Shown one piece after another: positions 1 through 64,000 of a DNA stretch of 64,000 bases. Source of the stretch: an uncultured Alphaproteobacteria bacterium. GTDB lineage: Bacteria > Pseudomonadota > Alphaproteobacteria > Micropepsales > Micropepsaceae. The DNA is taken from positions 1 to 64,000 of the forward strand of contig CAILUV010000074.1 in NCBI GenBank assembly GCA_903837555.1, written 5' to 3'. The position numbers and the translations under genes were made by a program. The notes under the pieces were generated by a model. The model ran no database searches. It had not been told where the DNA came from and was given only the letters and a program-made list of their open reading frames with translations. Positions within the stretch are counted from its first letter, which is position 1. Each line of letters begins with the position of its first letter.

Positions 1-1
1 C

Positions 2-520
2 GAAGCCAAGGCGGTGGTGTTCTGCACCGGCTATGAAGTGCTCAAGGGCCTGCCGGACCGCGACACCAAGATCACCTCAAGCTGGGCCGCGGCAACCGCG
101 CCGCGCGCCGACTATCCGGCATGGCTGGACAAGACCTTGGTTTGGGAAGCGGCCAAGCCGTATCTCTATATGCGCACCGGCGCGGACGGGCGGCTGATTG
201 TGGGCGGTGAAGACGCGGAACTGGACAGTCCCAGCTACCGCACCGCCACGCTGGGCCTGAAGGTGCGGCGGCTGCAGGAAAAAACCACCCGGCTGCTGCC
301 GGGTCTCAAGCCCAGATGGACCCATGTCTGGGCGGGCGCTTTCGGCGAAAGCAGTGACTGACTTCCCATCATCGATGCGGTCCCGGACATGCCCGGCTGC
401 TTCACGGTGATGGGGTTCGGCGGCAACGGCACCATCTATTCCGTGATCGCGGCTCAGTTGATGCTGGGCCTGGTGAAGGGCAAAAAGCCCGCAGACAGCG
501 ATATTTTCCGCTTTCGCTAG
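2..520 (+). pseudogene. FAD-dependent D-amino-acid-oxidase family oxidoreductase, 3' part, interrupted by in-frame TGA
   Basis: The frame is open at the window edge and reads a DAO-fold flavoprotein C-terminus. It runs to a TGA at 359-361 directly after the residues GAFGESSD. The same frame then continues without a break as [14 protein letters not shown] and [16 protein letters not shown] to a TAG at 518-520. Family members carry a glycine at this place (DGLPIID), so GGA to TGA is the simplest change. The second half holds the FAD-contacting GFGGNG segment, so the truncated product should be inactive. It may instead be a sequencing error. The 5' end is outside the window, so length and substrate cannot be judged. 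Confidence 0.75.
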
Positions 521-521
521 A

Positions 522-537
522 CGGTATTATAATACCG
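522..537. repeat. Perfect 16-bp palindrome upstream of rplM
   Basis: CGGTATTATAATACCG is a perfect palindrome with no spacer, 1 nt after the stop of the broken oxidoreductase and about 34 bp before the rplM -35 element. It is AT-rich inside a GC-rich genome. It could be an operator or the remains of a terminator; no regulator is identified. Confidence 0.55.
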
Positions 538-571
538 CATCATTTAACCGCCCGATTTTGCTCGATTTTGG

Positions 572-600
572 TTGACCGGTCGGAAGCGTACCCGTATACG
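572..600 (+). promoter_or_regulatory. Sigma-70-type promoter of rplM-rpsI
   Basis: A -35 TTGACC (572-577) and a -10 TATACG (595-600) are separated by exactly 17 bp. The predicted start, near 607, would leave a leader of about 20 nt before the rplM ATG at 628. Confidence 0.6.
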
Positions 601-627
601 CGCCCGTCAATTCAACGGAATTTCCCC

Positions 628-1119
628 ATGAAAACCTACTCGGCGAAAGCCTCCGAGATCGAAAAGAAGTGGATCCTGATCGACGCCGAAGGGCTGGTCG
701 TGGGTCGTCTGGCTTCGATCATCGCCATGCGCCTGCGCGGCAAGCATAAGGTGACCTACACTCCGCACATGGACTGCGGCGATAACATCATCGTGATCAA
801 TGCCGCCAAGGTGGTGCTGACCGGCCAGAAGCTGAAGAAGAAGGTGTATTACCACCACACCGGCTATATCGGCGGCATCAAGGAACGCACCGCCGGCGCC
901 ATCATGGCCGGCAAGTTCCCGGAGCGCATCCTGGAGAAGGCGGTTGAACGCATGGTGCCGCGCGGTCCGCTGGGCCGCCGCCAGATGTCCAACCTGCGCG
1001 TCTATGCCGGCGCCACTCATCCGCACGAAGCCCAGCAGGCCGAGCCGCTGGACGTCGCCAAGATGAATCCCAAGAACACCCAGTACAAGCGCTCCGTCGC
1101 GAAGAATGAGGCAGCCTGA
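628..1119 (+). CDS. rplM: 50S ribosomal protein L13
   Basis: L13 (uL13) is an early-assembly protein of the large ribosomal subunit. The 163-residue product starts [15 protein letters not shown] and carries the family blocks [31 protein letters not shown] and [19 protein letters not shown], at the usual bacterial length with a short alphaproteobacterial tail. I chose the ATG at 628: an upstream in-frame start would add 20 unrelated residues and would place the -35/-10 promoter inside the gene. rpsI follows after 2 nt, the standard L13-S9 operon. Confidence 0.98.
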
Positions 1120-1121
1120 TC

Positions 1122-1610
1122 ATGGCCGATGACAACAAGTTCTCCGATTTGAAGACCACGCTGATCAAGGCGAAGACGGCTGATGCCGCCGACGCCTCCA
1201 AGGTCGACAACAAGCGCGACTCCAAGGGTCGCGCCTATGCCACCGGTCGCCGCAAGGAATCGGTTGCCCGCGTCTGGATCAAGCCGGGCAGCGGCAAGAT
1301 CATCATCAATGGCCGCGACGAAACCGTCTATTTCGCCCGCCCGGTGCTGCGCATGATCCTGCGCCAGCCGCTGGTCGCCGCGAACCGCGATGGCCAGTTC
1401 GACGTGATCGTCACCGTCAATGGCGGTGGCCTGTCGGGTCAGGCCGGCGCCGTGCGTCACGGCATCAGCCGCGCGCTGGTGAACTATGAACCCACGCTGC
1501 GCGCCGCGCTGAAGCCGGGTGGTTTCCTCACCCGCGATCCGCGCGCCGTCGAGCGCAAGAAGTATGGCCGCCCGAAGGCGCGCCGCTCGTTCCAGTTCTC
1601 CAAGCGCTAA
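1122..1610 (+). CDS. rpsI: 30S ribosomal protein S9
   Basis: S9 (uS9) is a small-subunit protein whose C-terminal tail reaches the P-site tRNA. The 162-residue product has a 35- to 40-residue N-terminal extension typical of alphaproteobacteria, then [40 protein letters not shown] and the conserved basic end [17 protein letters not shown]. It is the second gene of the rplM operon and is followed by a strong intrinsic terminator. Confidence 0.98.
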
Positions 1611-1633
1611 ACCGCTTCACAGGACCAACGAAA

Positions 1634-1666
1634 ACGGCGCGGAGCAATCCGCGCCGTTTTTGTTTT
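1634..1666 (+). terminator. Intrinsic terminator after rpsI
   Basis: Ten-base arms ACGGCGCGGA and TCCGCGCCGT around a GCAA tetraloop are followed by a T-rich run. Four A residues precede the stem, so it can also act for the convergent DUF805 gene, whose stop codon lies at its edge. Confidence 0.9.
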
Positions 1667-2163
1667 CAGGTGACGATGCTGGGCCTGAAAGGATCGAACA
1701 CCGGCGGCACCGGGCCATAGGCGTTGGGACCGGGCTCGCCCGGCTGGCACCAGAACCAGATCAGCACCACGCCCACGCCCAGCGTCAGCAGGCCCAGAAT
1801 GCTGAGGCCCGGAAGGAACAGCATGCCCAGGAAGCCGACGAAGAAGAACGAAAGTGCCATCAGGATGCCGGCAATCTGGGTGACGGCGATCAGGATCAGC
1901 AGTGCCCAGGCCAGCATGCCGTTGCGCCCGGTATCCTGCAGCCGCCGCGCGGCCAAGCAGGTGGCCGGGAACAGGACTGCAAGGGTGTAGAACTCACCGA
2001 TCGGCGCGTTCAGGATGCCGCCGACGATTTCGGCAAGAAGGGTGGCGATGAAGTTGGCCAGCACGAAATACCAGAACTGGGCGCGGCCCACCCGTCCGGT
2101 CATGTCGAAGTAATGCTCGGTGATCGTGCGCTTGTAGTTGTCGAAAATGGCCTGGAAATCCAT
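1666..2163 (-). CDS. DUF805 family membrane protein
   Basis: The 165-residue product starts MDFQAIFDNYKRTITEHYFD and contains the DUF805 signature GRVGRAQFWYFVLANF followed by ARRLQDTGRNGMLAW. I see about four hydrophobic segments and a proline-rich tail with QPGEPGPNAYGP, which is common in this family. Such inner-membrane proteins have no established function. The start at 2163 is preferred over longer in-frame options because AGGGGG lies just upstream, and the extra N-terminal residues would be translated from the dispersed repeat and from antisense argC. Confidence 0.85.
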   Translation of the reverse strand: MDFQAIFDNYKRTITEHYFDMTGRVGRAQFWYFVLANFIATLLAEIVGGILNAPIGEFYTLAVLFPATCLAARRLQDTGRNGMLAWALLILIAVTQIAGILMALSFFFVGFLGMLFLPGLSILGLLTLGVGVVLIWFWCQPGEPGPNAYGPVPPVFDPFRPSIVT

Positions 2164-2184
2164 GACGCTGCCCCCTTTGGTTTG

Positions 2185-2265
2185 CCCCGCCCTTCGCTTA
2201 CGCTCCGGGCATTTGGCGCTCAAATCGATCCGCAGGATCGATTTGCCCGGCAAGCCGGTCGCGCC
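2185..2265 (+). repeat. Dispersed palindromic repeat, copy 1
   Basis: This intergenic element of about 81 bp matches, on the opposite strand, the element at 7874-7956. Its core has 11-base arms (CAAATCGATCC and its complement) around GCA, flanked by a CCGGCAAGCCGG-type hairpin and by the segment CCCTTCGCTTACGCTC. It sits between the divergent DUF805 gene and argC. Confidence 0.7.
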
Positions 2266-2364
2266 AAATCCCCCGCGCCCCACGCAGAGCCGTAACGCAT
2301 CCCTTGCGGGATGGAATTGAGCTAAAAGGCACCTTATCTGTAAGTCAATGTTGGAAGTCAGCGT

Positions 2365-3318
2365 ATGAGCAGCCCAGCGAAGATCTTCATCGACGGCGCG
2401 GTCGGCACCACCGGCCTGGAAATCCGCGAGCGCCTGTCGGGCCGCAGCGAACTGTCGCTGATCACGCTGCCGGACGAGATGCGCAAGGATGCAGCCGCGC
2501 GCAAGACGGCGCTGAACGATGCCGATGTGGTGATCCTGTGCCTGCCGGACGAGGCGGCGAAGGAAGCCGTCACGCTGATCGACAATCCATCGGTGCGCGT
2601 GATCGATGCCTCCAGTGCGCACCGCGTCGCGCCGGGCTGGACGTATGGCTTTCCTGAGCTGGAAGCAGACGGCTATGACAGCATCGCTGCTGCCAAGCGC
2701 GTCAGCAATCCCGGCTGCTGGCCGACTGGCTTTCTGGCGCTGATACGTCCGCTGGTGCGCGGCGGATTGTTGCCGGCGGATTTCCCCGTCACCGTGAACG
2801 GCTTCACCGGCTATTCCGGCGGCGGCAAAAGCATGATTGCGGAATTCGAAGACAAGAATTCCGCCGATTACACGCAGACCGTGTCACGCATCTATGGCCT
2901 TAGCCTCACGCACAAGCACCTGCCGGAGATGCAGCAGCATGGCGGCCTGACGCATCCGCCGCTGTTCGAACCCAGCATCGGCCGTTTCTATCGCGGCATG
3001 CTGGTGGAAGTGCCGCTGCAATTGTGGGCGCTGCCGGGCAAGCCGGCAGCGCGCGACCTGCACGCCGCGCTGGTCAAGGCCTATCCCGACCGGCCGCTGG
3101 TCAAGGTTGCCTCGCTGGAAGATTCCGCCGCCGCCACATCGCTTGATGTGGAAATCCTCGCGGGCAGCAATGGCCTGACCCTCTATGTCTTCGCCAATGA
3201 AAAGTCGCAGCAGGCGCGGCTGGTCGCGGTGTTCGACAATCTGGGCAAGGGCGCCAGCGGCGCGGCGGTTCAGAATTTGAATATTATGCTGGGTCTCCCT
3301 GAGACGACAGGTCTCTAA
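2365..3318 (+). CDS. argC: N-acetyl-gamma-glutamyl-phosphate reductase (short type)
   Basis: ArgC carries out the NADPH-dependent reduction of N-acetylglutamyl phosphate to the semialdehyde in arginine synthesis. The 317-residue product fits the shorter class. The nucleotide-binding loop is FIDGAVGTTGLEIRERL near the N-terminus, and the catalytic cysteine is Cys118 in SNPGCWPTGF. The FTGYSGGGKSMI and THKHLPEM blocks also match. A GGAAG Shine-Dalgarno precedes the ATG. Location beside rplM-rpsI is usual in alphaproteobacteria; no other arginine gene is present in the window. Confidence 0.95.
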   Translation: MSSPAKIFIDGAVGTTGLEIRERLSGRSELSLITLPDEMRKDAAARKTALNDADVVILCLPDEAAKEAVTLIDNPSVRVIDASSAHRVAPGWTYGFPELEADGYDSIAAAKRVSNPGCWPTGFLALIRPLVRGGLLPADFPVTVNGFTGYSGGGKSMIAEFEDKNSADYTQTVSRIYGLSLTHKHLPEMQQHGGLTHPPLFEPSIGRFYRGMLVEVPLQLWALPGKPAARDLHAALVKAYPDRPLVKVASLEDSAAATSLDVEILAGSNGLTLYVFANEKSQQARLVAVFDNLGKGASGAAVQNLNIMLGLPETTGL

Positions 3319-3339
3319 TTCGATGGTAAAAGCCGCGTC

Positions 3340-4533
3340 ATGTTTCGCGGTTGGCAGGGAATCGTCCTCAGCATCACCGTCGCGCTCGCTTTGTTCGCGG
3401 TCGCGGTGCTTTATGCCATTCATAGCGCGCCTGCGCCGCAGGGATTTTCCGGCCTGGAGTTTGAGGCTCTGACGCCGGGGGCCTCGGCGCGCACGCCGAT
3501 GCTCACGCGCGGCGGGGTGCTGGTGGCCAGCGTCATGGCGGATAGTCCTGCCGCACGCGCGGGTATCCTGCCGGGCGAAGTCGTATCCGCGATCGACGGG
3601 ACATTGGTTCTCACCGCGCGGCAGGCATCAGATCTTGTGCGGGAGGGCCGGGCCGGTGAGCGCGCGACCTTCACGCTCTATGACATCACCAAGGGTGAAG
3701 TGCGGCCGCGCGACATCACGCTGACCTTCGACGGGCAGCCGCCCACGGGCAAGAAGCTGTCGGTGCGCCCGCCGCCGACCTTGGCCAAGCCGACTGCGTC
3801 GGTGCCAACCGTTGCCGGCAATGCCGCCTGGTCCAAGCGCATCCTGCGCGGCGCCAGCATCAAGCCGGTGCAGCTGTCGGGTCTTGGCGATGGACCTTGC
3901 AATGGCTTTGCGCCGCAGGGCTGGAAGGTTGCCGGACGCCAAGCCGGGACATTCCATGTCATGGCAGGGCAGGGATTTTCCCACGCCATTCATCACACCG
4001 GCGCCTATTACGGTGACGCGCAGGCCTATGTGAAAGCCTATCTGGAAAAGACATTCGGCGTGCCGCCCTTGCTGACGCCGCCGCAGGACCGGCCTTACGG
4101 GTACGTGCTGCAGGATTTCGGCAATGCCAAGGGCGGCGCAGGGTTTGTGCTGTACAAGCTGCGTCATGGCCGCATCGTGCTGTGGGTGGCGGCGGTTGCG
4201 GGCGCGGATGCAGGCTGGGGCAAGCCGCTGGCGGGTGCGGTGGCGCTCAGTATGAGGTGCCGTACGCCAGACATGCCGCCGCCTCGTCAACGGCAAAAGG
4301 ACATGCCCACGACAAGCGTATCGCTGGCCTGCCTGAAGGGCGCCTGCGATGAAAGCGATTATGCCGCCACGTATCTGCGCGTTTTGCGCAAGGGCTATGT
4401 CCACAATCTCAAGGGCGAGATGTTCCTGGTGAACCCGCGCCGTGACTTCTGGCAAAGCGGGGCGGAAGGGCCGGGCTTTTATCGCCAGATCGGCGGCGAA
4501 AATGAAAAGCTGCTGCCGGGACGCATCAATTGA
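3340..4533 (+). CDS. Membrane-anchored PDZ-domain protein of unknown function
   Basis: The 397-residue product has an N-terminal hydrophobic helix (about residues 8-27), which is a signal anchor or uncleaved signal peptide. It is followed by one PDZ domain at about 45-125, with GVLVASVMADSPAARAGILPGEVVSAIDG. The remaining 250 residues hold no motif I recognise. No protease catalytic motif is visible, so it is not a DegP/RseP-type enzyme; a periplasmic scaffold or substrate-binding role is inference. It starts 21 nt after argC and ends directly against the stop of convergent phaC with no spacer. Confidence 0.75.
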   Translation: MFRGWQGIVLSITVALALFAVAVLYAIHSAPAPQGFSGLEFEALTPGASARTPMLTRGGVLVASVMADSPAARAGILPGEVVSAIDGTLVLTARQASDLVREGRAGERATFTLYDITKGEVRPRDITLTFDGQPPTGKKLSVRPPPTLAKPTASVPTVAGNAAWSKRILRGASIKPVQLSGLGDGPCNGFAPQGWKVAGRQAGTFHVMAGQGFSHAIHHTGAYYGDAQAYVKAYLEKTFGVPPLLTPPQDRPYGYVLQDFGNAKGGAGFVLYKLRHGRIVLWVAAVAGADAGWGKPLAGAVALSMRCRTPDMPPPRQRQKDMPTTSVSLACLKGACDESDYAATYLRVLRKGYVHNLKGEMFLVNPRRDFWQSGAEGPGFYRQIGGENEKLLPGRIN

Positions 4534-6405
4534 CTACTGCGCCTTGACCTTGACGTAAGTGCCGGGCGCGTCGCCCAGCACCTTCAGCTTGCCGTCGCCG
4601 GGCTGGCGCGCCGAAATTTTCTTGCCCGACAGTTTCGAAAGCCACTGGTCCCAATCCGGCCACCAGGAACCGGGATGTTCGGTTGAACCTTCGCGCCAGG
4701 CCTCGATGTTTTTCGCGCCATTCTCATTCGTCCAGTACTGATACTTCTTTGCCGCGGGCGGATTGATCACGCCCGCGATGTGGCCCGATCCGGCGATGAT
4801 GAAGCGCACCGGCCCGCCGAACAGGTTGACCGACTTGAACACCGAGTTGGCCGGGGCGATGTGGTCTTCCTTGGCCGATTGCAGATAGACCGGCACCTTG
4901 ACCTTGCTGAGGTCCAGCTTGACGCCCGCCATTTCCATCTTGCCCAGCGCCAGCGCGTTTTCCTTGTAGCAATTGCGCAAATAGGACAGATGCAGCTTTT
5001 CCGGCATCCGCGTGGTGTCGGAATTCCAATAGAGCAGGTCGAACGGCATGGGCTGCTTGCCCAGAAGGTAATTGTTGATCACGAACGACCAGATCAGGTC
5101 GTTGGCGCGCAGCATGTTGAAGGCGCCGGCCATCTTGGAGCCGGGCAACACGCCGCCCTCGCTGTCCATCTTGGCTTTCAATGCGTCGAGCTGGGCTTCA
5201 TCCACGAACACCGACAGCTCGCCCGCTTCGCTGAAATCGGTTTGCGCCGCCCAGAAGGTGGCGGAGTGGATGCGCCCACTTCCGAATTCAGAGTCCTTCT
5301 TGGCCGCCATGTAGGCGAGGGTGGCCGCCAGCAGCGTGCCGCCGATGCAATAGCCGACGCAGTTGGGGTCCTTCACGCCGGTGGCTTTTTCCACCGCATC
5401 CAGCGCGGCGAAGATGCCGCCCTTCATATATTCCTCGAAGCCCGCATCGGCCATGTCGGCGTCGGGATTGACCCATGACACCAGGAACACGGTGTAACCC
5501 TGACCCACCAGCCAGCGCACGAAGCTGTTCTCGGCCCGAAGATCGATGATGTAGAACTTGTTGATCCAGGGCGGGAAGATCAGCAGCGGGCGTTCGTAAA
5601 CCCGTTCGGTGGTGGGCGCATATTGTAGCAGCTCCATCACCTCGTTGCGGAACACAACCTTGCCCGGCGCGGTGGCGATATTCTCGCCGATGGTGAAACC
5701 GTCCGCAGACTGACGAATGGACAGTTCCCCCTGGCCGCGCTCGATATCGGCCAGGAGATTGTCCAGTCCCTTGACCAGATTGTCGCCGTTGGAGGCGAGG
5801 GTGGCCTTCAGCACATCGGGATTGGTCAGCGGGAAGTTGGTCGGCGCGAAAGCATCCGCGAACTGGCGGGTGTAGAAGGCGACGCGGCCGCGCTCTTTTT
5901 CGTCCAGACCGTTCAGCTTGCCGACCATGTCCTGCATGGCGTTGGCGGTTAGCAGATAGCTTTGCTTGATGAAGTCGAAAACTTCGTTTTCCTGCCACGC
6001 CTCGGCGCGGAAGCGGCGGTCGCCGGGCGCAGGTTGCACCACAGGCTGGGTGTCGCCGCCCAGCATGCGCCGCGCGGTCCCTTCCCACAGCGTCATGAAA
6101 TTGTTCCACCACTGCGCTTGCGCCTGCGCCACCTGATCGCGGTTGCCGCCCATCGCCTTGACCAGATTCAGCATCGCGCCGGAGATGTTGAGCGGGTCGA
6201 GCGGCGTCGCAGTGTCGCGCTTGGCCATGCGGGCCATGAAGTCCACCAGCAGTTGCTGGCTCTTGACCCCTACGGTCAGCATGTTGCGGGCGAATTCCTG
6301 GCCGTTCAGCCCGCCTTGCGCGGCGCCTTGTGATTCGGGCGCCGGCGCACCGGTCTTTTTGTCAGGGCCGGTCTTTTTCTCAGGGGCTGGAGCTTTGGAG
6401 GGCAT
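4534..6405 (-). CDS. phaC: Class I poly(3-hydroxyalkanoate) synthase
   Basis: PhaC polymerises hydroxyacyl-CoA into storage polyester at the granule surface. The 623-residue product has the class I N-terminal region and an alpha/beta-hydrolase core. Its lipase-like box is GYCIGG with catalytic Cys353, and the downstream partners are the Asp of KEDHIAP and the His of GSGHIAGVINPP. WINKFYIIDLR and FLVSWVNPD are further class I hallmarks. I start at the ATG at 6405 (MPSKAPAPEKK); longer forms add 27 atypical residues. No phaA, phaB or phasin gene is adjacent. Confidence 0.95.
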   Translation of the reverse strand: MPSKAPAPEKKTGPDKKTGAPAPESQGAAQGGLNGQEFARNMLTVGVKSQQLLVDFMARMAKRDTATPLDPLNISGAMLNLVKAMGGNRDQVAQAQAQWWNNFMTLWEGTARRMLGGDTQPVVQPAPGDRRFRAEAWQENEVFDFIKQSYLLTANAMQDMVGKLNGLDEKERGRVAFYTRQFADAFAPTNFPLTNPDVLKATLASNGDNLVKGLDNLLADIERGQGELSIRQSADGFTIGENIATAPGKVVFRNEVMELLQYAPTTERVYERPLLIFPPWINKFYIIDLRAENSFVRWLVGQGYTVFLVSWVNPDADMADAGFEEYMKGGIFAALDAVEKATGVKDPNCVGYCIGGTLLAATLAYMAAKKDSEFGSGRIHSATFWAAQTDFSEAGELSVFVDEAQLDALKAKMDSEGGVLPGSKMAGAFNMLRANDLIWSFVINNYLLGKQPMPFDLLYWNSDTTRMPEKLHLSYLRNCYKENALALGKMEMAGVKLDLSKVKVPVYLQSAKEDHIAPANSVFKSVNLFGGPVRFIIAGSGHIAGVINPPAAKKYQYWTNENGAKNIEAWREGSTEHPGSWWPDWDQWLSKLSGKKISARQPGDGKLKVLGDAPGTYVKVKAQ

Positions 6406-6625
6406 GGGCTGCAACTGTGATAGCCCGGCCACGGTGACAGCCGCAAGACAGCAACGGTGCGGGAATGCGCGTGCGCCCGCGCACAATTATCGCAACGATC
6501 CGGGTGTTTTGCGGGGTTAACCTGCTGGCGCGGAAGGCTTTGGCGCGGTATATCCCTGAGGCTGGGTTTGGTGCCGCGCGCCCGCGTGGGCTGATCGTTT
6601 GGCGCTGGGAATCGGGAATTTGTTC

Positions 6626-7873
6626 ATGTCGAAGAATTACGCGCGTCCTTTGGTGAACCTTGCCTTCGTCGCGGCGCTCGCGACCACCGCCAGCGGTTGT
6701 CAGACCATGTCCGACCTGGACCCCACGGGCCTGTTGTCCGAGGACGAAGTGGCGGAAAGCCAGTTCTCGCCGGACAGCGAGCAACAGGCGATCGCCGACG
6801 CCAACACCACCACGCCGGATCTGGCGGGCATTCCCACCCGTCCCGCTGCGCCCGACACGCTGGCACAGGCCGATGGCGCCCAGTCGGTCGCCGCTGCCGG
6901 TGCCCAGGCCCAGTACAGCGCCGAAGCTTTGCGCGCTGGCACCGAAGCCACCGCGCCGCCGCCTGCCGCCAGCGACGCCAATGCCGCCCGTCAGGCGCTG
7001 GCCGCCACAGACGCGGCCCCCACCACTTTTGCGGGCGACACGCCCCCCAGCGCCGGTTCCATCCCTGACGCCGCGCCGCCGGTTGCCGTGGCTTCTGCCG
7101 CGCCGCCGCCGTCCGCGGCCCCGATGCCCGCGCCCATGCCTGCTCCGGCACCCGCGCCGGTCGCCAGCGCGCCCATCGCCCCGCCGCCGGGCGCCGAGCC
7201 GGCTGTTCCGGCGGTTCCCGTGACCGCCGCAGGCCGCATGGCCATGGTCAACCCGTCCGACGCCCAGCTCGGCTTTAAGCCGTCCTCGGCCCCGCCGCTC
7301 AATTCCGCGATTTCCCAGTGGGTGTCGCCGCCGATCCTGGCGCATTACCGCCAGACCGCGGCGCTGGCGGGCAGCGCCGGTACCGGCGCTCCGGCCGTGG
7401 CGGCGGTTCCCTCCAAGGGCGTTGGCGGTCCGGCCATGCAGGGCGATGTGATCGCCAATCTCGATGCGGTTCCCGGCACACCCGCCGGCATGGCGGCGGC
7501 CATGAATGGCGGCATTCCGCCGACTGCGACCATCTATTTCGCCGGGGATGGCACCAGCCTGCCGGCCAGCGCCCGCGCCCAGGTGCAGAGCGCGGTGGCG
7601 GCCTTTCAGGCGAATGGCGGCAATGGCTCCATCAAGGTGGTCGGCCATGCCTCCAGCCGCACGCCCAACATGCCGGTGGAACGTCACCTGGAGGTGATCT
7701 TCCAGAAGTCGCAGGCCCGCGCCAACGCCGTGGCCCAGGCGCTGATCCGCGCCGGTGTTCCGGCCAGCAAGGTCATCGTGGAAGCGGTGGGCGACAGTCA
7801 GCCGATCTATTACGAATCCATGCCCCGTGGCGAAGCCGGCAACCGCCGCGCGGAAATATTCGTGCAGGGGTGA
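6626..7873 (+). CDS. OmpA-family lipoprotein with long Ala/Pro-rich linker
   Basis: The 415-residue product starts with a lipoprotein signal ending LATTASGC, which places the lipidated cysteine at about residue 25. A low-complexity Ala/Pro stretch at about 60-200 could span the periplasm or cell wall. The last 120 residues resemble an OmpA C-terminal peptidoglycan-binding domain: IYFAGDGTSLPASARAQV, then VGHASSR, then SQARANAVAQALIRAGV and GEAGNRRAEIFV. A Pal-like role tethering outer membrane to peptidoglycan is inferred. It is transcribed divergently from phaC across about 220 bp. Confidence 0.82.
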   Translation: MSKNYARPLVNLAFVAALATTASGCQTMSDLDPTGLLSEDEVAESQFSPDSEQQAIADANTTTPDLAGIPTRPAAPDTLAQADGAQSVAAAGAQAQYSAEALRAGTEATAPPPAASDANAARQALAATDAAPTTFAGDTPPSAGSIPDAAPPVAVASAAPPPSAAPMPAPMPAPAPAPVASAPIAPPPGAEPAVPAVPVTAAGRMAMVNPSDAQLGFKPSSAPPLNSAISQWVSPPILAHYRQTAALAGSAGTGAPAVAAVPSKGVGGPAMQGDVIANLDAVPGTPAGMAAAMNGGIPPTATIYFAGDGTSLPASARAQVQSAVAAFQANGGNGSIKVVGHASSRTPNMPVERHLEVIFQKSQARANAVAQALIRAGVPASKVIVEAVGDSQPIYYESMPRGEAGNRRAEIFVQG

Positions 7874-7956
7874 GGTGCGACCGGCGTAGCCGGTCAAATC
7901 GATCCTGCGGATCGATTTGAGCGCCGAACGCCCCGAGCTTAGGCGAAGGGCCGGGG
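7874..7956 (-). repeat. Dispersed palindromic repeat, copy 2 (inverted relative to copy 1)
   Basis: The reverse complement of this 83-bp stretch aligns along its whole length with 2185-2265. The core palindrome (11-base arms around a 3-base centre) is identical, and the flanks differ at scattered positions. It starts at the very end of the OmpA-like gene and fills part of the 215-bp gap before the aminotransferase. Confidence 0.7.
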
Positions 7957-8088
7957 AGCTGTCGAAACGGGCTCAGACCCGCATCCGCCGAATGCGTGAC
8001 TTGCAGGAAAGCACTGCATTTTAACCCAAAACCCATTGCGCCCCGGGCCTGAATCCCGGATTCTTCCGGCGTTTTCAGGACTTACGCC

Positions 8089-9324
8089 ATGAATACCGAT
8101 TTCTACCGCATCAAGCGGCTGCCGCCCTACATCTTCGAGGAAGTGAACCGCCTCAAGGCCGCAGCGCGGGCACGCGGTGAGGACATTATCGATTTCGGGA
8201 TGGGCAATCCCGACATGGCGACGCCCGACTATATCGTCGACAAACTGTGCGAGACCGCGCGCGATCCGCGTGCCCACCGCTACAGCGCCTCGCGCGGCAT
8301 CAAGGGCCTGCGCAAGGCTCATGTCGCCTATTACAAGCGCCGCTTCGGCGTCGATCTCAATCCCGACAAGGAAGTGATCGCGGCGCTGGGGTCCAAGGAA
8401 GGCTTCGCCAACCTCGCCATGGCGATCACCGCGCCGGGCGATGTCGTGCTGGTGCCCAATCCCGCTTACCCGATCCATGCCTTCGGTTTCATGATCGCGG
8501 GCGCTGCCATTCGCCATGTGCCCGCGACCTCGCCGGAAGAGTATCTGTCCAAGATCGGCGTCGCGACGCGCCATTCGGTGCCGTCGCCGCTGGCGATGGT
8601 GGTGAACTATCCGTCCAATCCCACGGCGCAGGTCGTCGGACTGGATTTCTACAAAGAGGTCATCAAGTTCGCCAAGAAGCACGAGATATGGGTGCTGAGC
8701 GACCTGGCCTATGCCGACATCTATTTCGACGACGCCAATCCGCCGCCTTCGATCTTGCAGGTCGATGGCGCAAAGGACATCGCCATCGAATTCCAGTCTC
8801 TGTCCAAGACCTATTCCATGCCGGGCTGGCGCATGGGCTTTGCCGCCGGCAACGAAAAGCTGATCGGCGCGCTGGCGCGCATCAAGTCGTATCTGGACTA
8901 TGGCGCCTTCACGCCGATCCAGGTGGCGGCGGCGGCCGCCTTGAATGGCCCGCAGAACATCGCCGACGAAATCCGCGCCGTCTACAAGTCCCGCCGTGAC
9001 GTGCTGGTGAAAAGCATGGCGGCGTCGGGCTGGGACATTCCCGCTCCCGAAGCGTCGATGTTTGCCTGGGCGCCGGTGCCGGAAAAATACCGCGAGCTGG
9101 GCTCGATGGAATTTGCCAAGGACCTTCTGATCCACGCCAAGGTGGCGGTGTCGCCCGGCATTGGCTTTGGCGAGTATGGCGAAGGCTATGTCCGCGTGGC
9201 GCTGGTGGAGAATGAGCACCGCATCCGCCAGGCGGCGCGCAATGTGAAAAAGTTCCTGCAGGCCGGCACCAACAACCCGCCGGCAGACGAGCCGGGCAAG
9301 AAAAAACTGGCGCCGGCAAAGTGA
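8089..9324 (+). CDS. PLP-dependent class I/II aminotransferase (AlaC/LL-DAP aminotransferase-like)
   Basis: The 411-residue product is a fold-type I aminotransferase. It has IIDFGMGNPDMATPDYIVD near the N-terminus, VVNYPSNPTAQVV, LSDLAYADIYFD and the PLP-lysine motif SLSKTYSMPGWRMGF. It is closest in pattern to E. coli AlaC and to proteins labelled LL-diaminopimelate aminotransferase; the substrate cannot be fixed from sequence. Its stop overlaps the GTG of hom by 4 nt, and the aminotransferase-hom-glpX-recJ order recurs in alphaproteobacteria. AGGA precedes the ATG by about 8 nt. A lysine-rich tail ends the protein. Confidence 0.88.
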   Translation: MNTDFYRIKRLPPYIFEEVNRLKAAARARGEDIIDFGMGNPDMATPDYIVDKLCETARDPRAHRYSASRGIKGLRKAHVAYYKRRFGVDLNPDKEVIAALGSKEGFANLAMAITAPGDVVLVPNPAYPIHAFGFMIAGAAIRHVPATSPEEYLSKIGVATRHSVPSPLAMVVNYPSNPTAQVVGLDFYKEVIKFAKKHEIWVLSDLAYADIYFDDANPPPSILQVDGAKDIAIEFQSLSKTYSMPGWRMGFAAGNEKLIGALARIKSYLDYGAFTPIQVAAAAALNGPQNIADEIRAVYKSRRDVLVKSMAASGWDIPAPEASMFAWAPVPEKYRELGSMEFAKDLLIHAKVAVSPGIGFGEYGEGYVRVALVENEHRIRQAARNVKKFLQAGTNNPPADEPGKKKLAPAK

Positions 9325-10604
9325 GCGCGCCTTTCCGTATCGCCATCGCCGGGCTCGGCACGGTCGGCGGCGGGGTGGTCAAGGCGCTGGCCGCGGGCAA
9401 GGACGAACTGTCCCGCCGCGCCGGGCGAGATCTGCAACTGATCTCGGTGTCGGCGCGGGATCGCAAAAAGGCGCGCGGTTTCGATGTGCCGGGCTGGAGC
9501 GACGATCCGCTGGCGCTCGCCAGGGGCGATGCCGACCTGGTGGTGGAGCTTATCGGCGGCGACGAAGGTGTTGCCCGAGAACTCGTCGAGACCGCACTGC
9601 GCAACGGCAAGCATGTGGTGACCGCCAACAAGGCGCTTTTGGCCAAGCATGGCAAGGCGCTGGCCGACCTGGCGGAAAGCAAGAATGTCACGCTGAAGTT
9701 TGAAGCAGCTGCTGCGGGCGGCATACCCATCGTCAAGGCGCTGCGTGAAGGCCTGATCGCGCACGGGGTGGATGCGGTGAAGGGTATCCTCAATGGCACC
9801 TGCAATTACATTCTGACCGAAATGGAAAGTTCGGGCCGCGGTTTCGCCGACGTGCTGAAGGAAGCGCAGGCCAAGTGCTATGCCGAAGCTGATCCCACGC
9901 TGGATGTCGGCGGCGGCGACACTGCGCACAAGCTGGCGCTGCTGGCCAGCGTTGCGTTCGGCACGGCGCCGAATTTCGACGCCATTGCCGTGGAGGGCAT
10001 CACCAACATCACCGCCGACGACATCGCCTTTGCATCCGAGTTCGGCTACCGCATCAAGCTTCTGGGCGTGGCGCGCAAGGTGGGTGACGCCATCGACCAG
10101 AAAGTGCATCCCGCCATGGTGCAAAAACGCGCGCCGCTCGCCAATGTCAGCGGCGCGGCCAATGGCGTGATGGTGGAAGCGGGCGAGGCGGGTTCGTTCT
10201 TCTTCTCCGGGCGGGGCGCGGGCGAAGCGCCCACGGCCAGCGCGGTGATCGCCGATATTGTGGAAGCGGCGAGCGGCGCGATCTCACCGGTGTTCGGCCG
10301 TCCTGCCTCCAGCCTCCAATCTCTCAAGCCCGCCGACGGCAAGGCGGCGGTGTCGCCCTGGTATCTGCGTTTCGAGGTGCTGGATGTGCCGGGCGTTCTG
10401 GCCTCCATTGCCGGAAATCTGGCGGAAGCCGGGGTTTCCATCGAAAGCATGATCCAGCGCGTGCGCGCGCCGGGCGCGCCGGTGGCAATTGTCATGATTA
10501 CCCACGAAACTTCACAGGCCAGCGTGGAACGCGCCTTGAAGGCCATAGCCGCCTCCGACAAGGTGCGGTCGCGCCCGTGCATGATTCCCATGGAAGCGGC
10601 TTAA
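9321..10604 (+). CDS. hom: Homoserine dehydrogenase
   Basis: Homoserine dehydrogenase reduces aspartate semialdehyde to homoserine, the branch point to threonine and methionine. The 427-residue product has the NAD(P) loop IAGLGTVGGGVVKAL and the catalytic-domain blocks VTANKALLAKHG, FEAAAAGGIPIVKALREGL and ILNGTCNYILTEM. A C-terminal ACT domain (from about residue 350, LRFEVLDVPGVLASIAG) suggests threonine feedback. The GTG start overlaps the aminotransferase stop as GTGA, implying translational coupling. glpX follows after 11 nt. Confidence 0.96.
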   Translation: MSAPFRIAIAGLGTVGGGVVKALAAGKDELSRRAGRDLQLISVSARDRKKARGFDVPGWSDDPLALARGDADLVVELIGGDEGVARELVETALRNGKHVVTANKALLAKHGKALADLAESKNVTLKFEAAAAGGIPIVKALREGLIAHGVDAVKGILNGTCNYILTEMESSGRGFADVLKEAQAKCYAEADPTLDVGGGDTAHKLALLASVAFGTAPNFDAIAVEGITNITADDIAFASEFGYRIKLLGVARKVGDAIDQKVHPAMVQKRAPLANVSGAANGVMVEAGEAGSFFFSGRGAGEAPTASAVIADIVEAASGAISPVFGRPASSLQSLKPADGKAAVSPWYLRFEVLDVPGVLASIAGNLAEAGVSIESMIQRVRAPGAPVAIVMITHETSQASVERALKAIAASDKVRSRPCMIPMEAA

Positions 10605-10615
10605 AAGAAGACAAT

Positions 10616-11599
10616 ATGACCGAAACGCACCCGTCCTCCATCATCAAGCCGCTCGACCGCGCTTTCGCGCTGGAAGCGGTGCGCGTCACCGAAGCCGCCG
10701 CCATTGCCGCCTATGCCCAGATCGGGCGCGGCAACGAGCATGAAGCCGATCACGCCGCCGTCGAGGCGATGCGCATCGCCTTCAACTCCTTGCCGATCGA
10801 CGGCACGGTGGTGATCGGCGAGGGCGAACGCGACGACGCCCCCATGCTGTTCATCGGCGAAAAGGTCGGGCAGGGCGGCTTGTCGGTCGACATCGCGCTG
10901 GACCCGCTCGAAGGCACTACGCTGACCGCCAAGGCGATGGCGAATGCGCTGGCGGTGATGGCGATGGCCGAACCCGGCACCATGCTGAACGCGCCCGACA
11001 CCTACATGGACAAGATCGCCATCGGTCCCGGCTTCAAGGACGGTCTGGTCGATCTGGATGCCGAACCCGGCGACAACATCAACGCCATTGCCAAGGCCAA
11101 GGGCCTCAAGCCGCAGGAAGTCACCGCGCTGGTGATGGATCGCCCGCGCCACGAGGCGCTGATCGCGAAAATCCGCAAGGCGGGCGCGAAAGTGAAGCTG
11201 ATCACCGACGGCGACGTGGCCGGCGTGATCGAAGCCACCGACGAAGCCACCGGCGTTGACATCTACATGGGCACCGGCGGCGCGCCCGAAGGCGTGCTGG
11301 CGGCTGCCGCGCTGCGTTGCATTGGCGGCCAGATGCAGGGCCGCTTGCTGTTCCGCAATGATGACGAACGCGCCCGCGCCGCCAAGTGGGGCGTCACCGA
11401 CCTTAACCGCAAATATGCGCTGAACGACCTGGTGTCCGGCGACGTGGTGTTTTCCGCCACCGGTGTGACCGATGGTTCGATGCTGCGCGGCGTGCACCGG
11501 GACGGCGATTTCATCACCACCGAAAGCGTGGTGATGCGGTCGGCCACCGGCACGGTGCGCTGGATCCGGGCGCGGCACCGCCGAGTGCAGGGTAGTTGA
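10616..11599 (+). CDS. glpX: Class II fructose-1,6-bisphosphatase
   Basis: GlpX hydrolyses fructose-1,6-bisphosphate in gluconeogenesis. The 327-residue product has the metal-binding motifs VVIGEGERDDAPML and VDIALDPLEGTT, and the GTGGAPEGVLAAAAL block of GlpX proteins. The ATG at 10616 (MTETHPSSIIKPLDRAF) is chosen because upstream residues would only read the hom 3' end. Its stop overlaps the TTG start of recJ by 4 nt, so these two are also coupled. Confidence 0.95.
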   Translation: MTETHPSSIIKPLDRAFALEAVRVTEAAAIAAYAQIGRGNEHEADHAAVEAMRIAFNSLPIDGTVVIGEGERDDAPMLFIGEKVGQGGLSVDIALDPLEGTTLTAKAMANALAVMAMAEPGTMLNAPDTYMDKIAIGPGFKDGLVDLDAEPGDNINAIAKAKGLKPQEVTALVMDRPRHEALIAKIRKAGAKVKLITDGDVAGVIEATDEATGVDIYMGTGGAPEGVLAAAALRCIGGQMQGRLLFRNDDERARAAKWGVTDLNRKYALNDLVSGDVVFSATGVTDGSMLRGVHRDGDFITTESVVMRSATGTVRWIRARHRRVQGS

Positions 11600-13362
11600 G
11601 CGAAACAGCCGCATTCGGGGTTGCGCGCTCCTTTTCGGGCCGCCGCTGGCTGCTGAAAGCCGTCGATCAGGATATCGAGCGCGAACTGCTGCGTGAAATA
11701 TCGCCGGTCCTGTCGCGGCTACTTGCGCTGCGCGGCGTCACCGCGCCCGAAGCCGCAGATTACCTGACGCCCAAACTCAAGAACCTGTTGCCCGATCCCA
11801 ATATCCTGAAGGACATGGACAAGGCCGTGGCGCGTGTTGCCGCCGCGCTGGAGTCCGGTGAGGCCATCGCGGTGTTCGGCGACTATGACGTGGATGGTTC
11901 CACCTCGGCGGCGCTGATGTCGGATTTTCTGACGGCGCTGGGTGCAGCTCCGCGCATCTACATTCCCGACCGCATGACCGAAGGTTATGGCCCGTCGCCT
12001 GCGGCGATGCAGGTACTGGCGGCGGAAGGCGCCAGGGTGGTGATCACGGTGGATTGCGGCGCCGCCGCGATTGCCGCGCTGGAAGAAGCCGGAAAGCTCG
12101 GCATGGATGTGGTGGTGCTGGATCATCACCGGGTCGAAGCCGCGCCGCCCGTGCTGGCACACGTCAATCCCAACCAGCCGGACGACACCTCAAAGCTGGG
12201 GCATCTGTGCGCGGCGGGCGTATGCTTTCTTTTTCTGGTAGCGCTCAACCGTCATCTGCGCGACCAGAAGTTCTACGAAGAGCGCGGCGTCGCCGAACCC
12301 GACCTGCGGCTGTTCCTCGACCTGGTGGGGCTTGCCACGATCTGCGATGTGGTGCCGCTGAAAGACGTCAACCGCGCCTTTGTGCGTTTTGGGTTGGGAC
12401 AGATTTCCACGCTCTCGCGTCCCGGACTGGCCGCGCTGGCGGGCATTGCTGGGGCCAAGGGTCCGTTTACGCCGTATCATCTGGGGTTCGTGTTCGGGCC
12501 GCGCATCAATGCCGGGGGGCGGGTCGGGCGCTCGTCGCTGGGCGTTGATCTTCTGACGTCGCGCGAACCGGAAAAAGCGGCAGAGCTCGCCGCGCAGATG
12601 GACCTGCACAACAAGGAACGCCAGGCGATCGAAAAGATCATTCTCGAAGAAGCCATTGCGCAGGGCATGACGCAGGCCAACGCGCCCTTCGTTTTGGTGT
12701 CGGGGGATGGCTGGCATCCCGGCGTGGTCGGGATCGTGGCGGGGCGGCTGAAAGAGCGCTTCGGCAAGCCCGCTTTCGTCGCCGGTTTCGAAGGCGGCAT
12801 GGGGCGAGGCTCAGCCCGCTCCATCCCCGGCATCGATCTGGGCGGCATCATCCGCGCCGCCGCCGAGGCAAAAGTGATCGAGTATGGCGGCGGCCATGCC
12901 ATGGCGGCGGGCTTCTCGCTGATGGCGGGCCAGATCGAGGGGTTCCGCAAATTCGTCGAGGAGCACTTCAGCGGCACCGGTCCGGCGCTTTCGGCGGCGA
13001 ACGACCTGTACCTGGATGCCGTTTCGTCCCCTGCCGGGGCCAATATCGCGCTGGTGCAGGAGATCGCGGGCGCGGGCCCGTTCGGGGCGGGAAATCCCGA
13101 ACCCCTGCTGGTTCTCCCCGATGTCCGGGTCGCCTTTGCCGACATCGTGGGCAAGGCCCATGTGAAACTGCGGCTGGGGGGCGGGGACGGCACCATGCTG
13201 GACGCCATTGCCTTCAGGGCCGTGGGAACGCCACTGGGAGACGGCCTTTTGGCCGCCCGGGGTGGACGGGTCCATGTGGCCGGACGGCTGCGCCAGGACG
13301 ACTGGAACGGCCGTATCCGGGTCCAGCTCGAAATCGAGGATGCCTCGGCTGCAACCGCCTGA
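11596..13362 (+). CDS. recJ: Single-stranded-DNA-specific exonuclease RecJ
   Basis: RecJ is a 5'-3' exonuclease of the RecFOR recombination and mismatch repair pathways. The 588-residue product carries the DHH-family motifs AVFGDYDVDGSTSAAL and VVVLDHHRVE and the DHHA1 motif YGGGHAMAAGFSL, then an OB-like C-terminal domain with VRVAFADIVGKAHVKLRL. The start is a TTG overlapping the glpX stop (TTGA). It is the last gene of the four-gene coupled group; tRNA-Glu follows 50 bp later. Confidence 0.95.
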   Translation: MSETAAFGVARSFSGRRWLLKAVDQDIERELLREISPVLSRLLALRGVTAPEAADYLTPKLKNLLPDPNILKDMDKAVARVAAALESGEAIAVFGDYDVDGSTSAALMSDFLTALGAAPRIYIPDRMTEGYGPSPAAMQVLAAEGARVVITVDCGAAAIAALEEAGKLGMDVVVLDHHRVEAAPPVLAHVNPNQPDDTSKLGHLCAAGVCFLFLVALNRHLRDQKFYEERGVAEPDLRLFLDLVGLATICDVVPLKDVNRAFVRFGLGQISTLSRPGLAALAGIAGAKGPFTPYHLGFVFGPRINAGGRVGRSSLGVDLLTSREPEKAAELAAQMDLHNKERQAIEKIILEEAIAQGMTQANAPFVLVSGDGWHPGVVGIVAGRLKERFGKPAFVAGFEGGMGRGSARSIPGIDLGGIIRAAAEAKVIEYGGGHAMAAGFSLMAGQIEGFRKFVEEHFSGTGPALSAANDLYLDAVSSPAGANIALVQEIAGAGPFGAGNPEPLLVLPDVRVAFADIVGKAHVKLRLGGGDGTMLDAIAFRAVGTPLGDGLLAARGGRVHVAGRLRQDDWNGRIRVQLEIEDASAATA

Positions 13363-13369
13363 TTTTGGC

Positions 13370-13398
13370 TTGCAAAAGCCGTTTTGCGCCGGTAAACC
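13370..13398 (+). promoter_or_regulatory. Candidate promoter of tRNA-Glu
   Basis: TTGCAA (13370-13375) and TAAACC (13393-13398) are 17 bp apart, with the tRNA beginning 15 nt after the -10. A GGCTT-GCAA-AAGCC mini-hairpin with a short T stretch overlaps the -35 and might weakly end recJ transcripts. Confidence 0.45.
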
Positions 13399-13412
13399 CC
13401 CGGCCTCCGGTA

Positions 13413-13487
13413 GCGCCCTTCGTCTATCGGTTAGGACTCAGGATTTTCATTCCTGCAAGGGGGGTTCGACTCCCCCAGGGCGCACCA
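13413..13487 (+). tRNA. tRNA-Glu (anticodon TTC)
   Basis: A 75-nt cloverleaf with encoded CCA. The acceptor arms GCGCCCT and AGGGCGC pair fully, the anticodon arm CAGGA/TCCTG carries loop TTTTCAT with TTC at 34-36, and the T arm has GGTTCGACTCC. The open frame through this region is a translation artefact of the tRNA. Confidence 0.97.
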
Positions 13488-13514
13488 TTCATTCCAATCG
13501 CGCCGCGATTTGGA

Positions 13515-14402
13515 ATGAAGGACAAGGCGGCCCTGTATGACCGGGGAACGGCGCTGGCGGCGCAGCATCGCATCGCCGACTGGTTCGCGTCCTTCCACGC
13601 CTTTGCCCAAAGCGTGATGCCACCGGCAGCAAGCCAGACGCCGCTCAAGATGCGCCATGACGCCGAGCAGCAGGACTGGCTGCGACAGCAGGGCGTCACG
13701 CCCGGTCCCCATTGGCATATCGAGGGCGGTGAAAGGCTTAGCGGGCCAGCGATCAATCCGCGCAATGCGGACGAGGCCGCGCGGCAATGGCGCGAAAACC
13801 GGCCGCAGGTCGTCGTGGTGGACGAGCTTCTGACGCCCCTGGCGCTGGCCGCCTTGCGCCGTTTCTGCCTGGGCTCGACCCTGTGGCGCACCGGTTATGG
13901 CAGCGGCTATCTGGGCACCTTTCCCGAGCATGGCTTTTCGGTCCCGCTGCTGGCCCAGATCGCCGAGGAATTCCGTGACATGTATCGCGGCATCTGCGGC
14001 GACCTGCCGCTGAAGTATGCCTGGGCCTTTAAATATGACAGCAGCATGGAGGAGGGTGTTCACATCCATGCCGACGATGCGGCGGTGAACGTCAATTTCT
14101 GGATCACGCCGGACGAGGCCAATCTCGATTCCAGCAGCGGCGGTCTTCTGGTGTGGGATGTTCCGGCCCCGGCTGACTGGGATTTCACCCGCTTCAACCG
14201 CGACCAGCCGGCGATCCGGGATTTTCTGGCGCGCAACCACGCCAAGGCGATGACCGTGCCCTATCGTGGCAACCGGGCGGTGATTTTCGATTCCAATCTG
14301 TTGCACAAGACCGACCGGATTTCCTTCCGGGACGGCTATGAAAACCGCCGCATCAACGTCACTTTGCTCTATGGCGAACGCCTCGCCGGCGCGCTAGTTT
14401 GA
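13515..14402 (+). CDS. 2-oxoglutarate/Fe(II)-dependent oxygenase family protein
   Basis: The 295-residue product has a C-terminal prolyl-hydroxylase-like jelly-roll. The iron ligands are visible as His185-x-Asp187 in VHIHADDAAVNVNFW and His264 in SNLLHKTD. Arginines at 278-279 (ENRRINVTLLYG) can hold 2-oxoglutarate. The N-terminal 100 residues are not recognised. Substrate is unknown. The ATG at 13515 is preferred because any earlier in-frame start lies before or inside tRNA-Glu. A second, unrelated Fe(II) oxygenase starts 4 nt downstream, so the two are probably co-translated and may act together. Confidence 0.82.
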   Translation: MKDKAALYDRGTALAAQHRIADWFASFHAFAQSVMPPAASQTPLKMRHDAEQQDWLRQQGVTPGPHWHIEGGERLSGPAINPRNADEAARQWRENRPQVVVVDELLTPLALAALRRFCLGSTLWRTGYGSGYLGTFPEHGFSVPLLAQIAEEFRDMYRGICGDLPLKYAWAFKYDSSMEEGVHIHADDAAVNVNFWITPDEANLDSSSGGLLVWDVPAPADWDFTRFNRDQPAIRDFLARNHAKAMTVPYRGNRAVIFDSNLLHKTDRISFRDGYENRRINVTLLYGERLAGALV

Positions 14403-14406
14403 TCCC

Positions 14407-15588
14407 ATGCTGGACTTCGATCAGATCATTGCGCCCCTGAACCGCGACAAGCTTGTGCGCGACCATTGGGGAAAATCCTTCGCCCGCATGCAGGGCACGC
14501 CTGGGCGCTTTGCCGACCTGTTCACATGGAACGAGCTGAACACGGTGCTGGAAACCCACCGGCTGATGCCGCCGCGCTTCAAGCTGTTCAAGGACGGCCA
14601 GCTGATCGATCCGGCGCGTTATATCACCCCGCCGCACATGGGCACGCCGCGCATTGATTCCGGCGGGTTGGCGGTGTGCCTGGCCGAAGGCGCCTCGCTG
14701 ATTCTCAACGATGTGCAGGAAGTCAGCCCCAAGCTGCGCCAGCTTATGCAGGTGTTCCAGGCGGCGCTGAAGACCGACACCTATGCCAATCTCTATGCCG
14801 CATTTCACAGCCAGAAGGCGTTTGACCTGCATTGGGATCCGCAGGATTCCATCATTCTGCAATTGTCCGGCAAGAAACGCTGGAAGGTCTACAAGCCGAC
14901 CCGCCTGCATCCGCTGGAAGACGATCTCGAGAAACCCGCCCAGCCCACCGGCGATGCGGTGTGGGAAGGCGTGCTGAAGGAAGGCGACGCCATCTACATC
15001 CCGCGCGGCTGGTGGCATGTGGTGCATCCGCTGAACGAACCCAGCCTCCATCTCACCGTGTCGCTGACCCCGCCCAAGGGGTTAGATCTGCTGGGCTGGG
15101 CCGTGTCCAAGCTGCGCAGCGAGGTACAGGTGCGCGCCGGGATTCCCGCGCTGCTGGACGGTGCCGCCCGCGCGGCACACATGAAATCATTGCGCGATCT
15201 GGTCACCACCACGCTGAGCGACGCGGCGATGGATGATTTCCTGGGGGAGTGGGACGCCAACATCGGCCACAGCCCGCATATTCGTTTGCCCGGATCGTCT
15301 TATGCCCAGTTCGCCGACATCGCCGAAGACAGCGTCGTGCGGCTGGCCACGCTCAACCGCCTGCCACTCGCGCCGTTTGGCGGGCAGTTTGAATTCAAGG
15401 CCGTCGGGAAATTGTGGACAGTGCCGGCGGTCTTGGTCCCGGCGCTGGCGCTGCTGCACAATGCGCGTTCGCATCCGGTTTCAGAATTGTCCGCCGCGCT
15501 GCCGGACGATTCCGCGCGCGCAGATCTGAAAAAGAGTCTGGCGGTACTGGCGCGCTCTGGCGTGGTGCTGGTGGAGAAAAACGCCTGA
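14407..15588 (+). CDS. JmjC/cupin_4-type Fe(II)/2-oxoglutarate oxygenase
   Basis: The 393-residue product resembles the cupin_4/JmjC family that includes ribosomal protein hydroxylases (YcfD/RoxA type). Iron ligands are His142-x-Asp144 in FDLHWDPQDSIILQLSGKK and most likely His204 in IPRGWWHVVHP. The region after about 250 is a helical dimerisation/winged-helix-like tail. YcfD/RoxA hydroxylates L16, but this protein diverges enough that the target is open. It follows the other oxygenase by 4 nt, which hints at a shared pathway. Confidence 0.8.
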   Translation: MLDFDQIIAPLNRDKLVRDHWGKSFARMQGTPGRFADLFTWNELNTVLETHRLMPPRFKLFKDGQLIDPARYITPPHMGTPRIDSGGLAVCLAEGASLILNDVQEVSPKLRQLMQVFQAALKTDTYANLYAAFHSQKAFDLHWDPQDSIILQLSGKKRWKVYKPTRLHPLEDDLEKPAQPTGDAVWEGVLKEGDAIYIPRGWWHVVHPLNEPSLHLTVSLTPPKGLDLLGWAVSKLRSEVQVRAGIPALLDGAARAAHMKSLRDLVTTTLSDAAMDDFLGEWDANIGHSPHIRLPGSSYAQFADIAEDSVVRLATLNRLPLAPFGGQFEFKAVGKLWTVPAVLVPALALLHNARSHPVSELSAALPDDSARADLKKSLAVLARSGVVLVEKNA

Positions 15589-15720
15589 CTGCAGGTTCCC
15601 GAAGTTCCGTCACGCGCCTTTTTACCGTCCAGCCCGCGCCACAATAAGGCCACCGGCGGAGCCGTTCATCCTCTCACCTCAACACGGCCCAACGCGAGCG
15701 GGCACAAAGGGAGAGACTCT

Positions 15721-15754
15721 ACATGACGGCAACCAAGACATGACGGCAACCAAG
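15721..15754 (+). repeat. Perfect 17-bp tandem duplication across the lipoprotein start codon
   Basis: ACATGACGGCAACCAAG occurs twice head-to-tail (15721-15737 and 15738-15754). The first copy supplies an ATG at 15723 that opens a six-codon frame (MTATKT) ending in a TGA that overlaps the second ATG. The AGGGAGAG Shine-Dalgarno is spaced for the first ATG, not the second. Confidence 0.9.
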
Positions 15755-16078
15755 GCAATGATCGCGGTTCTGGCGCTGGGCGTGACGCTCGGTGGATGCG
15801 CCACCCGCGAGTCGGTTGAGAATGCGCAGGCGTCGGCGAATGCCGCGGATCGCCGCGCGATGAACGCGCAGGGCCGCGCAGATGATGCTTACGCGACCGG
15901 CCGCGAAGCGCTGGGCGTGGGCCATGACGCCAAGAGCGCCGCGCTGATCGCCGAACAGAAGGCCGACCAGGCCAATGCGGATATCTCCGCGGTCAAGCAG
16001 CGCCTGACCGCGATGGAATGGAAAACGCCAAAGAAGGCGCGCAAGGCCCGCACTTCTCAGGCCCGCACCAACAGCTAG
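15740..16078 (+). CDS. Small alanine-rich lipoprotein
   Basis: The 112-residue product has a lipoprotein signal with lipobox LGVTLGGC (Cys20) and then a repetitive Ala/Asp/Arg helix (ENAQASANAADRRAMNAQGRA and similar) that looks like an Lpp-style alanine zipper or coiled coil. The C-terminus is basic. A structural envelope role is inferred from this layout; I do not recognise a named family. Translation probably depends on a six-codon upstream frame created by a 17-bp duplication. An intrinsic terminator follows. Confidence 0.75.
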   Translation: MTATKAMIAVLALGVTLGGCATRESVENAQASANAADRRAMNAQGRADDAYATGREALGVGHDAKSAALIAEQKADQANADISAVKQRLTAMEWKTPKKARKARTSQARTNS

Positions 16079-16090
16079 GCAAAGAAAAAG

Positions 16091-16119
16091 CCCCGCGGGT
16101 GCAAACCGCGGGGTTTCTT
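16091..16119 (+). terminator. Intrinsic terminator after the small lipoprotein
   Basis: CCCCGCGG and CCGCGGGG form a perfect 8-bp stem around a 7-nt loop, followed by TTTCTT. An A-rich run precedes the stem, so it may also serve the convergent dehydrogenase. Confidence 0.85.
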
Positions 16120-16136
16120 GCTTTAGGGCAGGCGGA

Positions 16137-17195
16137 TCAGCCGTTCTTCAGCGTCTGCATGTCGATCACAAAGCGATACTTCACATCGCTTTTCAGCATG
16201 CGCGCGTAAGCCTTCTCAATGTCCTGCATCGCGATCACCTCGATGTCCGAGGTGATGCCGTGCTTGGCGCAGAAGTCCAGCATCTCCTGGGTCTCCGCGA
16301 TGCCGCCGATCAGCGAGCCCGCGATGGCGCGGCGCTTGAAGATCAGGTTGAAAACGGCGGGCGAGGGGTGCGGCGAGGCCGGCACACCCACCACCACCAT
16401 CGAACCATCACGCTTGAGCAGGTTGGTGAAGGAATCCAGATTGTGCGGCGCCGCCACCGTGTTGATGATCAGGTCGAAGCTGTTGGTGTGCTTTGCCATT
16501 TCGTCGGCATTCTTTGACACCACCACTTCGTCGGCGCCCAGGGCCTTGGCGTCGGCGATTTTGTCAGGTGAGGTGGTGAAGGCGACCGTATGGGCGCCCA
16601 GCGCGTGGCTCAGCTTCACGCCCATATGGCCAAGGCCGCCGATTCCGACGATGCCGACCTTTTTGCCCGGGCCTGCGTTCCAGTGCTTGAGCGGCGACCA
16701 GGTGGTGATGCCCGCGCACAGCAGCGGCGCGGCCGCGGCCAGGTCTTTCTCGGTGTGATTGATCGCCAGCACGAAATGCTCGTCCACCGTGATGGCGGCG
16801 CTGTAACCGCCATGGGTGTTGGGGCCGCCACCGACCGGACCGTTATAGGTGCCAGTGAAACCGATGGGCCCGTCGCAATACTGTTCCAGGTCTTCCTTGC
16901 AGGAGCCGCAGGTGCGGCAGCTATCCACCAGGCAGCCCACGCCCACGATCTGGCCGGGCTTGAACGTCTTCACCTCGCCGCCGACGGCGGTCACCTTGCC
17001 GATGATCTCGTGGCCGGGCACGCAGGGATACTGGGTGCCGGGCCATTCGCCGCGCGCGGTATGCAGGTCGCTGTGACAGACGCCGCAAAAGAGAATCTCG
17101 ATGGCAACATCCTTGGGTCCCGGTTCGCGGCGCTCGATGGTGGTGGGCGCGAAGGGGGTGGTGGGCGACTGGGCGGCAAAGGCTTTGGTCTGCAT
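16137..17195 (-). CDS. Zinc-dependent NAD(P)-dependent alcohol dehydrogenase (YahK/CAD-like)
   Basis: The 352-residue medium-chain dehydrogenase has catalytic-zinc residues in CGVCHSDLH and PGHEIIGKV. A structural-zinc cysteine cluster CRTCGSCKEDLEQYC is present, and the coenzyme loop is GIGGLGHMGVKLSHALG. It matches the cinnamyl-alcohol-dehydrogenase-like group with E. coli YahK, which reduces a wide range of aldehydes with NADPH. The true substrate is not known. It is a single gene, divergent from ppa and convergent with the lipoprotein. Confidence 0.9.
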   Translation of the reverse strand: MQTKAFAAQSPTTPFAPTTIERREPGPKDVAIEILFCGVCHSDLHTARGEWPGTQYPCVPGHEIIGKVTAVGGEVKTFKPGQIVGVGCLVDSCRTCGSCKEDLEQYCDGPIGFTGTYNGPVGGGPNTHGGYSAAITVDEHFVLAINHTEKDLAAAAPLLCAGITTWSPLKHWNAGPGKKVGIVGIGGLGHMGVKLSHALGAHTVAFTTSPDKIADAKALGADEVVVSKNADEMAKHTNSFDLIINTVAAPHNLDSFTNLLKRDGSMVVVGVPASPHPSPAVFNLIFKRRAIAGSLIGGIAETQEMLDFCAKHGITSDIEVIAMQDIEKAYARMLKSDVKYRFVIDMQTLKNG

Positions 17196-17302
17196 GACGG
17201 CTCCTTGGGGAATATCGGCGCAAAGCTAAGGCTTAAAGGCTGATTGTGAAGGGACTTGCGGCGTTTCGTCCGGCCCGGAAAGGGGCGGGTTGACGCGATG
17301 CA

Positions 17303-17335
17303 GCAATGAACTTACCGCCCCCGCCGGTTCATTGC
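17303..17335 (+). promoter_or_regulatory. Leader hairpin directly upstream of the ppa ribosome-binding site
   Basis: GCAATGAAC (17303-17311) and GTTCATTGC (17327-17335) are perfect 9-bp arms around a 15-nt loop. The AGGGA Shine-Dalgarno of ppa begins on the next base. Confidence 0.5.
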
Positions 17336-17349
17336 AGGGAAATGTACAG

Positions 17350-17883
17350 ATGCGTGTTGACCAGATTCCGGTCGGAAAGAATGCCCCCGATGACATCAAT
17401 GTGATCATCGAAGTTCCGATCGGCGGCGAGCCCATCAAGTATGAGCTGGACAAGGCGTCCGGCGCACTGGTGGTTGACCGCTTCCTCTATACGGCGATGC
17501 GCTATCCCGGCAATTACGGTTTTATCCCGCACACCTTGTCGGGTGACGGCGATCCGGTGGATGTGCTGATCGCCAACTCCCGCGCCATCGCGCCCGGCGC
17601 GGTGATGAGCGTGCGCCCCGTCGGCGTGTTGCTGATGGAAGACAATGCCGGCATGGACGAGAAGATCGTGGCGGTGCCGTCGTCTCACATCAGTGCCCGT
17701 TTTGACGGCATCGAAAATTACAGCGACCTGCCAGACATCACCCTCAAGCAGATCGAGCACTTCTTCGCCCACTACAAGGATCTGGAACCTGGCAAGTGGG
17801 TCAAGATCATCCGCTGGGGCGACGCCACCGAGGCCAAGAAGATGATCGCCGAAGGCGTGAATCGAGCCAAATCCGGGAAGTAA
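17350..17883 (+). CDS. ppa: Inorganic pyrophosphatase
   Basis: Soluble family I pyrophosphatase, hydrolysing pyrophosphate from biosynthetic reactions. The 177-residue product has the signature DGDPVDVLI with its metal-binding aspartates, plus [16 protein letters not shown] and [12 protein letters not shown]. The ATG at 17350 ([15 protein letters not shown]) has AGGGA 9 nt upstream; an earlier start would run through the leader hairpin. The length is normal for bacteria. Confidence 0.97.
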
Positions 17884-17915
17884 GTTCCCTCGGTTAGCGC
17901 GAATTAGGATTGCTG

Positions 17916-17948
17916 TTTAACCGCCGGGCAACCGTCCCGGCGGTTAAA
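17916..17948 (+). promoter_or_regulatory. Strong 13-bp hairpin immediately before the GGDEF start codon
   Basis: TTTAACCGCCGGG (17916-17928) and CCCGGCGGTTAAA (17936-17948) pair perfectly around a 7-nt loop. The cyclase ATG lies 8 nt after the stem, where a Shine-Dalgarno would normally be, and none is visible. No T-run follows, so it is not a standard terminator for ppa. Confidence 0.6.
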
Positions 17949-17955
17949 TGCTTTC

Positions 17956-18951
17956 ATGACCGTGCAAAGCCAGAGCTGCCAGATTGAAGAGGCGATGCGC
18001 CTCGATGCGCTGGAACGCCAGCAGATCACCGACACGCCGCGCGACGAGGCGTTTGACCGGGTGGTGCGGCTGGCCTGCGCCACGCTGAGCGCCCCCATCG
18101 GCGCCATCACCTTCATCGAGAGCGAGCGGCAGTGGATCAAGGCCGAGCAGGGGCTGGGGCTGCAGGAAACTTCGCGCGACACATCCTTCTGCACCCATGC
18201 GCTGACCGGCGACGAGGTGATGGTGGTGGAGGTGGAGGACGCCACCCGCGATCCGCGCTTCGCCAGCAATCCGTTTGTTACATCCAAGGGCGGCATCCGG
18301 TTTTATGCCGGCGCGCCGCTGAACACCAAGGAAGGCTACAAGCTGGGCACGCTCTGCGTGGTGGATCATATTCCGCGCAAGATCACCCAGCGCGACCGCG
18401 AACTGCTGAAAGACATGGCCGACATCGTGGTCAGCGAAATGGAGCTGCGCCGCCGGGTCGGCACCGATGCACTGACCGGGCTGTACACCCGCCGCTTCTT
18501 CGATGAACTGGGTACGCGCGAGATCATCCGCGCCCGCCGCGAAAGCACGCCTTTGACCGCGGCCTTTATCGACGCAGACAAGTTCAAGGCCATCAATGAC
18601 ACCTATGGCCACCCGGCGGGCGATGCGGTGCTGCGTGCCATCGGACCGGCCTGCAGGCGCGCGCTGCGCACCAGCGATATTTTAGCGCGCTACGGCGGCG
18701 AAGAGCTGGTTTTGCTGTTGCCCAATGCCAGCCTGGACCAGGCAGCGCCGGTGCTGGAACGATTGCGCCAGGAAGTGGCGGCCATGGTGGTTCCAGAACT
18801 GAAGGGGTGTCAGGTAACCGCCAGCATCGGCGCGGCCGAACTGGCCGAGAACGACCTGACCATCAGCGACCTGCTGGCGCGTGCCGACGCGGCGCTCTAC
18901 CGGGCGAAAGAAGGTGGTCGCAACCGCGTCGAACTCTCGCTCGCCGCCTGA
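17956..18951 (+). CDS. GAF-GGDEF diguanylate cyclase
   Basis: The 331-residue cytosolic protein has an N-terminal GAF domain (about 25-160) and a C-terminal GGDEF domain (about 165-330) that would make cyclic-di-GMP. The active loop is GGEEL (247-251), with Leu instead of the usual Phe, which is tolerated in active enzymes. An RxxD inhibitory site, R238-T-S-D241, sits exactly five residues before it, so product feedback is likely. DADKFKAINDTYGHPAGD is intact. A 13-bp hairpin just upstream of the start may control translation. The 3' end stops 3 nt from the convergent SDR. Confidence 0.92.
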   Translation: MTVQSQSCQIEEAMRLDALERQQITDTPRDEAFDRVVRLACATLSAPIGAITFIESERQWIKAEQGLGLQETSRDTSFCTHALTGDEVMVVEVEDATRDPRFASNPFVTSKGGIRFYAGAPLNTKEGYKLGTLCVVDHIPRKITQRDRELLKDMADIVVSEMELRRRVGTDALTGLYTRRFFDELGTREIIRARRESTPLTAAFIDADKFKAINDTYGHPAGDAVLRAIGPACRRALRTSDILARYGGEELVLLLPNASLDQAAPVLERLRQEVAAMVVPELKGCQVTASIGAAELAENDLTISDLLARADAALYRAKEGGRNRVELSLAA

Positions 18952-18954
18952 GAC

Positions 18955-19737
18955 TTACGCGCGATACCGCGCAGCCGGATGCTGCCAGGACAAGTTCGGC
19001 GCAAGCTTCAGGCGCGCGCTTTCCGCGTCGGCGAGATCCTGCGCATCAGGCAGCGACGGAATGGTGATGTGCTCGCCCAGGTCCAGGCCCTTCAGCGCCG
19101 CATCCACCAGCTCGTCCACCTCCATCGTGCGTTCCGGCGGCAAGGTGTTCACATCCCGGCCGGACCGTTCCCAGATTTCGGTGCGCGTGATGCCGGGCAG
19201 AACGGTCTGGATGACAACGCCATTCTCGGTCAGTTCGCGCGTCAGGGCATGGGACAGCGCCAGCAGGAACGCCTTGGACCCGCTATAGACCCCGTTAAAC
19301 CGCTCCGGATTGACCGCGACCGCCGAGGCCATGTTCACGATGGTGCCGGTCTTTCGCGCGCTGAAGGCGCGGCCCGCCGCCAGTGCCAGCCGCGTGGCCG
19401 CCGTCACATTCAGCGCCACCAGCCGCTCGATGGTCTCCACCTTGGTGTGAAGTTGCGGCTCGACCGTGGCGATGCCGGCATTGTTCAGGAAGAAGCTGAC
19501 GGCGGCGTCATTCTCCAGCTTGTGTTCCACCCGCGAGACATCGGCGCTTTGTGTCAGGTCCGCGACAAGCACTTCCGACGCTGCGCCGCTTTCGCGCAGC
19601 TCCGCTGCCAGTGCGTCGAGCCGCGTCTTGTCGCGCGCCACCAGCACCAGATCGTAGCCACGCCGTGCCAGCCGCTGGGTATAGGACTTTCCGATGCCGG
19701 TGGAGGCGCCGGTGACAAGGGCTTTTGGCCTGCTCAT
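18955..19737 (-). CDS. SDR family oxidoreductase
   Basis: The 260-residue classical short-chain dehydrogenase has the cofactor loop TGASTGIGKSY, LNNAGIA, and the catalytic Ser of MASAVAV with the YSGSK tyrosine-lysine pair. The substrate is unknown. The ATG at 19737 (MSRPKALVTG) has AGGGA upstream on the minus strand, so I prefer it to a longer form. It is divergent from the DUF3617 gene. Confidence 0.88.
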   Translation of the reverse strand: MSRPKALVTGASTGIGKSYTQRLARRGYDLVLVARDKTRLDALAAELRESGAASEVLVADLTQSADVSRVEHKLENDAAVSFFLNNAGIATVEPQLHTKVETIERLVALNVTAATRLALAAGRAFSARKTGTIVNMASAVAVNPERFNGVYSGSKAFLLALSHALTRELTENGVVIQTVLPGITRTEIWERSGRDVNTLPPERTMEVDELVDAALKGLDLGEHITIPSLPDAQDLADAESARLKLAPNLSWQHPAARYRA

Positions 19738-19843
19738 GTTGCGTCCCTTCGCGGATGGCAATGCCACAAGTAACCGCCTGGCAGCGCTTTTCAAGCCGTG
19801 GCGGGCGTGTCAGATTTCCGCCAGACCAGAAAAGGGAAATGAC

Positions 19844-20353
19844 ATGGCGCACAAACAGATTTCCGGCTTGATCGCCGCCGTTCTGGTTCTGGCGCCCGGC
19901 GCGGCATGGGCCGGTCACGGCAAGGCAGGGCTGTGGAACACCAGCAGCACCACCAACATGGCGCTGGCGATGCCGCCCGATGTGGCCGCCAAGATGAAGG
20001 CGATGGGCATGGCGATGCCCAAGGCCCAGACCTTCAACAGCCAGATGTGCATGAGTCAGGCGGAAGTGGATTCCAGCAGTCCGCCGCATATCGACCAGGG
20101 CGCCACCGGCTGCACCAGCAAGGTGGTCAGCGCCACCGCCAGCAGCATGACGGCGCAGATGACCTGCAATGGCCGCATGAAGGGCACCGGCACCATGAAG
20201 ATCAGCTATCGCGGCAACGAGCATTATGAAGGCAGCTACGACTTCAAGGGCACGGTGGAAGGCAATCCCACCAACATGTCCACCACCTTCAAGGGCGACT
20301 GGGTGAAAGCCGATTGCGGATCGGTGAAGCCCTACGCCCTGCGGACGCAGTGA
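19844..20353 (+). CDS. DUF3617 family exported protein
   Basis: The 169-residue product starts with a cleavable signal peptide ending GAAWAG, followed by GLWNTSSTTNM, a block with MCMSQAEVD, and TCNGRMKGTGTMKISYRGNEHYEGSYDFKGTV. These match DUF3617 proteins: periplasmic, cysteine-containing, of unknown function. AAAGGGA precedes the ATG. Its stop overlaps the likely GTG start of the sirtuin gene, so the two are probably co-translated, although no functional link is obvious. Confidence 0.82.
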   Translation: MAHKQISGLIAAVLVLAPGAAWAGHGKAGLWNTSSTTNMALAMPPDVAAKMKAMGMAMPKAQTFNSQMCMSQAEVDSSSPPHIDQGATGCTSKVVSATASSMTAQMTCNGRMKGTGTMKISYRGNEHYEGSYDFKGTVEGNPTNMSTTFKGDWVKADCGSVKPYALRTQ

Positions 20354-21099
20354 CCGGCGAGATCGACCGGCTTGTAGGCCTGATCCGTTCCGCCCGCCGC
20401 ACGGTGGTGTTTACCGGCGCGGGCATGTCGACCGAGTCCGGTATCCCCGACTTCCGCTCGCCCGGCGGCATCTGGAACAAGATGATGCCGGTCGAGTTCC
20501 AGGACTATGTCCGGGACCCGCAGGCCCGCCGGGTGTCCTGGCAGCGACGTTTCGAAATGGAGGAGACCTGGAACAAGGTCCAGCCCAATGACGGTCACCG
20601 CGCGGTGGCCGATCTGGTGGCCCAGGGCCGGGTCAGTCATGTCATCACCCAGAATATCGACGCGCTGCATCAAGCGGCCGGGGTGTCGGATGCCCAGGTG
20701 ATCGAACTGCATGGCAACACCCGTCACGCCAAATGCCTGGACTGCGGCCTCAGGGTCGAAATCCCCGACATTCGGGCCCACTTCAATCTTCACGGCGATG
20801 CGCCCGATTGCGCGGCCTGCGGCGGCATTGTGAAGACCGCCACCATTTCGTTCGGCCAGCCCATGCCGCAGGACGAAATGCTGCGGGCCGAGGCCGCGAC
20901 CCTGGCCTGCGAGCTAATGCTGGTGATGGGATCCTCGCTGGGCGTCTATCCGGCGGCGGGCTTTCCTCTGATGGCCAAGCGCAATGGCGCGGGGCTGGCC
21001 ATCCTGAACCGGGACGAGACGCCGCAGGACCGTTTCGCCGATCTGGTCATAAACAATGAAATTGGCCCCGCGATCCGCGCGGTTGTTGACCGTCTTTGA
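20350..21099 (+). CDS. cobB: NAD-dependent protein deacylase (sirtuin, CobB-like)
   Basis: Sirtuins remove acyl groups from lysines using NAD. The 249-residue product has FTGAGMSTESGIPDFRSPGG, TQNIDALHQAAG and catalytic His121 in ELHGN. A zinc knuckle of Cys129/Cys132 and Cys154/Cys157 is present, with GSSLGVYPAAG near the C-terminus. I choose the GTG at 20350 because it overlaps the preceding stop as GTGA; a TTG 36 nt upstream is also possible. All catalytic residues are present, so it should be active. Confidence 0.9.
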   Translation: MTGEIDRLVGLIRSARRTVVFTGAGMSTESGIPDFRSPGGIWNKMMPVEFQDYVRDPQARRVSWQRRFEMEETWNKVQPNDGHRAVADLVAQGRVSHVITQNIDALHQAAGVSDAQVIELHGNTRHAKCLDCGLRVEIPDIRAHFNLHGDAPDCAACGGIVKTATISFGQPMPQDEMLRAEAATLACELMLVMGSSLGVYPAAGFPLMAKRNGAGLAILNRDETPQDRFADLVINNEIGPAIRAVVDRL

Positions 21100-21159
21100 G
21101 CGGTTTTTGAGGCGCAAGAGGGTGTTTTTAACCAGTTGCCCCCCTATATCGGATCGTTA

Positions 21160-21193
21160 GACTGACCGAATCCCAAGACTGGCCGAATCCCAG
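21160..21193 (+). repeat. Imperfect 17-nt tandem repeat upstream of the ClpP-like gene
   Basis: GACTGACCGAATCCCAA is followed directly by GACTGGCCGAATCCCAG, with 15 of 17 positions identical. The pair ends 18 nt before the TTG start and is followed by a further GCGAATCC. Confidence 0.6.
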
Positions 21194-21211
21194 CGAATCC
21201 GGAGAACACCA

Positions 21212-21808
21212 TTGCAGCGCGCCGACGAGAATGAAGACAAAGAAGAAAAGTCCCCGCGCCCGGAACCCCAGTCGACGGAAATCGCCAAGGCGCTTTACCA
21301 ATCGCGCACGGTTCTGATTTTCGGCGAAGTCGACATGAAAATGGCCGAGCGGGTCACCGCCCAGCTCCTGGCCTATGCGCAAAGCGAAGGCGACATCCGC
21401 GTGATCGTGAATTCGCCGGGCGGCCATGTGGAGTCGGGTGACACCATCCACGACATGATCCGTTTCGTCGGCAACCGCGTGAAGGTGATTGGCACCGGCT
21501 GGGTCGCCAGCGCCGGCGCGCACATCTTCCTGGGTGCCAAAAAGGAAAACCGCTTCTGTCTGCCCTTCACCCGCTTCCTGCTGCACCAGCCGCTGGGCGG
21601 CGTGCGCGGCCAGGCCAGCGACATCACGATCGAGGCCGAAGAAATCCTCAAGATGCGCGAGCGCCTGATCCGGGAGATCGCGGCGGAAACCGGCCAGTCC
21701 TATGAGAAGGTGGTCAAGGACACCGAGCGCAATTTCTGGATGGGCGCGGAAGATGCCGTGAAGTACGGCCTCGCCGCCAAGGTCATCACCCACGCCAACG
21801 AGATTTGA
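21212..21808 (+). CDS. ClpP-family serine protease (stand-alone paralogue)
   Basis: The 198-residue product is a ClpP proteolytic subunit with an intact triad: Ser100 in GWVASAG, His125 in FLLHQPLGG and Asp170 in KDTERNFWM. The sequences around the serine and near the C-terminus differ from housekeeping ClpP, and no clpX, tig or lon is adjacent. It is therefore probably a second copy that may form mixed or dedicated rings. The charged N-terminal 20 residues lack the usual axial-loop sequence. A TTG start with GGAGA well placed upstream is preferred. Confidence 0.85.
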   Translation: MQRADENEDKEEKSPRPEPQSTEIAKALYQSRTVLIFGEVDMKMAERVTAQLLAYAQSEGDIRVIVNSPGGHVESGDTIHDMIRFVGNRVKVIGTGWVASAGAHIFLGAKKENRFCLPFTRFLLHQPLGGVRGQASDITIEAEEILKMRERLIREIAAETGQSYEKVVKDTERNFWMGAEDAVKYGLAAKVITHANEI

Positions 21809-21811
21809 TCC

Positions 21812-23380
21812 GTGGCGCCGTCGCCATGGTGGCGCGGTGCTTCGGTCTATCAGGTCTATGTCCGCAGCTTTTGCGATGGCAATGGCGACGGGCAGGGTGA
21901 TTTCGCCGGCCTTCTTTCAAAGCTCGACTACATCAAGTCGCTGGGCGTGGATGCGATCTGGCTGTCGCCGGTCCATCCCTCGCCCAACCGCGACTGGGGC
22001 TATGACGTTTGCGACTATGAGGGCGTGCATCCCGATTACGGCACGCTGACGGATTTTTCGGCGCTGCTGGGCGCGGCCCATGCCCTTGGGCTCAAGGTCC
22101 TGCTCGACGAGGTGCTGGCGCATACCTCAGACGAACATGCCTGGTTCGCTGCCAGCCGCGACGGCGATGCGCAAAAGCGCGACTGGTATGTGTGGGCCGA
22201 TCCGAACGATGATGGCACCGTTCCCAACAACTGGCTGTCGGTGTTCGGCGGTCCGGCCTGGTCCTACCAGCCGGCGCGGCGGCAATATTATCATCACAAA
22301 TTCCTGCGCCAGCAGCCCAAGCTGAACTGGACGCATGCGGACGCGCGCGAAGCCGCGCTGGGCGTGCTGGATACCTGGCTGGGGCGCGGCGTGGATGGCT
22401 TTCGGCTCGATGTCGCCAATGCCTTCCTGCATGACACGGCGCTGGCCGACAATCCGGCGATCCCGGCACAGGCGCGCGGGGCGGCAGAATGGTCCGCGGC
22501 CGCGAACATGCAGTGCCATCTCAACGACTCCAACCTGGAAGAGAACCGGGCGCTGCTGGACATGATCCGCCGCCGGGTGGACGCGTTCGACGATCGCTTC
22601 GTGTTCGGGGAGTTCTCGGAAGAATTCGAGCGCTCCGGCTGTTATCTGTCGCCGCGCGACGGTCTGCATGCCGGGTACAATTTCGCGTTGCTGCTGGCGA
22701 CGGACGCGGCGGCCATACGCGCGCATCTGCAGACCCTGGCGCAGTTTCCCGATCACTGGCCCTGCATCGCTTTTTCCAATCACGATGTGATCCGCGCCGC
22801 CACGCGCTTCGGCCAAACGAATGCCAGGGCGATGCTGGCGCTGCTGTGTGCCCTGCGCGGCACCATCCTGCTTTATCAGGGTGAAGAACTGGGACTCCCC
22901 GAAGTCCCGTTGCGACGCGACCAGCTCAAGGACCCGGTGGGCGATCTGTATTACCCGCTGTTCAAGGGCCGCGACGGTTGCCGCACGCCGATGCCTTGGG
23001 ATGACAGCAAACCCGGCCTGGGTTTTTCCCGTGGCGCGCCATGGCTGCCGCTGGGCGCCGATCACGCCGCGCTGGCGGTATCGCGCCAGGAAGGCGATGG
23101 CGCCTCCGCGCTGGCCTATACCCGCAAGCTGCTGGCGGCGCGCAAGGCGCACCCGGCGCTGCGCACCGGCACGCTGACTTTGTTGCCGGGTGACGGGCTG
23201 GCCTTTTTACGGGAAGCGGAAGGCGAGCGGATCGTCTGCGCCTTCAACCTGGGCACCCAGGACATCCAGCTGGATTTGCCCGGCCCGGCCCAAGCGCTGG
23301 ATCTGGGAACGGGTGAGGCGCGGCTGACAGGCAGCAGCCTTATGTTAGGGGCGGGCGCTGCCTGGTTCGGAATCTTCTAG
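21812..23380 (+). CDS. GH13 alpha-glucosidase (oligo-1,6-glucosidase-like)
   Basis: The 522-residue cytosolic GH13 enzyme has YQVYVRSFCDGNGDGQGDF at the N-terminus, nucleophile Asp200 in GFRLDVANAF, acid/base Glu267 in VFGEFSEE, and the SNHDVIR histidine-aspartate pair near 324. The region-I motif reads DEVLAHTSDEH. It should cleave alpha-glucosides such as maltose, isomaltose or sucrose derivatives. The GTG start lies 3 nt after the ClpP-like stop. Its 3' end overlaps the convergent IscU-like gene by 36 nt. Confidence 0.9.
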   Translation: MAPSPWWRGASVYQVYVRSFCDGNGDGQGDFAGLLSKLDYIKSLGVDAIWLSPVHPSPNRDWGYDVCDYEGVHPDYGTLTDFSALLGAAHALGLKVLLDEVLAHTSDEHAWFAASRDGDAQKRDWYVWADPNDDGTVPNNWLSVFGGPAWSYQPARRQYYHHKFLRQQPKLNWTHADAREAALGVLDTWLGRGVDGFRLDVANAFLHDTALADNPAIPAQARGAAEWSAAANMQCHLNDSNLEENRALLDMIRRRVDAFDDRFVFGEFSEEFERSGCYLSPRDGLHAGYNFALLLATDAAAIRAHLQTLAQFPDHWPCIAFSNHDVIRAATRFGQTNARAMLALLCALRGTILLYQGEELGLPEVPLRRDQLKDPVGDLYYPLFKGRDGCRTPMPWDDSKPGLGFSRGAPWLPLGADHAALAVSRQEGDGASALAYTRKLLAARKAHPALRTGTLTLLPGDGLAFLREAEGERIVCAFNLGTQDIQLDLPGPAQALDLGTGEARLTGSSLMLGAGAAWFGIF

Positions 23381-23776
23381 CGCCTTCAGCACGGCCTCGA
23401 CCGGCAGCAGCACACAGACGTGACGCCCCGGATGCGCCGCTACCCCGTCAAAGGCGGCATAGCCGGGGGCTGGCACAGGCCCGCCCGTCAGCATGGCCCG
23501 GATGCCGTCTGCCAGCCGCGTCAGGCCTGTACGGTCCTGTCCGGCTACCTGGCTTGCCAACAGGGCGGCGGAGGCCTGGGTCAGGATGCAGGCCTGTGTC
23601 TGGTGGGCCAGGGCGGTGATCCGCCCGGACTCCAGCGTCAGCTCCACCGTCACCCGGTCGCCGCAGGCAGGGTTGTGCACGCGGGCGCAGGCGTCAGGCT
23701 GGGGCAGGTGTCCGGCGCCGGTGGCATTCGCGGCCAGCCGCAAAATCTCGCGCCGGTAGAGAGGATCATCCGTCAT
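23345..23776 (-). CDS. IscU/NifU-N-like iron-sulfur cluster scaffold
   Basis: The 143-residue product has the three cluster-binding cysteines of the IscU/SufU family, in NPACGDR, QTQACILTQASA and GRHVCVLLPVEAV, and the YRREILRLAAN start. It could hold a nascent Fe-S cluster, but no suf or isc genes are nearby, so the role is inferred. A GTG four codons upstream (23788) is an alternative start. The last 36 nt overlap the GH13 gene tail-to-tail. Confidence 0.8.
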   Translation of the reverse strand: MTDDPLYRREILRLAANATGAGHLPQPDACARVHNPACGDRVTVELTLESGRITALAHQTQACILTQASAALLASQVAGQDRTGLTRLADGIRAMLTGGPVPAPGYAAFDGVAAHPGRHVCVLLPVEAVLKALEDSEPGSARP

Positions 23777-23870
23777 GATTGTCTTCACACGCCACCTGAG
23801 CGCTTAAGTCAAACCCTTTGGAAAATCGCGACTTTTAGATTTGGAGAGCTCTGATTGTTGTCAGGCGAAA

Positions 23871-25235
23871 CTAGGCTGCCGTGCGCGGCAGGTGCATGCG
23901 GGCGCGCAGGCCTCCACCGGGACGGCTTTCCAGCATCACGGCGCCGCCATGGCCTTCGGCAATCGCCTTCACCAGGGTCAGGCCCAGACCGGTGCCGCCG
24001 GTGGCTTCGTTGCGCGAACTCTCCAGCCGGACGAAAGGCTCGAACACCCGCTGGCGGTCGCTTTCGGGAATGCCGGGGCCTTCGTCCTCGACCACCACGT
24101 CATAGCCGTCACCGGCATTGGTGATGCGGACATCCGCCTTGTGACCATAGGCGACCGCATTCTCGACCAGGTTTCGGACAGCCCGCTTGATCTCGTTGGG
24201 GCGGCAGGAAATGGGGGCGGGCGAATGGTTGGCCCAGCTTACCGGCTCCCCGATCTCGTCCAGGTCGGTGCAGAGGCTTTCGACCAGCGCCGACAGGTCC
24301 ACGCTGCGGCGCTGTTCGCCGCCGGCACCCTTGGCGGCGGCCAGAACCTGCTCGGTCAGGGCCTGAAGCTCGTCGAGATTGCGCATCAACCCATCACGCA
24401 GTTCCTCGTCCTGGATGAATTCCAGGTTGATGCGCATGGCGGTCAGCGGCGTGCGCAGGTCGTGGCCGACGGCGGAGAGCAGGTGCCGCTGGCTCTCCAG
24501 CGTCTTGCTGACTTTTGCGGCCATCACATTGAAGGCGATGGCGGCATTGCGCACGTCGTCGGGGCCTTCCTCGGCCACGTGCGGCGCGCCCGAGCCAACC
24601 GCCACGGCGGCGGTGGCAGCGGTGAGTTCCGACAGGGGCCGCACCGCGCGCCGGGCCATGAAGGCGGCGCCCGCGCAAGCCAGTATGCCGGCGACCAGCG
24701 CCGCAATGGTGATCTCCACCGGCCAGACCGGGGTAGGGCGGATGCGAACGCCGCTGATCGAGGTCTGCGAGTCGATCGGCACGATCGTCTGGATCAGCTC
24801 CGTATTTGAACCAAGCGCGCGAGGGCTGAAAGGCCGCAATTCTTCCGGGATATTGGCCAGCGGCTGATGCAGATGTACCCGCACCTCGCTCTTGCGCGGA
24901 TGGCCCTCGGGAAGCGCGTCGGCCAGGCGCTTGGCCAGCGCGGCTTCCTCGGCCGTCATGGGGCGGGTCACGTAACCCTTGGCTTCGCGGAAGCGCCATT
25001 CCACCCGGCTCATATTCTGCATCACCACCAGGCGCGAGGATTGCGGCACCTGGCGCACCGTAGCGGCGACCGCGGCGGTACGGTCGATCATGCGTTCGGT
25101 GTTGAAGTTGCGGGTCTGGGCTTCGCTGTTCTTGTAGAAATAGATCGCGACGCCGATGTTGGAGACCGCCACCGCGGCGGCGGTTATCAGCACCAGTTGC
25201 ACCACCAGGGTGCGCGGCCAAAATCTGAAACGCAT
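23871..25235 (-). CDS. Sensor histidine kinase (EnvZ-like)
   Basis: The 454-residue membrane kinase has a transmembrane helix near 10-33, a periplasmic region to about 170, a second helix near 172-195 and a HAMP segment. The HisKA box is SAVGHDLRTPLTAMR with phospho-acceptor His258. An HATPase domain follows, with NLVENAVAYG, DEGPGIPESD and GGTGLGLTLVKAI. The signal is unknown. It follows its response regulator by 25 nt in one operon. The ATG at 25235 has GAAGGA upstream. Confidence 0.92.
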   Translation of the reverse strand: MRFRFWPRTLVVQLVLITAAAVAVSNIGVAIYFYKNSEAQTRNFNTERMIDRTAAVAATVRQVPQSSRLVVMQNMSRVEWRFREAKGYVTRPMTAEEAALAKRLADALPEGHPRKSEVRVHLHQPLANIPEELRPFSPRALGSNTELIQTIVPIDSQTSISGVRIRPTPVWPVEITIAALVAGILACAGAAFMARRAVRPLSELTAATAAVAVGSGAPHVAEEGPDDVRNAAIAFNVMAAKVSKTLESQRHLLSAVGHDLRTPLTAMRINLEFIQDEELRDGLMRNLDELQALTEQVLAAAKGAGGEQRRSVDLSALVESLCTDLDEIGEPVSWANHSPAPISCRPNEIKRAVRNLVENAVAYGHKADVRITNAGDGYDVVVEDEGPGIPESDRQRVFEPFVRLESSRNEATGGTGLGLTLVKAIAEGHGGAVMLESRPGGGLRARMHLPRTAA

Positions 25236-25260
25236 GCCCAGTCCTTCGTTCTTTGGCCCC

Positions 25261-25989
25261 TCAGGCCATTTCCGGTTCCATCGCGAAGATGTAGCCGCCA
25301 CCCCAGACGGTTTTGATGTAGCGGGGATTCTTGGGGTCCGGCTCGATTTTCTTGCGCAGGCGGCTGACGTGATTGTCGATAGAGCGATCGAACAGGTCGG
25401 CGTCCCGCCCCTTGGTCAGGTCCAGAAGCTGGTTGCGGGTGAGCGCGATCTTGGGCCGCTCCAGCAGCGCCGACAGCAAGCGGAATTCGCCGCTGGACAG
25501 GGGCAGGGCCACGCCGTCCGGCCCGATCAGTTCGCGCTGGCCGGTGTCGAGCATCCATTCGCCGAACCGCACGCGTTCGGCGCCCGGCGGTTTCTGGCGC
25601 GGCGGCAGTGCCTGGGTGCGCCGCAGGACCGCAGCAACGCGCGCGATCAGTTCGCGCGGGCTGAAGGGCTTGGCGATGTAGTCGTCGGCGCCCATTTCCA
25701 GCCCAATGATGCGGTCCACTTCCTCGCCGCGCGCCGTCAGTAGGATGACCGGAATCTGCGTGGTTTCGCGGATCGAGCGGCACAGGCTGAGCCCATCCTC
25801 GCCCGGCATCATGATGTCCAGCACGACAAGATCGATGGCGGCGCCCTTCATCACCTTGCGCGCGCTGGCGGCGTCCTGGGCCGTGGTGGCGCGATAGCTG
25901 TGTTCGCGCAGGTACCGCGCCAGCGGTTCGCGAATGTCGCGCGCATCCTCCACCAGCAGGATATGCGGCTTGGCCTCTTCTTTGATCAT
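25261..25989 (-). CDS. OmpR-family response regulator
   Basis: The 242-residue product has a receiver domain with phospho-acceptor Asp58 (LVVLDIMMPGEDGLS), LTARGEE and the conserved Lys of IAKPFSPREL. It also has an OmpR/PhoB winged-helix domain with LSSGEFRLLSALLE and DRSIDNHVSRLRKKIE. It is the partner of the downstream kinase. The ATG at 25989 (MIKEEAKPHILLVED) is the natural start; the upstream open frame is a different, non-conserved sequence. A small membrane-protein gene lies about 100 bp upstream on the same strand. Confidence 0.93.
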   Translation of the reverse strand: MIKEEAKPHILLVEDARDIREPLARYLREHSYRATTAQDAASARKVMKGAAIDLVVLDIMMPGEDGLSLCRSIRETTQIPVILLTARGEEVDRIIGLEMGADDYIAKPFSPRELIARVAAVLRRTQALPPRQKPPGAERVRFGEWMLDTGQRELIGPDGVALPLSSGEFRLLSALLERPKIALTRNQLLDLTKGRDADLFDRSIDNHVSRLRKKIEPDPKNPRYIKTVWGGGYIFAMEPEMA

Positions 25990-26093
25990 GTGGCGCAATT
26001 TTGCCGTCACGCCCGTACCCCGCGCAAACAAGGATTTGTCGCAAACCCTGTCGAATGGCGCAGTCTCGCTGCTTTGCGCCAAAATACAAACGC

Positions 26094-26231
26094 CTAGAAC
26101 GACACCGCCAGAAACAGCAGCAGGACCACCACCACGCCCGCGAGGCCGGCTGTCCAGGCGATGGGCGCGGGATTGGGCGCTCGCGCGGGATCGGGTTTGG
26201 CGGGCGGCTTGGGGCGGGCGGGGGACGGCAT
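26094..26231 (-). CDS. Small proline-rich single-span membrane protein (45 residues)
   Basis: This short frame reads ATG to TAG as a proline/basic N-terminus (MPSPARPKPPAKPDPARAPN) followed by one strong hydrophobic helix (WTAGLAGVVVVLLLFLAVSF) at the C-terminus. AGGAAA sits 6 nt before the ATG. The layout suggests a tail-anchored or type II mini-protein with a cytosolic N-terminus. It lies just upstream of, and on the same strand as, the response regulator and kinase, so it may share their promoter or modulate the kinase; that is inference. I know no homologue. Confidence 0.55.
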   Translation of the reverse strand: MPSPARPKPPAKPDPARAPNPAPIAWTAGLAGVVVVLLLFLAVSF

Positions 26232-26343
26232 CACGGGTTTCCTGCGGCTCGCCCCCATTCTGGCCCATCAAAAGCCCCGGTACACCCCCTTTGCGGGGAG
26301 GCCCCAATGAGGCAAGATTGTGGTGAACCGGACCCGGGGGGCC

Positions 26344-26847
26344 ATGGAAGACACAGACGGCCGCACCGTTACCGGTCAGGTCAAATGGTTTGATGCCCAT
26401 AAGGGCTATGGCTTCATCACGTCGGTGGACGGGGATGGTGACATCCTGCTGCACCAGACCTGCGTCCGCCAGTCAGGCTTCAAGCAGGCCTTTGAAGGCG
26501 CGTCGGTGGTGTGCGAGGCCGTGAAAGGTCCGCGCGGCCTGCAGGCCAGCCGCATCCTGTCCCTGGACAATTCGACCGCCCAGGTGATGCCGATCGCCAG
26601 CGAGCGGGGCCCGCGCTATGTCGCCGAGCCGCGCGGCCCGGCGCAGGAAGGCACAGTGAAGTGGTTCAACCGCGCCAAGGGATACGGCTTTGTCAGCCGC
26701 GGCCCGGGCACCGCCGATATCTTCGTGCATATGGAAACCCTGCGCCGCTGCAATATCCGCGAGCTCGCGGAAGGCCAGCGGGTGGAGGTGCGGATCGGCG
26801 ACGGCCCCAAGGGCGAGCTGGTTGCAGAAATCGCGGTCCTGGACTGA
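26344..26847 (+). CDS. Double cold-shock-domain protein
   Basis: The 167-residue product contains two cold-shock domains, at about 8-70 ([17 protein letters not shown]) and 100-165 ([17 protein letters not shown], then [13 protein letters not shown]), joined by a linker. Both keep the RNP1-type KGYGF motif, while the first domain has LLHQTCVRQ where RNP2 is usual. Such tandem proteins are common in alphaproteobacteria and bind single-stranded RNA or DNA. An in-frame GTG at 26320 is an alternative start. It is divergent from the small membrane-protein gene. Confidence 0.88.
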
Positions 26848-26897
26848 CCGTTGTTCGGGCGTTGCTTTTGCGCTGGCCCGCGCGATAGTCCTGCACC

Positions 26898-27701
26898 ATG
26901 CGCCTGTTCCTGAGCTTCATCCTGCTGTTGCTTTGCGCCGCCCCTCATGAGGCGTTGACGCAGGCACAGAAATGCCCCGTCGCCAAAACACTGTCGTTCC
27001 AGGTGGAAAAGCAGATCCGCCGCGACACGCTGGGCTTCACGCAAGGGCTGGAAGTCGACCGCGGGACGCTGCTGGAAAGCACCGGCAACCTGTTCGGCGA
27101 CACCCGCATCAATCGCATCGATCCGGCCACCGGCAAGGTCACGCAGCTCATGAATGCGGGAAAACGCTATTTCGGCGAAGGCGTGACGGTGCTGGGCGAG
27201 CGCATCTATCAGCTCTCCTGGCGGGAAGGGCGCGTCTTCGTCTTCGACCGCCAGATGCGGGCGCTGGGTGAATTCGAGAACCCGCGCGACGGCTGGGGGC
27301 TGGCCAACGACGGCAAGCGCCTGATCGTCAGCGATGGCTCCAGCCGGCTGTTCTTTCACGCGCCTCAGGATTTCAGGACGCTGGGTTCAGTGCGCGTCAC
27401 CCGCAACGGGCGCCATATCGACAGCCTCAACGAGCTGGAATTCGCGCAAGGTTCGGTGTGGGCCAACGTGTTCCAGGACTGGGATATCGTGCGCATCAAC
27501 CCGACGACGGGCTGCGTCGAAGCCAGCGCCGACCTGCGGCCGCTGCGGCAGCGGATGAACACGGCCGAGCGCCGATACATCGAATCTGAGTCCAATTTCG
27601 TGCTCAACGGCATCGCCCACGACCCGGCCACCGGGCAGTTCATTCTGACCGGAAAAAACTGGCCCAGCCTGTTTTTCGGGCGGTTTGTGGAGCTTAATTG
27701 A
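26898..27701 (+). CDS. Glutaminyl-peptide cyclotransferase, exported
   Basis: The 267-residue product has a signal peptide (MRLFLSFILLLLCAAPHEAL) and the plant/bacterial-type glutamine cyclotransferase beta-propeller: TLGFTQGLEVDRGTLLESTG, RYFGEGVTVLGERIYQLSWREG, DGWGLANDGKRLIVSDGSS, LNELEFAQGSVWANV and FVLNGIAHDPATGQFILTGKNW. It would convert N-terminal glutamine to pyroglutamate on periplasmic peptides. The stop codon overlaps the -35 element of the downstream tRNA-Pro promoter. Confidence 0.9.
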   Translation: MRLFLSFILLLLCAAPHEALTQAQKCPVAKTLSFQVEKQIRRDTLGFTQGLEVDRGTLLESTGNLFGDTRINRIDPATGKVTQLMNAGKRYFGEGVTVLGERIYQLSWREGRVFVFDRQMRALGEFENPRDGWGLANDGKRLIVSDGSSRLFFHAPQDFRTLGSVRVTRNGRHIDSLNELEFAQGSVWANVFQDWDIVRINPTTGCVEASADLRPLRQRMNTAERRYIESESNFVLNGIAHDPATGQFILTGKNWPSLFFGRFVELN

Positions 27702-27726
27702 CGGTTGAGGGCCCAGCGTGTAATCC
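27698..27726 (+). promoter_or_regulatory. Promoter of tRNA-Pro
   Basis: TTGACG (27698-27703) and TAATCC (27721-27726) are 17 bp apart and end 12 nt before the tRNA. The -35 overlaps the stop codon of the cyclotransferase gene. Confidence 0.6.
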
Positions 27727-27738
27727 CCCTGAGGCGAT

Positions 27739-27815
27739 CGAGGCGTAGCTCAGCCTGGTAGAGCACTAGCTTTGGGAGCTAGGGGCCGTTGGTTCGAATC
27801 CAGCCGCCTCGACCA
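27739..27815 (+). tRNA. tRNA-Pro (anticodon TGG)
   Basis: A 77-nt cloverleaf with encoded CCA. Acceptor CGAGGCG pairs with CGCCTCG, the anticodon stem CTAGC/GCTAG holds loop TTTGGGA with TGG at 34-36, and the T loop is TTCGAAT. A 14-bp-arm palindrome follows immediately. Confidence 0.97.
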
Positions 27816-27847
27816 ATTTATTTTCGCGCGAATGCGCGAAAATAAAT
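27816..27847. repeat. Perfect inverted repeat directly after tRNA-Pro
   Basis: ATTTATTTTCGCGC (27816-27829) and GCGCGAAAATAAAT (27834-27847) are perfect 14-bp arms around GAAT, starting on the base after CCA. It may act as a tRNA 3' processing or termination signal, although the U-rich part is inside the 5' arm and no T-run follows. Confidence 0.7.
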
Positions 27848-27921
27848 GCCAAGCCCGCCCGCGCGTCAGCGACTTGAGGGCGGGCGCGGCAGGGAGCGCA
27901 GGATGGAGTTTGAGAGGCACA

Positions 27922-28227
27922 ATGCGCGCGCGTATTTACAGACGGGCCAAGAACGCCATGCAGTCGGGCAAGGCCCGCACCAAGATGTGGCAGCTCGAAT
28001 ACGAACCGGAAACGGCGCGTACCGTCGATCCGCTGATGGGCTGGACCTCGTCGAACGACATGCGCCAGCAGCTCAGCCTGGAATTCGACACGGCGGAGGA
28101 GGCGGTGGCCTATGCCACGGCCAACAACATCCCCTATCAGGTGTTCGAGCCGCATGTCGCCACGCCCAAGCCCAAGGCCTATTCGGACAATTTCAAGTTC
28201 GACCGCAAGGTGCCCTGGTCGCATTGA
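27922..28227 (+). CDS. NDUFS4-like NADH dehydrogenase (complex I) accessory subunit
   Basis: The 101-residue product matches the ETC complex I conserved region (NDUFS4/18-kDa subunit): RIYRRAKNAMQSGKARTKMWQLEYEP, PLMGWTSSNDMRQQLSLEF, the EEAVAYATANNIPYQVFEP block, and the end YSDNFKFDRKVPWSH. This accessory subunit is shared by alphaproteobacteria and mitochondria and supports NADH-module assembly. No nuo genes are nearby. The ATG at 27922 has GAGAGG upstream; the longer frame would start inside tRNA-Pro. Confidence 0.9.
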   Translation: MRARIYRRAKNAMQSGKARTKMWQLEYEPETARTVDPLMGWTSSNDMRQQLSLEFDTAEEAVAYATANNIPYQVFEPHVATPKPKAYSDNFKFDRKVPWSH

Positions 28228-28237
28228 CCCATCCTCC

Positions 28238-28310
28238 ATGGCCGGGCTTGACCCGGCCATCCATGGGATGATGCCGCGCGGCACTGGATGGGCGGGTCAG
28301 GCCCGCCCAT
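28238..28310. repeat. Pair of 9-bp-arm hairpins between the NDUFS4-like gene and tRNA-Arg
   Basis: ATGGCCGGG-CTTGA-CCCGGCCAT (28238-28260) and ATGGGCGGG-TCAGG-CCCGCCCAT (28288-28310) are both perfect 9-bp stems with 5-nt loops. They resemble each other and the CCGGGCTTGACCCGG-type intergenic palindromes found in alphaproteobacteria. Confidence 0.65.
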
Positions 28311-28350
28311 GGTGAGAATAAATAGGATTTCGGTTTAAACTCACTTCAAC

Positions 28351-28427
<77 letters not shown>

Positions 28428-28431
28428 TCTT

Positions 28432-28758
28432 CTATCTACGTGTTACGTCGTCGATCCAGCCAAGATAATCCTTTAACCCCGCCGTAAACGGCGTGCCGAC
28501 AATCTGCGGCACGCTGTAGGGATGCACCGTCTTGATGCGGACAATCGCGTCGTCGAACAGGGCGGTTCGGGTCTTGATCAGCAGCAGTAGTTCCGCCTCG
28601 TTCTGCGTCCTGCCATCCCAGACATAGAAACTTTCGATCGGCAGAAGCTGCACGCAGGCGGCGAGCTTTTCGTCCAGCAACAGATTGGCGATTCTGGTGG
28701 CGTCGTCGCGCGACGGCACGGTGGTCAGCAGCATGCCGTAGTCGGCAGGCACACTCAT
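28432..28758 (-). CDS. cutA: Divalent-cation tolerance protein CutA
   Basis: The 108-residue product is a CutA1 trimer-forming protein: LLTTVPSRDDATRIANLLLDEKLAACVQLLPIES, then YVWDGRTQNEAELLLLIKT and VKTVHPYSVPQIVGTP-like sequence (here IKTVHPYSVPQIVGTPFTAG). It is linked to copper and divalent-metal tolerance, with an unclear mechanism. The start overlaps the AI-2E transporter stop by 4 nt, so it is the last gene of a long minus-strand block. Confidence 0.93.
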   Translation of the reverse strand: MSVPADYGMLLTTVPSRDDATRIANLLLDEKLAACVQLLPIESFYVWDGRTQNEAELLLLIKTRTALFDDAIVRIKTVHPYSVPQIVGTPFTAGLKDYLGWIDDVTRR

Positions 28759-30602
28759 TTCGCCGCAAGCTTGGGATGGGGCGCGCGGCGGGCAAAGGCC
28801 AGGATGTGCTGCACCGTTTCGGTCAGGCCGGTGGTGACGATGTCGCTTTCGGTGGCTTCGATGCCGTCCAGATAGCGGGAATTGTCGCCGGCCAGACCCC
28901 AGAAGATCGCGATCACCGGCACCCCGGGCATATGCTTGCGCAGGCGGCGCACCTGATAGCGGGCATTCTTGAACGTGCCCGGTTCCAGATATGACACACA
29001 GGTCAGCTTCACGCCGTCGCCGGAAAGCTCGGCGATGTTGGTCGCCGATGTTTCGTCCGACGACACCACGCGTGCGCCCACGCCGTGCTTGCCCAGCATG
29101 TCCACCAGCAGCAGCGCCGCGGCTTCATCCAGCGGTCCGCGTCCGGCGACGCACAGCACGGGGGCGAGATCTGGATCGCGCCAGTCAGGAGCAAGATCGC
29201 TGCCCGCATGGTCATCCTTGCGGTCGGACAGATTGACGATCAGGCCTTTGATGGCGTCGTGGATGCGTTCCTGGCGCATCGGGTCCAGCACGCCGCGGTC
29301 CACGTCGGCTTGGGCCAGCATCAGGGCGCGCGCGGCCACTTCGTCGTAATACGCCGACAGCGAATTGTGTTTCAGGAAGGCTTCGGCCTCATCGGCGGCT
29401 TCGTCCGGATCGTTGGCCAGCATGCGCAGATACAGGCTTTCCTCGGCGCTTAGCGCCGGGCGGTCGCCCAGCATCACGTCCAGGAATTTCAGGCTTTCGA
29501 CATGACGGCTGAACACCACAAAGCACATGGTCAGCGGCGTGGAGAGCAGCAGCCCGACCGGCCCCCACAGCCAGGTCCAGAACACGGCCGCCACCACCAC
29601 CGCCACTGCTGACAGGCCCATGCTGCGGCCATACAGGAACGGCTCGACGCCCTGACCGGTAATGGCGTCAACCACGAGATACAACAGCATGGTCTGGAAC
29701 ATCATGCTCCAGCCGGGGTCCACCGCCAGCGCCAGGGTGAAAGGAAACAGGAAGGCCAGTGGCACGCCGACATAGGGCACAAAGCGCATCAGCCCCGACA
29801 TCAGGCCCCACAGGCCGGCATTGGGAATGCCGATCATCCAGAGCCCGACGCCGATCACCAGTCCGAAACAGACATTGGTGCAGGTCTGCAACAGCAGATA
29901 GCGCGACAGGCGCGTACCCGCTTCGTCCAGCGCAATGGTGGTGCGCTGCATGTCGCGCGAGCCCGCCAGCCGCACGATGCGGTCGCGCAAATCGTCTCGC
30001 TGCAACAGGATGAAGCCGACAAAGACCAGCACCAGCACGATCAGTCCCAGCGGCGCCAGCAGTGGTCCCAGAACGGTCTGCGCCATCGACCAGGGGGCGA
30101 CCGAGGTGCGGCGGATGATGACGGGTATCGGCTTGACCGTGTCGGTGGATGTGAGGGCTTCCTCGGCCCGGCTGCCGCCGGTGATCTGTTCGGCCAGGTT
30201 TTCCACGGTGCGGTTCAGCCGCACAACGGTGTTGCTGTTGACCGCCCCGCCGACCACCGACTGGATTTTGTTGGAAAGGTTGGTCTGATAGCCCGGAAGT
30301 TCCGCCGCCAGCTTGGCGAGCTGCGAGCCCATGAAGGTGCCGAGCGAGGTCAGAACCACGATCGCCAGCATCACGCTGATCAGCACGGGAAGGACGTTGC
30401 CAAGATGCCAGCGCTTCAGCAGGCCGACCAGCGGCGCCAGCGCAAATGACATCAGCACCGCCAGTGCCAGCGGCATCAGCACGGGGCGGCCGAAATAGAT
30501 GCCCGACACCACCACCGCCGCAATAACCGCCAGCATGAACTTGCGGGTAAGCGAGTCCGTCGAGGGTCCGACGGGTAGGGGTTGGGTCTTCAGCTCGGCC
30601 AT
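28755..30602 (-). CDS. AI-2E/PerM family transporter with C-terminal soluble domain
   Basis: The 615-residue product starts with the AI-2E (PerM) permease fold: several helices in the first 110 residues, an extracytosolic stretch, and a second helical bundle to about 360 with MSGLMRFVPYVGVPLAFLFPF and GQGVEPFLYGRSMGLSAV. Past about 460 it adds a soluble domain with VLCVAGRGPLDEAAALLLVDML and VPVIAIFWGLAGDNSR. This domain looks like a Rossmann or B12-binding-like fold without a clear cobalamin histidine. The added domain is unusual and may sense a ligand. The substrate is unknown; family members move small solutes or ions. Confidence 0.82.
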   Translation of the reverse strand: MAELKTQPLPVGPSTDSLTRKFMLAVIAAVVVSGIYFGRPVLMPLALAVLMSFALAPLVGLLKRWHLGNVLPVLISVMLAIVVLTSLGTFMGSQLAKLAAELPGYQTNLSNKIQSVVGGAVNSNTVVRLNRTVENLAEQITGGSRAEEALTSTDTVKPIPVIIRRTSVAPWSMAQTVLGPLLAPLGLIVLVLVFVGFILLQRDDLRDRIVRLAGSRDMQRTTIALDEAGTRLSRYLLLQTCTNVCFGLVIGVGLWMIGIPNAGLWGLMSGLMRFVPYVGVPLAFLFPFTLALAVDPGWSMMFQTMLLYLVVDAITGQGVEPFLYGRSMGLSAVAVVVAAVFWTWLWGPVGLLLSTPLTMCFVVFSRHVESLKFLDVMLGDRPALSAEESLYLRMLANDPDEAADEAEAFLKHNSLSAYYDEVAARALMLAQADVDRGVLDPMRQERIHDAIKGLIVNLSDRKDDHAGSDLAPDWRDPDLAPVLCVAGRGPLDEAAALLLVDMLGKHGVGARVVSSDETSATNIAELSGDGVKLTCVSYLEPGTFKNARYQVRRLRKHMPGVPVIAIFWGLAGDNSRYLDGIEATESDIVTTGLTETVQHILAFARRAPHPKLAAK

Positions 30603-30629
30603 GGCCAGACTATAACCCGCCGGGAGCGG

Positions 30630-30977
30630 TTACGCCTCAGCGCGTTTGCGGAAAAAGCAGCTTGGCGCCCCGGTGTGGCAGGCCGGACCCATCTGGTCGA
30701 CCTTCAGCAGCAGCACGTCGCCGTCGCAATCGACATAGGCCTCGATCAGGTGCTGGTGATGGCCGCTGGTTTCGCCCTTGGTCCAGACCGACTGGCGCGA
30801 GCGCGACCAGTAGGTGACCCGTCCCGTGGCAAGGGTCATGTCCAGCGTCTGGCGGTTCATCCAGGCGAACATCAGGACCTGGCCGGTGGCTGTACTCTGG
30901 GCGATGACCGGCACCAGGCCCTTGTCGTCGAATTTGACGGTGGAGACGAAGTCGGCATGGGTCAGAAGGTCGGTCAT
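30630..30977 (-). CDS. hisI: Phosphoribosyl-AMP cyclohydrolase
   Basis: HisI opens the purine ring of phosphoribosyl-AMP in histidine synthesis. The 115-residue monofunctional product has VLMFAWMNRQTLDMTLATG, YWSRSRQSVWTKGETSGHHQ and the zinc cysteines in VDCDGD and PACHTGAPSC. It overlaps metC by 4 nt (ATGA) rather than lying in a his cluster, so it is co-expressed with sulfur genes here. No hisE domain is fused. Confidence 0.95.
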   Translation of the reverse strand: MTDLLTHADFVSTVKFDDKGLVPVIAQSTATGQVLMFAWMNRQTLDMTLATGRVTYWSRSRQSVWTKGETSGHHQHLIEAYVDCDGDVLLLKVDQMGPACHTGAPSCFFRKRAEA

Positions 30978-32128
30978 ATCTTCTCTTTCAGTCTGGCCAG
31001 GCCCTTTTCCAGATCGGCGATCAGGTCGCCGGCGTCTTCCAGGCCCGCATGAAGGCGCAGCACCGGCCCTTCCGCGGCGAAGGTTCCGGTGCTGCGCCTG
31101 ATATGGGCCGGAACGATCAGGCTTTCAAACCCGCCCCAGGAATAACCGATGCCGAAATGCTGCAACCCGTCAACGAAGGCGGCGACGGCCGCTTCGGGTG
31201 CCGGTTTCAGCACCAGCCCGAACAGGCCGCAGGCGCCGGAAAAGTCGCGCTTCCACAGGGCATGGCCGGGATCGCTTTCCAGTGCCGGGTGCAACACGCG
31301 CGCGACTTCGGGGCGCGCCGCCAGCCAGCGGGCCAGTGCCAGTCCGGTTTCCTGGTGCCGCGCCAGCCGCACGGGCAGGGTGCGCAGGCCGCGCAGGGCC
31401 AGGAAGCAGTCGTCGCCGCTGGCATAAAGGCCCAGATTGCCATGGGTCTCGTGCAGCTGCGCCGCATGGCTGTCATTGGCGCTGACATAGCCCAGCATCA
31501 CATCGGCATGACCACCGACATATTTGGTGGCCGCCTGGATCGACAGGTCCACGCCATGCTTGAGCGGCTGGAAGAACACCGGCGTCGCCCAGGTATTGTC
31601 CATCAGCACAGAGACGTTTTTGGCATGGGCGGCTTTGGCGATGGCGGGAATGTCCTGCACTTCAAAGGTCAACGAACCGGGGCTTTCGCAGAACACGGCT
31701 TTGGTGTTGGGCTTCAGCAGCGGCGCGACGTCTTCGGTGGGCGCATAATATGTTGTTTCCACGCCAAAGCGCTTGAGCGTGGTTTCGCAGAAGGTCTTGG
31801 TCGGCTCATAGGCGCTGTCCACCATCAACAGGTGGTCGCCTGCGCCGCAAACCGACAGGATGGCGACGGCATTGGCGTTCAACCCGGACGGCACGGTGAC
31901 GGTGCGAGCCGCGCCTTCCAGCGCGTTGATGGCAGCTTCAAACGAGCGCGTGGTGGGCGTGCCGCGTCGGCCATAGGTGTAGGGCTGCTTGTTGGCTTTC
32001 AGCGCCGCCAGGTCGGGATAAAGGATGGTGGAGGCGCGATAGACCGGCGTGTTGACCACGCCGAAATGTTCGTCGCTCATGCGTCCCAGCGACACGGCCT
32101 TGGTTTCGGGCTTGTCCTTGTCCTCCAT
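30974..32128 (-). CDS. metC: Cystathionine beta-lyase
   Basis: The 384-residue PLP enzyme of the Cys/Met metabolism family cleaves cystathionine to homocysteine, and can release H2S from cysteine. It has TYGRRGTPTTRSFEAAINALEG, YEPTKTFCETTLKRFG, DNTWATPVFFQPLKHGVDL and Lys202 in ATKYVGGHADVM. The pattern is that of MetC rather than MetB. The ATG at 32128 shares one base with the transporter stop (TGATG). A longer open frame upstream is only an alternate reading of the transporter gene. Confidence 0.92.
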   Translation of the reverse strand: MEDKDKPETKAVSLGRMSDEHFGVVNTPVYRASTILYPDLAALKANKQPYTYGRRGTPTTRSFEAAINALEGAARTVTVPSGLNANAVAILSVCGAGDHLLMVDSAYEPTKTFCETTLKRFGVETTYYAPTEDVAPLLKPNTKAVFCESPGSLTFEVQDIPAIAKAAHAKNVSVLMDNTWATPVFFQPLKHGVDLSIQAATKYVGGHADVMLGYVSANDSHAAQLHETHGNLGLYASGDDCFLALRGLRTLPVRLARHQETGLALARWLAARPEVARVLHPALESDPGHALWKRDFSGACGLFGLVLKPAPEAAVAAFVDGLQHFGIGYSWGGFESLIVPAHIRRSTGTFAAEGPVLRLHAGLEDAGDLIADLEKGLARLKEKI

Positions 32129-33849
32129 CAGGCTGTCCGCCGCTGCCAGACAAAGCTGAGCGCAAAGAACAGCAAGCCGCTCGCCACGCCCGCCCATCCG
32201 ATCACGTGGAACACGCCCAGTGAAGTTTCCAGCGCGGCGCGCGGATCGACCACCTGGCCGCCCAGCGTTTCGGTTGCTGCGTGTTCGGCGATGAAGGCGC
32301 CCAGATACTGCGCCCAACTGCTCGACAGGAACCAGACCGCCATCATGGTGGAGACCAGCGCCGGGACCGACAGCTTGGTGATCTCCGACAGGCCGACCGG
32401 CGACAGGCACAGTTCGCCGGTGGTGTGCAGCATGTAAGCCAGCGCCAGGAAGATCAGCGGCAGGCGATAGTCGCTGTCGGCAAAACCGGCGGCCCAGACT
32501 AGCACCAGAAAGCCCGCCCCCACCTGCAACAGTCCCAGCCCGAACTTCACCAGCGGATGAGGATCGCGGCTGTTGCGGGCCAGCCATGTCCACAGCAGCG
32601 CGAAGACTGGCGCGAACAGCAGGATGAAACCAGCGTTGAAGGACTGGGTCTGGGCGGCGGTGAAGCCGTCGGGCAGCTGGGTATTGCGGTCGGCGAACAG
32701 GTTCATGGAGGAACCGGCCTGTTCGAACAGGGTGAAGAACACCACCGCGCCCGCGATCAGGATCAGCGCCAGGATCATGTCGGCGCGGGCGCGGCCCTGA
32801 CACTTGGTTGCGATGTACCAGCCGACATAACCCAGCACGATCACCGAACCGGCGGTGAGCATCGCGCCCACGGCCGCGTTGCGCTGAACCAGAAACCAGA
32901 TCACGAACACGCCCAGTATGCCGCCCAGATAGATCAGGTGCTCGCGCGTCAGCGGCCCGGCGACCTTGCGGGCCAGTTCGACGGGATTGGGCGGCTCGCC
33001 ATTGCCTTCCAGCGCATCCTTGCCGCGCACGAAGACGATGAGGCCCGCCAGCATGCCGATGCCGGCAAGGCCGAAGCCCGCCCACCAGCCTACGGTTTCG
33101 CCCAGCAACCCGCACAGTATGGCGGCCCAGAAGGCGCCCAGATTAATGCCGTAATAGTAGAGCGTGAAACCGGGGTCGCGGCGCGGATCGCCCTGTTGGT
33201 AAAGCTGGCCGACGATGCTGGAAATGTTGGGCTTTAGGAAGCCCACGCCCATGATGATCAGCGCCAGCGCCAGATAGAACAACGACAGGAACAGCGGATT
33301 GCGCTCTTCCACCGTGGAATAGCTGCCCGATGGCAGTTCGGTGGGCAGCGCGGCATCGGCTGGGAGCCCCTTGATGGTCAGGCCACCATTCTGTCCCGGC
33401 GCGTAGCTGTAGGCGGTATCGCCCACCACCACCTTGGGCGCTTTGCCTGTGATCACTTCATAGCGCGTGCCTTCATGCACCAGATACTGGCGCGCCGGTC
33501 CGCCTTCCGCCGCCATCAGGCCATGACCCGCCACCAGCAAAAGCGCGCCGAACACGATGGCCTTGCGCGTGCCCAGGTAGCGGTCGGCCAGCACGCCGCC
33601 GATCAGCGGCAGCAGGTAAACCAGTGAGGTGTAAGCGCCGTACTGCTGGTTGGCGGCGGCGTCATCGAACAGGAAGTGGGTGGTGAGGTAGAAGATCAGC
33701 AGGCCGCGCATGCCATAGTAGGAAAAGCGCTCCCACATTTCGGCGAAGAACAGGACTTTCAGGCCGCGCGGATGCTTGCGCATCTGCAGGTAAACCGGCA
33801 TGCCGGTCGCGATGGTGATGATGATGCCGATCAGAACGACGATATTCAT
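32128..33849 (-). CDS. Proton-dependent oligopeptide transporter (POT/PTR family)
   Basis: The 573-residue membrane protein has the POT signature FFAEMWERFSYYGMRGLLIFYL, then PLIGGVLADRYLGTRKAI, PNISSIVGQLYQQGDPRRDPGF and FALLWTWLARNSRD in later helices. It should import di- or tripeptides with protons. A position between sseA/GNAT and metC in one operon suggests uptake of peptides as sulfur or amino-acid source, which is inference. It starts 10 nt after the GNAT gene. Confidence 0.92.
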   Translation of the reverse strand: MNIVVLIGIIITIATGMPVYLQMRKHPRGLKVLFFAEMWERFSYYGMRGLLIFYLTTHFLFDDAAANQQYGAYTSLVYLLPLIGGVLADRYLGTRKAIVFGALLLVAGHGLMAAEGGPARQYLVHEGTRYEVITGKAPKVVVGDTAYSYAPGQNGGLTIKGLPADAALPTELPSGSYSTVEERNPLFLSLFYLALALIIMGVGFLKPNISSIVGQLYQQGDPRRDPGFTLYYYGINLGAFWAAILCGLLGETVGWWAGFGLAGIGMLAGLIVFVRGKDALEGNGEPPNPVELARKVAGPLTREHLIYLGGILGVFVIWFLVQRNAAVGAMLTAGSVIVLGYVGWYIATKCQGRARADMILALILIAGAVVFFTLFEQAGSSMNLFADRNTQLPDGFTAAQTQSFNAGFILLFAPVFALLWTWLARNSRDPHPLVKFGLGLLQVGAGFLVLVWAAGFADSDYRLPLIFLALAYMLHTTGELCLSPVGLSEITKLSVPALVSTMMAVWFLSSSWAQYLGAFIAEHAATETLGGQVVDPRAALETSLGVFHVIGWAGVASGLLFFALSFVWQRRTA

Positions 33850-33859
33850 GGCGTATCCC

Positions 33860-34384
33860 TCAGGGGAGTTCGACGAAGCGTTCTTCGCGGGCGTAGGCGG
33901 TGAATCCCAGCCGCTGGTATAGCGGCAGGGCGCGGGGGTGATCCAGCGTGCAGGTGTTGATGGTCAGGCGCTGGATGGGCAGCGCCCAGGCGTTCATGCA
34001 GACATGATAGGCAAAGAAAAATCCCAGCCGCTTGCCGATGGCTTCGGGCATCAGCCCGAAATAGGAAATATTGACCTGGCCTTCCTTGCGCAGATCCAGC
34101 TCAGCCATGCCGGCGGGATTTCCATCCGTATACAGAACAAATAGCTGATTGCGCGGATCGTGGATGATCTCGGCCAGCTTTTCTGGACTCAGCTTCTTGC
34201 GGTCGACCCAGTAATAGTCCGCGCCGATCGTGTCGTAGAGGTAGCGGTAGAAATGCGGAGGCGGGTTTTCGCACTTGAGAAGCGCGATCTTGCCGCGGGG
34301 CTGGGGCGGGGGCAGGGCGGTGGGCCTCACGTTCATTTCCAGGAACGTCACCGTCATGGGAATGCGCCGCGCCGCCTTTGCCAT
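33860..34384 (-). CDS. GNAT family N-acetyltransferase
   Basis: The 174-residue product has a GNAT fold: the acetyl-CoA binding region is near LMPEAIGKRLGFFFAYHVCMNAW, and the C-terminal TINTCTLDHPRALPLYQRLGFTAY is typical. The N-terminal part (CENPPPHFYRYLYDTIGADYYWVDRKKL) is shared with a subset of alphaproteobacterial GNATs of unknown target. It starts 1 nt after the sseA stop (TGACATG), so it is tightly coupled to it; an internal ATG (residue 10) is an alternative start. Confidence 0.82.
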   Translation of the reverse strand: MAKAARRIPMTVTFLEMNVRPTALPPPQPRGKIALLKCENPPPHFYRYLYDTIGADYYWVDRKKLSPEKLAEIIHDPRNQLFVLYTDGNPAGMAELDLRKEGQVNISYFGLMPEAIGKRLGFFFAYHVCMNAWALPIQRLTINTCTLDHPRALPLYQRLGFTAYAREERFVELP

Positions 34385-34385
34385 G

Positions 34386-35216
34386 TCAGTCCCTGACTAC
34401 CGGCGCCTCGGCGCGGCCGCCCCATTCCGTCCAGGAGCCGTCGTACAGGGCGACATCTCTGGCGCCCAGCTCGTCCAGCGCCAGCATGACAATGGCGGCG
34501 GTAACGCCGGTGCCGCAAGTGGTGACAACGGGACGCGCCGGGTCGATCCCGGCGCGCTGAAAAATCTCGCGCAGCTCTGCCTGCAATTTGTAAGTTCCGT
34601 CTTCGCCGAGCAGCGTGCGGAAATGCACGTTCGCCGCGCCCGGCATGTGGCCGCCGCGCACGCCCGCGCGCGGTTCGGCTTCGTTGCCGGTGAAGCGGCC
34701 AGGACTGCGGGCATCGGCGATCTGGGCATTGCGGCTGCCGATGATGGCCATGACATCCTGGAAGTTGCGCATGATGGCGGGGCGGAGAATGGCATGGAAG
34801 GTCTGGGGCACGGGTTTGGCGGGACCGTCTTCCACAGCGCAGGCCTCGCGCTTCCATTTGGGAAAGCCGCCATCCAGCACCTTCACATCGTCATGGCCCA
34901 TGGCCTTGAACATCCACCACACGCGCGGGGCTGAAAAAATGCCCGAGCCGTCATAGATCACCAGGCTATCGCCGTTAGCGATGCCCAGCGCGCCTACGGC
35001 GCGGGCAAAGTCTTCCGGGCGCGGGAGCATGTGCGGCAGATCGGTGGACCGGTCAGCAATCGCGTCGATGTCGAAATGCACCGCGCCAGGAATGTGCGCG
35101 GTTTCAAATTCAGCAACGGGGTTGCGGTTTTCGCTGGGCATGTACCAGGAGGCGTCCACCACGCGCACATCGTCCAGATGCGCCGCCAGCCATTCGGTGG
35201 ACACAAGATTGGTCAT
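34386..35216 (-). CDS. sseA: 3-mercaptopyruvate sulfurtransferase
   Basis: SseA transfers sulfur from 3-mercaptopyruvate to thiols, cyanide or proteins. The 276-residue product has two rhodanese domains: an inactive N-terminal one (about 1-130) and an active C-terminal one with Cys234 in TTCGTGVTAAIV, the CGxGVT loop typical of mercaptopyruvate rather than thiosulfate enzymes. The start at 35216 follows cysK by 10 nt; upstream in-frame residues read antisense-like sequence within cysK. It links cysteine metabolism with persulfide formation. Confidence 0.92.
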   Translation of the reverse strand: MTNLVSTEWLAAHLDDVRVVDASWYMPSENRNPVAEFETAHIPGAVHFDIDAIADRSTDLPHMLPRPEDFARAVGALGIANGDSLVIYDGSGIFSAPRVWWMFKAMGHDDVKVLDGGFPKWKREACAVEDGPAKPVPQTFHAILRPAIMRNFQDVMAIIGSRNAQIADARSPGRFTGNEAEPRAGVRGGHMPGAANVHFRTLLGEDGTYKLQAELREIFQRAGIDPARPVVTTCGTGVTAAIVMLALDELGARDVALYDGSWTEWGGRAEAPVVRD

Positions 35217-35226
35217 TGCCCACGTC

Positions 35227-36261
35227 TCATAAAAAGGGAACCGCGATGGCGGCGCTGCGGTCTGCCAGCCAAGGCGGCACGGGCAGGCCCTTCTCGCGCA
35301 GGAAAACCGGATTGAATAGCTTGGACTGGTAGCGGTTGCCGTAATCGCAAAGGATCGTAACGATGGTGTGGCCCCGTCCCATGTCTTTGGCCATGCGGAT
35401 GGCGCCCGCGACATTGATGCCGGTCGAGCCCCCCATGCACAGACCCTCATGCTGCAGCAAGTCGAAGATGATCGGCAGTGCCTCTTCGTCCGGCACCTGG
35501 TAGGCGTCGTCGATGGGCGCGCCTTCGAGATTGGCGGTAACGCGGCCCTGGCCGATGCCTTCGGTGATCGAGCTGCCCTGCATTTCCAGCTTGCCCGTCT
35601 TGATCCAGCTATAAATCGCCGCGCCATGCGGATCGGCGGCCGCGATGCGGATATTCTTGTTGCGCTCTTTCAGCGCGATGGCCATGCCGCTCAGTGTGCC
35701 GCCGGTGCCGACGGCGCAGACAAAGCCATCGACCTTGCCATCGGTCTGCGCCCAGACTTCGCGACCGGTGCCTTCAATATGGGCCTGGCGGTTGGCGATA
35801 TTGTCGAACTGGTTGGCCCAGACCGCGCCGTTTTTTTTCGTCCTGGCCAGTTGTTCGGCCAGGCGCCCCGACAGCTTCACGTAATTGTTGGGGTCCTTGT
35901 ACGGCACCGCAGGGACTTCGATCAGTTCGGCGCCCAGCAGGCGCAGCGCGTCTTTCTTCTCCTGGCTTTGGGTGTCGGGAATTACGATCACCGTCTTGAA
36001 GCCCATGGCATTGGCGACCGTGGCAAGCCCGATGCCGGTGTTGCCGGCGGTGCCTTCGACGATGGTGCCGCCGGGGCGAAGCTGGCCGCGTTTGATCGCG
36101 TCCTGGATGATGAACAGCGCGGCGCGGTCCTTGACCGACTGGCCGGGATTGAGAAATTCAGCCTTGCCCAGAATCTCGCAGCCCGTGGCTTCGGACGCCT
36201 GTTTGAGACGGATCAGCGGCGTGCCGCCAATCGCGGCGATGACATCATGCTTTATTTGCAT
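35227..36261 (-). CDS. cysK: Cysteine synthase A (O-acetylserine sulfhydrylase)
   Basis: The 344-residue fold-type II PLP enzyme makes cysteine from O-acetylserine and sulfide. The PLP lysine is Lys44 in NPGQSVKDRAA, the substrate loop is EGTAGNTGIG, and the phosphate loop is VGTGGTLSGM. GSSITEGIGQGRVTANLEG sits before the C-terminal domain. It is slightly longer than E. coli CysK. Twenty-four bases separate it from phrB upstream, too few for an obvious promoter, so it is probably read from farther up. Confidence 0.93.
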   Translation of the reverse strand: MQIKHDVIAAIGGTPLIRLKQASEATGCEILGKAEFLNPGQSVKDRAALFIIQDAIKRGQLRPGGTIVEGTAGNTGIGLATVANAMGFKTVIVIPDTQSQEKKDALRLLGAELIEVPAVPYKDPNNYVKLSGRLAEQLARTKKNGAVWANQFDNIANRQAHIEGTGREVWAQTDGKVDGFVCAVGTGGTLSGMAIALKERNKNIRIAAADPHGAAIYSWIKTGKLEMQGSSITEGIGQGRVTANLEGAPIDDAYQVPDEEALPIIFDLLQHEGLCMGGSTGINVAGAIRMAKDMGRGHTIVTILCDYGNRYQSKLFNPVFLREKGLPVPPWLADRSAAIAVPFL

Positions 36262-36285
36262 GACTTGGAACCTAGTCGGCCCGGT

Positions 36286-37644
36286 CTAGCGCTTCAAGCC
36301 TTTGAAAGCGCTCAGCGCGCGGTCACGGCCACCCGCCAAATCCACGATGGGGGCAGGGTAATTTTTGGGCGGCTGGGGCGCTTCCCAGGGACTGTGGATA
36401 TGTTTGTCCGACAGGCCCGCCAGCTCCGGTACGAAGCGGCGGACATAGACGCCCTCCGGGTCGAATTTTTTGCCCTGCAGGACGGGATTGAAAATGCGGA
36501 AGAAGGGCGCGGCATCGGCGCCGCAGCCCGCCACCCACTGCCAGTTGGCGCTGTTGCTGGCCAGGTCGGCATCCACCAGCGTGTCCCAGAACCATTCCTC
36601 GCCATCGCGCCAGTGGATGCCCAGATGCTTGATCAGCAGGCTGGCCACGATCATGCGCACCCGGTTGTGCATCCAGCCTGTCTGCCAGAGCTGGCGCATG
36701 CCCGCATCAACGATCGGAATGCCGGTCTGGCCTTGCGTCCAGGCGCGGAAGTCTTTCGCGCTTTTGCGCCAGGGGAATTGGGTAAAGCGCTGATCCAGCG
36801 GCTTGGTCGGCAGGGCGGGATTGTGAAACAGGAGCTGGGCGCAGAATTCGCGCCAGCCCAGTTCCTTCAGATAGGTTTCACTGCCCGCGCTGTGACCATG
36901 GGTGCGCACCGCATGCCAGATCTGGCGCGGCGAGATTTCGCCCCAATGCAGATGCGGCGACAGCCGCGAGGTGCCGTCGCGGTCGGGCAGGTCGCGCGCG
37001 CGGGTGTAATCCTTGATGTCGTCCAGGAAATCATACAGCGCGGCCTGGGCGGGCTTTTCGCCCGGCGTCCAGTCGAAGCCCTTCGACCAGTCCGGCTTGT
37101 GCGGCAGCAGCTTCCAGTCCTTCAGCTTGTCGCTTTTGGCGGCGTGGAATTTCAGGTTGCGCGGCGCGGGCTGCGCCGGCGCGACATCGCGCTGCCGCAT
37201 GGCGGTCCAGAAGGGCGTGAACACCCGGAACGGTGTGCCGCCCTTGGTCTTGAGTTCCCAGGGCTCGTGCAGCAGCGCGCCGTTGAAGCTTTGCGCGGCA
37301 TCGCCCAGCGCGGACTTGATAGCCTTGTCGCGCGCGACGGCGAATGGTTCGTAGCAGCGGTTCCAGAGAATGCGGTCTGCGCCGCTTTCGCGCATGACAG
37401 ATTTGATGACGGCGGCGGCGTCGCCACGGCGCAACACCAGATGGCCCTTGAGCGACGCGTCCAGCGCGGTGAGGGAATGGTGCAGCCACCAGCGTGATGC
37501 CCCCCCCATCTTCCAGTCGCCAGCCGCCTCGTCATCCAGAATATAGAGGCACAGCAGCGGCGCGCCCGTGGCCGCCGCGGCGCGCAAGGCGGGATTGTCA
37601 GCCAGTCGAAGATCCTGGCGAAACCAGATGATGACGGGGTTCAT
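36286..37644 (-). CDS. phrB: Deoxyribodipyrimidine photolyase
   Basis: The 452-residue flavoprotein repairs pyrimidine dimers with blue light. The N-terminal antenna domain begins VIIWFRQDLRLADNPALRAA. The FAD domain contains TSRLSPHLHWGEISPRQIW, WREFCAQLLFHNPALP and the block WTQGQTGIPIVDAGMRQLWQTGWMHNRVRM, plus DADLASNSANWQWVAGCG. These are class I CPD photolyase features, including the tryptophans of the electron-transfer path. tag lies 31 nt upstream, so two DNA-repair genes sit together. Confidence 0.94.
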   Translation of the reverse strand: MNPVIIWFRQDLRLADNPALRAAAATGAPLLCLYILDDEAAGDWKMGGASRWWLHHSLTALDASLKGHLVLRRGDAAAVIKSVMRESGADRILWNRCYEPFAVARDKAIKSALGDAAQSFNGALLHEPWELKTKGGTPFRVFTPFWTAMRQRDVAPAQPAPRNLKFHAAKSDKLKDWKLLPHKPDWSKGFDWTPGEKPAQAALYDFLDDIKDYTRARDLPDRDGTSRLSPHLHWGEISPRQIWHAVRTHGHSAGSETYLKELGWREFCAQLLFHNPALPTKPLDQRFTQFPWRKSAKDFRAWTQGQTGIPIVDAGMRQLWQTGWMHNRVRMIVASLLIKHLGIHWRDGEEWFWDTLVDADLASNSANWQWVAGCGADAAPFFRIFNPVLQGKKFDPEGVYVRRFVPELAGLSDKHIHSPWEAPQPPKNYPAPIVDLAGGRDRALSAFKGLKR

Positions 37645-37675
37645 GCCGCGCCTACGCGCCGGCGCGCGATTCGGA

Positions 37676-38266
37676 TCACTGGCGGGCCAGGCTGGCGCAT
37701 TCCTTGTGCCGGAAGCAGGTGGTCAGGTGGTCGTTGACCATGCCGACGGCCTGCGCGAAGGCGTAGACAATCACCGGGCCGCAGAAATTGAAGCCGCGTT
37801 TTTTCAGCTCTTTGGAAAGTCCGACGCTCATGTCGGTCTGGGCCGGCACATCGCCGCGTCCCTTGAAGCGGTTGGTCTGTGGCTTGCCGCCGACATGCTT
37901 CCAGATCACATCGTGAAAGCCGCCGGGCTCCTTTTCCTCGATCTCTAGCCACAGCCGCGCGCCGCGAATGGTGGCTTCGATCTTGGCGCGGCTGCGTATG
38001 ATGCCTTCGTTCTTCAAAAGCCGCTCGACGTCGCGGGCGTTGTAGCGGGCGATCTTTTGCGGATCAAAGTCATGGAAAGCTTTGCGGAAGTTCTCGCGCT
38101 TGCGCAGGATTGTGATCCAGGACAGTCCGGCCTGAAAACCGTCCAGCACCAGCTTTTCGTACAGCGCGCGGGAGTCATGCTCCGGCACGCCCCATTCGGT
38201 GTCGTGATAGCTCTGGTACAGCGGGTCCTCGCCCGGCCACCAGCAGCGCGTCTTCAGCTTAGCCAT
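37676..38266 (-). CDS. tag: DNA-3-methyladenine glycosylase I
   Basis: Tag removes 3-methyladenine from alkylated DNA. The 196-residue product starts MAKLKTRCWWPGEDPLYQSYHDTEWG, followed by the helix-hairpin-helix region DGFQAGLSWITILRKRENFR. The C-terminal zinc residues are in VNDHLTTCFRHKEC. The gene start overlaps the ygfZ stop by 13 nt, so expression is coupled to ygfZ. It is followed by phrB. Confidence 0.94.
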   Translation of the reverse strand: MAKLKTRCWWPGEDPLYQSYHDTEWGVPEHDSRALYEKLVLDGFQAGLSWITILRKRENFRKAFHDFDPQKIARYNARDVERLLKNEGIIRSRAKIEATIRGARLWLEIEEKEPGGFHDVIWKHVGGKPQTNRFKGRGDVPAQTDMSVGLSKELKKRGFNFCGPVIVYAFAQAVGMVNDHLTTCFRHKECASLARQ

Positions 38267-39081
38267 GACGGCCTCGTTAGCGTCACCGGAATGGACGCGG
38301 CCGTGATGTCGCCCTGCGTTTCTTCCAGCCGGTCCAAACGCACCAGTGCAAAGGCGGTTTGGCCATGGCTGGACAGGATTTCCCCGATCTCGCTGCCGCC
38401 GCGTGTCACCGCGCCGGTGCCGGGCAAATCCATCTGGGCGGTGATCGTCAGGATGCGCTTGCGGGTTGTGGCGCGGTGTTTCATGCGCGACGTCAGTTCC
38501 TGGCCGATATAGCAGCCCTTGGTGAAGGACACGCCGCGCAGTTCTTCCAATCCGGCATCCAGCGCGAAGACTTTCTCAACGCCGAAGTCGGAGGCCTCCG
38601 GCACGCCCAGCGCCAGCCGCGCTTCGTGATAGGCGCGGGGGCCGGGCAGGTTGGCGGGCATCTCGGCGGTCGCGCCGATGCTGCGCAGGCCCAGCGCCGG
38701 CACGCGCGGATCCGCAAAGGTGACGGCGCGATCGGCATAGGATGTGGCGCGGTTCTCGGGATGGCCCCTCAGATTGCTGTAGACCGCCAGCGGGTCACGC
38801 GCTTCTATCTCGACCCGCGCCCGCAGCTTGTACATCTTCAGTTTCTTGAGCAGCGCGTCGCGCGAATCCTTCGCGCAATCGATCAGCAGCGCGCCGTCGC
38901 CTTCGGTCACGAAAAAATCGTAGAGGATTTTGCCCTGGGCGGAGAGCAGGGCGGTATACAGACCTGTGCCCGGCGCCAGCCCGCCCGCCACGTCATTGGT
39001 GACAAGGCCCTGCAGAAATTCCCGCGCCTCGGGGCCGGAAATTGCGAGTACAGCGCGGTCGTCGAGAAGTGCCGGTTCCAT
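38254..39081 (-). CDS. ygfZ: Folate-binding protein YgfZ (Fe-S cluster maintenance)
   Basis: The 275-residue product belongs to the YgfZ/IBA57 family, which uses tetrahydrofolate to support assembly of certain [4Fe-4S] proteins. The diagnostic motif KGCYIGQELTSRMKHR with the conserved cysteine is present near residue 187. The N-terminus EFLQGLVTNDVAG and the YGFZ-type C-terminal beta-barrel also match. It opens the minus-strand block and is divergent from the dihydroorotase gene across 64 bp. Confidence 0.92.
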   Translation of the reverse strand: MEPALLDDRAVLAISGPEAREFLQGLVTNDVAGGLAPGTGLYTALLSAQGKILYDFFVTEGDGALLIDCAKDSRDALLKKLKMYKLRARVEIEARDPLAVYSNLRGHPENRATSYADRAVTFADPRVPALGLRSIGATAEMPANLPGPRAYHEARLALGVPEASDFGVEKVFALDAGLEELRGVSFTKGCYIGQELTSRMKHRATTRKRILTITAQMDLPGTGAVTRGGSEIGEILSSHGQTAFALVRLDRLEETQGDITAASIPVTLTRPSWLS

Positions 39082-39145
39082 CCATCCCAGTTAATCCCCC
39101 TCGTCAAGATTGCCAAGGGCTGAAAGGCCGGGCTAACTGCCGGTC

Positions 39146-40495
39146 ATGAGCACGAAAAATCCCCAGAATTTCGACCTCCTGATCCGCGGCGGCATAGTCG
39201 CCACCCCCAATGGAATCGCCGAGGGCGATGTGGGCGTCATCAACGGGCGCATCGCCGCCATCGGCGCGCTTGGAAACGCCAGGGCCGCCGAAGTGTTCGA
39301 GGCCAAGGGGCTGCATGTGCTGCCCGGCGTGATGGATACCCAGGTGCATTTCCGCGAGCCCGGCAACGCGCACAAGGAAGACCTGGCCACCGGCAGCCTT
39401 GCCGCGATTCTGGGCGGCGTCACCGCCGTGTTCGAAATGCCCAACACCGTGCCGCCGACCACCACGGTCGAAGCGGTGCAGGACAAGCTGGCGCGCGCCG
39501 CGGGGCGCATGCATTGCGACCATGCTTTTTATGCGGGCGCCGCGCCGCAGAACATCGCCGACCTGGCGATGCTGGAAAAGCTGCCGGGCGTTTGCGGCAT
39601 CAAGGCGTTCCTGGGTTCGTCCACCGGCACGCTGCTGCTCAACAAGGAAGAAGATATTCTGGCGGCGCTGAAGTCGGGCACGCGCCGCGTCGCGGTCCAT
39701 TCCGAAGACGAAGACCGCATGATCGAGCGCAAAGCTTTGGCCGAGCGCGGTCGCCCCCAGACCCATCCGGTGTGGCGCGATGCGGAATCGGCGCGCATGT
39801 CCACCGAAAGGGTGCTGCGCCTGGCGCGCGCCGCGGGCCGCCGCCTGCATGTCCTGCACATCACCACCGGCGATGAAATTCCGCTGCTGGCCGCCGCCAA
39901 GGATATTTCCACCGCCGAGACCACGCCGCAGCATCTGACCCTGTCGGCGCCGGAATGCTACGACCGGTTGGGCACCTATGCCCAAATGAACCCGCCCATT
40001 CGCGACGAGGCCCATCGCCTGGCGCTGTGGGAAGCGGTTCGCGACGGCGTGATCGACGTGATCGGTTCGGACCACGCGCCGCACACGCGCGAGGAAAAAG
40101 ACAAGACCTATCCGGAATCACCCTCAGGCATGCCCGGCGTGCAGACGCTGGCGACCATCATGCTGGATCACGTCAACAAAGGTAACCTGACGCTGGAGCG
40201 CTTCATCGACCTGACCGCCTCGGGTCCGCAGCGCATTTTCGGCATCGCCGGCAAGGGCCGCATTGCGCTGGGCTATGACGCCGACTTCACCATTGTCGAT
40301 ATGGGTCTGACGCGCGAAATTCAGAACCAGTGGATCGCCTCCACCTGTGGCTGGACTCCGTTCGACGGCATGAAGACCAAGGGATGGCCGGTCGCCACCA
40401 TCCTGCGCGGACGCACCGTCATGCGCGACTTCGCCGCCACCGGCAAGGCCGATGGCAAGCCCGTGCGGTTCGTGGAAACCCTCGAGCCGGCATGA
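39146..40495 (+). CDS. pyrC: Dihydroorotase (class I)
   Basis: The 449-residue amidohydrolase forms dihydroorotate in pyrimidine synthesis. Metal-site motifs are DTQVHFREPG near residue 64, GIKAFLGSSTGTLL, AVHSEDED, LHITTGDE and SDHAPHTREEK. The length and HFREPG form fit the long class I enzymes rather than the short E. coli type, although hydantoinase-like relatives share some blocks. Its stop overlaps the LysE-type gene by 4 nt (ATGA). No pyrB is adjacent. Confidence 0.9.
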   Translation: MSTKNPQNFDLLIRGGIVATPNGIAEGDVGVINGRIAAIGALGNARAAEVFEAKGLHVLPGVMDTQVHFREPGNAHKEDLATGSLAAILGGVTAVFEMPNTVPPTTTVEAVQDKLARAAGRMHCDHAFYAGAAPQNIADLAMLEKLPGVCGIKAFLGSSTGTLLLNKEEDILAALKSGTRRVAVHSEDEDRMIERKALAERGRPQTHPVWRDAESARMSTERVLRLARAAGRRLHVLHITTGDEIPLLAAAKDISTAETTPQHLTLSAPECYDRLGTYAQMNPPIRDEAHRLALWEAVRDGVIDVIGSDHAPHTREEKDKTYPESPSGMPGVQTLATIMLDHVNKGNLTLERFIDLTASGPQRIFGIAGKGRIALGYDADFTIVDMGLTREIQNQWIASTCGWTPFDGMKTKGWPVATILRGRTVMRDFAATGKADGKPVRFVETLEPA

Positions 40496-41139
40496 CGATT
40501 CTGTATCTGGTCCTGTCCGGCATGGTGATGGGCCTGATCGCGGCGGCCCCCGTCGGACCGGTGAACCTGATCTGCATTCGGCGAACCTTCGCCTTTGGCA
40601 CGGTCAACGGTTTCGCCTCCGGGCTGGGCGCGGCTCTGGGCGACGGCGTGTTCGCCGCCATTTCCGGGTTTGGCCTGACCTGGATCGCCCAGCTTATCGA
40701 AGGCTATTCCACCATCATCCAGTTGATTGGCGGCGCCATGATGGTGTGGTTCGGCTGGCGCTCTTTCGTGGCGCCCGCCGTTCCCCGCTGCCCGGAGACC
40801 GGGGAGGTGGACAAGAGCAACACCAAGCTGGGCCGGGCAATGCTGTCGACCTTCGCGCTGACCATCACCAATCCGGCCACGCTGCTGTTCTTCGGCGGCA
40901 TGTTCGCCGGCCTTAGCGGGCTGGCGGGCGAGACGGGTGATTTTGGCGATGCCGGCTGGGTGATTGCGGGCGTGGTCGGGGGGTCTGCTTTGTGGTGGCT
41001 GGTTCTGACCGCCCTGATCGGGCTCTTTCACACCCGGATCGACGAGGGGGCCATGCGGTTCATCAACCGCGGCTCTGGCCTCCTGGTTGGGGCTTTTGGC
41101 CTGGCCGTTCTGGTCCATCTGGCAGTCAAATTCGCCTGA
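40492..41139 (+). CDS. LysE family translocator
   Basis: The 215-residue membrane protein has about six helices and the LysE-family N-terminal motif GLIAAAPVGPVNLICIRRTFAFG, then NPATLLFFGGMFAGL in the middle. Family members export amino acids or homoserine lactones; the substrate is unknown. The ATG at 40492 overlaps the dihydroorotase stop, which decides against the longer in-frame start at 40330. Confidence 0.87.
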   Translation: MTILYLVLSGMVMGLIAAAPVGPVNLICIRRTFAFGTVNGFASGLGAALGDGVFAAISGFGLTWIAQLIEGYSTIIQLIGGAMMVWFGWRSFVAPAVPRCPETGEVDKSNTKLGRAMLSTFALTITNPATLLFFGGMFAGLSGLAGETGDFGDAGWVIAGVVGGSALWWLVLTALIGLFHTRIDEGAMRFINRGSGLLVGAFGLAVLVHLAVKFA

Positions 41140-41278
41140 ACCCGCACATCGGTTAAGCAGGATGGCGGATTTCGGCGGCCCGCCAGGGTTTTCCATGGTT
41201 TCAGGCGCTTGGGCCTGGGGCCTGGAGCGGGGTAGTATGGCGGCGGAGCGGAGCACCCTGTTGTTTTCGGAGAGTGGA

Positions 41279-41803
41279 ATGAAGCGGTTCTGGACTGTGT
41301 TTGCGGTTGCGCTGATGGCGGGCTGGACGGCGCCCGCCTTTGCGGCGGACGATGCGCTGAGCATCGAAGCCAACGAAAAATACCTGGCCGAGAACAAGCT
41401 CAAGAAGGGCGTGATTACCCGGCCCAGCGGTCTGCAGTTCCGCATCATCCAGAACGGTTATGGCAAGCGCCCGACCGCAGCGGATTCGGTGACGGTCTAT
41501 TACACCGGAACGCTCCTCAACAAAGTCATCTTCGACGGCACCTCGCCGGGCCTGCCGGCCACCATGCAGCTTCGCAGCGTCATCCCCGGCTGGATCGAGG
41601 CGCTGCAGTTGATGCGCGAAGGTGACCGCTGGCTGCTGACCATTCCGCCGCATCTGGGCTATGGCGTGCGCGGCGCGGGCGACGGGCTGATCCCGCCCAA
41701 CCAGACGCTGCTGTTCGACATTCGTCTGGTGAGGGTCACGACAGCGCCCAAGCGCGGCGAAAAGGGCTACATCCCCGATCCCAGCGAACGCCAAGACCAG
41801 TAA
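41279..41803 (+). CDS. FKBP-type peptidyl-prolyl isomerase, exported
   Basis: The 174-residue product has a signal peptide (MKRFWTVFAVALMAGWTAPAFA) and a short charged helix (EANEKYLAENKLKKGVI). An FKBP domain follows, with VTVYYTGTLLNKVIFDGTS, VIPGWIEALQLMREGDRWLL and IPPHLGYGVRGAGDGLIPPNQTLLFDIRLV. This is the FkpA/Mip layout, so it should assist periplasmic protein folding. GGAGA precedes the ATG; the upstream open frame is not conserved. It lies 3 nt before the glucan synthase gene. Confidence 0.92.
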   Translation: MKRFWTVFAVALMAGWTAPAFAADDALSIEANEKYLAENKLKKGVITRPSGLQFRIIQNGYGKRPTAADSVTVYYTGTLLNKVIFDGTSPGLPATMQLRSVIPGWIEALQLMREGDRWLLTIPPHLGYGVRGAGDGLIPPNQTLLFDIRLVRVTTAPKRGEKGYIPDPSERQDQ

Positions 41804-41806
41804 GTC

Positions 41807-44452
41807 GTGCTGCGCGACCTTTTTACCCGCATCTGGAACGCGCGGCATCTGGGCGGCGGCAAGCTGCGCATTGCCGTCGCGCTGGTGATGGTGGTCGCGG
41901 CCAGCGCGCTGTTCTGGACCAGCCGCGACTATACGGTGGTGGCGCCGGAATGGGACGGGCAGGTGCGCGGCATCGCCTACAGTCCCAGCCGGCTGTTCAC
42001 CGCGCGCCAGACCAAGAATATTCCGATTGACCGTATCGACCGGGACCTGGCGCAGTTGTCCGAGCTGACCAGCCGCATCCGCACCTACACGGTGGATGGC
42101 GGCATGGACAAGGTGCCGGAGATCGCGCGGCGCTATCGCATGACCGTGTCGCTGGGCATCTGGATCAGCGCGGATCTGGAAAAGAACGAAAAGGAAATCG
42201 AACTGGGCATCCGCACGGTGCTGGCCAACCGCCGGACCATCGACCGGGTGATCGTCGGCAACGAGACGCAGTTGTTCGGCTATGTCTCGCCCGACCAGCT
42301 CAACACCTACATCCAGCGGGTCCGCGAGGCGCTGCCGGCCCGCATCAAGATTACCACCGCCGAACCCTGGTCCACCTGGATGCTGACGCCGGAGATCGGC
42401 GAGCATGTGGACGTGATCTTCGTCCATCTGCTGCCCTATTGGGAAAATGTCGACATCACAGGCGCGCTGAAGTCGACCGAGAATTTCTACAATCACATCC
42501 AGGGCGAATTTCCCGACAAGCAGGTTGTGGTGGGTGAGGCGGGCTGGCCGTCGGAGGGACGCACGCGCGGCCGCGCCGAGGCGACCGCCGCCAATGAAGG
42601 CTATTTCCTGCGCGGCTTCGTGCAGTTCGCGCAGGAAAAGGGCTGGGACTATTATCTGTTCGAAGCCTATGACCAGCCGTGGAAGAACCAGGGCGAAGGC
42701 GCGGTGGGCGCCTATTGGGGCCTGTTCGACGCCAGCGGCAATCCCAAATTCGCCTTTACCGGACTGCTGCGCACATTCCCCGAATGGCGCAGCTATGCCC
42801 TCATGGCGTCGGTCATCAGCTTGCTGCTGGGCCTCCTGGTGCTGGGCCGCATGCCGCGGGTGCGCCAGACCGGCTATCTGATGATGGGGGGCATGGTGGT
42901 GCTGGTGTCCACCGGCTTGCTGGCGCTGGTGGACGCGACGGCGCTGGAATATGTCGAGCCTGCAGACGTCATCGCGATGATCGCCATGTCGCCGCTGGTG
43001 CTGCTGGCCTGCGCGGTGATCCTGACCGAGACGACGGAACTGTCCGCCAGCCTGTGGCGGGTGGAACGGCGCGAGATGAAGCTGGCGATTCCGGAAAAAT
43101 CGCCCCGCGTTTCCATCCATGTGCCCACCTATAATGAGCCGCCGCAGATGGTGATCGAGACGCTGAACGCGCTCGCACGGCTGGATTACGACAATTACGA
43201 AGTCATCATTCTCGACAACAACACGCCGGACCGCGAAACCTGGGAGCCGGTGGAAGCCCATTGCCGCATGTTGGGGCCTCATTTCCGTTTCTTCCATTTC
43301 GAGCAGTTGAAAGGCTTCAAGGGCGGTGCGCTGAATCGCGCCCTGGCGCTGACCGACCCCAAGGCGGTTTATATCGCGGTGATCGACAGCGACTATCAGG
43401 TTCAGCCCTTTTGGCTGCGCCGGGTTATTCCCTATTTCGCGTCACCGTCCATCGCGCTGGTGCAGGGGCCGCAGGACTACCGCGATGCGCGTGAGAACCG
43501 ATTCAAGGCCATGGCCTATGAGGAATATCGCGGTTTCTTCCATATCGGCATGGTTGAACGAAACGAACACAATGCCATCATCCAGCACGGCACCATGACC
43601 ATCGTGCGCAAGGACGCACTGGAGGAAGTCGATGGCTGGAGCGAGTGGTGCATAACCGAAGACACCGAGCTGGGTCTCAAGCTGTTCGAGGCCGGTTACG
43701 AGGCGGCCTATATTCCGCAGAGCATGGGTTCGGGGCTGATGCCCGATACGCTGGAAGCCTTCATGTCGCAGCGCTATCGCTGGGTCTATGGCGCCATGCA
43801 GATCATGAAGCGTCATGCGCGCGAGATTTTCGTGGGCGGTTCGGCCCTGTCGCTGACCCAGCGCTATCACTTTCTGTCGGGCTGGCTGCCCTGGATTTCC
43901 GACGGGCTGGGCATGGTCGTCACGCTGATGGCGCTGGTCTGGACGCTGCTGATGTGGACGCTGCCCAGCTACATCGATGTGCCGATGCCGGCGCTGTCGG
44001 CCGCCGCCATGGCGCTGTTCGCCACCAAGCTGATCAAGACGCTGATGCTCTATCCGCCCAAGGTGGGCTCGGGCTTCAAGGGCGCGGTGGTGGCGTCGGT
44101 GGCGGGGCTGTCGCTGACCCATTCGGTGGGCAAGGCGGTTTGGACGGGACTTTTCACATCCGGCAAGCCGTTCCTGCGCACGCCCAAATGCGCCGACTCC
44201 GCCAGCTTTACCCAGGTGCTGCGCGTGGTGTGGCAGGAAGCGCTGCTCTGCGCGCTGTTGATCATGGCGATGATTTCCATGGCGTTCGACCGGGGCTTCC
44301 AGGATCCCGCTGTGACCATGTGGATGGTGATGCTGGGGGTGCAAAGCCTGCCGTATGTCGCCACCATGATCACCGCCAAGGTCAGCGCCCAGTCCAACGC
44401 CCGGGCCGACAGCGCCCCGGCGGACAAGCCCTCGCTGTCCCAGGCGGCGTGA
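41807..44452 (+). CDS. Membrane glucan synthase: GH17-like domain fused to GT2 glycosyltransferase
   Basis: The 881-residue protein has an N-terminal helix, then an extracytosolic GH17-like TIM barrel (about 50-325) with RTYTVDGGMDKVPEIA, VGNETQLFGYV and VVVGEAGWPSEGR carrying the likely catalytic glutamates. A helix cluster (about 330-420) follows. Next comes a GT2 domain (about 440-680) with IHVPTYNEP, AVIDSDYQV, TEDTELGLKL and QRYRW, and then more helices. This architecture is known from beta-1,3-glucan and cyclic-glucan synthases of rhizobia. The GTG start lies 3 nt after the FKBP stop. Confidence 0.87.
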   Translation: MLRDLFTRIWNARHLGGGKLRIAVALVMVVAASALFWTSRDYTVVAPEWDGQVRGIAYSPSRLFTARQTKNIPIDRIDRDLAQLSELTSRIRTYTVDGGMDKVPEIARRYRMTVSLGIWISADLEKNEKEIELGIRTVLANRRTIDRVIVGNETQLFGYVSPDQLNTYIQRVREALPARIKITTAEPWSTWMLTPEIGEHVDVIFVHLLPYWENVDITGALKSTENFYNHIQGEFPDKQVVVGEAGWPSEGRTRGRAEATAANEGYFLRGFVQFAQEKGWDYYLFEAYDQPWKNQGEGAVGAYWGLFDASGNPKFAFTGLLRTFPEWRSYALMASVISLLLGLLVLGRMPRVRQTGYLMMGGMVVLVSTGLLALVDATALEYVEPADVIAMIAMSPLVLLACAVILTETTELSASLWRVERREMKLAIPEKSPRVSIHVPTYNEPPQMVIETLNALARLDYDNYEVIILDNNTPDRETWEPVEAHCRMLGPHFRFFHFEQLKGFKGGALNRALALTDPKAVYIAVIDSDYQVQPFWLRRVIPYFASPSIALVQGPQDYRDARENRFKAMAYEEYRGFFHIGMVERNEHNAIIQHGTMTIVRKDALEEVDGWSEWCITEDTELGLKLFEAGYEAAYIPQSMGSGLMPDTLEAFMSQRYRWVYGAMQIMKRHAREIFVGGSALSLTQRYHFLSGWLPWISDGLGMVVTLMALVWTLLMWTLPSYIDVPMPALSAAAMALFATKLIKTLMLYPPKVGSGFKGAVVASVAGLSLTHSVGKAVWTGLFTSGKPFLRTPKCADSASFTQVLRVVWQEALLCALLIMAMISMAFDRGFQDPAVTMWMVMLGVQSLPYVATMITAKVSAQSNARADSAPADKPSLSQAA

Positions 44453-44509
44453 CACTGGCAACGGGCGCAATCATCCCTATATTAGGCGCTGGCTTGTGAG
44501 GTTGCCGCG

Positions 44510-44743
44510 GTGCTGAAGATTTTGGCTGTCCTTTTCGTAATGTACTGGCTGCCGACGCTGATCGCGCTGATCCGGCGTACCCCGGCGGCGCGGGGCGTGG
44601 CGGTCGTCAACTTCTTCCTGGGCTGGACCATCGTGGGCTGGGTCGTGGCGCTGTTGATGGCGCTGGCGTCCTTCCCGCCGCCGCGCGAGCGCGTGACCAT
44701 CTATGTCGATGGCCGCAAGACCGAAGCGGAAATCATCCGCTAG
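44510..44743 (+). CDS. Superinfection-immunity-like small membrane protein
   Basis: The 77-residue product has two hydrophobic helices with the family pattern FVMYWLPTLIALIR and VVNFFLGWTIVGWVVALLMAL, then a short soluble tail. It matches the family named after the phage T4 Imm superinfection immunity protein, most members of which are chromosomal and uncharacterised. A GTG start is used. It lies between the glucan synthase and the LOG-family gene, and nothing else here is phage-like. Confidence 0.75.
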   Translation: MLKILAVLFVMYWLPTLIALIRRTPAARGVAVVNFFLGWTIVGWVVALLMALASFPPPRERVTIYVDGRKTEAEIIR

Positions 44744-44785
44744 GCGCAGCGCCGAGGCGGATAGGCAGCGGGAGCGGGATGCGCC

Positions 44786-45625
44786 ATGGAACCTGAAAAA
44801 ATGGACGAGGATCACCTGCAGCCGGGGCGCCCGCCGTCGCGCAGCGGCATCCTGCCGGTCTATGATACCGAATTCCTGCTGCGCCCCGAAATGCGCACGA
44901 TCCGTTTCGCGCTGGAATATTCCAAGGCGGATTTGCTGCTGCGGGACTGGGGTATCCGGTCGACCATCATCGTGTTCGGTGGGGCGCGCTGCCTGTCGCC
45001 GGAACTGGCGCAAACCCCGCCCGCCGGGATGTCGCCGGAGCGGATCAAGCGCCAGCTCGGCTGGTATGACGCGGCCCGGAATTTCGGCCGCATCGCGTCG
45101 CTGCGCGGGGGCGCGTTCGCGCCCCGCAACCGCTGGCGCGATAACGTCATCGCCACCGGCGGCGGGCCGGGGCTGATGGAGGCCGCCAACCGCGGCGCCC
45201 ACGATGTCAATGCGCCCAGCATCGGATTCAACATCACGCTGCCGCACGAACAGAAGCCAAACGCCTACATCACGCCCGAACTGTCGTTCCAGTTTCACTA
45301 TTTCGCCATGCGCAAGATGCATCTGGCGATGCGGGCCAACGGTCTGGTGGCGTTTCCGGGCGGATTTGGCACGCTGGATGAGCTGTTTGAAATCCTCACC
45401 CTGCAGCAGACCGGGAAGGCCGAGCGTGCGCCCGTGGTGCTGTTTGACAGCGAATACTGGCGCGGCATCATCAATTTCGACCGGCTGGCGGACGAGGGCG
45501 TGATCTCGCCGCAGGACCTTGCGCTTTTCAGCTTCGCCGACACGCCGGAGGAAATCTGGGAAGCGCTTCTGGCAAAGGGCCTGAAGGTTCACGCGCCGGA
45601 CGACGGGATGCTGGACGAAGGCTGA
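44786..45625 (+). CDS. LOG-family Rossmann-fold protein (TIGR00730-type)
   Basis: The 279-residue product has the LOG/lysine-decarboxylase-like motif FPGGFGTLDELFEILT and the nucleotide-binding segment VIATGGGPGLMEAANRGAHD. IIVFGGARCLSPEL stands near the N-terminus. The family includes cytokinin-activating phosphoribohydrolases and YgdH/PpnN nucleosidases, so a nucleotide 5'-monophosphate glycosidase activity is likely. About 75 N-terminal residues are longer than in the short LOG type. Its 3' end is 7 nt from the convergent threonine dehydratase. Confidence 0.87.
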   Translation: MEPEKMDEDHLQPGRPPSRSGILPVYDTEFLLRPEMRTIRFALEYSKADLLLRDWGIRSTIIVFGGARCLSPELAQTPPAGMSPERIKRQLGWYDAARNFGRIASLRGGAFAPRNRWRDNVIATGGGPGLMEAANRGAHDVNAPSIGFNITLPHEQKPNAYITPELSFQFHYFAMRKMHLAMRANGLVAFPGGFGTLDELFEILTLQQTGKAERAPVVLFDSEYWRGIINFDRLADEGVISPQDLALFSFADTPEEIWEALLAKGLKVHAPDDGMLDEG

Positions 45626-45632
45626 TACCGTT

Positions 45633-46586
45633 TTAGTCCGTCATACTTTTTCGGAACAATGCCAGATCGATATTACCGCCCGACAGGATCACGGCGGCGC
45701 GCTTTCCCGCCAGCTTTGACCGTTCCTGTATGGCGCCGGCCAACGCAGCCGCTGCGCCGCCTTCTGCCAGGTTGTGGGTATCGGTCCAGTAAGCCCGTAT
45801 AGCTTCGGTGATTTCCTCTTCGCTGACCTGCACGATGCGCGCCGCGCGTCTATTTATGATCTGCACGGCTTCGGCATCGGGCGAGCGTGTGGCGATCCCA
45901 TCGGCGATAGTGTTGGCGCCATTCGTCTCGACCACACGTCCCTGTACGAAGGACAGCGCGTAAGACGGTGCGCCGCTGGCCTGAACACCGACTATCTCGG
46001 TTTTGAGTCCCAGCAGGTCGCGGGCCATGATGCAACCCACGATGCCCGACCCCAGCCCGATGGGCACATAAAGCGTGTCGATCTTTTCGACGCTGATGAA
46101 AAGCTCCAGTGCATAGGTAGCCACCCCGACAACCAGGTCGCGGTGAAAGGACGGCACCATCTCGACGCCGGATTCGAATGCATTGCGCATCGCCGCCTGG
46201 CGAGCGTTTTCGAAATCTGTGCCGTCTTCCACAAGTTCTGCGCCATAAGCCCGCATCGCGGCATTCTTTTCACTGCTGTTGCCATGGGGCACGAATATGC
46301 GCACCGGAACACCGTGAATGACGGATGCGAAGGCCAGGCTTTGGCCGTGATTGCCGCGTGTGGCAGATACCAGTCGTTTGACCTGCGGCCGCTCGCGCAC
46401 CAGCCGATCGAAATAGGTCAGCCCGCCGCGAACTTTGAACGAACCCGTCGGGTTATGATTCTCGTGCTTGACGAAAAGCTCTGCGCCTATGCGCCGCGAC
46501 AGAAGCGGCCAGTGGATCTGAGCCGTTGGCGGTAGCACCGCGCCGACAATATCCCGTGCCGCATCAAGATCAGTTCGGTTGAACAA
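45633..46586 (-). CDS. Threonine dehydratase-like PLP enzyme
   Basis: The 317-residue fold-type II PLP enzyme has Lys51 in NPTGSFKVRGGL, SATRGNHGQSLAFAS, the glycine loop VPIGLGSGIVG and a C-terminal ILSGGNIDL. It lacks the ACT regulatory domain of biosynthetic IlvA, so it resembles catabolic threonine/serine dehydratases. Related racemases cannot be excluded. AAGGAAA precedes the ATG. It lies next to, but with a 100-bp gap from, the esterase-dehydratase pair. Confidence 0.87.
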   Translation of the reverse strand: MFNRTDLDAARDIVGAVLPPTAQIHWPLLSRRIGAELFVKHENHNPTGSFKVRGGLTYFDRLVRERPQVKRLVSATRGNHGQSLAFASVIHGVPVRIFVPHGNSSEKNAAMRAYGAELVEDGTDFENARQAAMRNAFESGVEMVPSFHRDLVVGVATYALELFISVEKIDTLYVPIGLGSGIVGCIMARDLLGLKTEIVGVQASGAPSYALSFVQGRVVETNGANTIADGIATRSPDAEAVQIINRRAARIVQVSEEEITEAIRAYWTDTHNLAEGGAAAALAGAIQERSKLAGKRAAVILSGGNIDLALFRKSMTD

Positions 46587-46688
46587 ACCGTTTCCTTCAG
46601 CCAGTTAGGACCCCAGCATCTGTCCGATCCCTACTTTGCGCCATATCCAAATCTGCGCTGGCTGCCATGCAGTACCCTGCTGCCCTAG

Positions 46689-47738
46689 TCAGCGTTTCTC
46701 GCCCGTCAGGGTTCTGCTGAAAAAGGGCAGCACATGATCCTGGAAGCGCAAGGCAATATGGCTGACATGGGTGCCCGGATAGATTTCGAAGCTGTTGGCA
46801 ATGCCATAGCGGTTTAGTGCTTCGTGCAACTTCTGGGTGTCGGCTTTCAATCCGTCCTGATCGCCGACGTCCAGCGCGATCCCGCGATAGCGGCGCAGAT
46901 TGCCGACATACTGATCCAGAAAGGCGAGGGGAGCATTGGCAGCCCAGCGCGCCCGAACATCCTGCTGGCCAGCGCCATACGGCAGATCGAGATAAAGCGG
47001 CGGCTTGGCCGGGTTGGGCGACCAGGCCGAAGCGGAAGCCAGTTGGGCGCGCTGCGGGAAGGGCAGTTTCGCCGCCTCTTCCAGGGATTTCAGGGATGCG
47101 AGGGCCGCTTCGTCTTCTGCCCGCGGCATGGGGCGCGGCGCCAGGCAGCACGGGCTCATGATGTAAAGGCTGCCAAAGACATCGGCATGTTTCATGCCGA
47201 TGCGGGTGGCGCCATAGCCGCCCATGGAATGGCCCGCCAGTCCGCGGCTTTCGCGCTGCGCAATGGTGCGATAGCGGGTATCGATCGCGGCGACCAAGTC
47301 GCGGGCGATGAAGGTTTCGAAATCCCCGGTGGTTACCGAACTCGAATACATCGAGCCGTTATGGATGGTCTTGGAATCGGGCATCACCACGATCATCTCG
47401 GCCGCGCCCTTGGCGAAAGCGCCTTCCACCGTTCGCGGCACATGGATTTCCTTGCTCCATTGTTCCGCGCCTATGAAATAGCCGTGCAGGGCATACACCA
47501 CGGGATACCGTCTGGCCGGGTTGAAGCCGTAACCGGGTGGCAGAATGACCAGTACGTCGCGGTCTTCTGCATTGCGTTCCAGATTGCCTTTCAGCGCCGG
47601 GCCGTGAACCTTGATGCGCTCGATGGTGACGGGCCGTGCGCCCGCGACGGCGTCGGGCAGATGGGTCTGAACCTGGGATTGCGCCGCGACGACGCCGACC
47701 GCCAGGAAGGTGAATGCCAGAAGGCTCCTGTGCATCAT
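46689..47738 (-). CDS. Secreted CE1/esterase D-like esterase
   Basis: The 349-residue product has a signal peptide (MMHRSLLAFTFLAVGVVAAQSQ) and an alpha/beta-hydrolase esterase domain. Its parts are ILPPGYGFNPARRYPVVYALHGYF, the nucleophile box GLAGHSMGGYGATRIGM, IMSPCCLAP and a late TQKLHEALNRYGI/HVSHIALRFQDHVLPFF segment. This group includes feruloyl and acetyl esterases, which fits the nearby GH51 gene. I use the ATG at 47738, with GAGGAG about 8 nt upstream; farther upstream ATG and GTG codons are alternatives. Confidence 0.82.
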   Translation of the reverse strand: MMHRSLLAFTFLAVGVVAAQSQVQTHLPDAVAGARPVTIERIKVHGPALKGNLERNAEDRDVLVILPPGYGFNPARRYPVVYALHGYFIGAEQWSKEIHVPRTVEGAFAKGAAEMIVVMPDSKTIHNGSMYSSSVTTGDFETFIARDLVAAIDTRYRTIAQRESRGLAGHSMGGYGATRIGMKHADVFGSLYIMSPCCLAPRPMPRAEDEAALASLKSLEEAAKLPFPQRAQLASASAWSPNPAKPPLYLDLPYGAGQQDVRARWAANAPLAFLDQYVGNLRRYRGIALDVGDQDGLKADTQKLHEALNRYGIANSFEIYPGTHVSHIALRFQDHVLPFFSRTLTGEKR

Positions 47739-47761
47739 GCCAATCGTGCTCCTCGTCATCG

Positions 47762-49024
47762 CTACCACTGGGTGTATGAGCCGTCTGGCCGGGTGTTGAG
47801 CGGCATGCCCGCCCGGTAGCTATTGTATTCGCCGACCTTGGTCAGCTTGCTCACATCCACCTCGACACCAAGGCCGGGACGCTGATTGGGCCACATCTTG
47901 CCGTTCTTGAAGTCATAGGCGCGGGTCAGATAGGGCCAGCTGCGGCTGCCGTCGCCCAGAATTTCCATCAGCGCCGGCACCGAGCAGGCGATAAGGCAAT
48001 GCACCATTGCGGCTTCCGCGATCGGGCTGGTGAAATGCGGGATCATCCCGACATAGTGGGTTTCGGCCATGCCGATGATCTTCATGTATTCGCTGATGCC
48101 GCCCACATTGGGCAGCGAAGTGCGCACATAGTCGATCAGTTGCTTCTGGATCAGCGGGGCAATGTCCCATTTGTAGCCAAGCTGCTCGCCCATGGCGATC
48201 GGTAGGCGGGTACGCTGGCGCACGGTTTCATAGGTGTTCGTATTTTCGCTGCGGATCAGATCTTCTATGAAATAGGGGTGCAGGTCCGCCGCCTCGATCA
48301 TGGTGCAAAGGCGTATGGCGTCGGCGGGATCGAACTGGGTGTGGAAATCCAGCGCCCAGCCGCCATCGCCAGCCCCCTTCTGAAGCGCGAGGCAATCGTT
48401 ATACATTCGCCGTACCAGGGCGAACCGATCCACCACCGGCCCACCGCCGATGTCGGTGGCATGGCGGTAAACGCGAAAGCCTGCCTCACGGCAGGCGCGC
48501 GCCACCTGTTCTATCGTCTGGCCCTTGGGCCAGGGGAAGGCGGTGGAATAGCATTCGATATACTCGCGCGACTTGCCGCTGAGCAGTTGATAGACCGGCA
48601 CGCCCAATGCCTTGCCCTTGAGATCCCATAGCGCCATGTCAAGCCCGCCCAGCGAGTGCAGCTTTTCGCGCCCGGCGGTGTAATGCATGCCGCGCATCAT
48701 GCGTTGCCAGTGCATGTCGATGCGGAACGGATCCAGCCCGATCATCATCGCGGCGCACTCTTCCATCGTGCGCGGCTCGCCGCCCTCGCCGATTCCGCGC
48801 AGGCCGGATTCGGTTTCGATGATCACCACATTGGTGGACTGGTTGACCATGGGCTGGCCGCCGCGACCGGCGCTGTCTCCGGCGTTGCGGAAATAATGGA
48901 CCGCCTTGATCTTGTCGGTGGGCAGGCCCAGCGCGTCGGCCGTCGGCGGCATCCAGAACGAGCCTGCACCGATAGCGCCCAGCCCACTGAGCAGGCTGCG
49001 CCGGTTCCATTGCATTCCTGGCAT
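47762..49024 (-). CDS. Tat-exported enolase-superfamily dehydratase (mandelate racemase/muconate lactonizing type)
   Basis: The 420-residue product begins with a twin-arginine signal (NRRSLLSGLGAIGAGSFW). The enolase-superfamily domain follows: GIGEGGEPRTMEECAAMM, HSLGGLDMALWDLKGKALGVPVYQLLSG, the metal-ligand regions WALDFHTQFDP and YFIEDLIRSEN, and MGEQLGYKWD. It resembles galactonate/gluconate-type sugar-acid dehydratases; the substrate cannot be set. Tat export of such an enzyme is unusual. The esterase gene follows by about 23 nt, so the pair likely forms an operon. Confidence 0.83.
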   Translation of the reverse strand: MPGMQWNRRSLLSGLGAIGAGSFWMPPTADALGLPTDKIKAVHYFRNAGDSAGRGGQPMVNQSTNVVIIETESGLRGIGEGGEPRTMEECAAMMIGLDPFRIDMHWQRMMRGMHYTAGREKLHSLGGLDMALWDLKGKALGVPVYQLLSGKSREYIECYSTAFPWPKGQTIEQVARACREAGFRVYRHATDIGGGPVVDRFALVRRMYNDCLALQKGAGDGGWALDFHTQFDPADAIRLCTMIEAADLHPYFIEDLIRSENTNTYETVRQRTRLPIAMGEQLGYKWDIAPLIQKQLIDYVRTSLPNVGGISEYMKIIGMAETHYVGMIPHFTSPIAEAAMVHCLIACSVPALMEILGDGSRSWPYLTRAYDFKNGKMWPNQRPGLGVEVDVSKLTKVGEYNSYRAGMPLNTRPDGSYTQW

Positions 49025-49206
49025 GTCTTCCCCGCTGTCTGTCTTTTCGGCGCAGGTTGCGCGATTGCCAAAGCAAGTTCAATGCGGCAGCGGCCAATGC
49101 TGGGATGGCTCTCTGACAATTACTCACCGCCCCCGCGCGCCGTTGTCAGGCCCCCAGCGCAGCCGTATGTTCTGCGAAAAGACCGGATGCAGACGGGGAG
49201 AAGACG

Positions 49207-50787
49207 ATGAAAAAGCTCGCAACCGCAATGCTTGTTACGGGCCTGATAGCGGCAGGCGCCGCCATCGCCCAGAACGCTGCGCCCTCGCAAGCCAGCGTGG
49301 ATGTCACGGTCGATCTTTCCAAACCCGGCGCGCCCATCGCGCGGCAGATATACGGTCACTTCGCCGAGCATCTGGGGCGCGGCATCTATGAAGGAATCTG
49401 GGTCGGGACGGACAGCAAAATCCCCAACATCCGGGGCTATCGCACCGATGTGGTCAATGCCCTGAAGCGGCTGGAGGTGCCGGTGATCCGCTGGCCCGGC
49501 GGCTGTTTTGCCGATCTTTATGACTGGCGCGACGGCATCGGGCCGCGCGCCCAGCGCCCGACCCGCATCAACGTCCATTGGGGCGGCGTTACCGACAACA
49601 ATGCCTTCGGCACGCACGAGTTCATGGATTTCGCTGAGCTGGTCGGCGCGGAGGCCTATGTCTCCGGCAACATTGGCTCGCTTACGCCTTATGAGATGGG
49701 GCAGTGGGTCGAGTACATCACCTCGGCCGAGAACGCGACGCTGGCGAACGAGCGGCGCAAGAACGGCCGCGACAAACCCTGGAAGCTGAAATACTGGGGC
49801 CTCGGCAACGAAACCTGGGGCTGCGGTGGCAACATGCGGCCTGAAACGGCGGCGGCGGAAAACGCGCGCTACACGGCCTTCGTCAACGCGCCGCGCGAAA
49901 TGGGCATGATCAAGGTGGCCAGCGGCGCCAGCGGCAATCTCGACAAGTGGCACGACTACAAGGCCTTCACCGAAGAGATGATGAAGAATGGCGGGCCTAC
50001 TTTTGGCGGCCATATGGAGGCGCTGAGCTATCACTATTACGCCATGCCGCCGGACCTTGGCCCCAAGGATGTGGCGACGGGCTTCACGGAGGAGGGTTGG
50101 GCCAAGCAGCTTCATTACACGCTGGACCTGGACCGCCAGCTGAAAGACGTGATCGCGATCATGGATCGCCACGATCCCAAGAAGCAGACGGCACTCTATG
50201 TCGATGAATGGGGCACCTGGTACCAGCAAGAAAAGGGATCAACGCCCGGTTTCCTGTATCAGCAGAACACGCTGCGCGACGCGCAGGTTGCGGCGCTGAG
50301 CTTCAACATCTTTCACCGGTATACCGACCGGATAAAGATGGCGAACATCGCCCAGATGATAAATGTGCTGCAGGCGATCATCCTCACCGACAAGGAAAAG
50401 ATGATCCTCACGCCGACCTATCATGCCTTCGACATGTACCGGCCTTTCATGGAAGCGACGCCTTATCCGGCTGAGGTTTCCAAGGCCCAGTATCGCTTCG
50501 GCAGCATCGCGCTGCCGCTGATCGATGTCTCGGCGGCGCGGGGCAAGGACGGCAAGCTGTACCTAGCCATCGTCAACACCGATCCCAAGCGGGCCGTGAC
50601 CGTGCGCACCAATGTGGCGGGCAAGGCCGCGCGCGGGCAGATACTGGTGTCCGACCGCATGGATGCGCACAACAGCTTCGACAAGCCGTCAGCGCTTGCG
50701 CCCAAGCCCTTCACGGGTTTGATCGTGGACGGAAAGCTGGTGGTGCAGATGCCCGCCATGGGCGTGGCCGTACTGGCGGTGGACTAG
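49207..50787 (+). CDS. Alpha-L-arabinofuranosidase, GH51, exported
   Basis: The 526-residue product has a signal peptide (MKKLATAMLVTGLIAAGAAIAQ) and a GH51 catalytic barrel: IYGHFAEHLGRGIYEGIWVG, VIRWPGGCFADLYDWRDGIGP, acid/base Glu202 in GLGNETWGCGG, SYHYYAMP and nucleophile Glu334 in YVDEWGTWY. A beta-sandwich ends the protein. It should remove arabinose side chains from arabinan or arabinoxylan. It is divergent from the dehydratase-esterase pair. The stop is 2 nt from the convergent flavoprotein stop. Confidence 0.93.
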   Translation: MKKLATAMLVTGLIAAGAAIAQNAAPSQASVDVTVDLSKPGAPIARQIYGHFAEHLGRGIYEGIWVGTDSKIPNIRGYRTDVVNALKRLEVPVIRWPGGCFADLYDWRDGIGPRAQRPTRINVHWGGVTDNNAFGTHEFMDFAELVGAEAYVSGNIGSLTPYEMGQWVEYITSAENATLANERRKNGRDKPWKLKYWGLGNETWGCGGNMRPETAAAENARYTAFVNAPREMGMIKVASGASGNLDKWHDYKAFTEEMMKNGGPTFGGHMEALSYHYYAMPPDLGPKDVATGFTEEGWAKQLHYTLDLDRQLKDVIAIMDRHDPKKQTALYVDEWGTWYQQEKGSTPGFLYQQNTLRDAQVAALSFNIFHRYTDRIKMANIAQMINVLQAIILTDKEKMILTPTYHAFDMYRPFMEATPYPAEVSKAQYRFGSIALPLIDVSAARGKDGKLYLAIVNTDPKRAVTVRTNVAGKAARGQILVSDRMDAHNSFDKPSALAPKPFTGLIVDGKLVVQMPAMGVAVLAVD

Positions 50788-50789
50788 GA

Positions 50790-52211
50790 TTACAGCCGCA
50801 GCACCGGCGGCACCAGCTTGCCGGGGTTGAGGATGTTTTTGGGGTCGAACGCGGCCTTGATCGCCCGGAGCGCGTCCAGCTCGGCATGGGACTTGTAACG
50901 GGGCAGGGCCGCGACCTTCATGGTGCCGATGCCATGTTCGGCGCTGATCGATCCGCCGAACGTCTGCACGATATCATGCACGCATTGCTGCACCTCGTCC
51001 CAGCGGGCGAGGAATTCCTCGCCATCGCCGCCTGCGGGTGCGCTGAAGTTGAAATGCAGGTTGCCGTCGCCCAGGTGGCCGAAGCTGACGGGCCGCGCGC
51101 CGGGCACAATCGCCAGCACGGCGGGTGTGGCGCGGATGATGAAATCCGGGATCATGGCCACTGGCACCGATATGTCATGCTTGATCGAGGCGCCTTCGCG
51201 CTTCTGGCTTTCGGAAACCCCTTCACGCAGCTTCCACAGCGCAGCGCTCTGGGCCTGGCTGGCCGCCACCACGGCGTCGGTGGCGATGCCGTCGCCGATC
51301 GCTTTTGCCAGCGTGGTTTCGACACTGGCGGCCAGATCGGTGGCCGCGCCGCTGGTGGCTTCCAGCAGCACATACCAGGGCGAGGGCGCGGCCAGCGGAT
51401 CGCGAGTGCCTTCGACATGCCGGATGACGAGATCCAGCGCGATGCGCGGCAGCAGTTCGAAGGCCGACAGCATGCCGCCGGTGCGCGCCTGCATCGCGCC
51501 CATCAGCGCCAGCGCGGCGGCGGGCGTGGGCACGGCAACCATGGCGGTGACCGATACTTCGGGTTTGGGAAACAGCCGCAGGGTGGCGGCGGTGATCACG
51601 CCCAGCGTGCCTTCCGAGCCGATCAGCATCTGTTTCATGTCGTAGCCGGTATTGTCCTTGTGCAGGGCGCGCAACATGTCCAGCACGCTACCGTTCGGCA
51701 GCACCGCCTGCAGGCCCAGCACCAGCGCGCGGGTCATGCCATAGCGCAGCACATGGGTGCCGCCCGCATTGGTGGCGATGTTGCCGCCGATAGTGCAGCT
51801 GCCTTCCGACGCAAGGCTGAGGGGAAACAGGAGATTCCTGTCGTCGGCAGCCGCCTGCACCTGGGCCAGCGTGACGCCGGCTTCCACCGTCACCGTCATC
51901 CCGCTTTCATCGACCGGCGCCATTTGTGTGAGGCGGCGGGTGGAGAGCAGGATTTCTCCATGCGGAATCTGGCCGCCGACAAGCCCGGTATTGCCGCCCT
52001 GGGTCACCACCGGCGTGCCGGTTTCATGAGCGATGCGCAGGATGGCGGAAACTTCGGCTGCCATTGCCGGTTTTAAAAGCAGCGGTGTGTGACCGGCATA
52101 CTTGCTGCGCCATTCTTCCAGATAGGGCGCGATGTCGTTCTGATCCGTGCTGAAGCCTTTGGCCCCGACCGCGTCTTTCATGCGGTCCAGGACAGCTTGT
52201 GGCACGGTCAT
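50790..52211 (-). CDS. FAD-binding oxidase (GlcD/D-lactate or D-2-hydroxyacid dehydrogenase type)
   Basis: The 473-residue flavoprotein has a PCMH FAD-binding half (VVTQGGNTGLVGGQIPHGEILLS, GSCTIGGNIATNAGGTHVLRYG, IGSEGTLGVITAATLRLFP). The C-terminal half has GHLGDGNLHFNF and SAEHGIGTMK. It belongs to the group of D-lactate, glycolate and D-2-hydroxyglutarate dehydrogenases, and several substrates are possible. It overlaps the upstream Sua5 gene by 4 nt, so the two are probably one transcript. Confidence 0.9.
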   Translation of the reverse strand: MTVPQAVLDRMKDAVGAKGFSTDQNDIAPYLEEWRSKYAGHTPLLLKPAMAAEVSAILRIAHETGTPVVTQGGNTGLVGGQIPHGEILLSTRRLTQMAPVDESGMTVTVEAGVTLAQVQAAADDRNLLFPLSLASEGSCTIGGNIATNAGGTHVLRYGMTRALVLGLQAVLPNGSVLDMLRALHKDNTGYDMKQMLIGSEGTLGVITAATLRLFPKPEVSVTAMVAVPTPAAALALMGAMQARTGGMLSAFELLPRIALDLVIRHVEGTRDPLAAPSPWYVLLEATSGAATDLAASVETTLAKAIGDGIATDAVVAASQAQSAALWKLREGVSESQKREGASIKHDISVPVAMIPDFIIRATPAVLAIVPGARPVSFGHLGDGNLHFNFSAPAGGDGEEFLARWDEVQQCVHDIVQTFGGSISAEHGIGTMKVAALPRYKSHAELDALRAIKAAFDPKNILNPGKLVPPVLRL

Positions 52212-53149
52212 CTGGGCGCGGCCGCCCGCTGCAGGCGGTCGTTAATCGCTTCGCCGATGCCCGTGTCCGGAATGGGCGACACGGCAATGTGGCTGGCGCT
52301 CTTGTCCAGTTCGCGCAGCATGGCGAACAGGTTCGCGGCGGCTTCCTTCAGGTCGCCGCGCGGCGAAAGGTTCAGCTTGGCGCCCGGCGCGTCGCCAAAG
52401 CCCAGCAGCACTTCGCCGGATTCGATCTCGCCCGCATTCAGGCGCAGCGCCGCGCGCGGCGCGTAGTGGCTGGCAAGCTGGCCGGGCGACCGGATCAGGC
52501 TGCCGGGCGCGCCCAGCGGGCCGATCATGTCTTCGATGTCGCCGCGCGGAATCGCGCCGGGGCGCAGCAGCAGCGGGCGGTCGCCGTCAAACCCGACGAC
52601 GGTAGATTCGATGCCCAGCGTGGCGCTGCCCGCGTCGAGAATGAAATCGACCTTGCCGCTGAGGCTGTCGGCGACATGGGTGGCGGTGGTGGCGGTGACC
52701 TGGCCGGAACGGTTGGCCGAGGGGCCGGCGACGGGGCGGCCGGTTTCCTTCAAGAGCGCGATGGCGGCGGGATGCGACGGCGCGCGCAACGCCACGCTGT
52801 CCAGACCCGCGCTGACCAGCAGCGACAGCGGCGAATTCTTGCGGCGCGGCAGCACCAGCGTCAGCGCGCCGGGCCAGAATTTTTCCGCCAGCGCGCGGGC
52901 GCGGGGCGACATCTCGACATGGCGAAGCGCGTCTTCCATGTCTGCGACATGCACGATCAGGGGATTGAACAGCGGACGGCCCTTGGCGGCGAAAATCGCG
53001 GCCACGGCTTCGCCATTGGTGGCGTCGGCGCCCAGGCCGTAGACCGTCTCGGTCGGGAAGGCGACAAGGCCGCCATCCTTGAGGATACGGGCGGCTTCGG
53101 AGATCCCGGCGGCATCGGCGGGGGCGATTTTGGTCTGGACGTCGATCAT
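52208..53149 (-). CDS. L-threonylcarbamoyladenylate synthase (Sua5, two-domain)
   Basis: Sua5/TsaC makes threonylcarbamoyl-AMP for the t6A37 modification of tRNAs reading ANN codons. The 313-residue product has the YrdC domain (GGLVAFPTETVYGLGADATN, KGRPLFNPLIVHV, FWPGALTLVLPR, PVAGPSANRSGQVTATTATHV, ILDAGSATLGIESTVVGF, LRPGAI). A C-terminal Sua5 domain after about 200 includes SPGQLASHYAPRAALRL. The ATG at 53149 is preferred; a longer form would add 20 unrelated residues. Confidence 0.93.
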   Translation of the reverse strand: MIDVQTKIAPADAAGISEAARILKDGGLVAFPTETVYGLGADATNGEAVAAIFAAKGRPLFNPLIVHVADMEDALRHVEMSPRARALAEKFWPGALTLVLPRRKNSPLSLLVSAGLDSVALRAPSHPAAIALLKETGRPVAGPSANRSGQVTATTATHVADSLSGKVDFILDAGSATLGIESTVVGFDGDRPLLLRPGAIPRGDIEDMIGPLGAPGSLIRSPGQLASHYAPRAALRLNAGEIESGEVLLGFGDAPGAKLNLSPRGDLKEAAANLFAMLRELDKSASHIAVSPIPDTGIGEAINDRLQRAAAPR

Positions 53150-53235
53150 GGCGGCTAGATAAGCGCACCCTGACAGGATGTCGAGGGAATCTGGGCCCGT
53201 TTGCGCCATAATGGCCTTAACCAGAGGAGGGATTC

Positions 53236-54096
53236 GTGGCGCTGGCGGGCAAAACCCTGTTCATTACCGGCGGCAGCCGGGGCATCGGCTTGGCCATCGC
53301 GCTGCGGGCCGCAGAAGATGGGGCCAATATCGTCATCGCCGCCAAGACAACCGAGGCGAACCCGAAACTGCCGGGAACCATTTACAGCGCCGCTAGGGAG
53401 ATCGAGCAGGCGGGCGGCAAGGCGCTGGCGGTGGCCTGCGACATCCGCAGCGAGGAGGACGTGCTTGCGGCGGTGGACGCGGCCGTCAGGCAGTTCGGCG
53501 GCATCGACATCTGCGTCAACAATGCCAGCGCCATTTCGCTGACCGGCACCGAGGCCACCGAGATGAAGCGCTTCGACCTGATGCACCAGGTCAATGCGCG
53601 CGGCACGTTCCTGGTGTCCAAGGCCTGCATTCCGCATCTCAAGCGCGCCGCCAATCCGCATGTGCTGATGCTGTCGCCGCCGCTGGACATGAAAGCCAAA
53701 TGGTTCGCGCCGCACCCGGCCTACACCATGGCCAAGTATGGCATGAGCCTGTGCGTGCTGGGCATGGCCGAGGAGTTCAAAGGCCAGATCGCCTTCAACG
53801 CGCTGTGGCCGCGCACTGCCATCGCCACCGCCGCCATCCGCAATGTGGTCGGGGGCGAAGACGGCATGGCCCATTGCAGGACGCCTGAGATCGTTGCCGA
53901 CGCCGCCTGGCACCTGTTCCAGCAGCCCAAAAGCTTCAGCGGCAATTTCCTGATCGACGACACATTCCTCAGCCAGCAGGGCGTGACGGATTTCGACCGC
54001 TACCGCGCCGATCCGTCCAAGGATCTTCTGCCGGATTTCTTCGTGCCCGATGACGCATTGCCGCCGCCGGGCGTCAACCTGAAAGCCAAAGCCTAA
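53236..54096 (+). CDS. SDR family oxidoreductase, HSDL2-like
   Basis: The 286-residue product has the cofactor loop FITGGSRGIGLAIALRAAEDGA, the long second loop AAKTTEANPKLPGTIYSAAREIEQAGG, NNASAISLTGT, and the YTMAKYGMS tyrosine-lysine pair. These long-loop features match the hydroxysteroid-dehydrogenase-like-2 subgroup, whose substrates are unclear. The C-terminus lacks the SCP2 domain of the animal protein. The start is a GTG. The last 4 nt overlap the convergent mscS-like gene. Confidence 0.87.
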   Translation: MALAGKTLFITGGSRGIGLAIALRAAEDGANIVIAAKTTEANPKLPGTIYSAAREIEQAGGKALAVACDIRSEEDVLAAVDAAVRQFGGIDICVNNASAISLTGTEATEMKRFDLMHQVNARGTFLVSKACIPHLKRAANPHVLMLSPPLDMKAKWFAPHPAYTMAKYGMSLCVLGMAEEFKGQIAFNALWPRTAIATAAIRNVVGGEDGMAHCRTPEIVADAAWHLFQQPKSFSGNFLIDDTFLSQQGVTDFDRYRADPSKDLLPDFFVPDDALPPPGVNLKAKA

Positions 54097-55043
54097 TTGG
54101 GTTTTCTGTCCGGGCGTTCGCCATCGTGTTCGGGCTTGTCCTCGGCCGGTGCCCAGGGCGCCACGGCAGGCGCTGCCACTGGCACTGGGGCGCTGATGTC
54201 GGCCTTCTGCAGCCCCTCGCGCACGCGTTTCTTGATCTCGGACTGGGTTTCGCCGAACCCCCGGTTCTCGATCCACACCTGCACCACCAGCGTGGTGGAC
54301 AGCGCCCCCAGTGCGTCGACTTCCACCGTGCAGGCGGGATGTTTCAGGACGCGCGGTTCGTCAGCCAGCGCCTCGCGGATGGCTTTCATCACGGTGTCGA
54401 GATTTTCGTTGCGGTCGATCTCCACCGTGAAGTTTACCCGCCGCCGTCCCTCACGCGACATGTTGTGAATGGGACCCGTGAAAATGGTGGCATTGGGTAT
54501 CGAAACGTAGATGCCGTCATCGGTGAGAATAGTTGTGCGGAAAAGGCCGATTTCACGCACCGGCCCGGTGGCGTCGGCCACCTTGATGCGCTCGCGCACC
54601 CGGAACGGGCGCAGGATCAGCAACATCACGCCGGAGGCGACATTCGACAACGTGCCCTGCAATGCCAGGCCGATTGCCAGACCGGCGGCGCCCAATATCG
54701 CGATCAGCGAAGTGGTTTGCACACCGAACTGGCCCAGCACCGCCACGATGGTCAGTGCCATGATGAAATAGCTGACGAAGCCGGTCATCAGAGGCTTCAA
54801 TGTGTCGTCGATGTACCGGCTGTTCTCGATGAGATTGCCAGTCCAGCGGCCCACCCAACGCGACAGCATCCAGCCTGCGGCCAGGATCAGAATCGCGAAC
54901 AGGAAATCGCGCGCACCCTGCACCATCATCACGGTCAGCGCGGGCAAAGCGGCTTTTACCATCGTCGGGAAATCGGCGGCGGAGGGCAGCGTGGTCGGCA
55001 GAACAATCGGGTCGGCGAAAAGCATATTAACCTTTGAATACAT
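54093..55043 (-). CDS. Small-conductance mechanosensitive channel, MscS family
   Basis: The 316-residue inner-membrane protein has three main helices in its first 140 residues. The pore-lining helix holds the Gly/Ala-rich pattern LGAAGLAIGLALQGTLSNVASGVML, then RPFRVRERIKVADATGPVREI of the beta domain, IPNATIFTGPIHNMSREGRRR and a C-terminal alpha/beta region. It should open on membrane tension. A proline/charged tail of about 40 residues follows the usual end. An internal ATG at residue 7 is a possible start. Confidence 0.92.
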   Translation of the reverse strand: MYSKVNMLFADPIVLPTTLPSAADFPTMVKAALPALTVMMVQGARDFLFAILILAAGWMLSRWVGRWTGNLIENSRYIDDTLKPLMTGFVSYFIMALTIVAVLGQFGVQTTSLIAILGAAGLAIGLALQGTLSNVASGVMLLILRPFRVRERIKVADATGPVREIGLFRTTILTDDGIYVSIPNATIFTGPIHNMSREGRRRVNFTVEIDRNENLDTVMKAIREALADEPRVLKHPACTVEVDALGALSTTLVVQVWIENRGFGETQSEIKKRVREGLQKADISAPVPVAAPAVAPWAPAEDKPEHDGERPDRKPN

Positions 55044-55080
55044 TGGATCGACGGAGAACTACTCCAACGCTTGACCGCAA

Positions 55081-55100
55081 CATTGGTTTTACCACCAATG
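55081..55100 (+). promoter_or_regulatory. Inverted repeat upstream of the nuclease-like gene
   Basis: CATTGGT (55081-55087) and ACCAATG (55094-55100) are perfect 7-bp arms around TTTACC, ending 5 nt before the ATG at 55106. It occupies the ribosome-binding region, where no clear Shine-Dalgarno is seen. It could be an operator or a translation-blocking hairpin. Confidence 0.4.
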
Positions 55101-55105
55101 GACAT

Positions 55106-55891
55106 ATGCGTGGGGTCTATTTACCGATTTTGGCAGCAATGTGCCTGCCGCTGGACGCCAATACGGCCTTTGCCCAGCGCTTCATTCCCGATTGCGCCGG
55201 ACGCCCCGAAATTTCCAAGGCGCGCGTGATACGCGTGGAGCGCAATGGCGCATTGATCCTTAGCGATGGCCGCGCCGTGCTGCTGGAAGGCATCCGCCTG
55301 CCGCAGCCCGAAGCCGAAGGTGGGCCGCGCTATCTGTCGGAACGCGCGCTGTCTGTGCTGAGCAATCTTGCCAAGCAGGGGCCGGTGACCTTCACCGCCA
55401 CGCCGCCAAAGCAGGACCGCTATGACCGGGTGCGGGCGCATGGCTTCAACCAGAGCTGGCTGCAGGTCGCGCTGTTGGAACAGGGACTGGCGCGGGTCGC
55501 GATTTCGCCGGACCGTGAGGAGTGCTCACCCGAACTGTATGAGGCCGAAGGCCGGGCCCGTGCCAAGCGTGCCGGCGTCTGGGCCATCACCAGTTACGCG
55601 CCCCGCAGCCCGCAGGCGATGGGCAGCGCCGCTACCGGCAGCTTTCAGGTTGTCGAAGGCTGGGTGACCAATGTCGCCACCAAGGATGGGCGCATCTCTG
55701 TCGATTTCGGCAATGACTGGCAGCGCGGCTTTTCCGCAGTGATCGCACCGCAGGACCGCCGTGCGTTTCGCGGTTATGACCTGCAATCGCTGATCGCGCG
55801 CCAGGTGCGCATTCGGGGCACCGTGCAAACCTCGCGCGGACGGCCGGAGATCGCGCTTTCAAATCCGTCGCAGATCGAATTGCTGAACTAA
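55106..55891 (+). CDS. Exported thermonuclease (SNase)-like protein
   Basis: The 261-residue product has a signal peptide (MRGVYLPILAAMCLPLDANTAFAQ) and a staphylococcal-nuclease-like domain with VIRVERNGALILSDGRAVLLEGIRLPQPEAEGG and DRYDRVRAHGFNQSWLQVALLEQGLARVAI. A further beta-rich C-terminal part has VVEGWVTNVATKDGRISVDFG. The arginine and glutamate positions of active SNase are only partly recognisable, so nuclease activity is uncertain. A strong terminator follows. Confidence 0.78.
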   Translation: MRGVYLPILAAMCLPLDANTAFAQRFIPDCAGRPEISKARVIRVERNGALILSDGRAVLLEGIRLPQPEAEGGPRYLSERALSVLSNLAKQGPVTFTATPPKQDRYDRVRAHGFNQSWLQVALLEQGLARVAISPDREECSPELYEAEGRARAKRAGVWAITSYAPRSPQAMGSAATGSFQVVEGWVTNVATKDGRISVDFGNDWQRGFSAVIAPQDRRAFRGYDLQSLIARQVRIRGTVQTSRGRPEIALSNPSQIELLN

Positions 55892-55903
55892 GGCAAAGAA
55901 AAA

Positions 55904-55929
55904 GCCCGGTCTTTCGACCGGGCCTTTCC
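55904..55929 (+). terminator. Intrinsic terminator after the nuclease-like gene
   Basis: GCCCGGTC and GACCGGGC pair around TTTC and are followed by CTTTCC. An A-rich run before the stem suggests bidirectional use with convergent carD. Confidence 0.85.
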
Positions 55930-55972
55930 TGTTCGCGATAGAGGGATCGCTATTCTTTGTGACTGAAGCGGA

Positions 55973-56542
55973 TCAGGCCGCCTTCTTGGTCAGCATGCCT
56001 TCGACACGCTTGACCGCAGTCGGCTCGTCGGTCTTTTCGACGGCGGCGACTTCGCGGGCCATGCGGGCCAGGGCCTTTTCGTACAACTGACGCTCGGAAT
56101 AGGACTGCTCCGGCTGGCCGCCGGCGCGATGCAGATCGCGCACCACTTCGGCGATGGACACCAGGTCACCGGAGTCGATCTTGGCTTCGTATTCCTGGGC
56201 GCGGCGCGACCACATGGTACGCTTGATGCGGGCGCGGCCCTTGAGGGTGTTGAGGGCGCCGGCCACGACTTCGGGCGAAGACAGCTTGCGCATGCCGACG
56301 GTCTTGGCCTTCTGGGTGGGGACGCGCAGGGTCATCTTGTCCTTTTCGAACTCGATGATGAAGAGCTCGAGCCGCACGCCCGCCACTTCCTTCTCCTCGA
56401 TGCCGGACACCTTGCCGACGCCATGGGTGGGATAGACGACGTGATCGTTGGTCTTGAACTCGTGCTTCTTGTTGGAATTGGCCGGGACCTTCTTGGCCGG
56501 GGCCGCAGCGGTCTTGGCAGGGGCAGTCTTGAGGGCGGTCAT
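55973..56542 (-). CDS. carD: CarD/CdnL-family transcriptional regulator
   Basis: The 189-residue product has an Ala/Lys-rich N-terminal tail (to about 28), an RNA-polymerase-interaction Tudor-like domain with KTNDHVVYPTHGVGKVSGIEEKEVAG and LRVPTQKAKTVGMRKL. A helical C-terminal DNA-binding domain follows, with RARIKRTMWSRRAQEYEAKI and SGDLVSIAEVVRDLHR. CarD stabilises open complexes, especially at rRNA promoters. The ATG at 56542 has AGGAAA upstream. It is transcribed from its own 250-bp upstream region, downstream of fdxA. Confidence 0.93.
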   Translation of the reverse strand: MTALKTAPAKTAAAPAKKVPANSNKKHEFKTNDHVVYPTHGVGKVSGIEEKEVAGVRLELFIIEFEKDKMTLRVPTQKAKTVGMRKLSSPEVVAGALNTLKGRARIKRTMWSRRAQEYEAKIDSGDLVSIAEVVRDLHRAGGQPEQSYSERQLYEKALARMAREVAAVEKTDEPTAVKRVEGMLTKKAA

Positions 56543-56793
56543 TGTGTTTCCTGTGCGCACAAAACATGGGGTGATCCTCCGGTGGGGCGCCGGCGGACAC
56601 GTGTCGTCAGGTTCTCTGAACGAAGAAGACCCTATCAGAAAAGATGAGAAAATGGAAGGAAAAACCATCCCATCCCATTGATTTGGCGATGTTTATTGAA
56701 TTGGAACCCGGAAAGGGCCGCAAATTCAACCGTTTGTGTCGGTTGCTCTGTGTGCGGAACACAGCCCTGCGAGCGCGCTAAAATGACGTAGTG

Positions 56794-57132
<339 letters not shown>

Positions 57133-57216
57133 AGGCAGGCGCGTCCTTGGGCAAATCGGGGCTGTGCTTACGGCGCGTCGCCCCTGCAAGCAAGACCCTT
57201 CAATGGCGCAGTAATG

Positions 57217-57231
57217 TGATAATCGTTCTCA
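57217..57231 (-). promoter_or_regulatory. Fur-like operator upstream of fdxA
   Basis: TGATAAT-C-GTTCTCA matches the 7-1-7 Fur consensus (TGATAAT-n-ATTATCA) at 12 of 14 positions by eye. It lies between the S4-protein gene and fdxA, in the correct place to act on fdxA. Confidence 0.5.
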
Positions 57232-57242
57232 ACTAGATGACG

Positions 57243-57494
57243 CTATTCGGCTATTTCGTAAAGCTGCCGTGCCTCGCTGGCAGACCCGCGCCGCTCGGCC
57301 AGCGCCAGCACCCGCACCACCAGCACATCGGCACCCTTGCCCAGGGTCAGAATATCGCCGGGCCGCACCACATGGCCGGGCTTGGCCACCCGCTGGCCGT
57401 TCAGGCGCACGCGCCCGCCAGTGACTGCTTCCTGCGCCACCGTGCGGGTGCGGTGGAAGCGAGCATGGAATAGCCATTTGTCCAGACGGCTCAT
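57243..57494 (-). CDS. S4-domain RNA-binding protein (Hsp15-like)
   Basis: The 83-residue product is one S4 domain: MSRLDKWLFHARFHRTRTVAQEAVTGGRVRLNGQ-type sequence, then KPGHVVRPGDILTL. It resembles heat-shock protein 15 (HslR), which recycles free 50S subunits carrying nascent chain; that role is inferred here. Its ATG overlaps the stop of the helicase reading frame by 4 nt, the usual coupled arrangement for these two genes. Confidence 0.87.
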   Translation of the reverse strand: MSRLDKWLFHARFHRTRTVAQEAVTGGRVRLNGQRVAKPGHVVRPGDILTLGKGADVLVVRVLALAERRGSASEARQLYEIAE

Positions 57495-58222
57495 CGCGCC
57501 TTTAACGCCGCAAGGCCGGCGAACGGCGAATGCGGATCGGGCGGCGGTTCAACTTTCTTCGGCTTGGCCTTGTCAGGACGGCGCGGCTTCTCGCGCGCGC
57601 GGCGCCAGACCGGCTTGGCGTCGGCGACGGCGACTTCACGCCAGCCAAGTGCGGCGATGACCGCGCGGGCTTCATCCTTGCTGGCACCAAGCAGTGAGAC
57701 AAGTTTGGTGAGCAGCGTTTCGGCATCGGTGCCTGACGACAGCGCCGCTTCCAGTTCATCCTCCAGCCGCTCCAGCATGTCGAAGCGGATGGCGCGGCCG
57801 CCCAGCACCGCAAAGCCTGCCGCATGCAGGGATGACGTGTCGGTTCCCTTGTCGACCGCGAACGAGGTAAGGCCGGGCGCGGGCGGCGGCGGTGGCGGCT
57901 CTTTCCGGGTCCACACGCCCCACAGCAGCGTGAGAAGCGCCGCCGCATCGGGCCGCAGCAACTTGGGCAGATAGACCGTGCGCCGTCCCACCCACACGCC
58001 ATATGGGCGCAGCGCGCGGAGCAGCGGACCGAGCTTTTCGGGAAGCGTGAGCCTGGCGCCATCAAGGCTGGCGAAGTTCTCCGCGAGCTGATGGGCGATG
58101 CCGCGCGCGTCGCCGGGCAGGGCGCTGTCCGTGCCGGTACGCGCCTGCGTGGCGTCGCGCAGGGCGAGCAGTGGGCCAAGACGCGCGGCGATGCGCGCGG
58201 CGATCCAGTTTTCCAGCCGCGC
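57491..58222 (-). pseudogene. C-terminal part of the SUV3-like helicase, separated by an in-frame TAG
   Basis: Directly after the TAG at 58223-58225 the same frame stays open for 243 codons. It reads ARLENWIAARIAARLGPLL, RGIAHQLAENFASLDGARL, RPYGVWVGRRTVYLP and a C-terminal proline-rich and basic tail, ending with a stop that overlaps the S4 gene. This is the C-terminal region expected in alphaproteobacterial SUV3-type helicases, so it belongs to the upstream gene. Internal in-frame ATG or GTG codons (for example near 57997) could restart translation, but no good ribosome site is evident. Confidence 0.75.
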
Positions 58223-60022
58223 CTACAAGGCTTCGGTGCGCACATGGTCGTCTGCCTGCATCTGGATGCCGGGCTGCAAGGGTGACGATCCCGCCACCAG
58301 CCTGGCGACGATGGCGCCGTCCCACCACAGCTTGCCGTGTTCGCTCAAGGTGATGGCGCTGTCTTCGGCGGCAACCAGCGCATGACTGCGGGCGGCGATT
58401 TCGCTTTCCAGGCCTTTGAGGGCGGCGGCGCGCAGTGTGCGGCCTTGCAGGCCAACCGCGCGGGGATCTGGCACGAAGCGAAAACCGTCCAGGCGTCCGA
58501 TGGCTTCTCCGCTGATGGACACGCCACCGGCTTCATCCAGCGCCAGGCTGCCGAACTCGTCATCGCGCAGATGCTTCATCAGCACAGAGGTGCGCCGGTC
58601 GATGAAGCGCTGGGTCAGCTGTTCATGCAGCGCATCCGACAAGCGGTCTTCCACCGCGCGGGTGATGCCCTGCCAGTGCGCGCCATCACGGGTCCATCCC
58701 TGTCGATGCGCGGCATAGGTATAGGTGCGGATCTGCGCCAGCCGCCCCGAAAGCGTGGCGACATCGCCTTCGACAATGTCGGAGCGCGCGATCTGACGCG
58801 CCAGCCAGTCATCCGCGATTGCGCCATCACGGCTGAGAAACAGGAAGATGTTCTTCACCAGCTTCACATGTTCGTCGGTCGAGAGTTTGCGGAAATCCGG
58901 CAACTGGCAGACATCCCACAGGCGCCCGACCATTTCGCGCGAGGTGGCAACAGCCTTGATCTCGTCATCGTCCGACAGGATGCGCAGCGCCACCGCATCG
59001 CTGGCGGGGCGCGCGCGGGTCAGGCCACGTTCAGGCGGGGGCGCATCCAGGCTGTCATTCAGGCTGGCCAGGCTGCGGAAGTCGAGATGCGCATTGCGCC
59101 ATTGCAGCACGCGCACGGGATCGTAGCGATGGCCTTCTACCCGCTGCACCAGCTCGTCCTCGAACGCTTCGCAGTCGGCTGTCGCGCCGAAGGTGCCGTC
59201 ATTCATGTAACGCCCGGCACGCCCGGCGATCTGGCCGATCTCGTCGGGACGCAGGGGGCGCATGCGCGCCCCGTCGAACTTCTCGCGGGCGGCGAAAGCG
59301 ACATGATCGACATCCATGTTCAGGCCCATGCCGATGGCGTCGGTCGCCACCAGGAAGTCGACATCGCCCGACTGATACAGATCGACCTGGGCATTGCGGG
59401 TGCGCGGACTGAGCGCGCCCAGCACAACCGCCGCGCCGCCGCGCTGGCGACGGATCACTTCGGCGATGCCGTAGACATCCTGCGCGGAAAAACCGACCAC
59501 CGCCGAACGGCGGGGCAGGCGGGTCAGCTTCTTCGCGCCGGTATAGGTCAGGTCGGAAAAGCGGGCGCGGCTGATGAACCAGGCCTTGGGAATAAACCGC
59601 TGGATAATGCCGCGCATCGTGTCGCTACCCAGCAGCACCGTCTCTTCGTCGCCGCGGGCATGCAGCAGCCGGTCGGTGAAGACATGGCCGCGTTCGGGAT
59701 CGGCGCAGAGCTGGATTTCGTCAATCACAAGGCAGGCGACCGGAATGTCCAGCGGCATGGCCTCGACGGTGCAGACATAGAACCGCGGATTCTTCGGAAC
59801 GATCTTTTCTTCGCCGGTGATCAGCGCGACTTCGTTCGGTCCGCGCAGCTTCACGATGCGGTCGTACACTTCGCGCGCCAGAAGGCGCAGCGGCAATCCG
59901 ATCATGCCGGACTTGTGCGCCAGCATGCGTTCGATGGCGAAAAAGGTCTTGCCGGTGTTGGTCGGCCCCAGGACCGCGGTAACTTTGGGAACCTGCGTGC
60001 GGCCAGTGCCGGTGGTGTGCAT
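58223..60022 (-). CDS. SUV3-like DExH RNA/DNA helicase, truncated by an in-frame stop
   Basis: The 599-residue frame has Walker A GPTNTGKT (19-26), a motif II DEIQ in CLVIDEIQLCAD, and motif VI QIAGRAGRYMND. ATDAIGMGLNMD lies between them, giving a complete two-domain helicase core of the SUV3/DEAH-like group involved in RNA turnover. The frame stops at TAG (58223-58225) after TEAL, but another 243 codons follow in frame. The full protein would be about 843 residues, as in relatives. The shortened product keeps the motor and may still work. It opens the operon with the S4 gene. Confidence 0.85.
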   Translation of the reverse strand: MHTTGTGRTQVPKVTAVLGPTNTGKTFFAIERMLAHKSGMIGLPLRLLAREVYDRIVKLRGPNEVALITGEEKIVPKNPRFYVCTVEAMPLDIPVACLVIDEIQLCADPERGHVFTDRLLHARGDEETVLLGSDTMRGIIQRFIPKAWFISRARFSDLTYTGAKKLTRLPRRSAVVGFSAQDVYGIAEVIRRQRGGAAVVLGALSPRTRNAQVDLYQSGDVDFLVATDAIGMGLNMDVDHVAFAAREKFDGARMRPLRPDEIGQIAGRAGRYMNDGTFGATADCEAFEDELVQRVEGHRYDPVRVLQWRNAHLDFRSLASLNDSLDAPPPERGLTRARPASDAVALRILSDDDEIKAVATSREMVGRLWDVCQLPDFRKLSTDEHVKLVKNIFLFLSRDGAIADDWLARQIARSDIVEGDVATLSGRLAQIRTYTYAAHRQGWTRDGAHWQGITRAVEDRLSDALHEQLTQRFIDRRTSVLMKHLRDDEFGSLALDEAGGVSISGEAIGRLDGFRFVPDPRAVGLQGRTLRAAALKGLESEIAARSHALVAAEDSAITLSEHGKLWWDGAIVARLVAGSSPLQPGIQMQADDHVRTEAL

Positions 60023-60364
60023 GGGATGTTAAATCGTGTCTGCCCGTGCCTTTCGCAAGCAAAAGGATCGCCTGGTTGACGCGCTGGATCGCGCGCGGGG
60101 ATCCCCTGTGTCGGGCAATGCGAGGGCGGATACCAGCGCGGAAGGGCTCTTGTGGATTGCGGGTTAAGAATTAGAACAAAACTGGTCCGAACATAGATCG
60201 AATCACTAACCAATTCAATATCTGCCTTTGTTCTCATACATTTAGCAGATTCCGAACACCGTTAAAACACCACATCTAGTGGCCGACTCGAACCATGGGC
60301 CTTTGTCTGGGCCGCGCGACTCCATTCCGTACCCGGATTAAAAAACCCGCGGACATCCCGGCAT
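60023..60364. other. 342-bp gene-free region with an AT-rich island
   Basis: No supportable gene is seen. About 60165-60285 is clearly AT-richer than the rest of the window and carries repeated GAAC/GTTC words: GAAC at 60174, 60189 and 60253 and GTTC at 60230. AGAACAAA (60173) and TTTGTTCT (60227) are inverted, and TCCGAACA is repeated directly (60186 and 60251). GAAC-N7-GAAT at 60189-60203 is one base off the alphaproteobacterial LexA site. The region precedes the helicase gene and lies behind no coding start on the other side. Confidence 0.5.
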
Positions 60365-61240
60365 TTACGAGGACGAGCGGACGCCTCTGGGGTGCTGGCC
60401 GTCGACCTTCAGGGAGGTCGCCAGGACGGCGATCACGCCATATTTGGTCTTGGCCCAGACCCGCAGCGGCACGGTATAGTCGCGCCCCGCCACCGAGGAT
60501 GGGAAGCTAGCGATCCAGGCGCGAACCACGGGAAAATCGCTGCCGCTCAGCAGCTTCTGGCGAAAGCCGGCGATGGGGCGATAGCGCGCTTCGCACTGCA
60601 CGGCTTTGCCCTGGTAAAGGCCGTTGTCCATCTTGATGTCAACATCGCGGACCTTGCGCAGTTCAAGATTGTAGCGGCGGCGGCCATCAAACACCGGGAG
60701 CGTGGCGGCGCAGGGATTGCCGTCCCTGGCTGCAACGCCGCTGGCGATCAGCGTGATGGCACTCAACGGATCCAGCGTGCCCTTGGCGTCCTGCGGTTTC
60801 ACTTCAAATTCTGTCTTGGGATAGACCGGATTGGCATAAAGGCGCGGCGCATTTTCGCCCTCATAGGTCAGGGAAACCTGTTGCCGCTTGCCGGTGGACT
60901 GGCGGGTGTTGAAGCTGTCGTACAAAGCGGGCGCCAGGTTCCTGTCGGCCAGCTTGCCCGATGCGGTGGCCTGGATTTCCGACTGCCAGAAGGCGTTCAC
61001 CACGCCCTGGGTCTGGAGGTTGGAAACCACCTGATAGTCACCGCCCCGGATGGTGGCGTCCAAATCCGCCTTTCCCATCGTGATCCCCCCCGCATAGAGC
61101 GTCATGGCGACCTGGAGCTGGGAGCCGGGCTGACTCGGGCTGGTGGCGCCGCCGGCGGCGCTGGCGGGCAGGGAGAGGCCCAAAAGGGCCAGCGCGGCGA
61201 GGGGGATGGCAAGGGGAGGGAGAAGGCTGTTTGGGCGCAT
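60365..61240 (-). CDS. DUF3108 family exported protein
   Basis: The 291-residue product has a signal peptide ending LPASAAG and the DUF3108 pattern: [84 protein letters not shown] and [22 protein letters not shown]. These periplasmic proteins lack a defined function; some are linked to envelope maintenance. The gene is divergent from rpmB across 156 bp that contain the rpmB promoter. Confidence 0.83.
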
Positions 61241-61309
61241 GAAAGCCTATATAGCTGGATATATTGGTGCTTTTGGGGCCAACGGGGCAGGCCTTGTTCC
61301 GGTTCCGCC

Positions 61310-61338
61310 TTGACCAATGCGGGCGGTTTGCTTATGAA
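61310..61338 (+). promoter_or_regulatory. Promoter of rpmB
   Basis: TTGACC (61310-61315) and TATGAA (61333-61338) are 17 bp apart, with the start expected near 61345, about 50 nt before the rpmB ATG. The -35 is identical to that of rplM. Confidence 0.6.
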
Positions 61339-61396
61339 CCCGGCTCTTTTCCAGGCGAAAGCTGCGGAAATCCTGAAAGAATTGAAGAGAATCGCC

Positions 61397-61693
61397 ATGG
61401 CACGCCGCTGCGAATTGACCGGAAAAGGCCTCCTGGTTGGCAACAATGTCAGCCACGCCAACAACAAGACCAAGCGGATCTACCGCCCGAACCTGCAGAT
61501 CATTGCGCTGGCCAGCGAACTGCTGGGCAACAGCTACAAGCTGAAGATTTCCATGAACGCGCTGCGTTCGGTGGACCGCAATGGCGGCCTGGATCCCTTC
61601 ATCCTGAAGTGCAAGGACAGCACGCTGTCGCCCAAGGCCCTGCGCCTGAAGCGCGCGATCGCCAAGAAGGCCTCCGCCGCCAAGGCCGCCTAA
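61397..61693 (+). CDS. rpmB: 50S ribosomal protein L28
   Basis: L28 (bL28) is a large-subunit ribosomal protein. The 98-residue product starts [27 protein letters not shown] and continues with [27 protein letters not shown] and a basic alanine-lysine tail. This is the longer alphaproteobacterial form. AAGAGA precedes the ATG at 61397; an open frame extending far upstream is antisense to the DUF3108 gene and is not real. The closeness to cobT is a known alphaproteobacterial arrangement. Confidence 0.97.
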
Positions 61694-61721
61694 CCGGCAA
61701 TTTCATCGCTAAGCCTTTTGA

Positions 61722-61747
61722 CCGCCGCGTGGGAAACCGCGCGGCGG
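61722..61747 (+). terminator. Possible weak terminator after rpmB
   Basis: CCGCCGC (61722-61728) and GCGGCGG (61741-61747) form a GC stem about 28 nt after the rpmB stop. No T-run follows, so function as an intrinsic terminator is doubtful. Confidence 0.3.
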
Positions 61748-61816
61748 CATCGCATTTGCGTGGCTCTCCCTGAAATCATGCTGCGCGTGCCAGATTGATA
61801 CGTCTGGTGCGCCTGT

Positions 61817-62605
61817 ATGGTGTTTATGAGGGCTTTTGTGAGGGCATACGATTACCAAAACGGCGCGCACCGCGCCCTGACGCTGGATACAGCAGACGTC
61901 ACGGCCGGGCTGCGCCACGAGGACGACGCGGTTTGGCCGCCGCGTACGCGCGCCTATGGCGGCCCGCCCGAGGATTTGCGCAACAGAATGTCCGGGCCGA
62001 TTCTGATCGCCGCCCGTCTGGTCGTGCCGGTGCTGCTGCTGATCACGCTGCTGGGCGCGGCCTATCTGTTCACTGATGCGCTGCTGTTCCTGCCTGACGC
62101 GCCGCGCGCCGTGCAGAACGCCATGCTGGCGCGTAGCGACCTGGTGCTGCCGGTGGCCTGGTACGCCATCCATCTCTGCAATCGCCGCTATGGCGCGCCC
62201 TATGCCTTTGCCCAGCTTCTCGTCGGGCTGGGGATCGTGGCGCTGGTGGTGCTGCTCAATCCCGGCGGGATCACCAACTGGATCAACAGCACGCCGCTAT
62301 TGTCGCTGCGCACCATGCTGGCCTTCGGCGCGTCGTTCCTGTTCGCCAACTTCATCGCCATCATCTTCTTCGACGCGGCGCGCGGTCCGCGCTGGTGGAC
62401 GGCGCCGCTGGCTGCATCCTTCGCCGCCAGCCTTGTCTTCAGCGCGGTTTATTATCCGGCTGCGTTCGCCGGCGCCGACGTGCCCTGGACGGACTCCGCC
62501 CTGGTGCATTTTATCGTGTTCTTCGGGGAAAGCATTCTGCTGCTCGTGCCGTATTATCTGCTGCGGCCTGCCATGCGCCCATTGAGCGGGATGAATGGGT
62601 ACTGA
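61817..62605 (+). CDS. VUT/YhhQ-like membrane protein
   Basis: The 262-residue product has a polar N-terminal extension of about 60 residues and then six probable helices. The pattern CNRRYGAPYAFAQLLVGLGIVALVVLL, LRTMLAFGASFLFANFIAIIFFDAARG and RWWTAPLAASFAASLVFSAVYYPAAF fits the VUT family, which includes the queuosine-precursor transporter YhhQ. The assignment rests on pattern only. Met58 (61988) is a plausible shorter start and would drop the polar extension. The substrate is not known. Confidence 0.55.
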   Translation: MVFMRAFVRAYDYQNGAHRALTLDTADVTAGLRHEDDAVWPPRTRAYGGPPEDLRNRMSGPILIAARLVVPVLLLITLLGAAYLFTDALLFLPDAPRAVQNAMLARSDLVLPVAWYAIHLCNRRYGAPYAFAQLLVGLGIVALVVLLNPGGITNWINSTPLLSLRTMLAFGASFLFANFIAIIFFDAARGPRWWTAPLAASFAASLVFSAVYYPAAFAGADVPWTDSALVHFIVFFGESILLLVPYYLLRPAMRPLSGMNGY

Positions 62606-62712
62606 GGTGGTACGCGAAGCGTAAGCACGGGTCCGGTCGACCTGCGCGGGCCGAAGTACGCCGTGAGCTTGGGCGAGCGGCCAGAAAGCCACACGCACTC
62701 TGTTGGGATCGA

Positions 62713-64000
62713 CTAACGCTTGCGGCGCCCCGTTGGTGCGTCTTCGGCAAACAGTTCGGTGAGCTGTTCGGTCATGGCCCCGCCAAGCTGTTCGGCATCC
62801 ACGATGGTGACCGCCTTGCGGTAATAGCGCGTCACGTCATGGCCGATGCCGATGGCAGTCAGCTCGACCGATGAACGGGTCTCGATCTCCTCGATCACCC
62901 GGCGCAGGTGATGTTCCAGATAGTTTCCGGCGTTCACCGACAGGGTGGAATCGTCCACCGGCGCGCCGTCGGAGATCACCATCAAGATTTTGCGCTGTTC
63001 GGGACGCGCCACGATGCGGTTGTGCGCCCAGGTCAGGGCTTCGCCGTCGATATTCTCTTTCAGCAGGCCTTCGCGCATCATCAGGCCCAAGTTGCGCTTG
63101 GCCCGCCGCCAGGGCTCATCTGCCGCCTTGTAGACGATGTGGCGCAGGTCGTTGAGGCGGCCAGGCTGTGGCGGCTTGCCGGCGCCCAGCCACTTCTCGC
63201 GGCTCATGCCGCCCTTCCAGGCGCGGGTGGTGAAGCCCAGGATTTCGGTTTTCACGCCCACGCGCTCCAGCGTGCGGCCCAGAATGTCGGCGCACATCGC
63301 CGCCACCATGATGGGCCGTCCGCGCATGGAGCCCGAATTGTCGAGCAACAGCGTGACACATGTGTCGCGGAAGGTGGTGTCTTTCTCCCGCTTGAACGAC
63401 AGCGGGTACATCGGATCGATCACGATGCGGGTCAGGCGTGAGGTATCGAGCAGGCCTTCTTCCAGATCGTATTCCCAGTGCCGGTTCTGCTGCGCCATCA
63501 ACAGCCGCTGCAGCTTGTTGGCCAGGCGCGAGACCACGCTCTGCATCGCGGACAATTGCTGGTCGAGAAAGCCGCGCAGCCGCGCCAGCTCTTCAGGCTC
63601 GCACAGGTCTGGCGCGGCGATTTCCTCGTCGAATTCGGCAGTGAAAATCTTGTAGCCCCACTCGTCCTGCCGGGAGAAGGCGGATTCCTGGCGCTGCGGC
63701 TTGGCGCCGTCTTCCGGTTCGGTGGCATCCGACAGGTCTTCGGACTGCTCCGCGGCCATGTCGGATTCCACCTCCTGGCCGTCTTCGGCCTCGGCGGCGG
63801 ATTCGGTGGCGGCGCTTTCGCCGTCCTGCTGGGCGTCCTGGTCCTGGCCGTCGTCATTCTCGCCGTCGGGCTTTTCGCCGTCGGCGTCCTGTTCGGCGGA
63901 CGACTCGCTTTCCGTCTGATCGCCAAAGGCCAGATGATTGAGCATGGTGCGGGTGAGCTTGGCGAAGGCCTTCTGGTCGCGCAGCGCACCAGCCAGCTTG
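62713..64000 (-). CDS. cobT: Cobaltochelatase subunit CobT, partial (5' end outside the window)
   Basis: CobT works with CobN and CobS to insert cobalt in aerobic cobalamin synthesis, acting as part of an AAA+/VWA chaperone complex. The visible part has a long acidic Asp/Glu/Gln-rich linker, then [15 protein letters not shown], and a VWA domain with the MIDAS motif [19 protein letters not shown]. After it come [33 protein letters not shown], the [14 protein letters not shown] block and a basic end. The frame stays open to the window edge, so the N-terminus is missing. No cobS or cobN is in view. Confidence 0.93.

Follow-up and report, generated by a model that had tools for sequence, protein, structure and literature searches.

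The closest described counterparts of the locus presented here are the ribosomal oxygenases, a group of defined domain architecture in which the characterised enzymes target His or Arg residues of ribosomal proteins: YcfD acts on Arg81 of uL16, NO66 (RIOX1) on His216 of uL2 and MINA (MINA53, RIOX2) on His39 of uL15 (PMC6006756). A second set of counterparts comprises prolyl hydroxylases, namely the HIF prolyl hydroxylase PHD2, the P4H of Pseudomonas putida, and Tpa1/OGFOD1, which are uS12 prolyl hydroxylases and eukaryotic two-domain proteins. A third is human AspH, the Asp/Asn beta-hydroxylase, in which a TPR array precedes the 2-oxoglutarate (2OG) oxygenase domain (PMC6817910) and whose metal site departs from the usual triad of Asp/Glu and two His (PMC13168262).

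The window, a stretch of 64,000 nucleotides of alphaproteobacterial DNA, contains two ORFs (295 and 393 aa) for different Fe(II)/2OG oxygenases that lie 4 nt apart downstream of tRNA-Glu (Table 1). Inspection of the sequences confirms this layout, first described in a sequence-only reading, together with the metal ligands named there: H185-x-D187 and H264 in ORF 1, and H142-x-D144 and H204 in ORF 2, all invariant in alignments of relatives. The gene order RecJ, tRNA-Glu, TPR-oxygenase(s), JmjC, small lipoprotein, alcohol dehydrogenase and pyrophosphatase is common to the genomes G036, G012 and G015, and within this conserved neighbourhood neither a peptide precursor nor a biosynthetic gene was observed beside the pair, in agreement with that reading. 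The downstream lipoprotein was considered as a conserved third partner and rejected, given that it is syntenic in G016 too, where the JmjC gene is absent. A search of 13300-15800 for a promoter-like site found none, which is weak evidence. We propose, with a probability of about 0.6, that the window holds an eroding, genus-specific two-oxygenase operon in which ORF 1 is a remnant and the JmjC protein is active without needing ORF 1.

Table 1. Positions of the oxygenase pair and its surroundings in the window.
Feature	Position	Strand	Basis and remarks
RecJ	11596..13362	+	Pfam and synteny; left border of conserved neighbourhood, context only
tRNA-Glu (UUC)	13413..13487	+	ARAGORN; upstream landmark common to G036, G012 and G015
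Trailer hairpin of tRNA-Glu, without T-tract	13485..13521	+	Fold -21.6 kcal/mol; ORF 1 ATG (13515) in 3' arm
Deletion junction	13527..13533		blastn against syntenic loci, and sequences; ~7 nt overlap
5'-truncated TPR-oxygenase (ORF 1)	13515..14402	+	Complete PHD/P4H-like 2OG oxygenase domain (predicted); TPR array gone
ORF 1 ligand codon starts	14067, 14073, 14304
JmjC protein, ribosomal-oxygenase type (ORF 2)	14407..15588	+	Pfam JmjC_2; NO66 top PDB match in both sequence and fold
ORF 2 ligand codon starts	14830, 14836, 15016
Small alanine-zipper-like lipoprotein	15740..16078	+	Weak Pfam match and synteny; right border of neighbourhood, context only

Family membership of the two oxygenases

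ORF 2 matches the Pfam family JmjC_2 (3e-24; 85.4 bits versus a cut-off of 22), and its H142, D144 and H204 are invariant in eight aligned sequences. Profile ranking places NO66 first (6e-24), followed by MINA (2e-17) and YcfD (~2e-8), and fold ranking returns NO66 (Z 23.1), MINA (22.8) and YcfD (18.8) with essentially the whole chain aligned. Against NO66, residues 4-393 of the model align, and with them the middle and C-terminal regions by which ribosomal oxygenases are defined, such that one chain holds a JmjC domain, a helical middle part (dimerisation) and a C-terminal winged-helix-like part. Model quality is medium (pLDDT 70.9), and weak stretches at 1-21 and 285-302 limit detail. ORF 2 shares the HxD...H triad and the full-length three-part architecture with NO66, MINA and YcfD (Z 18.5-23), and the Lys that follows the triad in NO66 is conserved at the aligned position. 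In contrast, it is only ~20% identical to these proteins and belongs to a separate bacterial subgroup. Pfam, profile and fold agree with the earlier description of ORF 2 as a JmjC/cupin_4 enzyme akin to ribosomal-protein hydroxylases, and ORF 2 is probably an active protein hydroxylase of ribosomal-oxygenase type. Its orthologues are intact in all five species that carry the operon, with pairwise dN/dS of 0.13-0.23 in the four compared, which by this measure are under purifying selection.

Around the Arg targeted by YcfD, uL16 of the same genome reads EVRMGSGKG. We set this residue aside as a marker of a YcfD role for ORF 2: such an Arg is common in bacteria and hence non-discriminating, and NO66 and MINA outrank YcfD. 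Plasmid relatives of the JmjC protein are mostly from Streptomyces (34-36%), in contexts that were unhelpful. A tandem JmjC pair was observed in G437:C38 (L200, 477-1670), where the metal-binding Asp144 is replaced by His in one copy, possibly an inactive enzyme.

ORF 1 was placed by fold search only. No match at cut-off was obtained against Pfam or NCBIfam (best Pfam model DUF6445, E 0.04), no P4H model of Pfam reaches cut-off on ORF 1, and relatives match only 2OG-FeII_Oxy_3 at E 0.02-0.04; neither ORF 1 by itself nor a profile of its family retrieved a relative from the PDB by sequence. The oxygenase domain is complete, with neither stop nor frameshift, and its predicted fold (pLDDT 92.5) aligns by VIA-align with PHD2 (4jzr; Z 17.0, rmsd 2.9, 176 residues) and with the P. 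putida P4H (4j25; Z 16.9). H185, D187, H264 and the conserved R279 are invariant in 25 aligned sequences. The predicted domain thus has the double-stranded beta-helix with HxD...H and C-terminal Arg of a PHD/P4H-like 2OG oxygenase, in line with the prolyl-hydroxylase-like enzyme first proposed. ORF 1 is only 11-18% identical to PHD2 and the P. putida P4H, and a prolyl substrate is putative. Foldseek neighbours also include SnoN/SnoK, BesD/HalA-type enzymes and Tpa1/OGFOD1 (3mgu, 3kt4), the last at ~15% identity.

The 5' end of ORF 1

Relatives of ORF 1 are mostly fusions of 435-650 aa that join a TPR array to this oxygenase domain, an order shared with AspH. Within the genus, nearly all ORF 1 matches are C-terminal in a longer protein, mostly from residue ~170-280, and Pfam scans of seven full-length relatives place TPR arrays N-terminal to the oxygenase domain in every one. 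The window ORF 1 lacks the N-terminal array that this fusion family carries and, in alignment, starts inside the last TPR region of its relatives; it differs from AspH in its HxD triad and in the lack of TPRs. Comparison with syntenic loci by blastn reveals trailer homology up to 13532-13533 and gene homology from 13527. Because homology breaks at this junction, ATG AAG GAC AAG, which supplies the start and first four residues of ORF 1, is trailer sequence. On this comparison, a deletion removed ~173 N-terminal residues from the window ORF 1 and brought codon ~174 up against the tRNA-Glu trailer, with a size estimated from coordinates at ~0.6 kb relative to a G012-like arrangement and ~2.4 kb relative to a G015-like one. 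The lost TPR part was sought elsewhere in the genome and is absent, the best match (42%) being an intact paralogue on contig C21. Tandem long TPR proteins, each ~40% identical to the lost part, occur at G000:C94:4658-9767.

The trailer hairpin lies at the same position in G036 (-30.0 kcal/mol) and G012 (-34.2 kcal/mol), where its inner bases differ yet stay paired, and it lacks a T-tract. An ATG within this hairpin and the absent promoter-like site are weak arguments on ORF 1 expression, and the start site itself proves little because intact neighbour genes also have poor SD sequences. Other rearrangements were observed beside tRNA-Glu. In G015:C1 (L079), where tRNA-Glu occupies 12890-12964 on the minus strand, 44 nt of its 3' end recur imperfectly (91%) ~230 nt further downstream, enclosing an AT-rich stretch, and G036 has a 4.7-kb insert at the corresponding place. 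Taken with the window deletion, these suggest an insertion/deletion hotspot.

Pairwise dN/dS for ORF 1 versus its closest copies is 0.21-0.25. By parsimony count, omega is 0.38 (0.25-0.60) on the ORF 1 branch versus 0.28 (0.21-0.37) for the other branches pooled, such that relaxed selection on ORF 1 is not demonstrated, and the data fit recent loss and continued constraint equally. A cyanophage carries a short oxygenase of the ORF 1 family standing alone, which indicates that members of the family can do without TPRs.

Occurrence and fate of the pair

A close JmjC copy was defined as one scoring >400 bits, where the next score was 144. Among 69 genomes of the genus, the TPR-oxygenase is present in 24 and a close JmjC copy in 13; 12 of these 13 JmjC genomes carry the TPR-oxygenase versus 12 of the 56 others (Fisher p 3e-6, without correction for descent). 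Seven of 18 close JmjC copies adjoin a TPR-oxygenase, five in a codirectional operon with a gap of 4-5 nt in five species and two head to head (G018, G435). For the other 11, some of them on short contigs, the visible stretch shows no such partner. Most of the ~60 TPR-oxygenase copies are also unpaired, being mostly solitary genes in varied contexts. The head-to-head JmjC genes lie near the operon group in the JmjC tree while their partners come from a different oxygenase group, which argues that the pairing arose twice or changed partner. The pairing is therefore found in other species, all within one genus, rather than in this genome alone, and no unrelated conserved partner was found elsewhere, the other contexts being diverse.

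Beyond the genus, a class sample of 385 genomes holds the TPR-oxygenase in 36, a JmjC_2 relative in 58 and both in 10 (5.4 expected; p 0.046), with no adjacency by coordinates outside the genus. Of 20 class loci fetched, 16 have a called oxygenase gene, none with a JmjC neighbour; L140, L141, L154 and L155, where the gene was uncalled, were left out of this count. The TPR-oxygenase family occurs in 27 of 276 sampled alphaproteobacterial genera. TPR-oxygenase genes lie within ~5 kb of TonB-dependent receptor genes at L058, L063, L064, L089, L091 and L095; these receptors were dropped as associates, the genus being receptor-rich and the orthologous cases non-independent, and a literature search on the TonB/halogenase/SapC gene set gave no match. 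Four consecutive TPR-like genes, one of them a TPR-oxygenase, were seen at L150 (G154:C7, 4802-11887) in a non-relative of the class.

At the operon locus, the tree separates two paralogue groups, A (G036, G448 and the distal copy of G015) and B (the window, G012 and the proximal copy of G015). The TPR-oxygenase is intact in two of the five operon species (G036 and G012, one copy each) and broken in two (G015 and the window); in G448 it is cut by the contig end and was dropped as a case of truncation. Both operon copies of G015 contain an in-frame TAG, for which recoding was rejected since the codons stand at different places, one instead of a conserved Trp and the other instead of a conserved Gln. 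G016 has only TPR-oxygenase fragments at the corresponding locus, and its JmjC gene is absent. Three G015 copies in all have in-frame stops (L079, L091), and family fragments are present in G015, G016, G018, G001 and G448. Judged by these sequences, the TPR-oxygenase is a gene family with rapid turnover. With breakage or fragments in G015, the window and G016, and an intact JmjC gene in each of the five operon species, the TPR-oxygenase is the expendable member at this locus.

These patterns bear on whether the pair is a working module, in which both enzymes would hydroxylate one protein or complex, each at its own site, with the first enzyme still active here although TPR-less. The kept intergenic gap, the second, head-to-head adjacency, the genome co-occurrence and the intact ORF 1 domain are each consistent with such a module. 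We nevertheless consider it unlikely given the truncated partner in the window and the TAG-interrupted one in G015, the majority of JmjC copies unpaired, the use of different paralogue groups as partner by species, and adjacency not found outside the genus. Of the two-oxygenase system first proposed, the distinct 2OG oxygenases, the ribosomal-oxygenase-type JmjC and the recurrence in other species stand, while its dependability is not supported. Also unlikely is a genus module of TPR-guided P4H-like oxygenase and JmjC enzyme, acting for example at two sites on one ribosome-associated protein, of which the window lineage would be reduced to the catalytic domain.

ORF 1 could instead be an oxygenase that functions alone on a separate substrate, its adjacency to the JmjC gene being merely an inherited position. 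This we hold to be decidedly unlikely: the branch omega below 1, the confident fold and the mostly solitary TPR-oxygenases in varied contexts are in its favor, but a similar truncation in another lineage, which would argue for retention, was not found, and the ORF 1 start region is replaced by tRNA trailer. Sequential tailoring of a small molecule or secreted peptide by the pair is very improbable; although small-molecule enzymes (SnoN/SnoK and the BesD/HalA group) are among the ORF 1 fold neighbours, the conserved neighbourhood lacks a biosynthetic or precursor gene, the JmjC protein is nearest to protein hydroxylases by sequence and fold, and the TPR arrays of relatives would point to protein binding. 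An assembly error behind the ORF 1 truncation is scarcely credible, for although the genome is in 101 contigs and probably metagenome-derived, the two flanks of the junction share one 120-kb contig and follow the syntenic order expected there, which makes a chimeric assembly unlikely.

Proposed history of the operon

Erosion of a genus-specific operon, our preferred reading, would have begun from tRNA-Glu followed by one or two TPR-fused PHD/P4H-like oxygenases and then the ribosomal-oxygenase-type JmjC. The deletion seen in the sequence comparison affected the last TPR-oxygenase, leaving a complete oxygenase domain stripped of its TPR array and former start region, with an ATG inside the hairpin. 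ORF 1 would then be a remnant with little expression or, at most, a domain deprived of the part that recruits its substrate. The JmjC protein would act without ORF 1 and, like its family, would hydroxylate a side chain of a protein, plausibly a ribosomal one, with Fe(II), O2 and 2OG. The interpretation of ORF 1 as a remnant is weakened because the frame is free of stops and frameshifts, the metal ligands and Arg are kept and the fold is predicted with confidence. ORF 1 may or may not still work, and a joint function of the pair is possible, though required by no evidence obtained.

An apparently neat pair of stand-alone oxygenases would thus be a partly dismantled operon, which corrects a tempting reading and draws attention to a TPR-oxygenase family without a name and to a bacterial JmjC subgroup resembling NO66. 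The two enzymes belong to known families, and the pair is conserved in a small clade, where it is being eroded.
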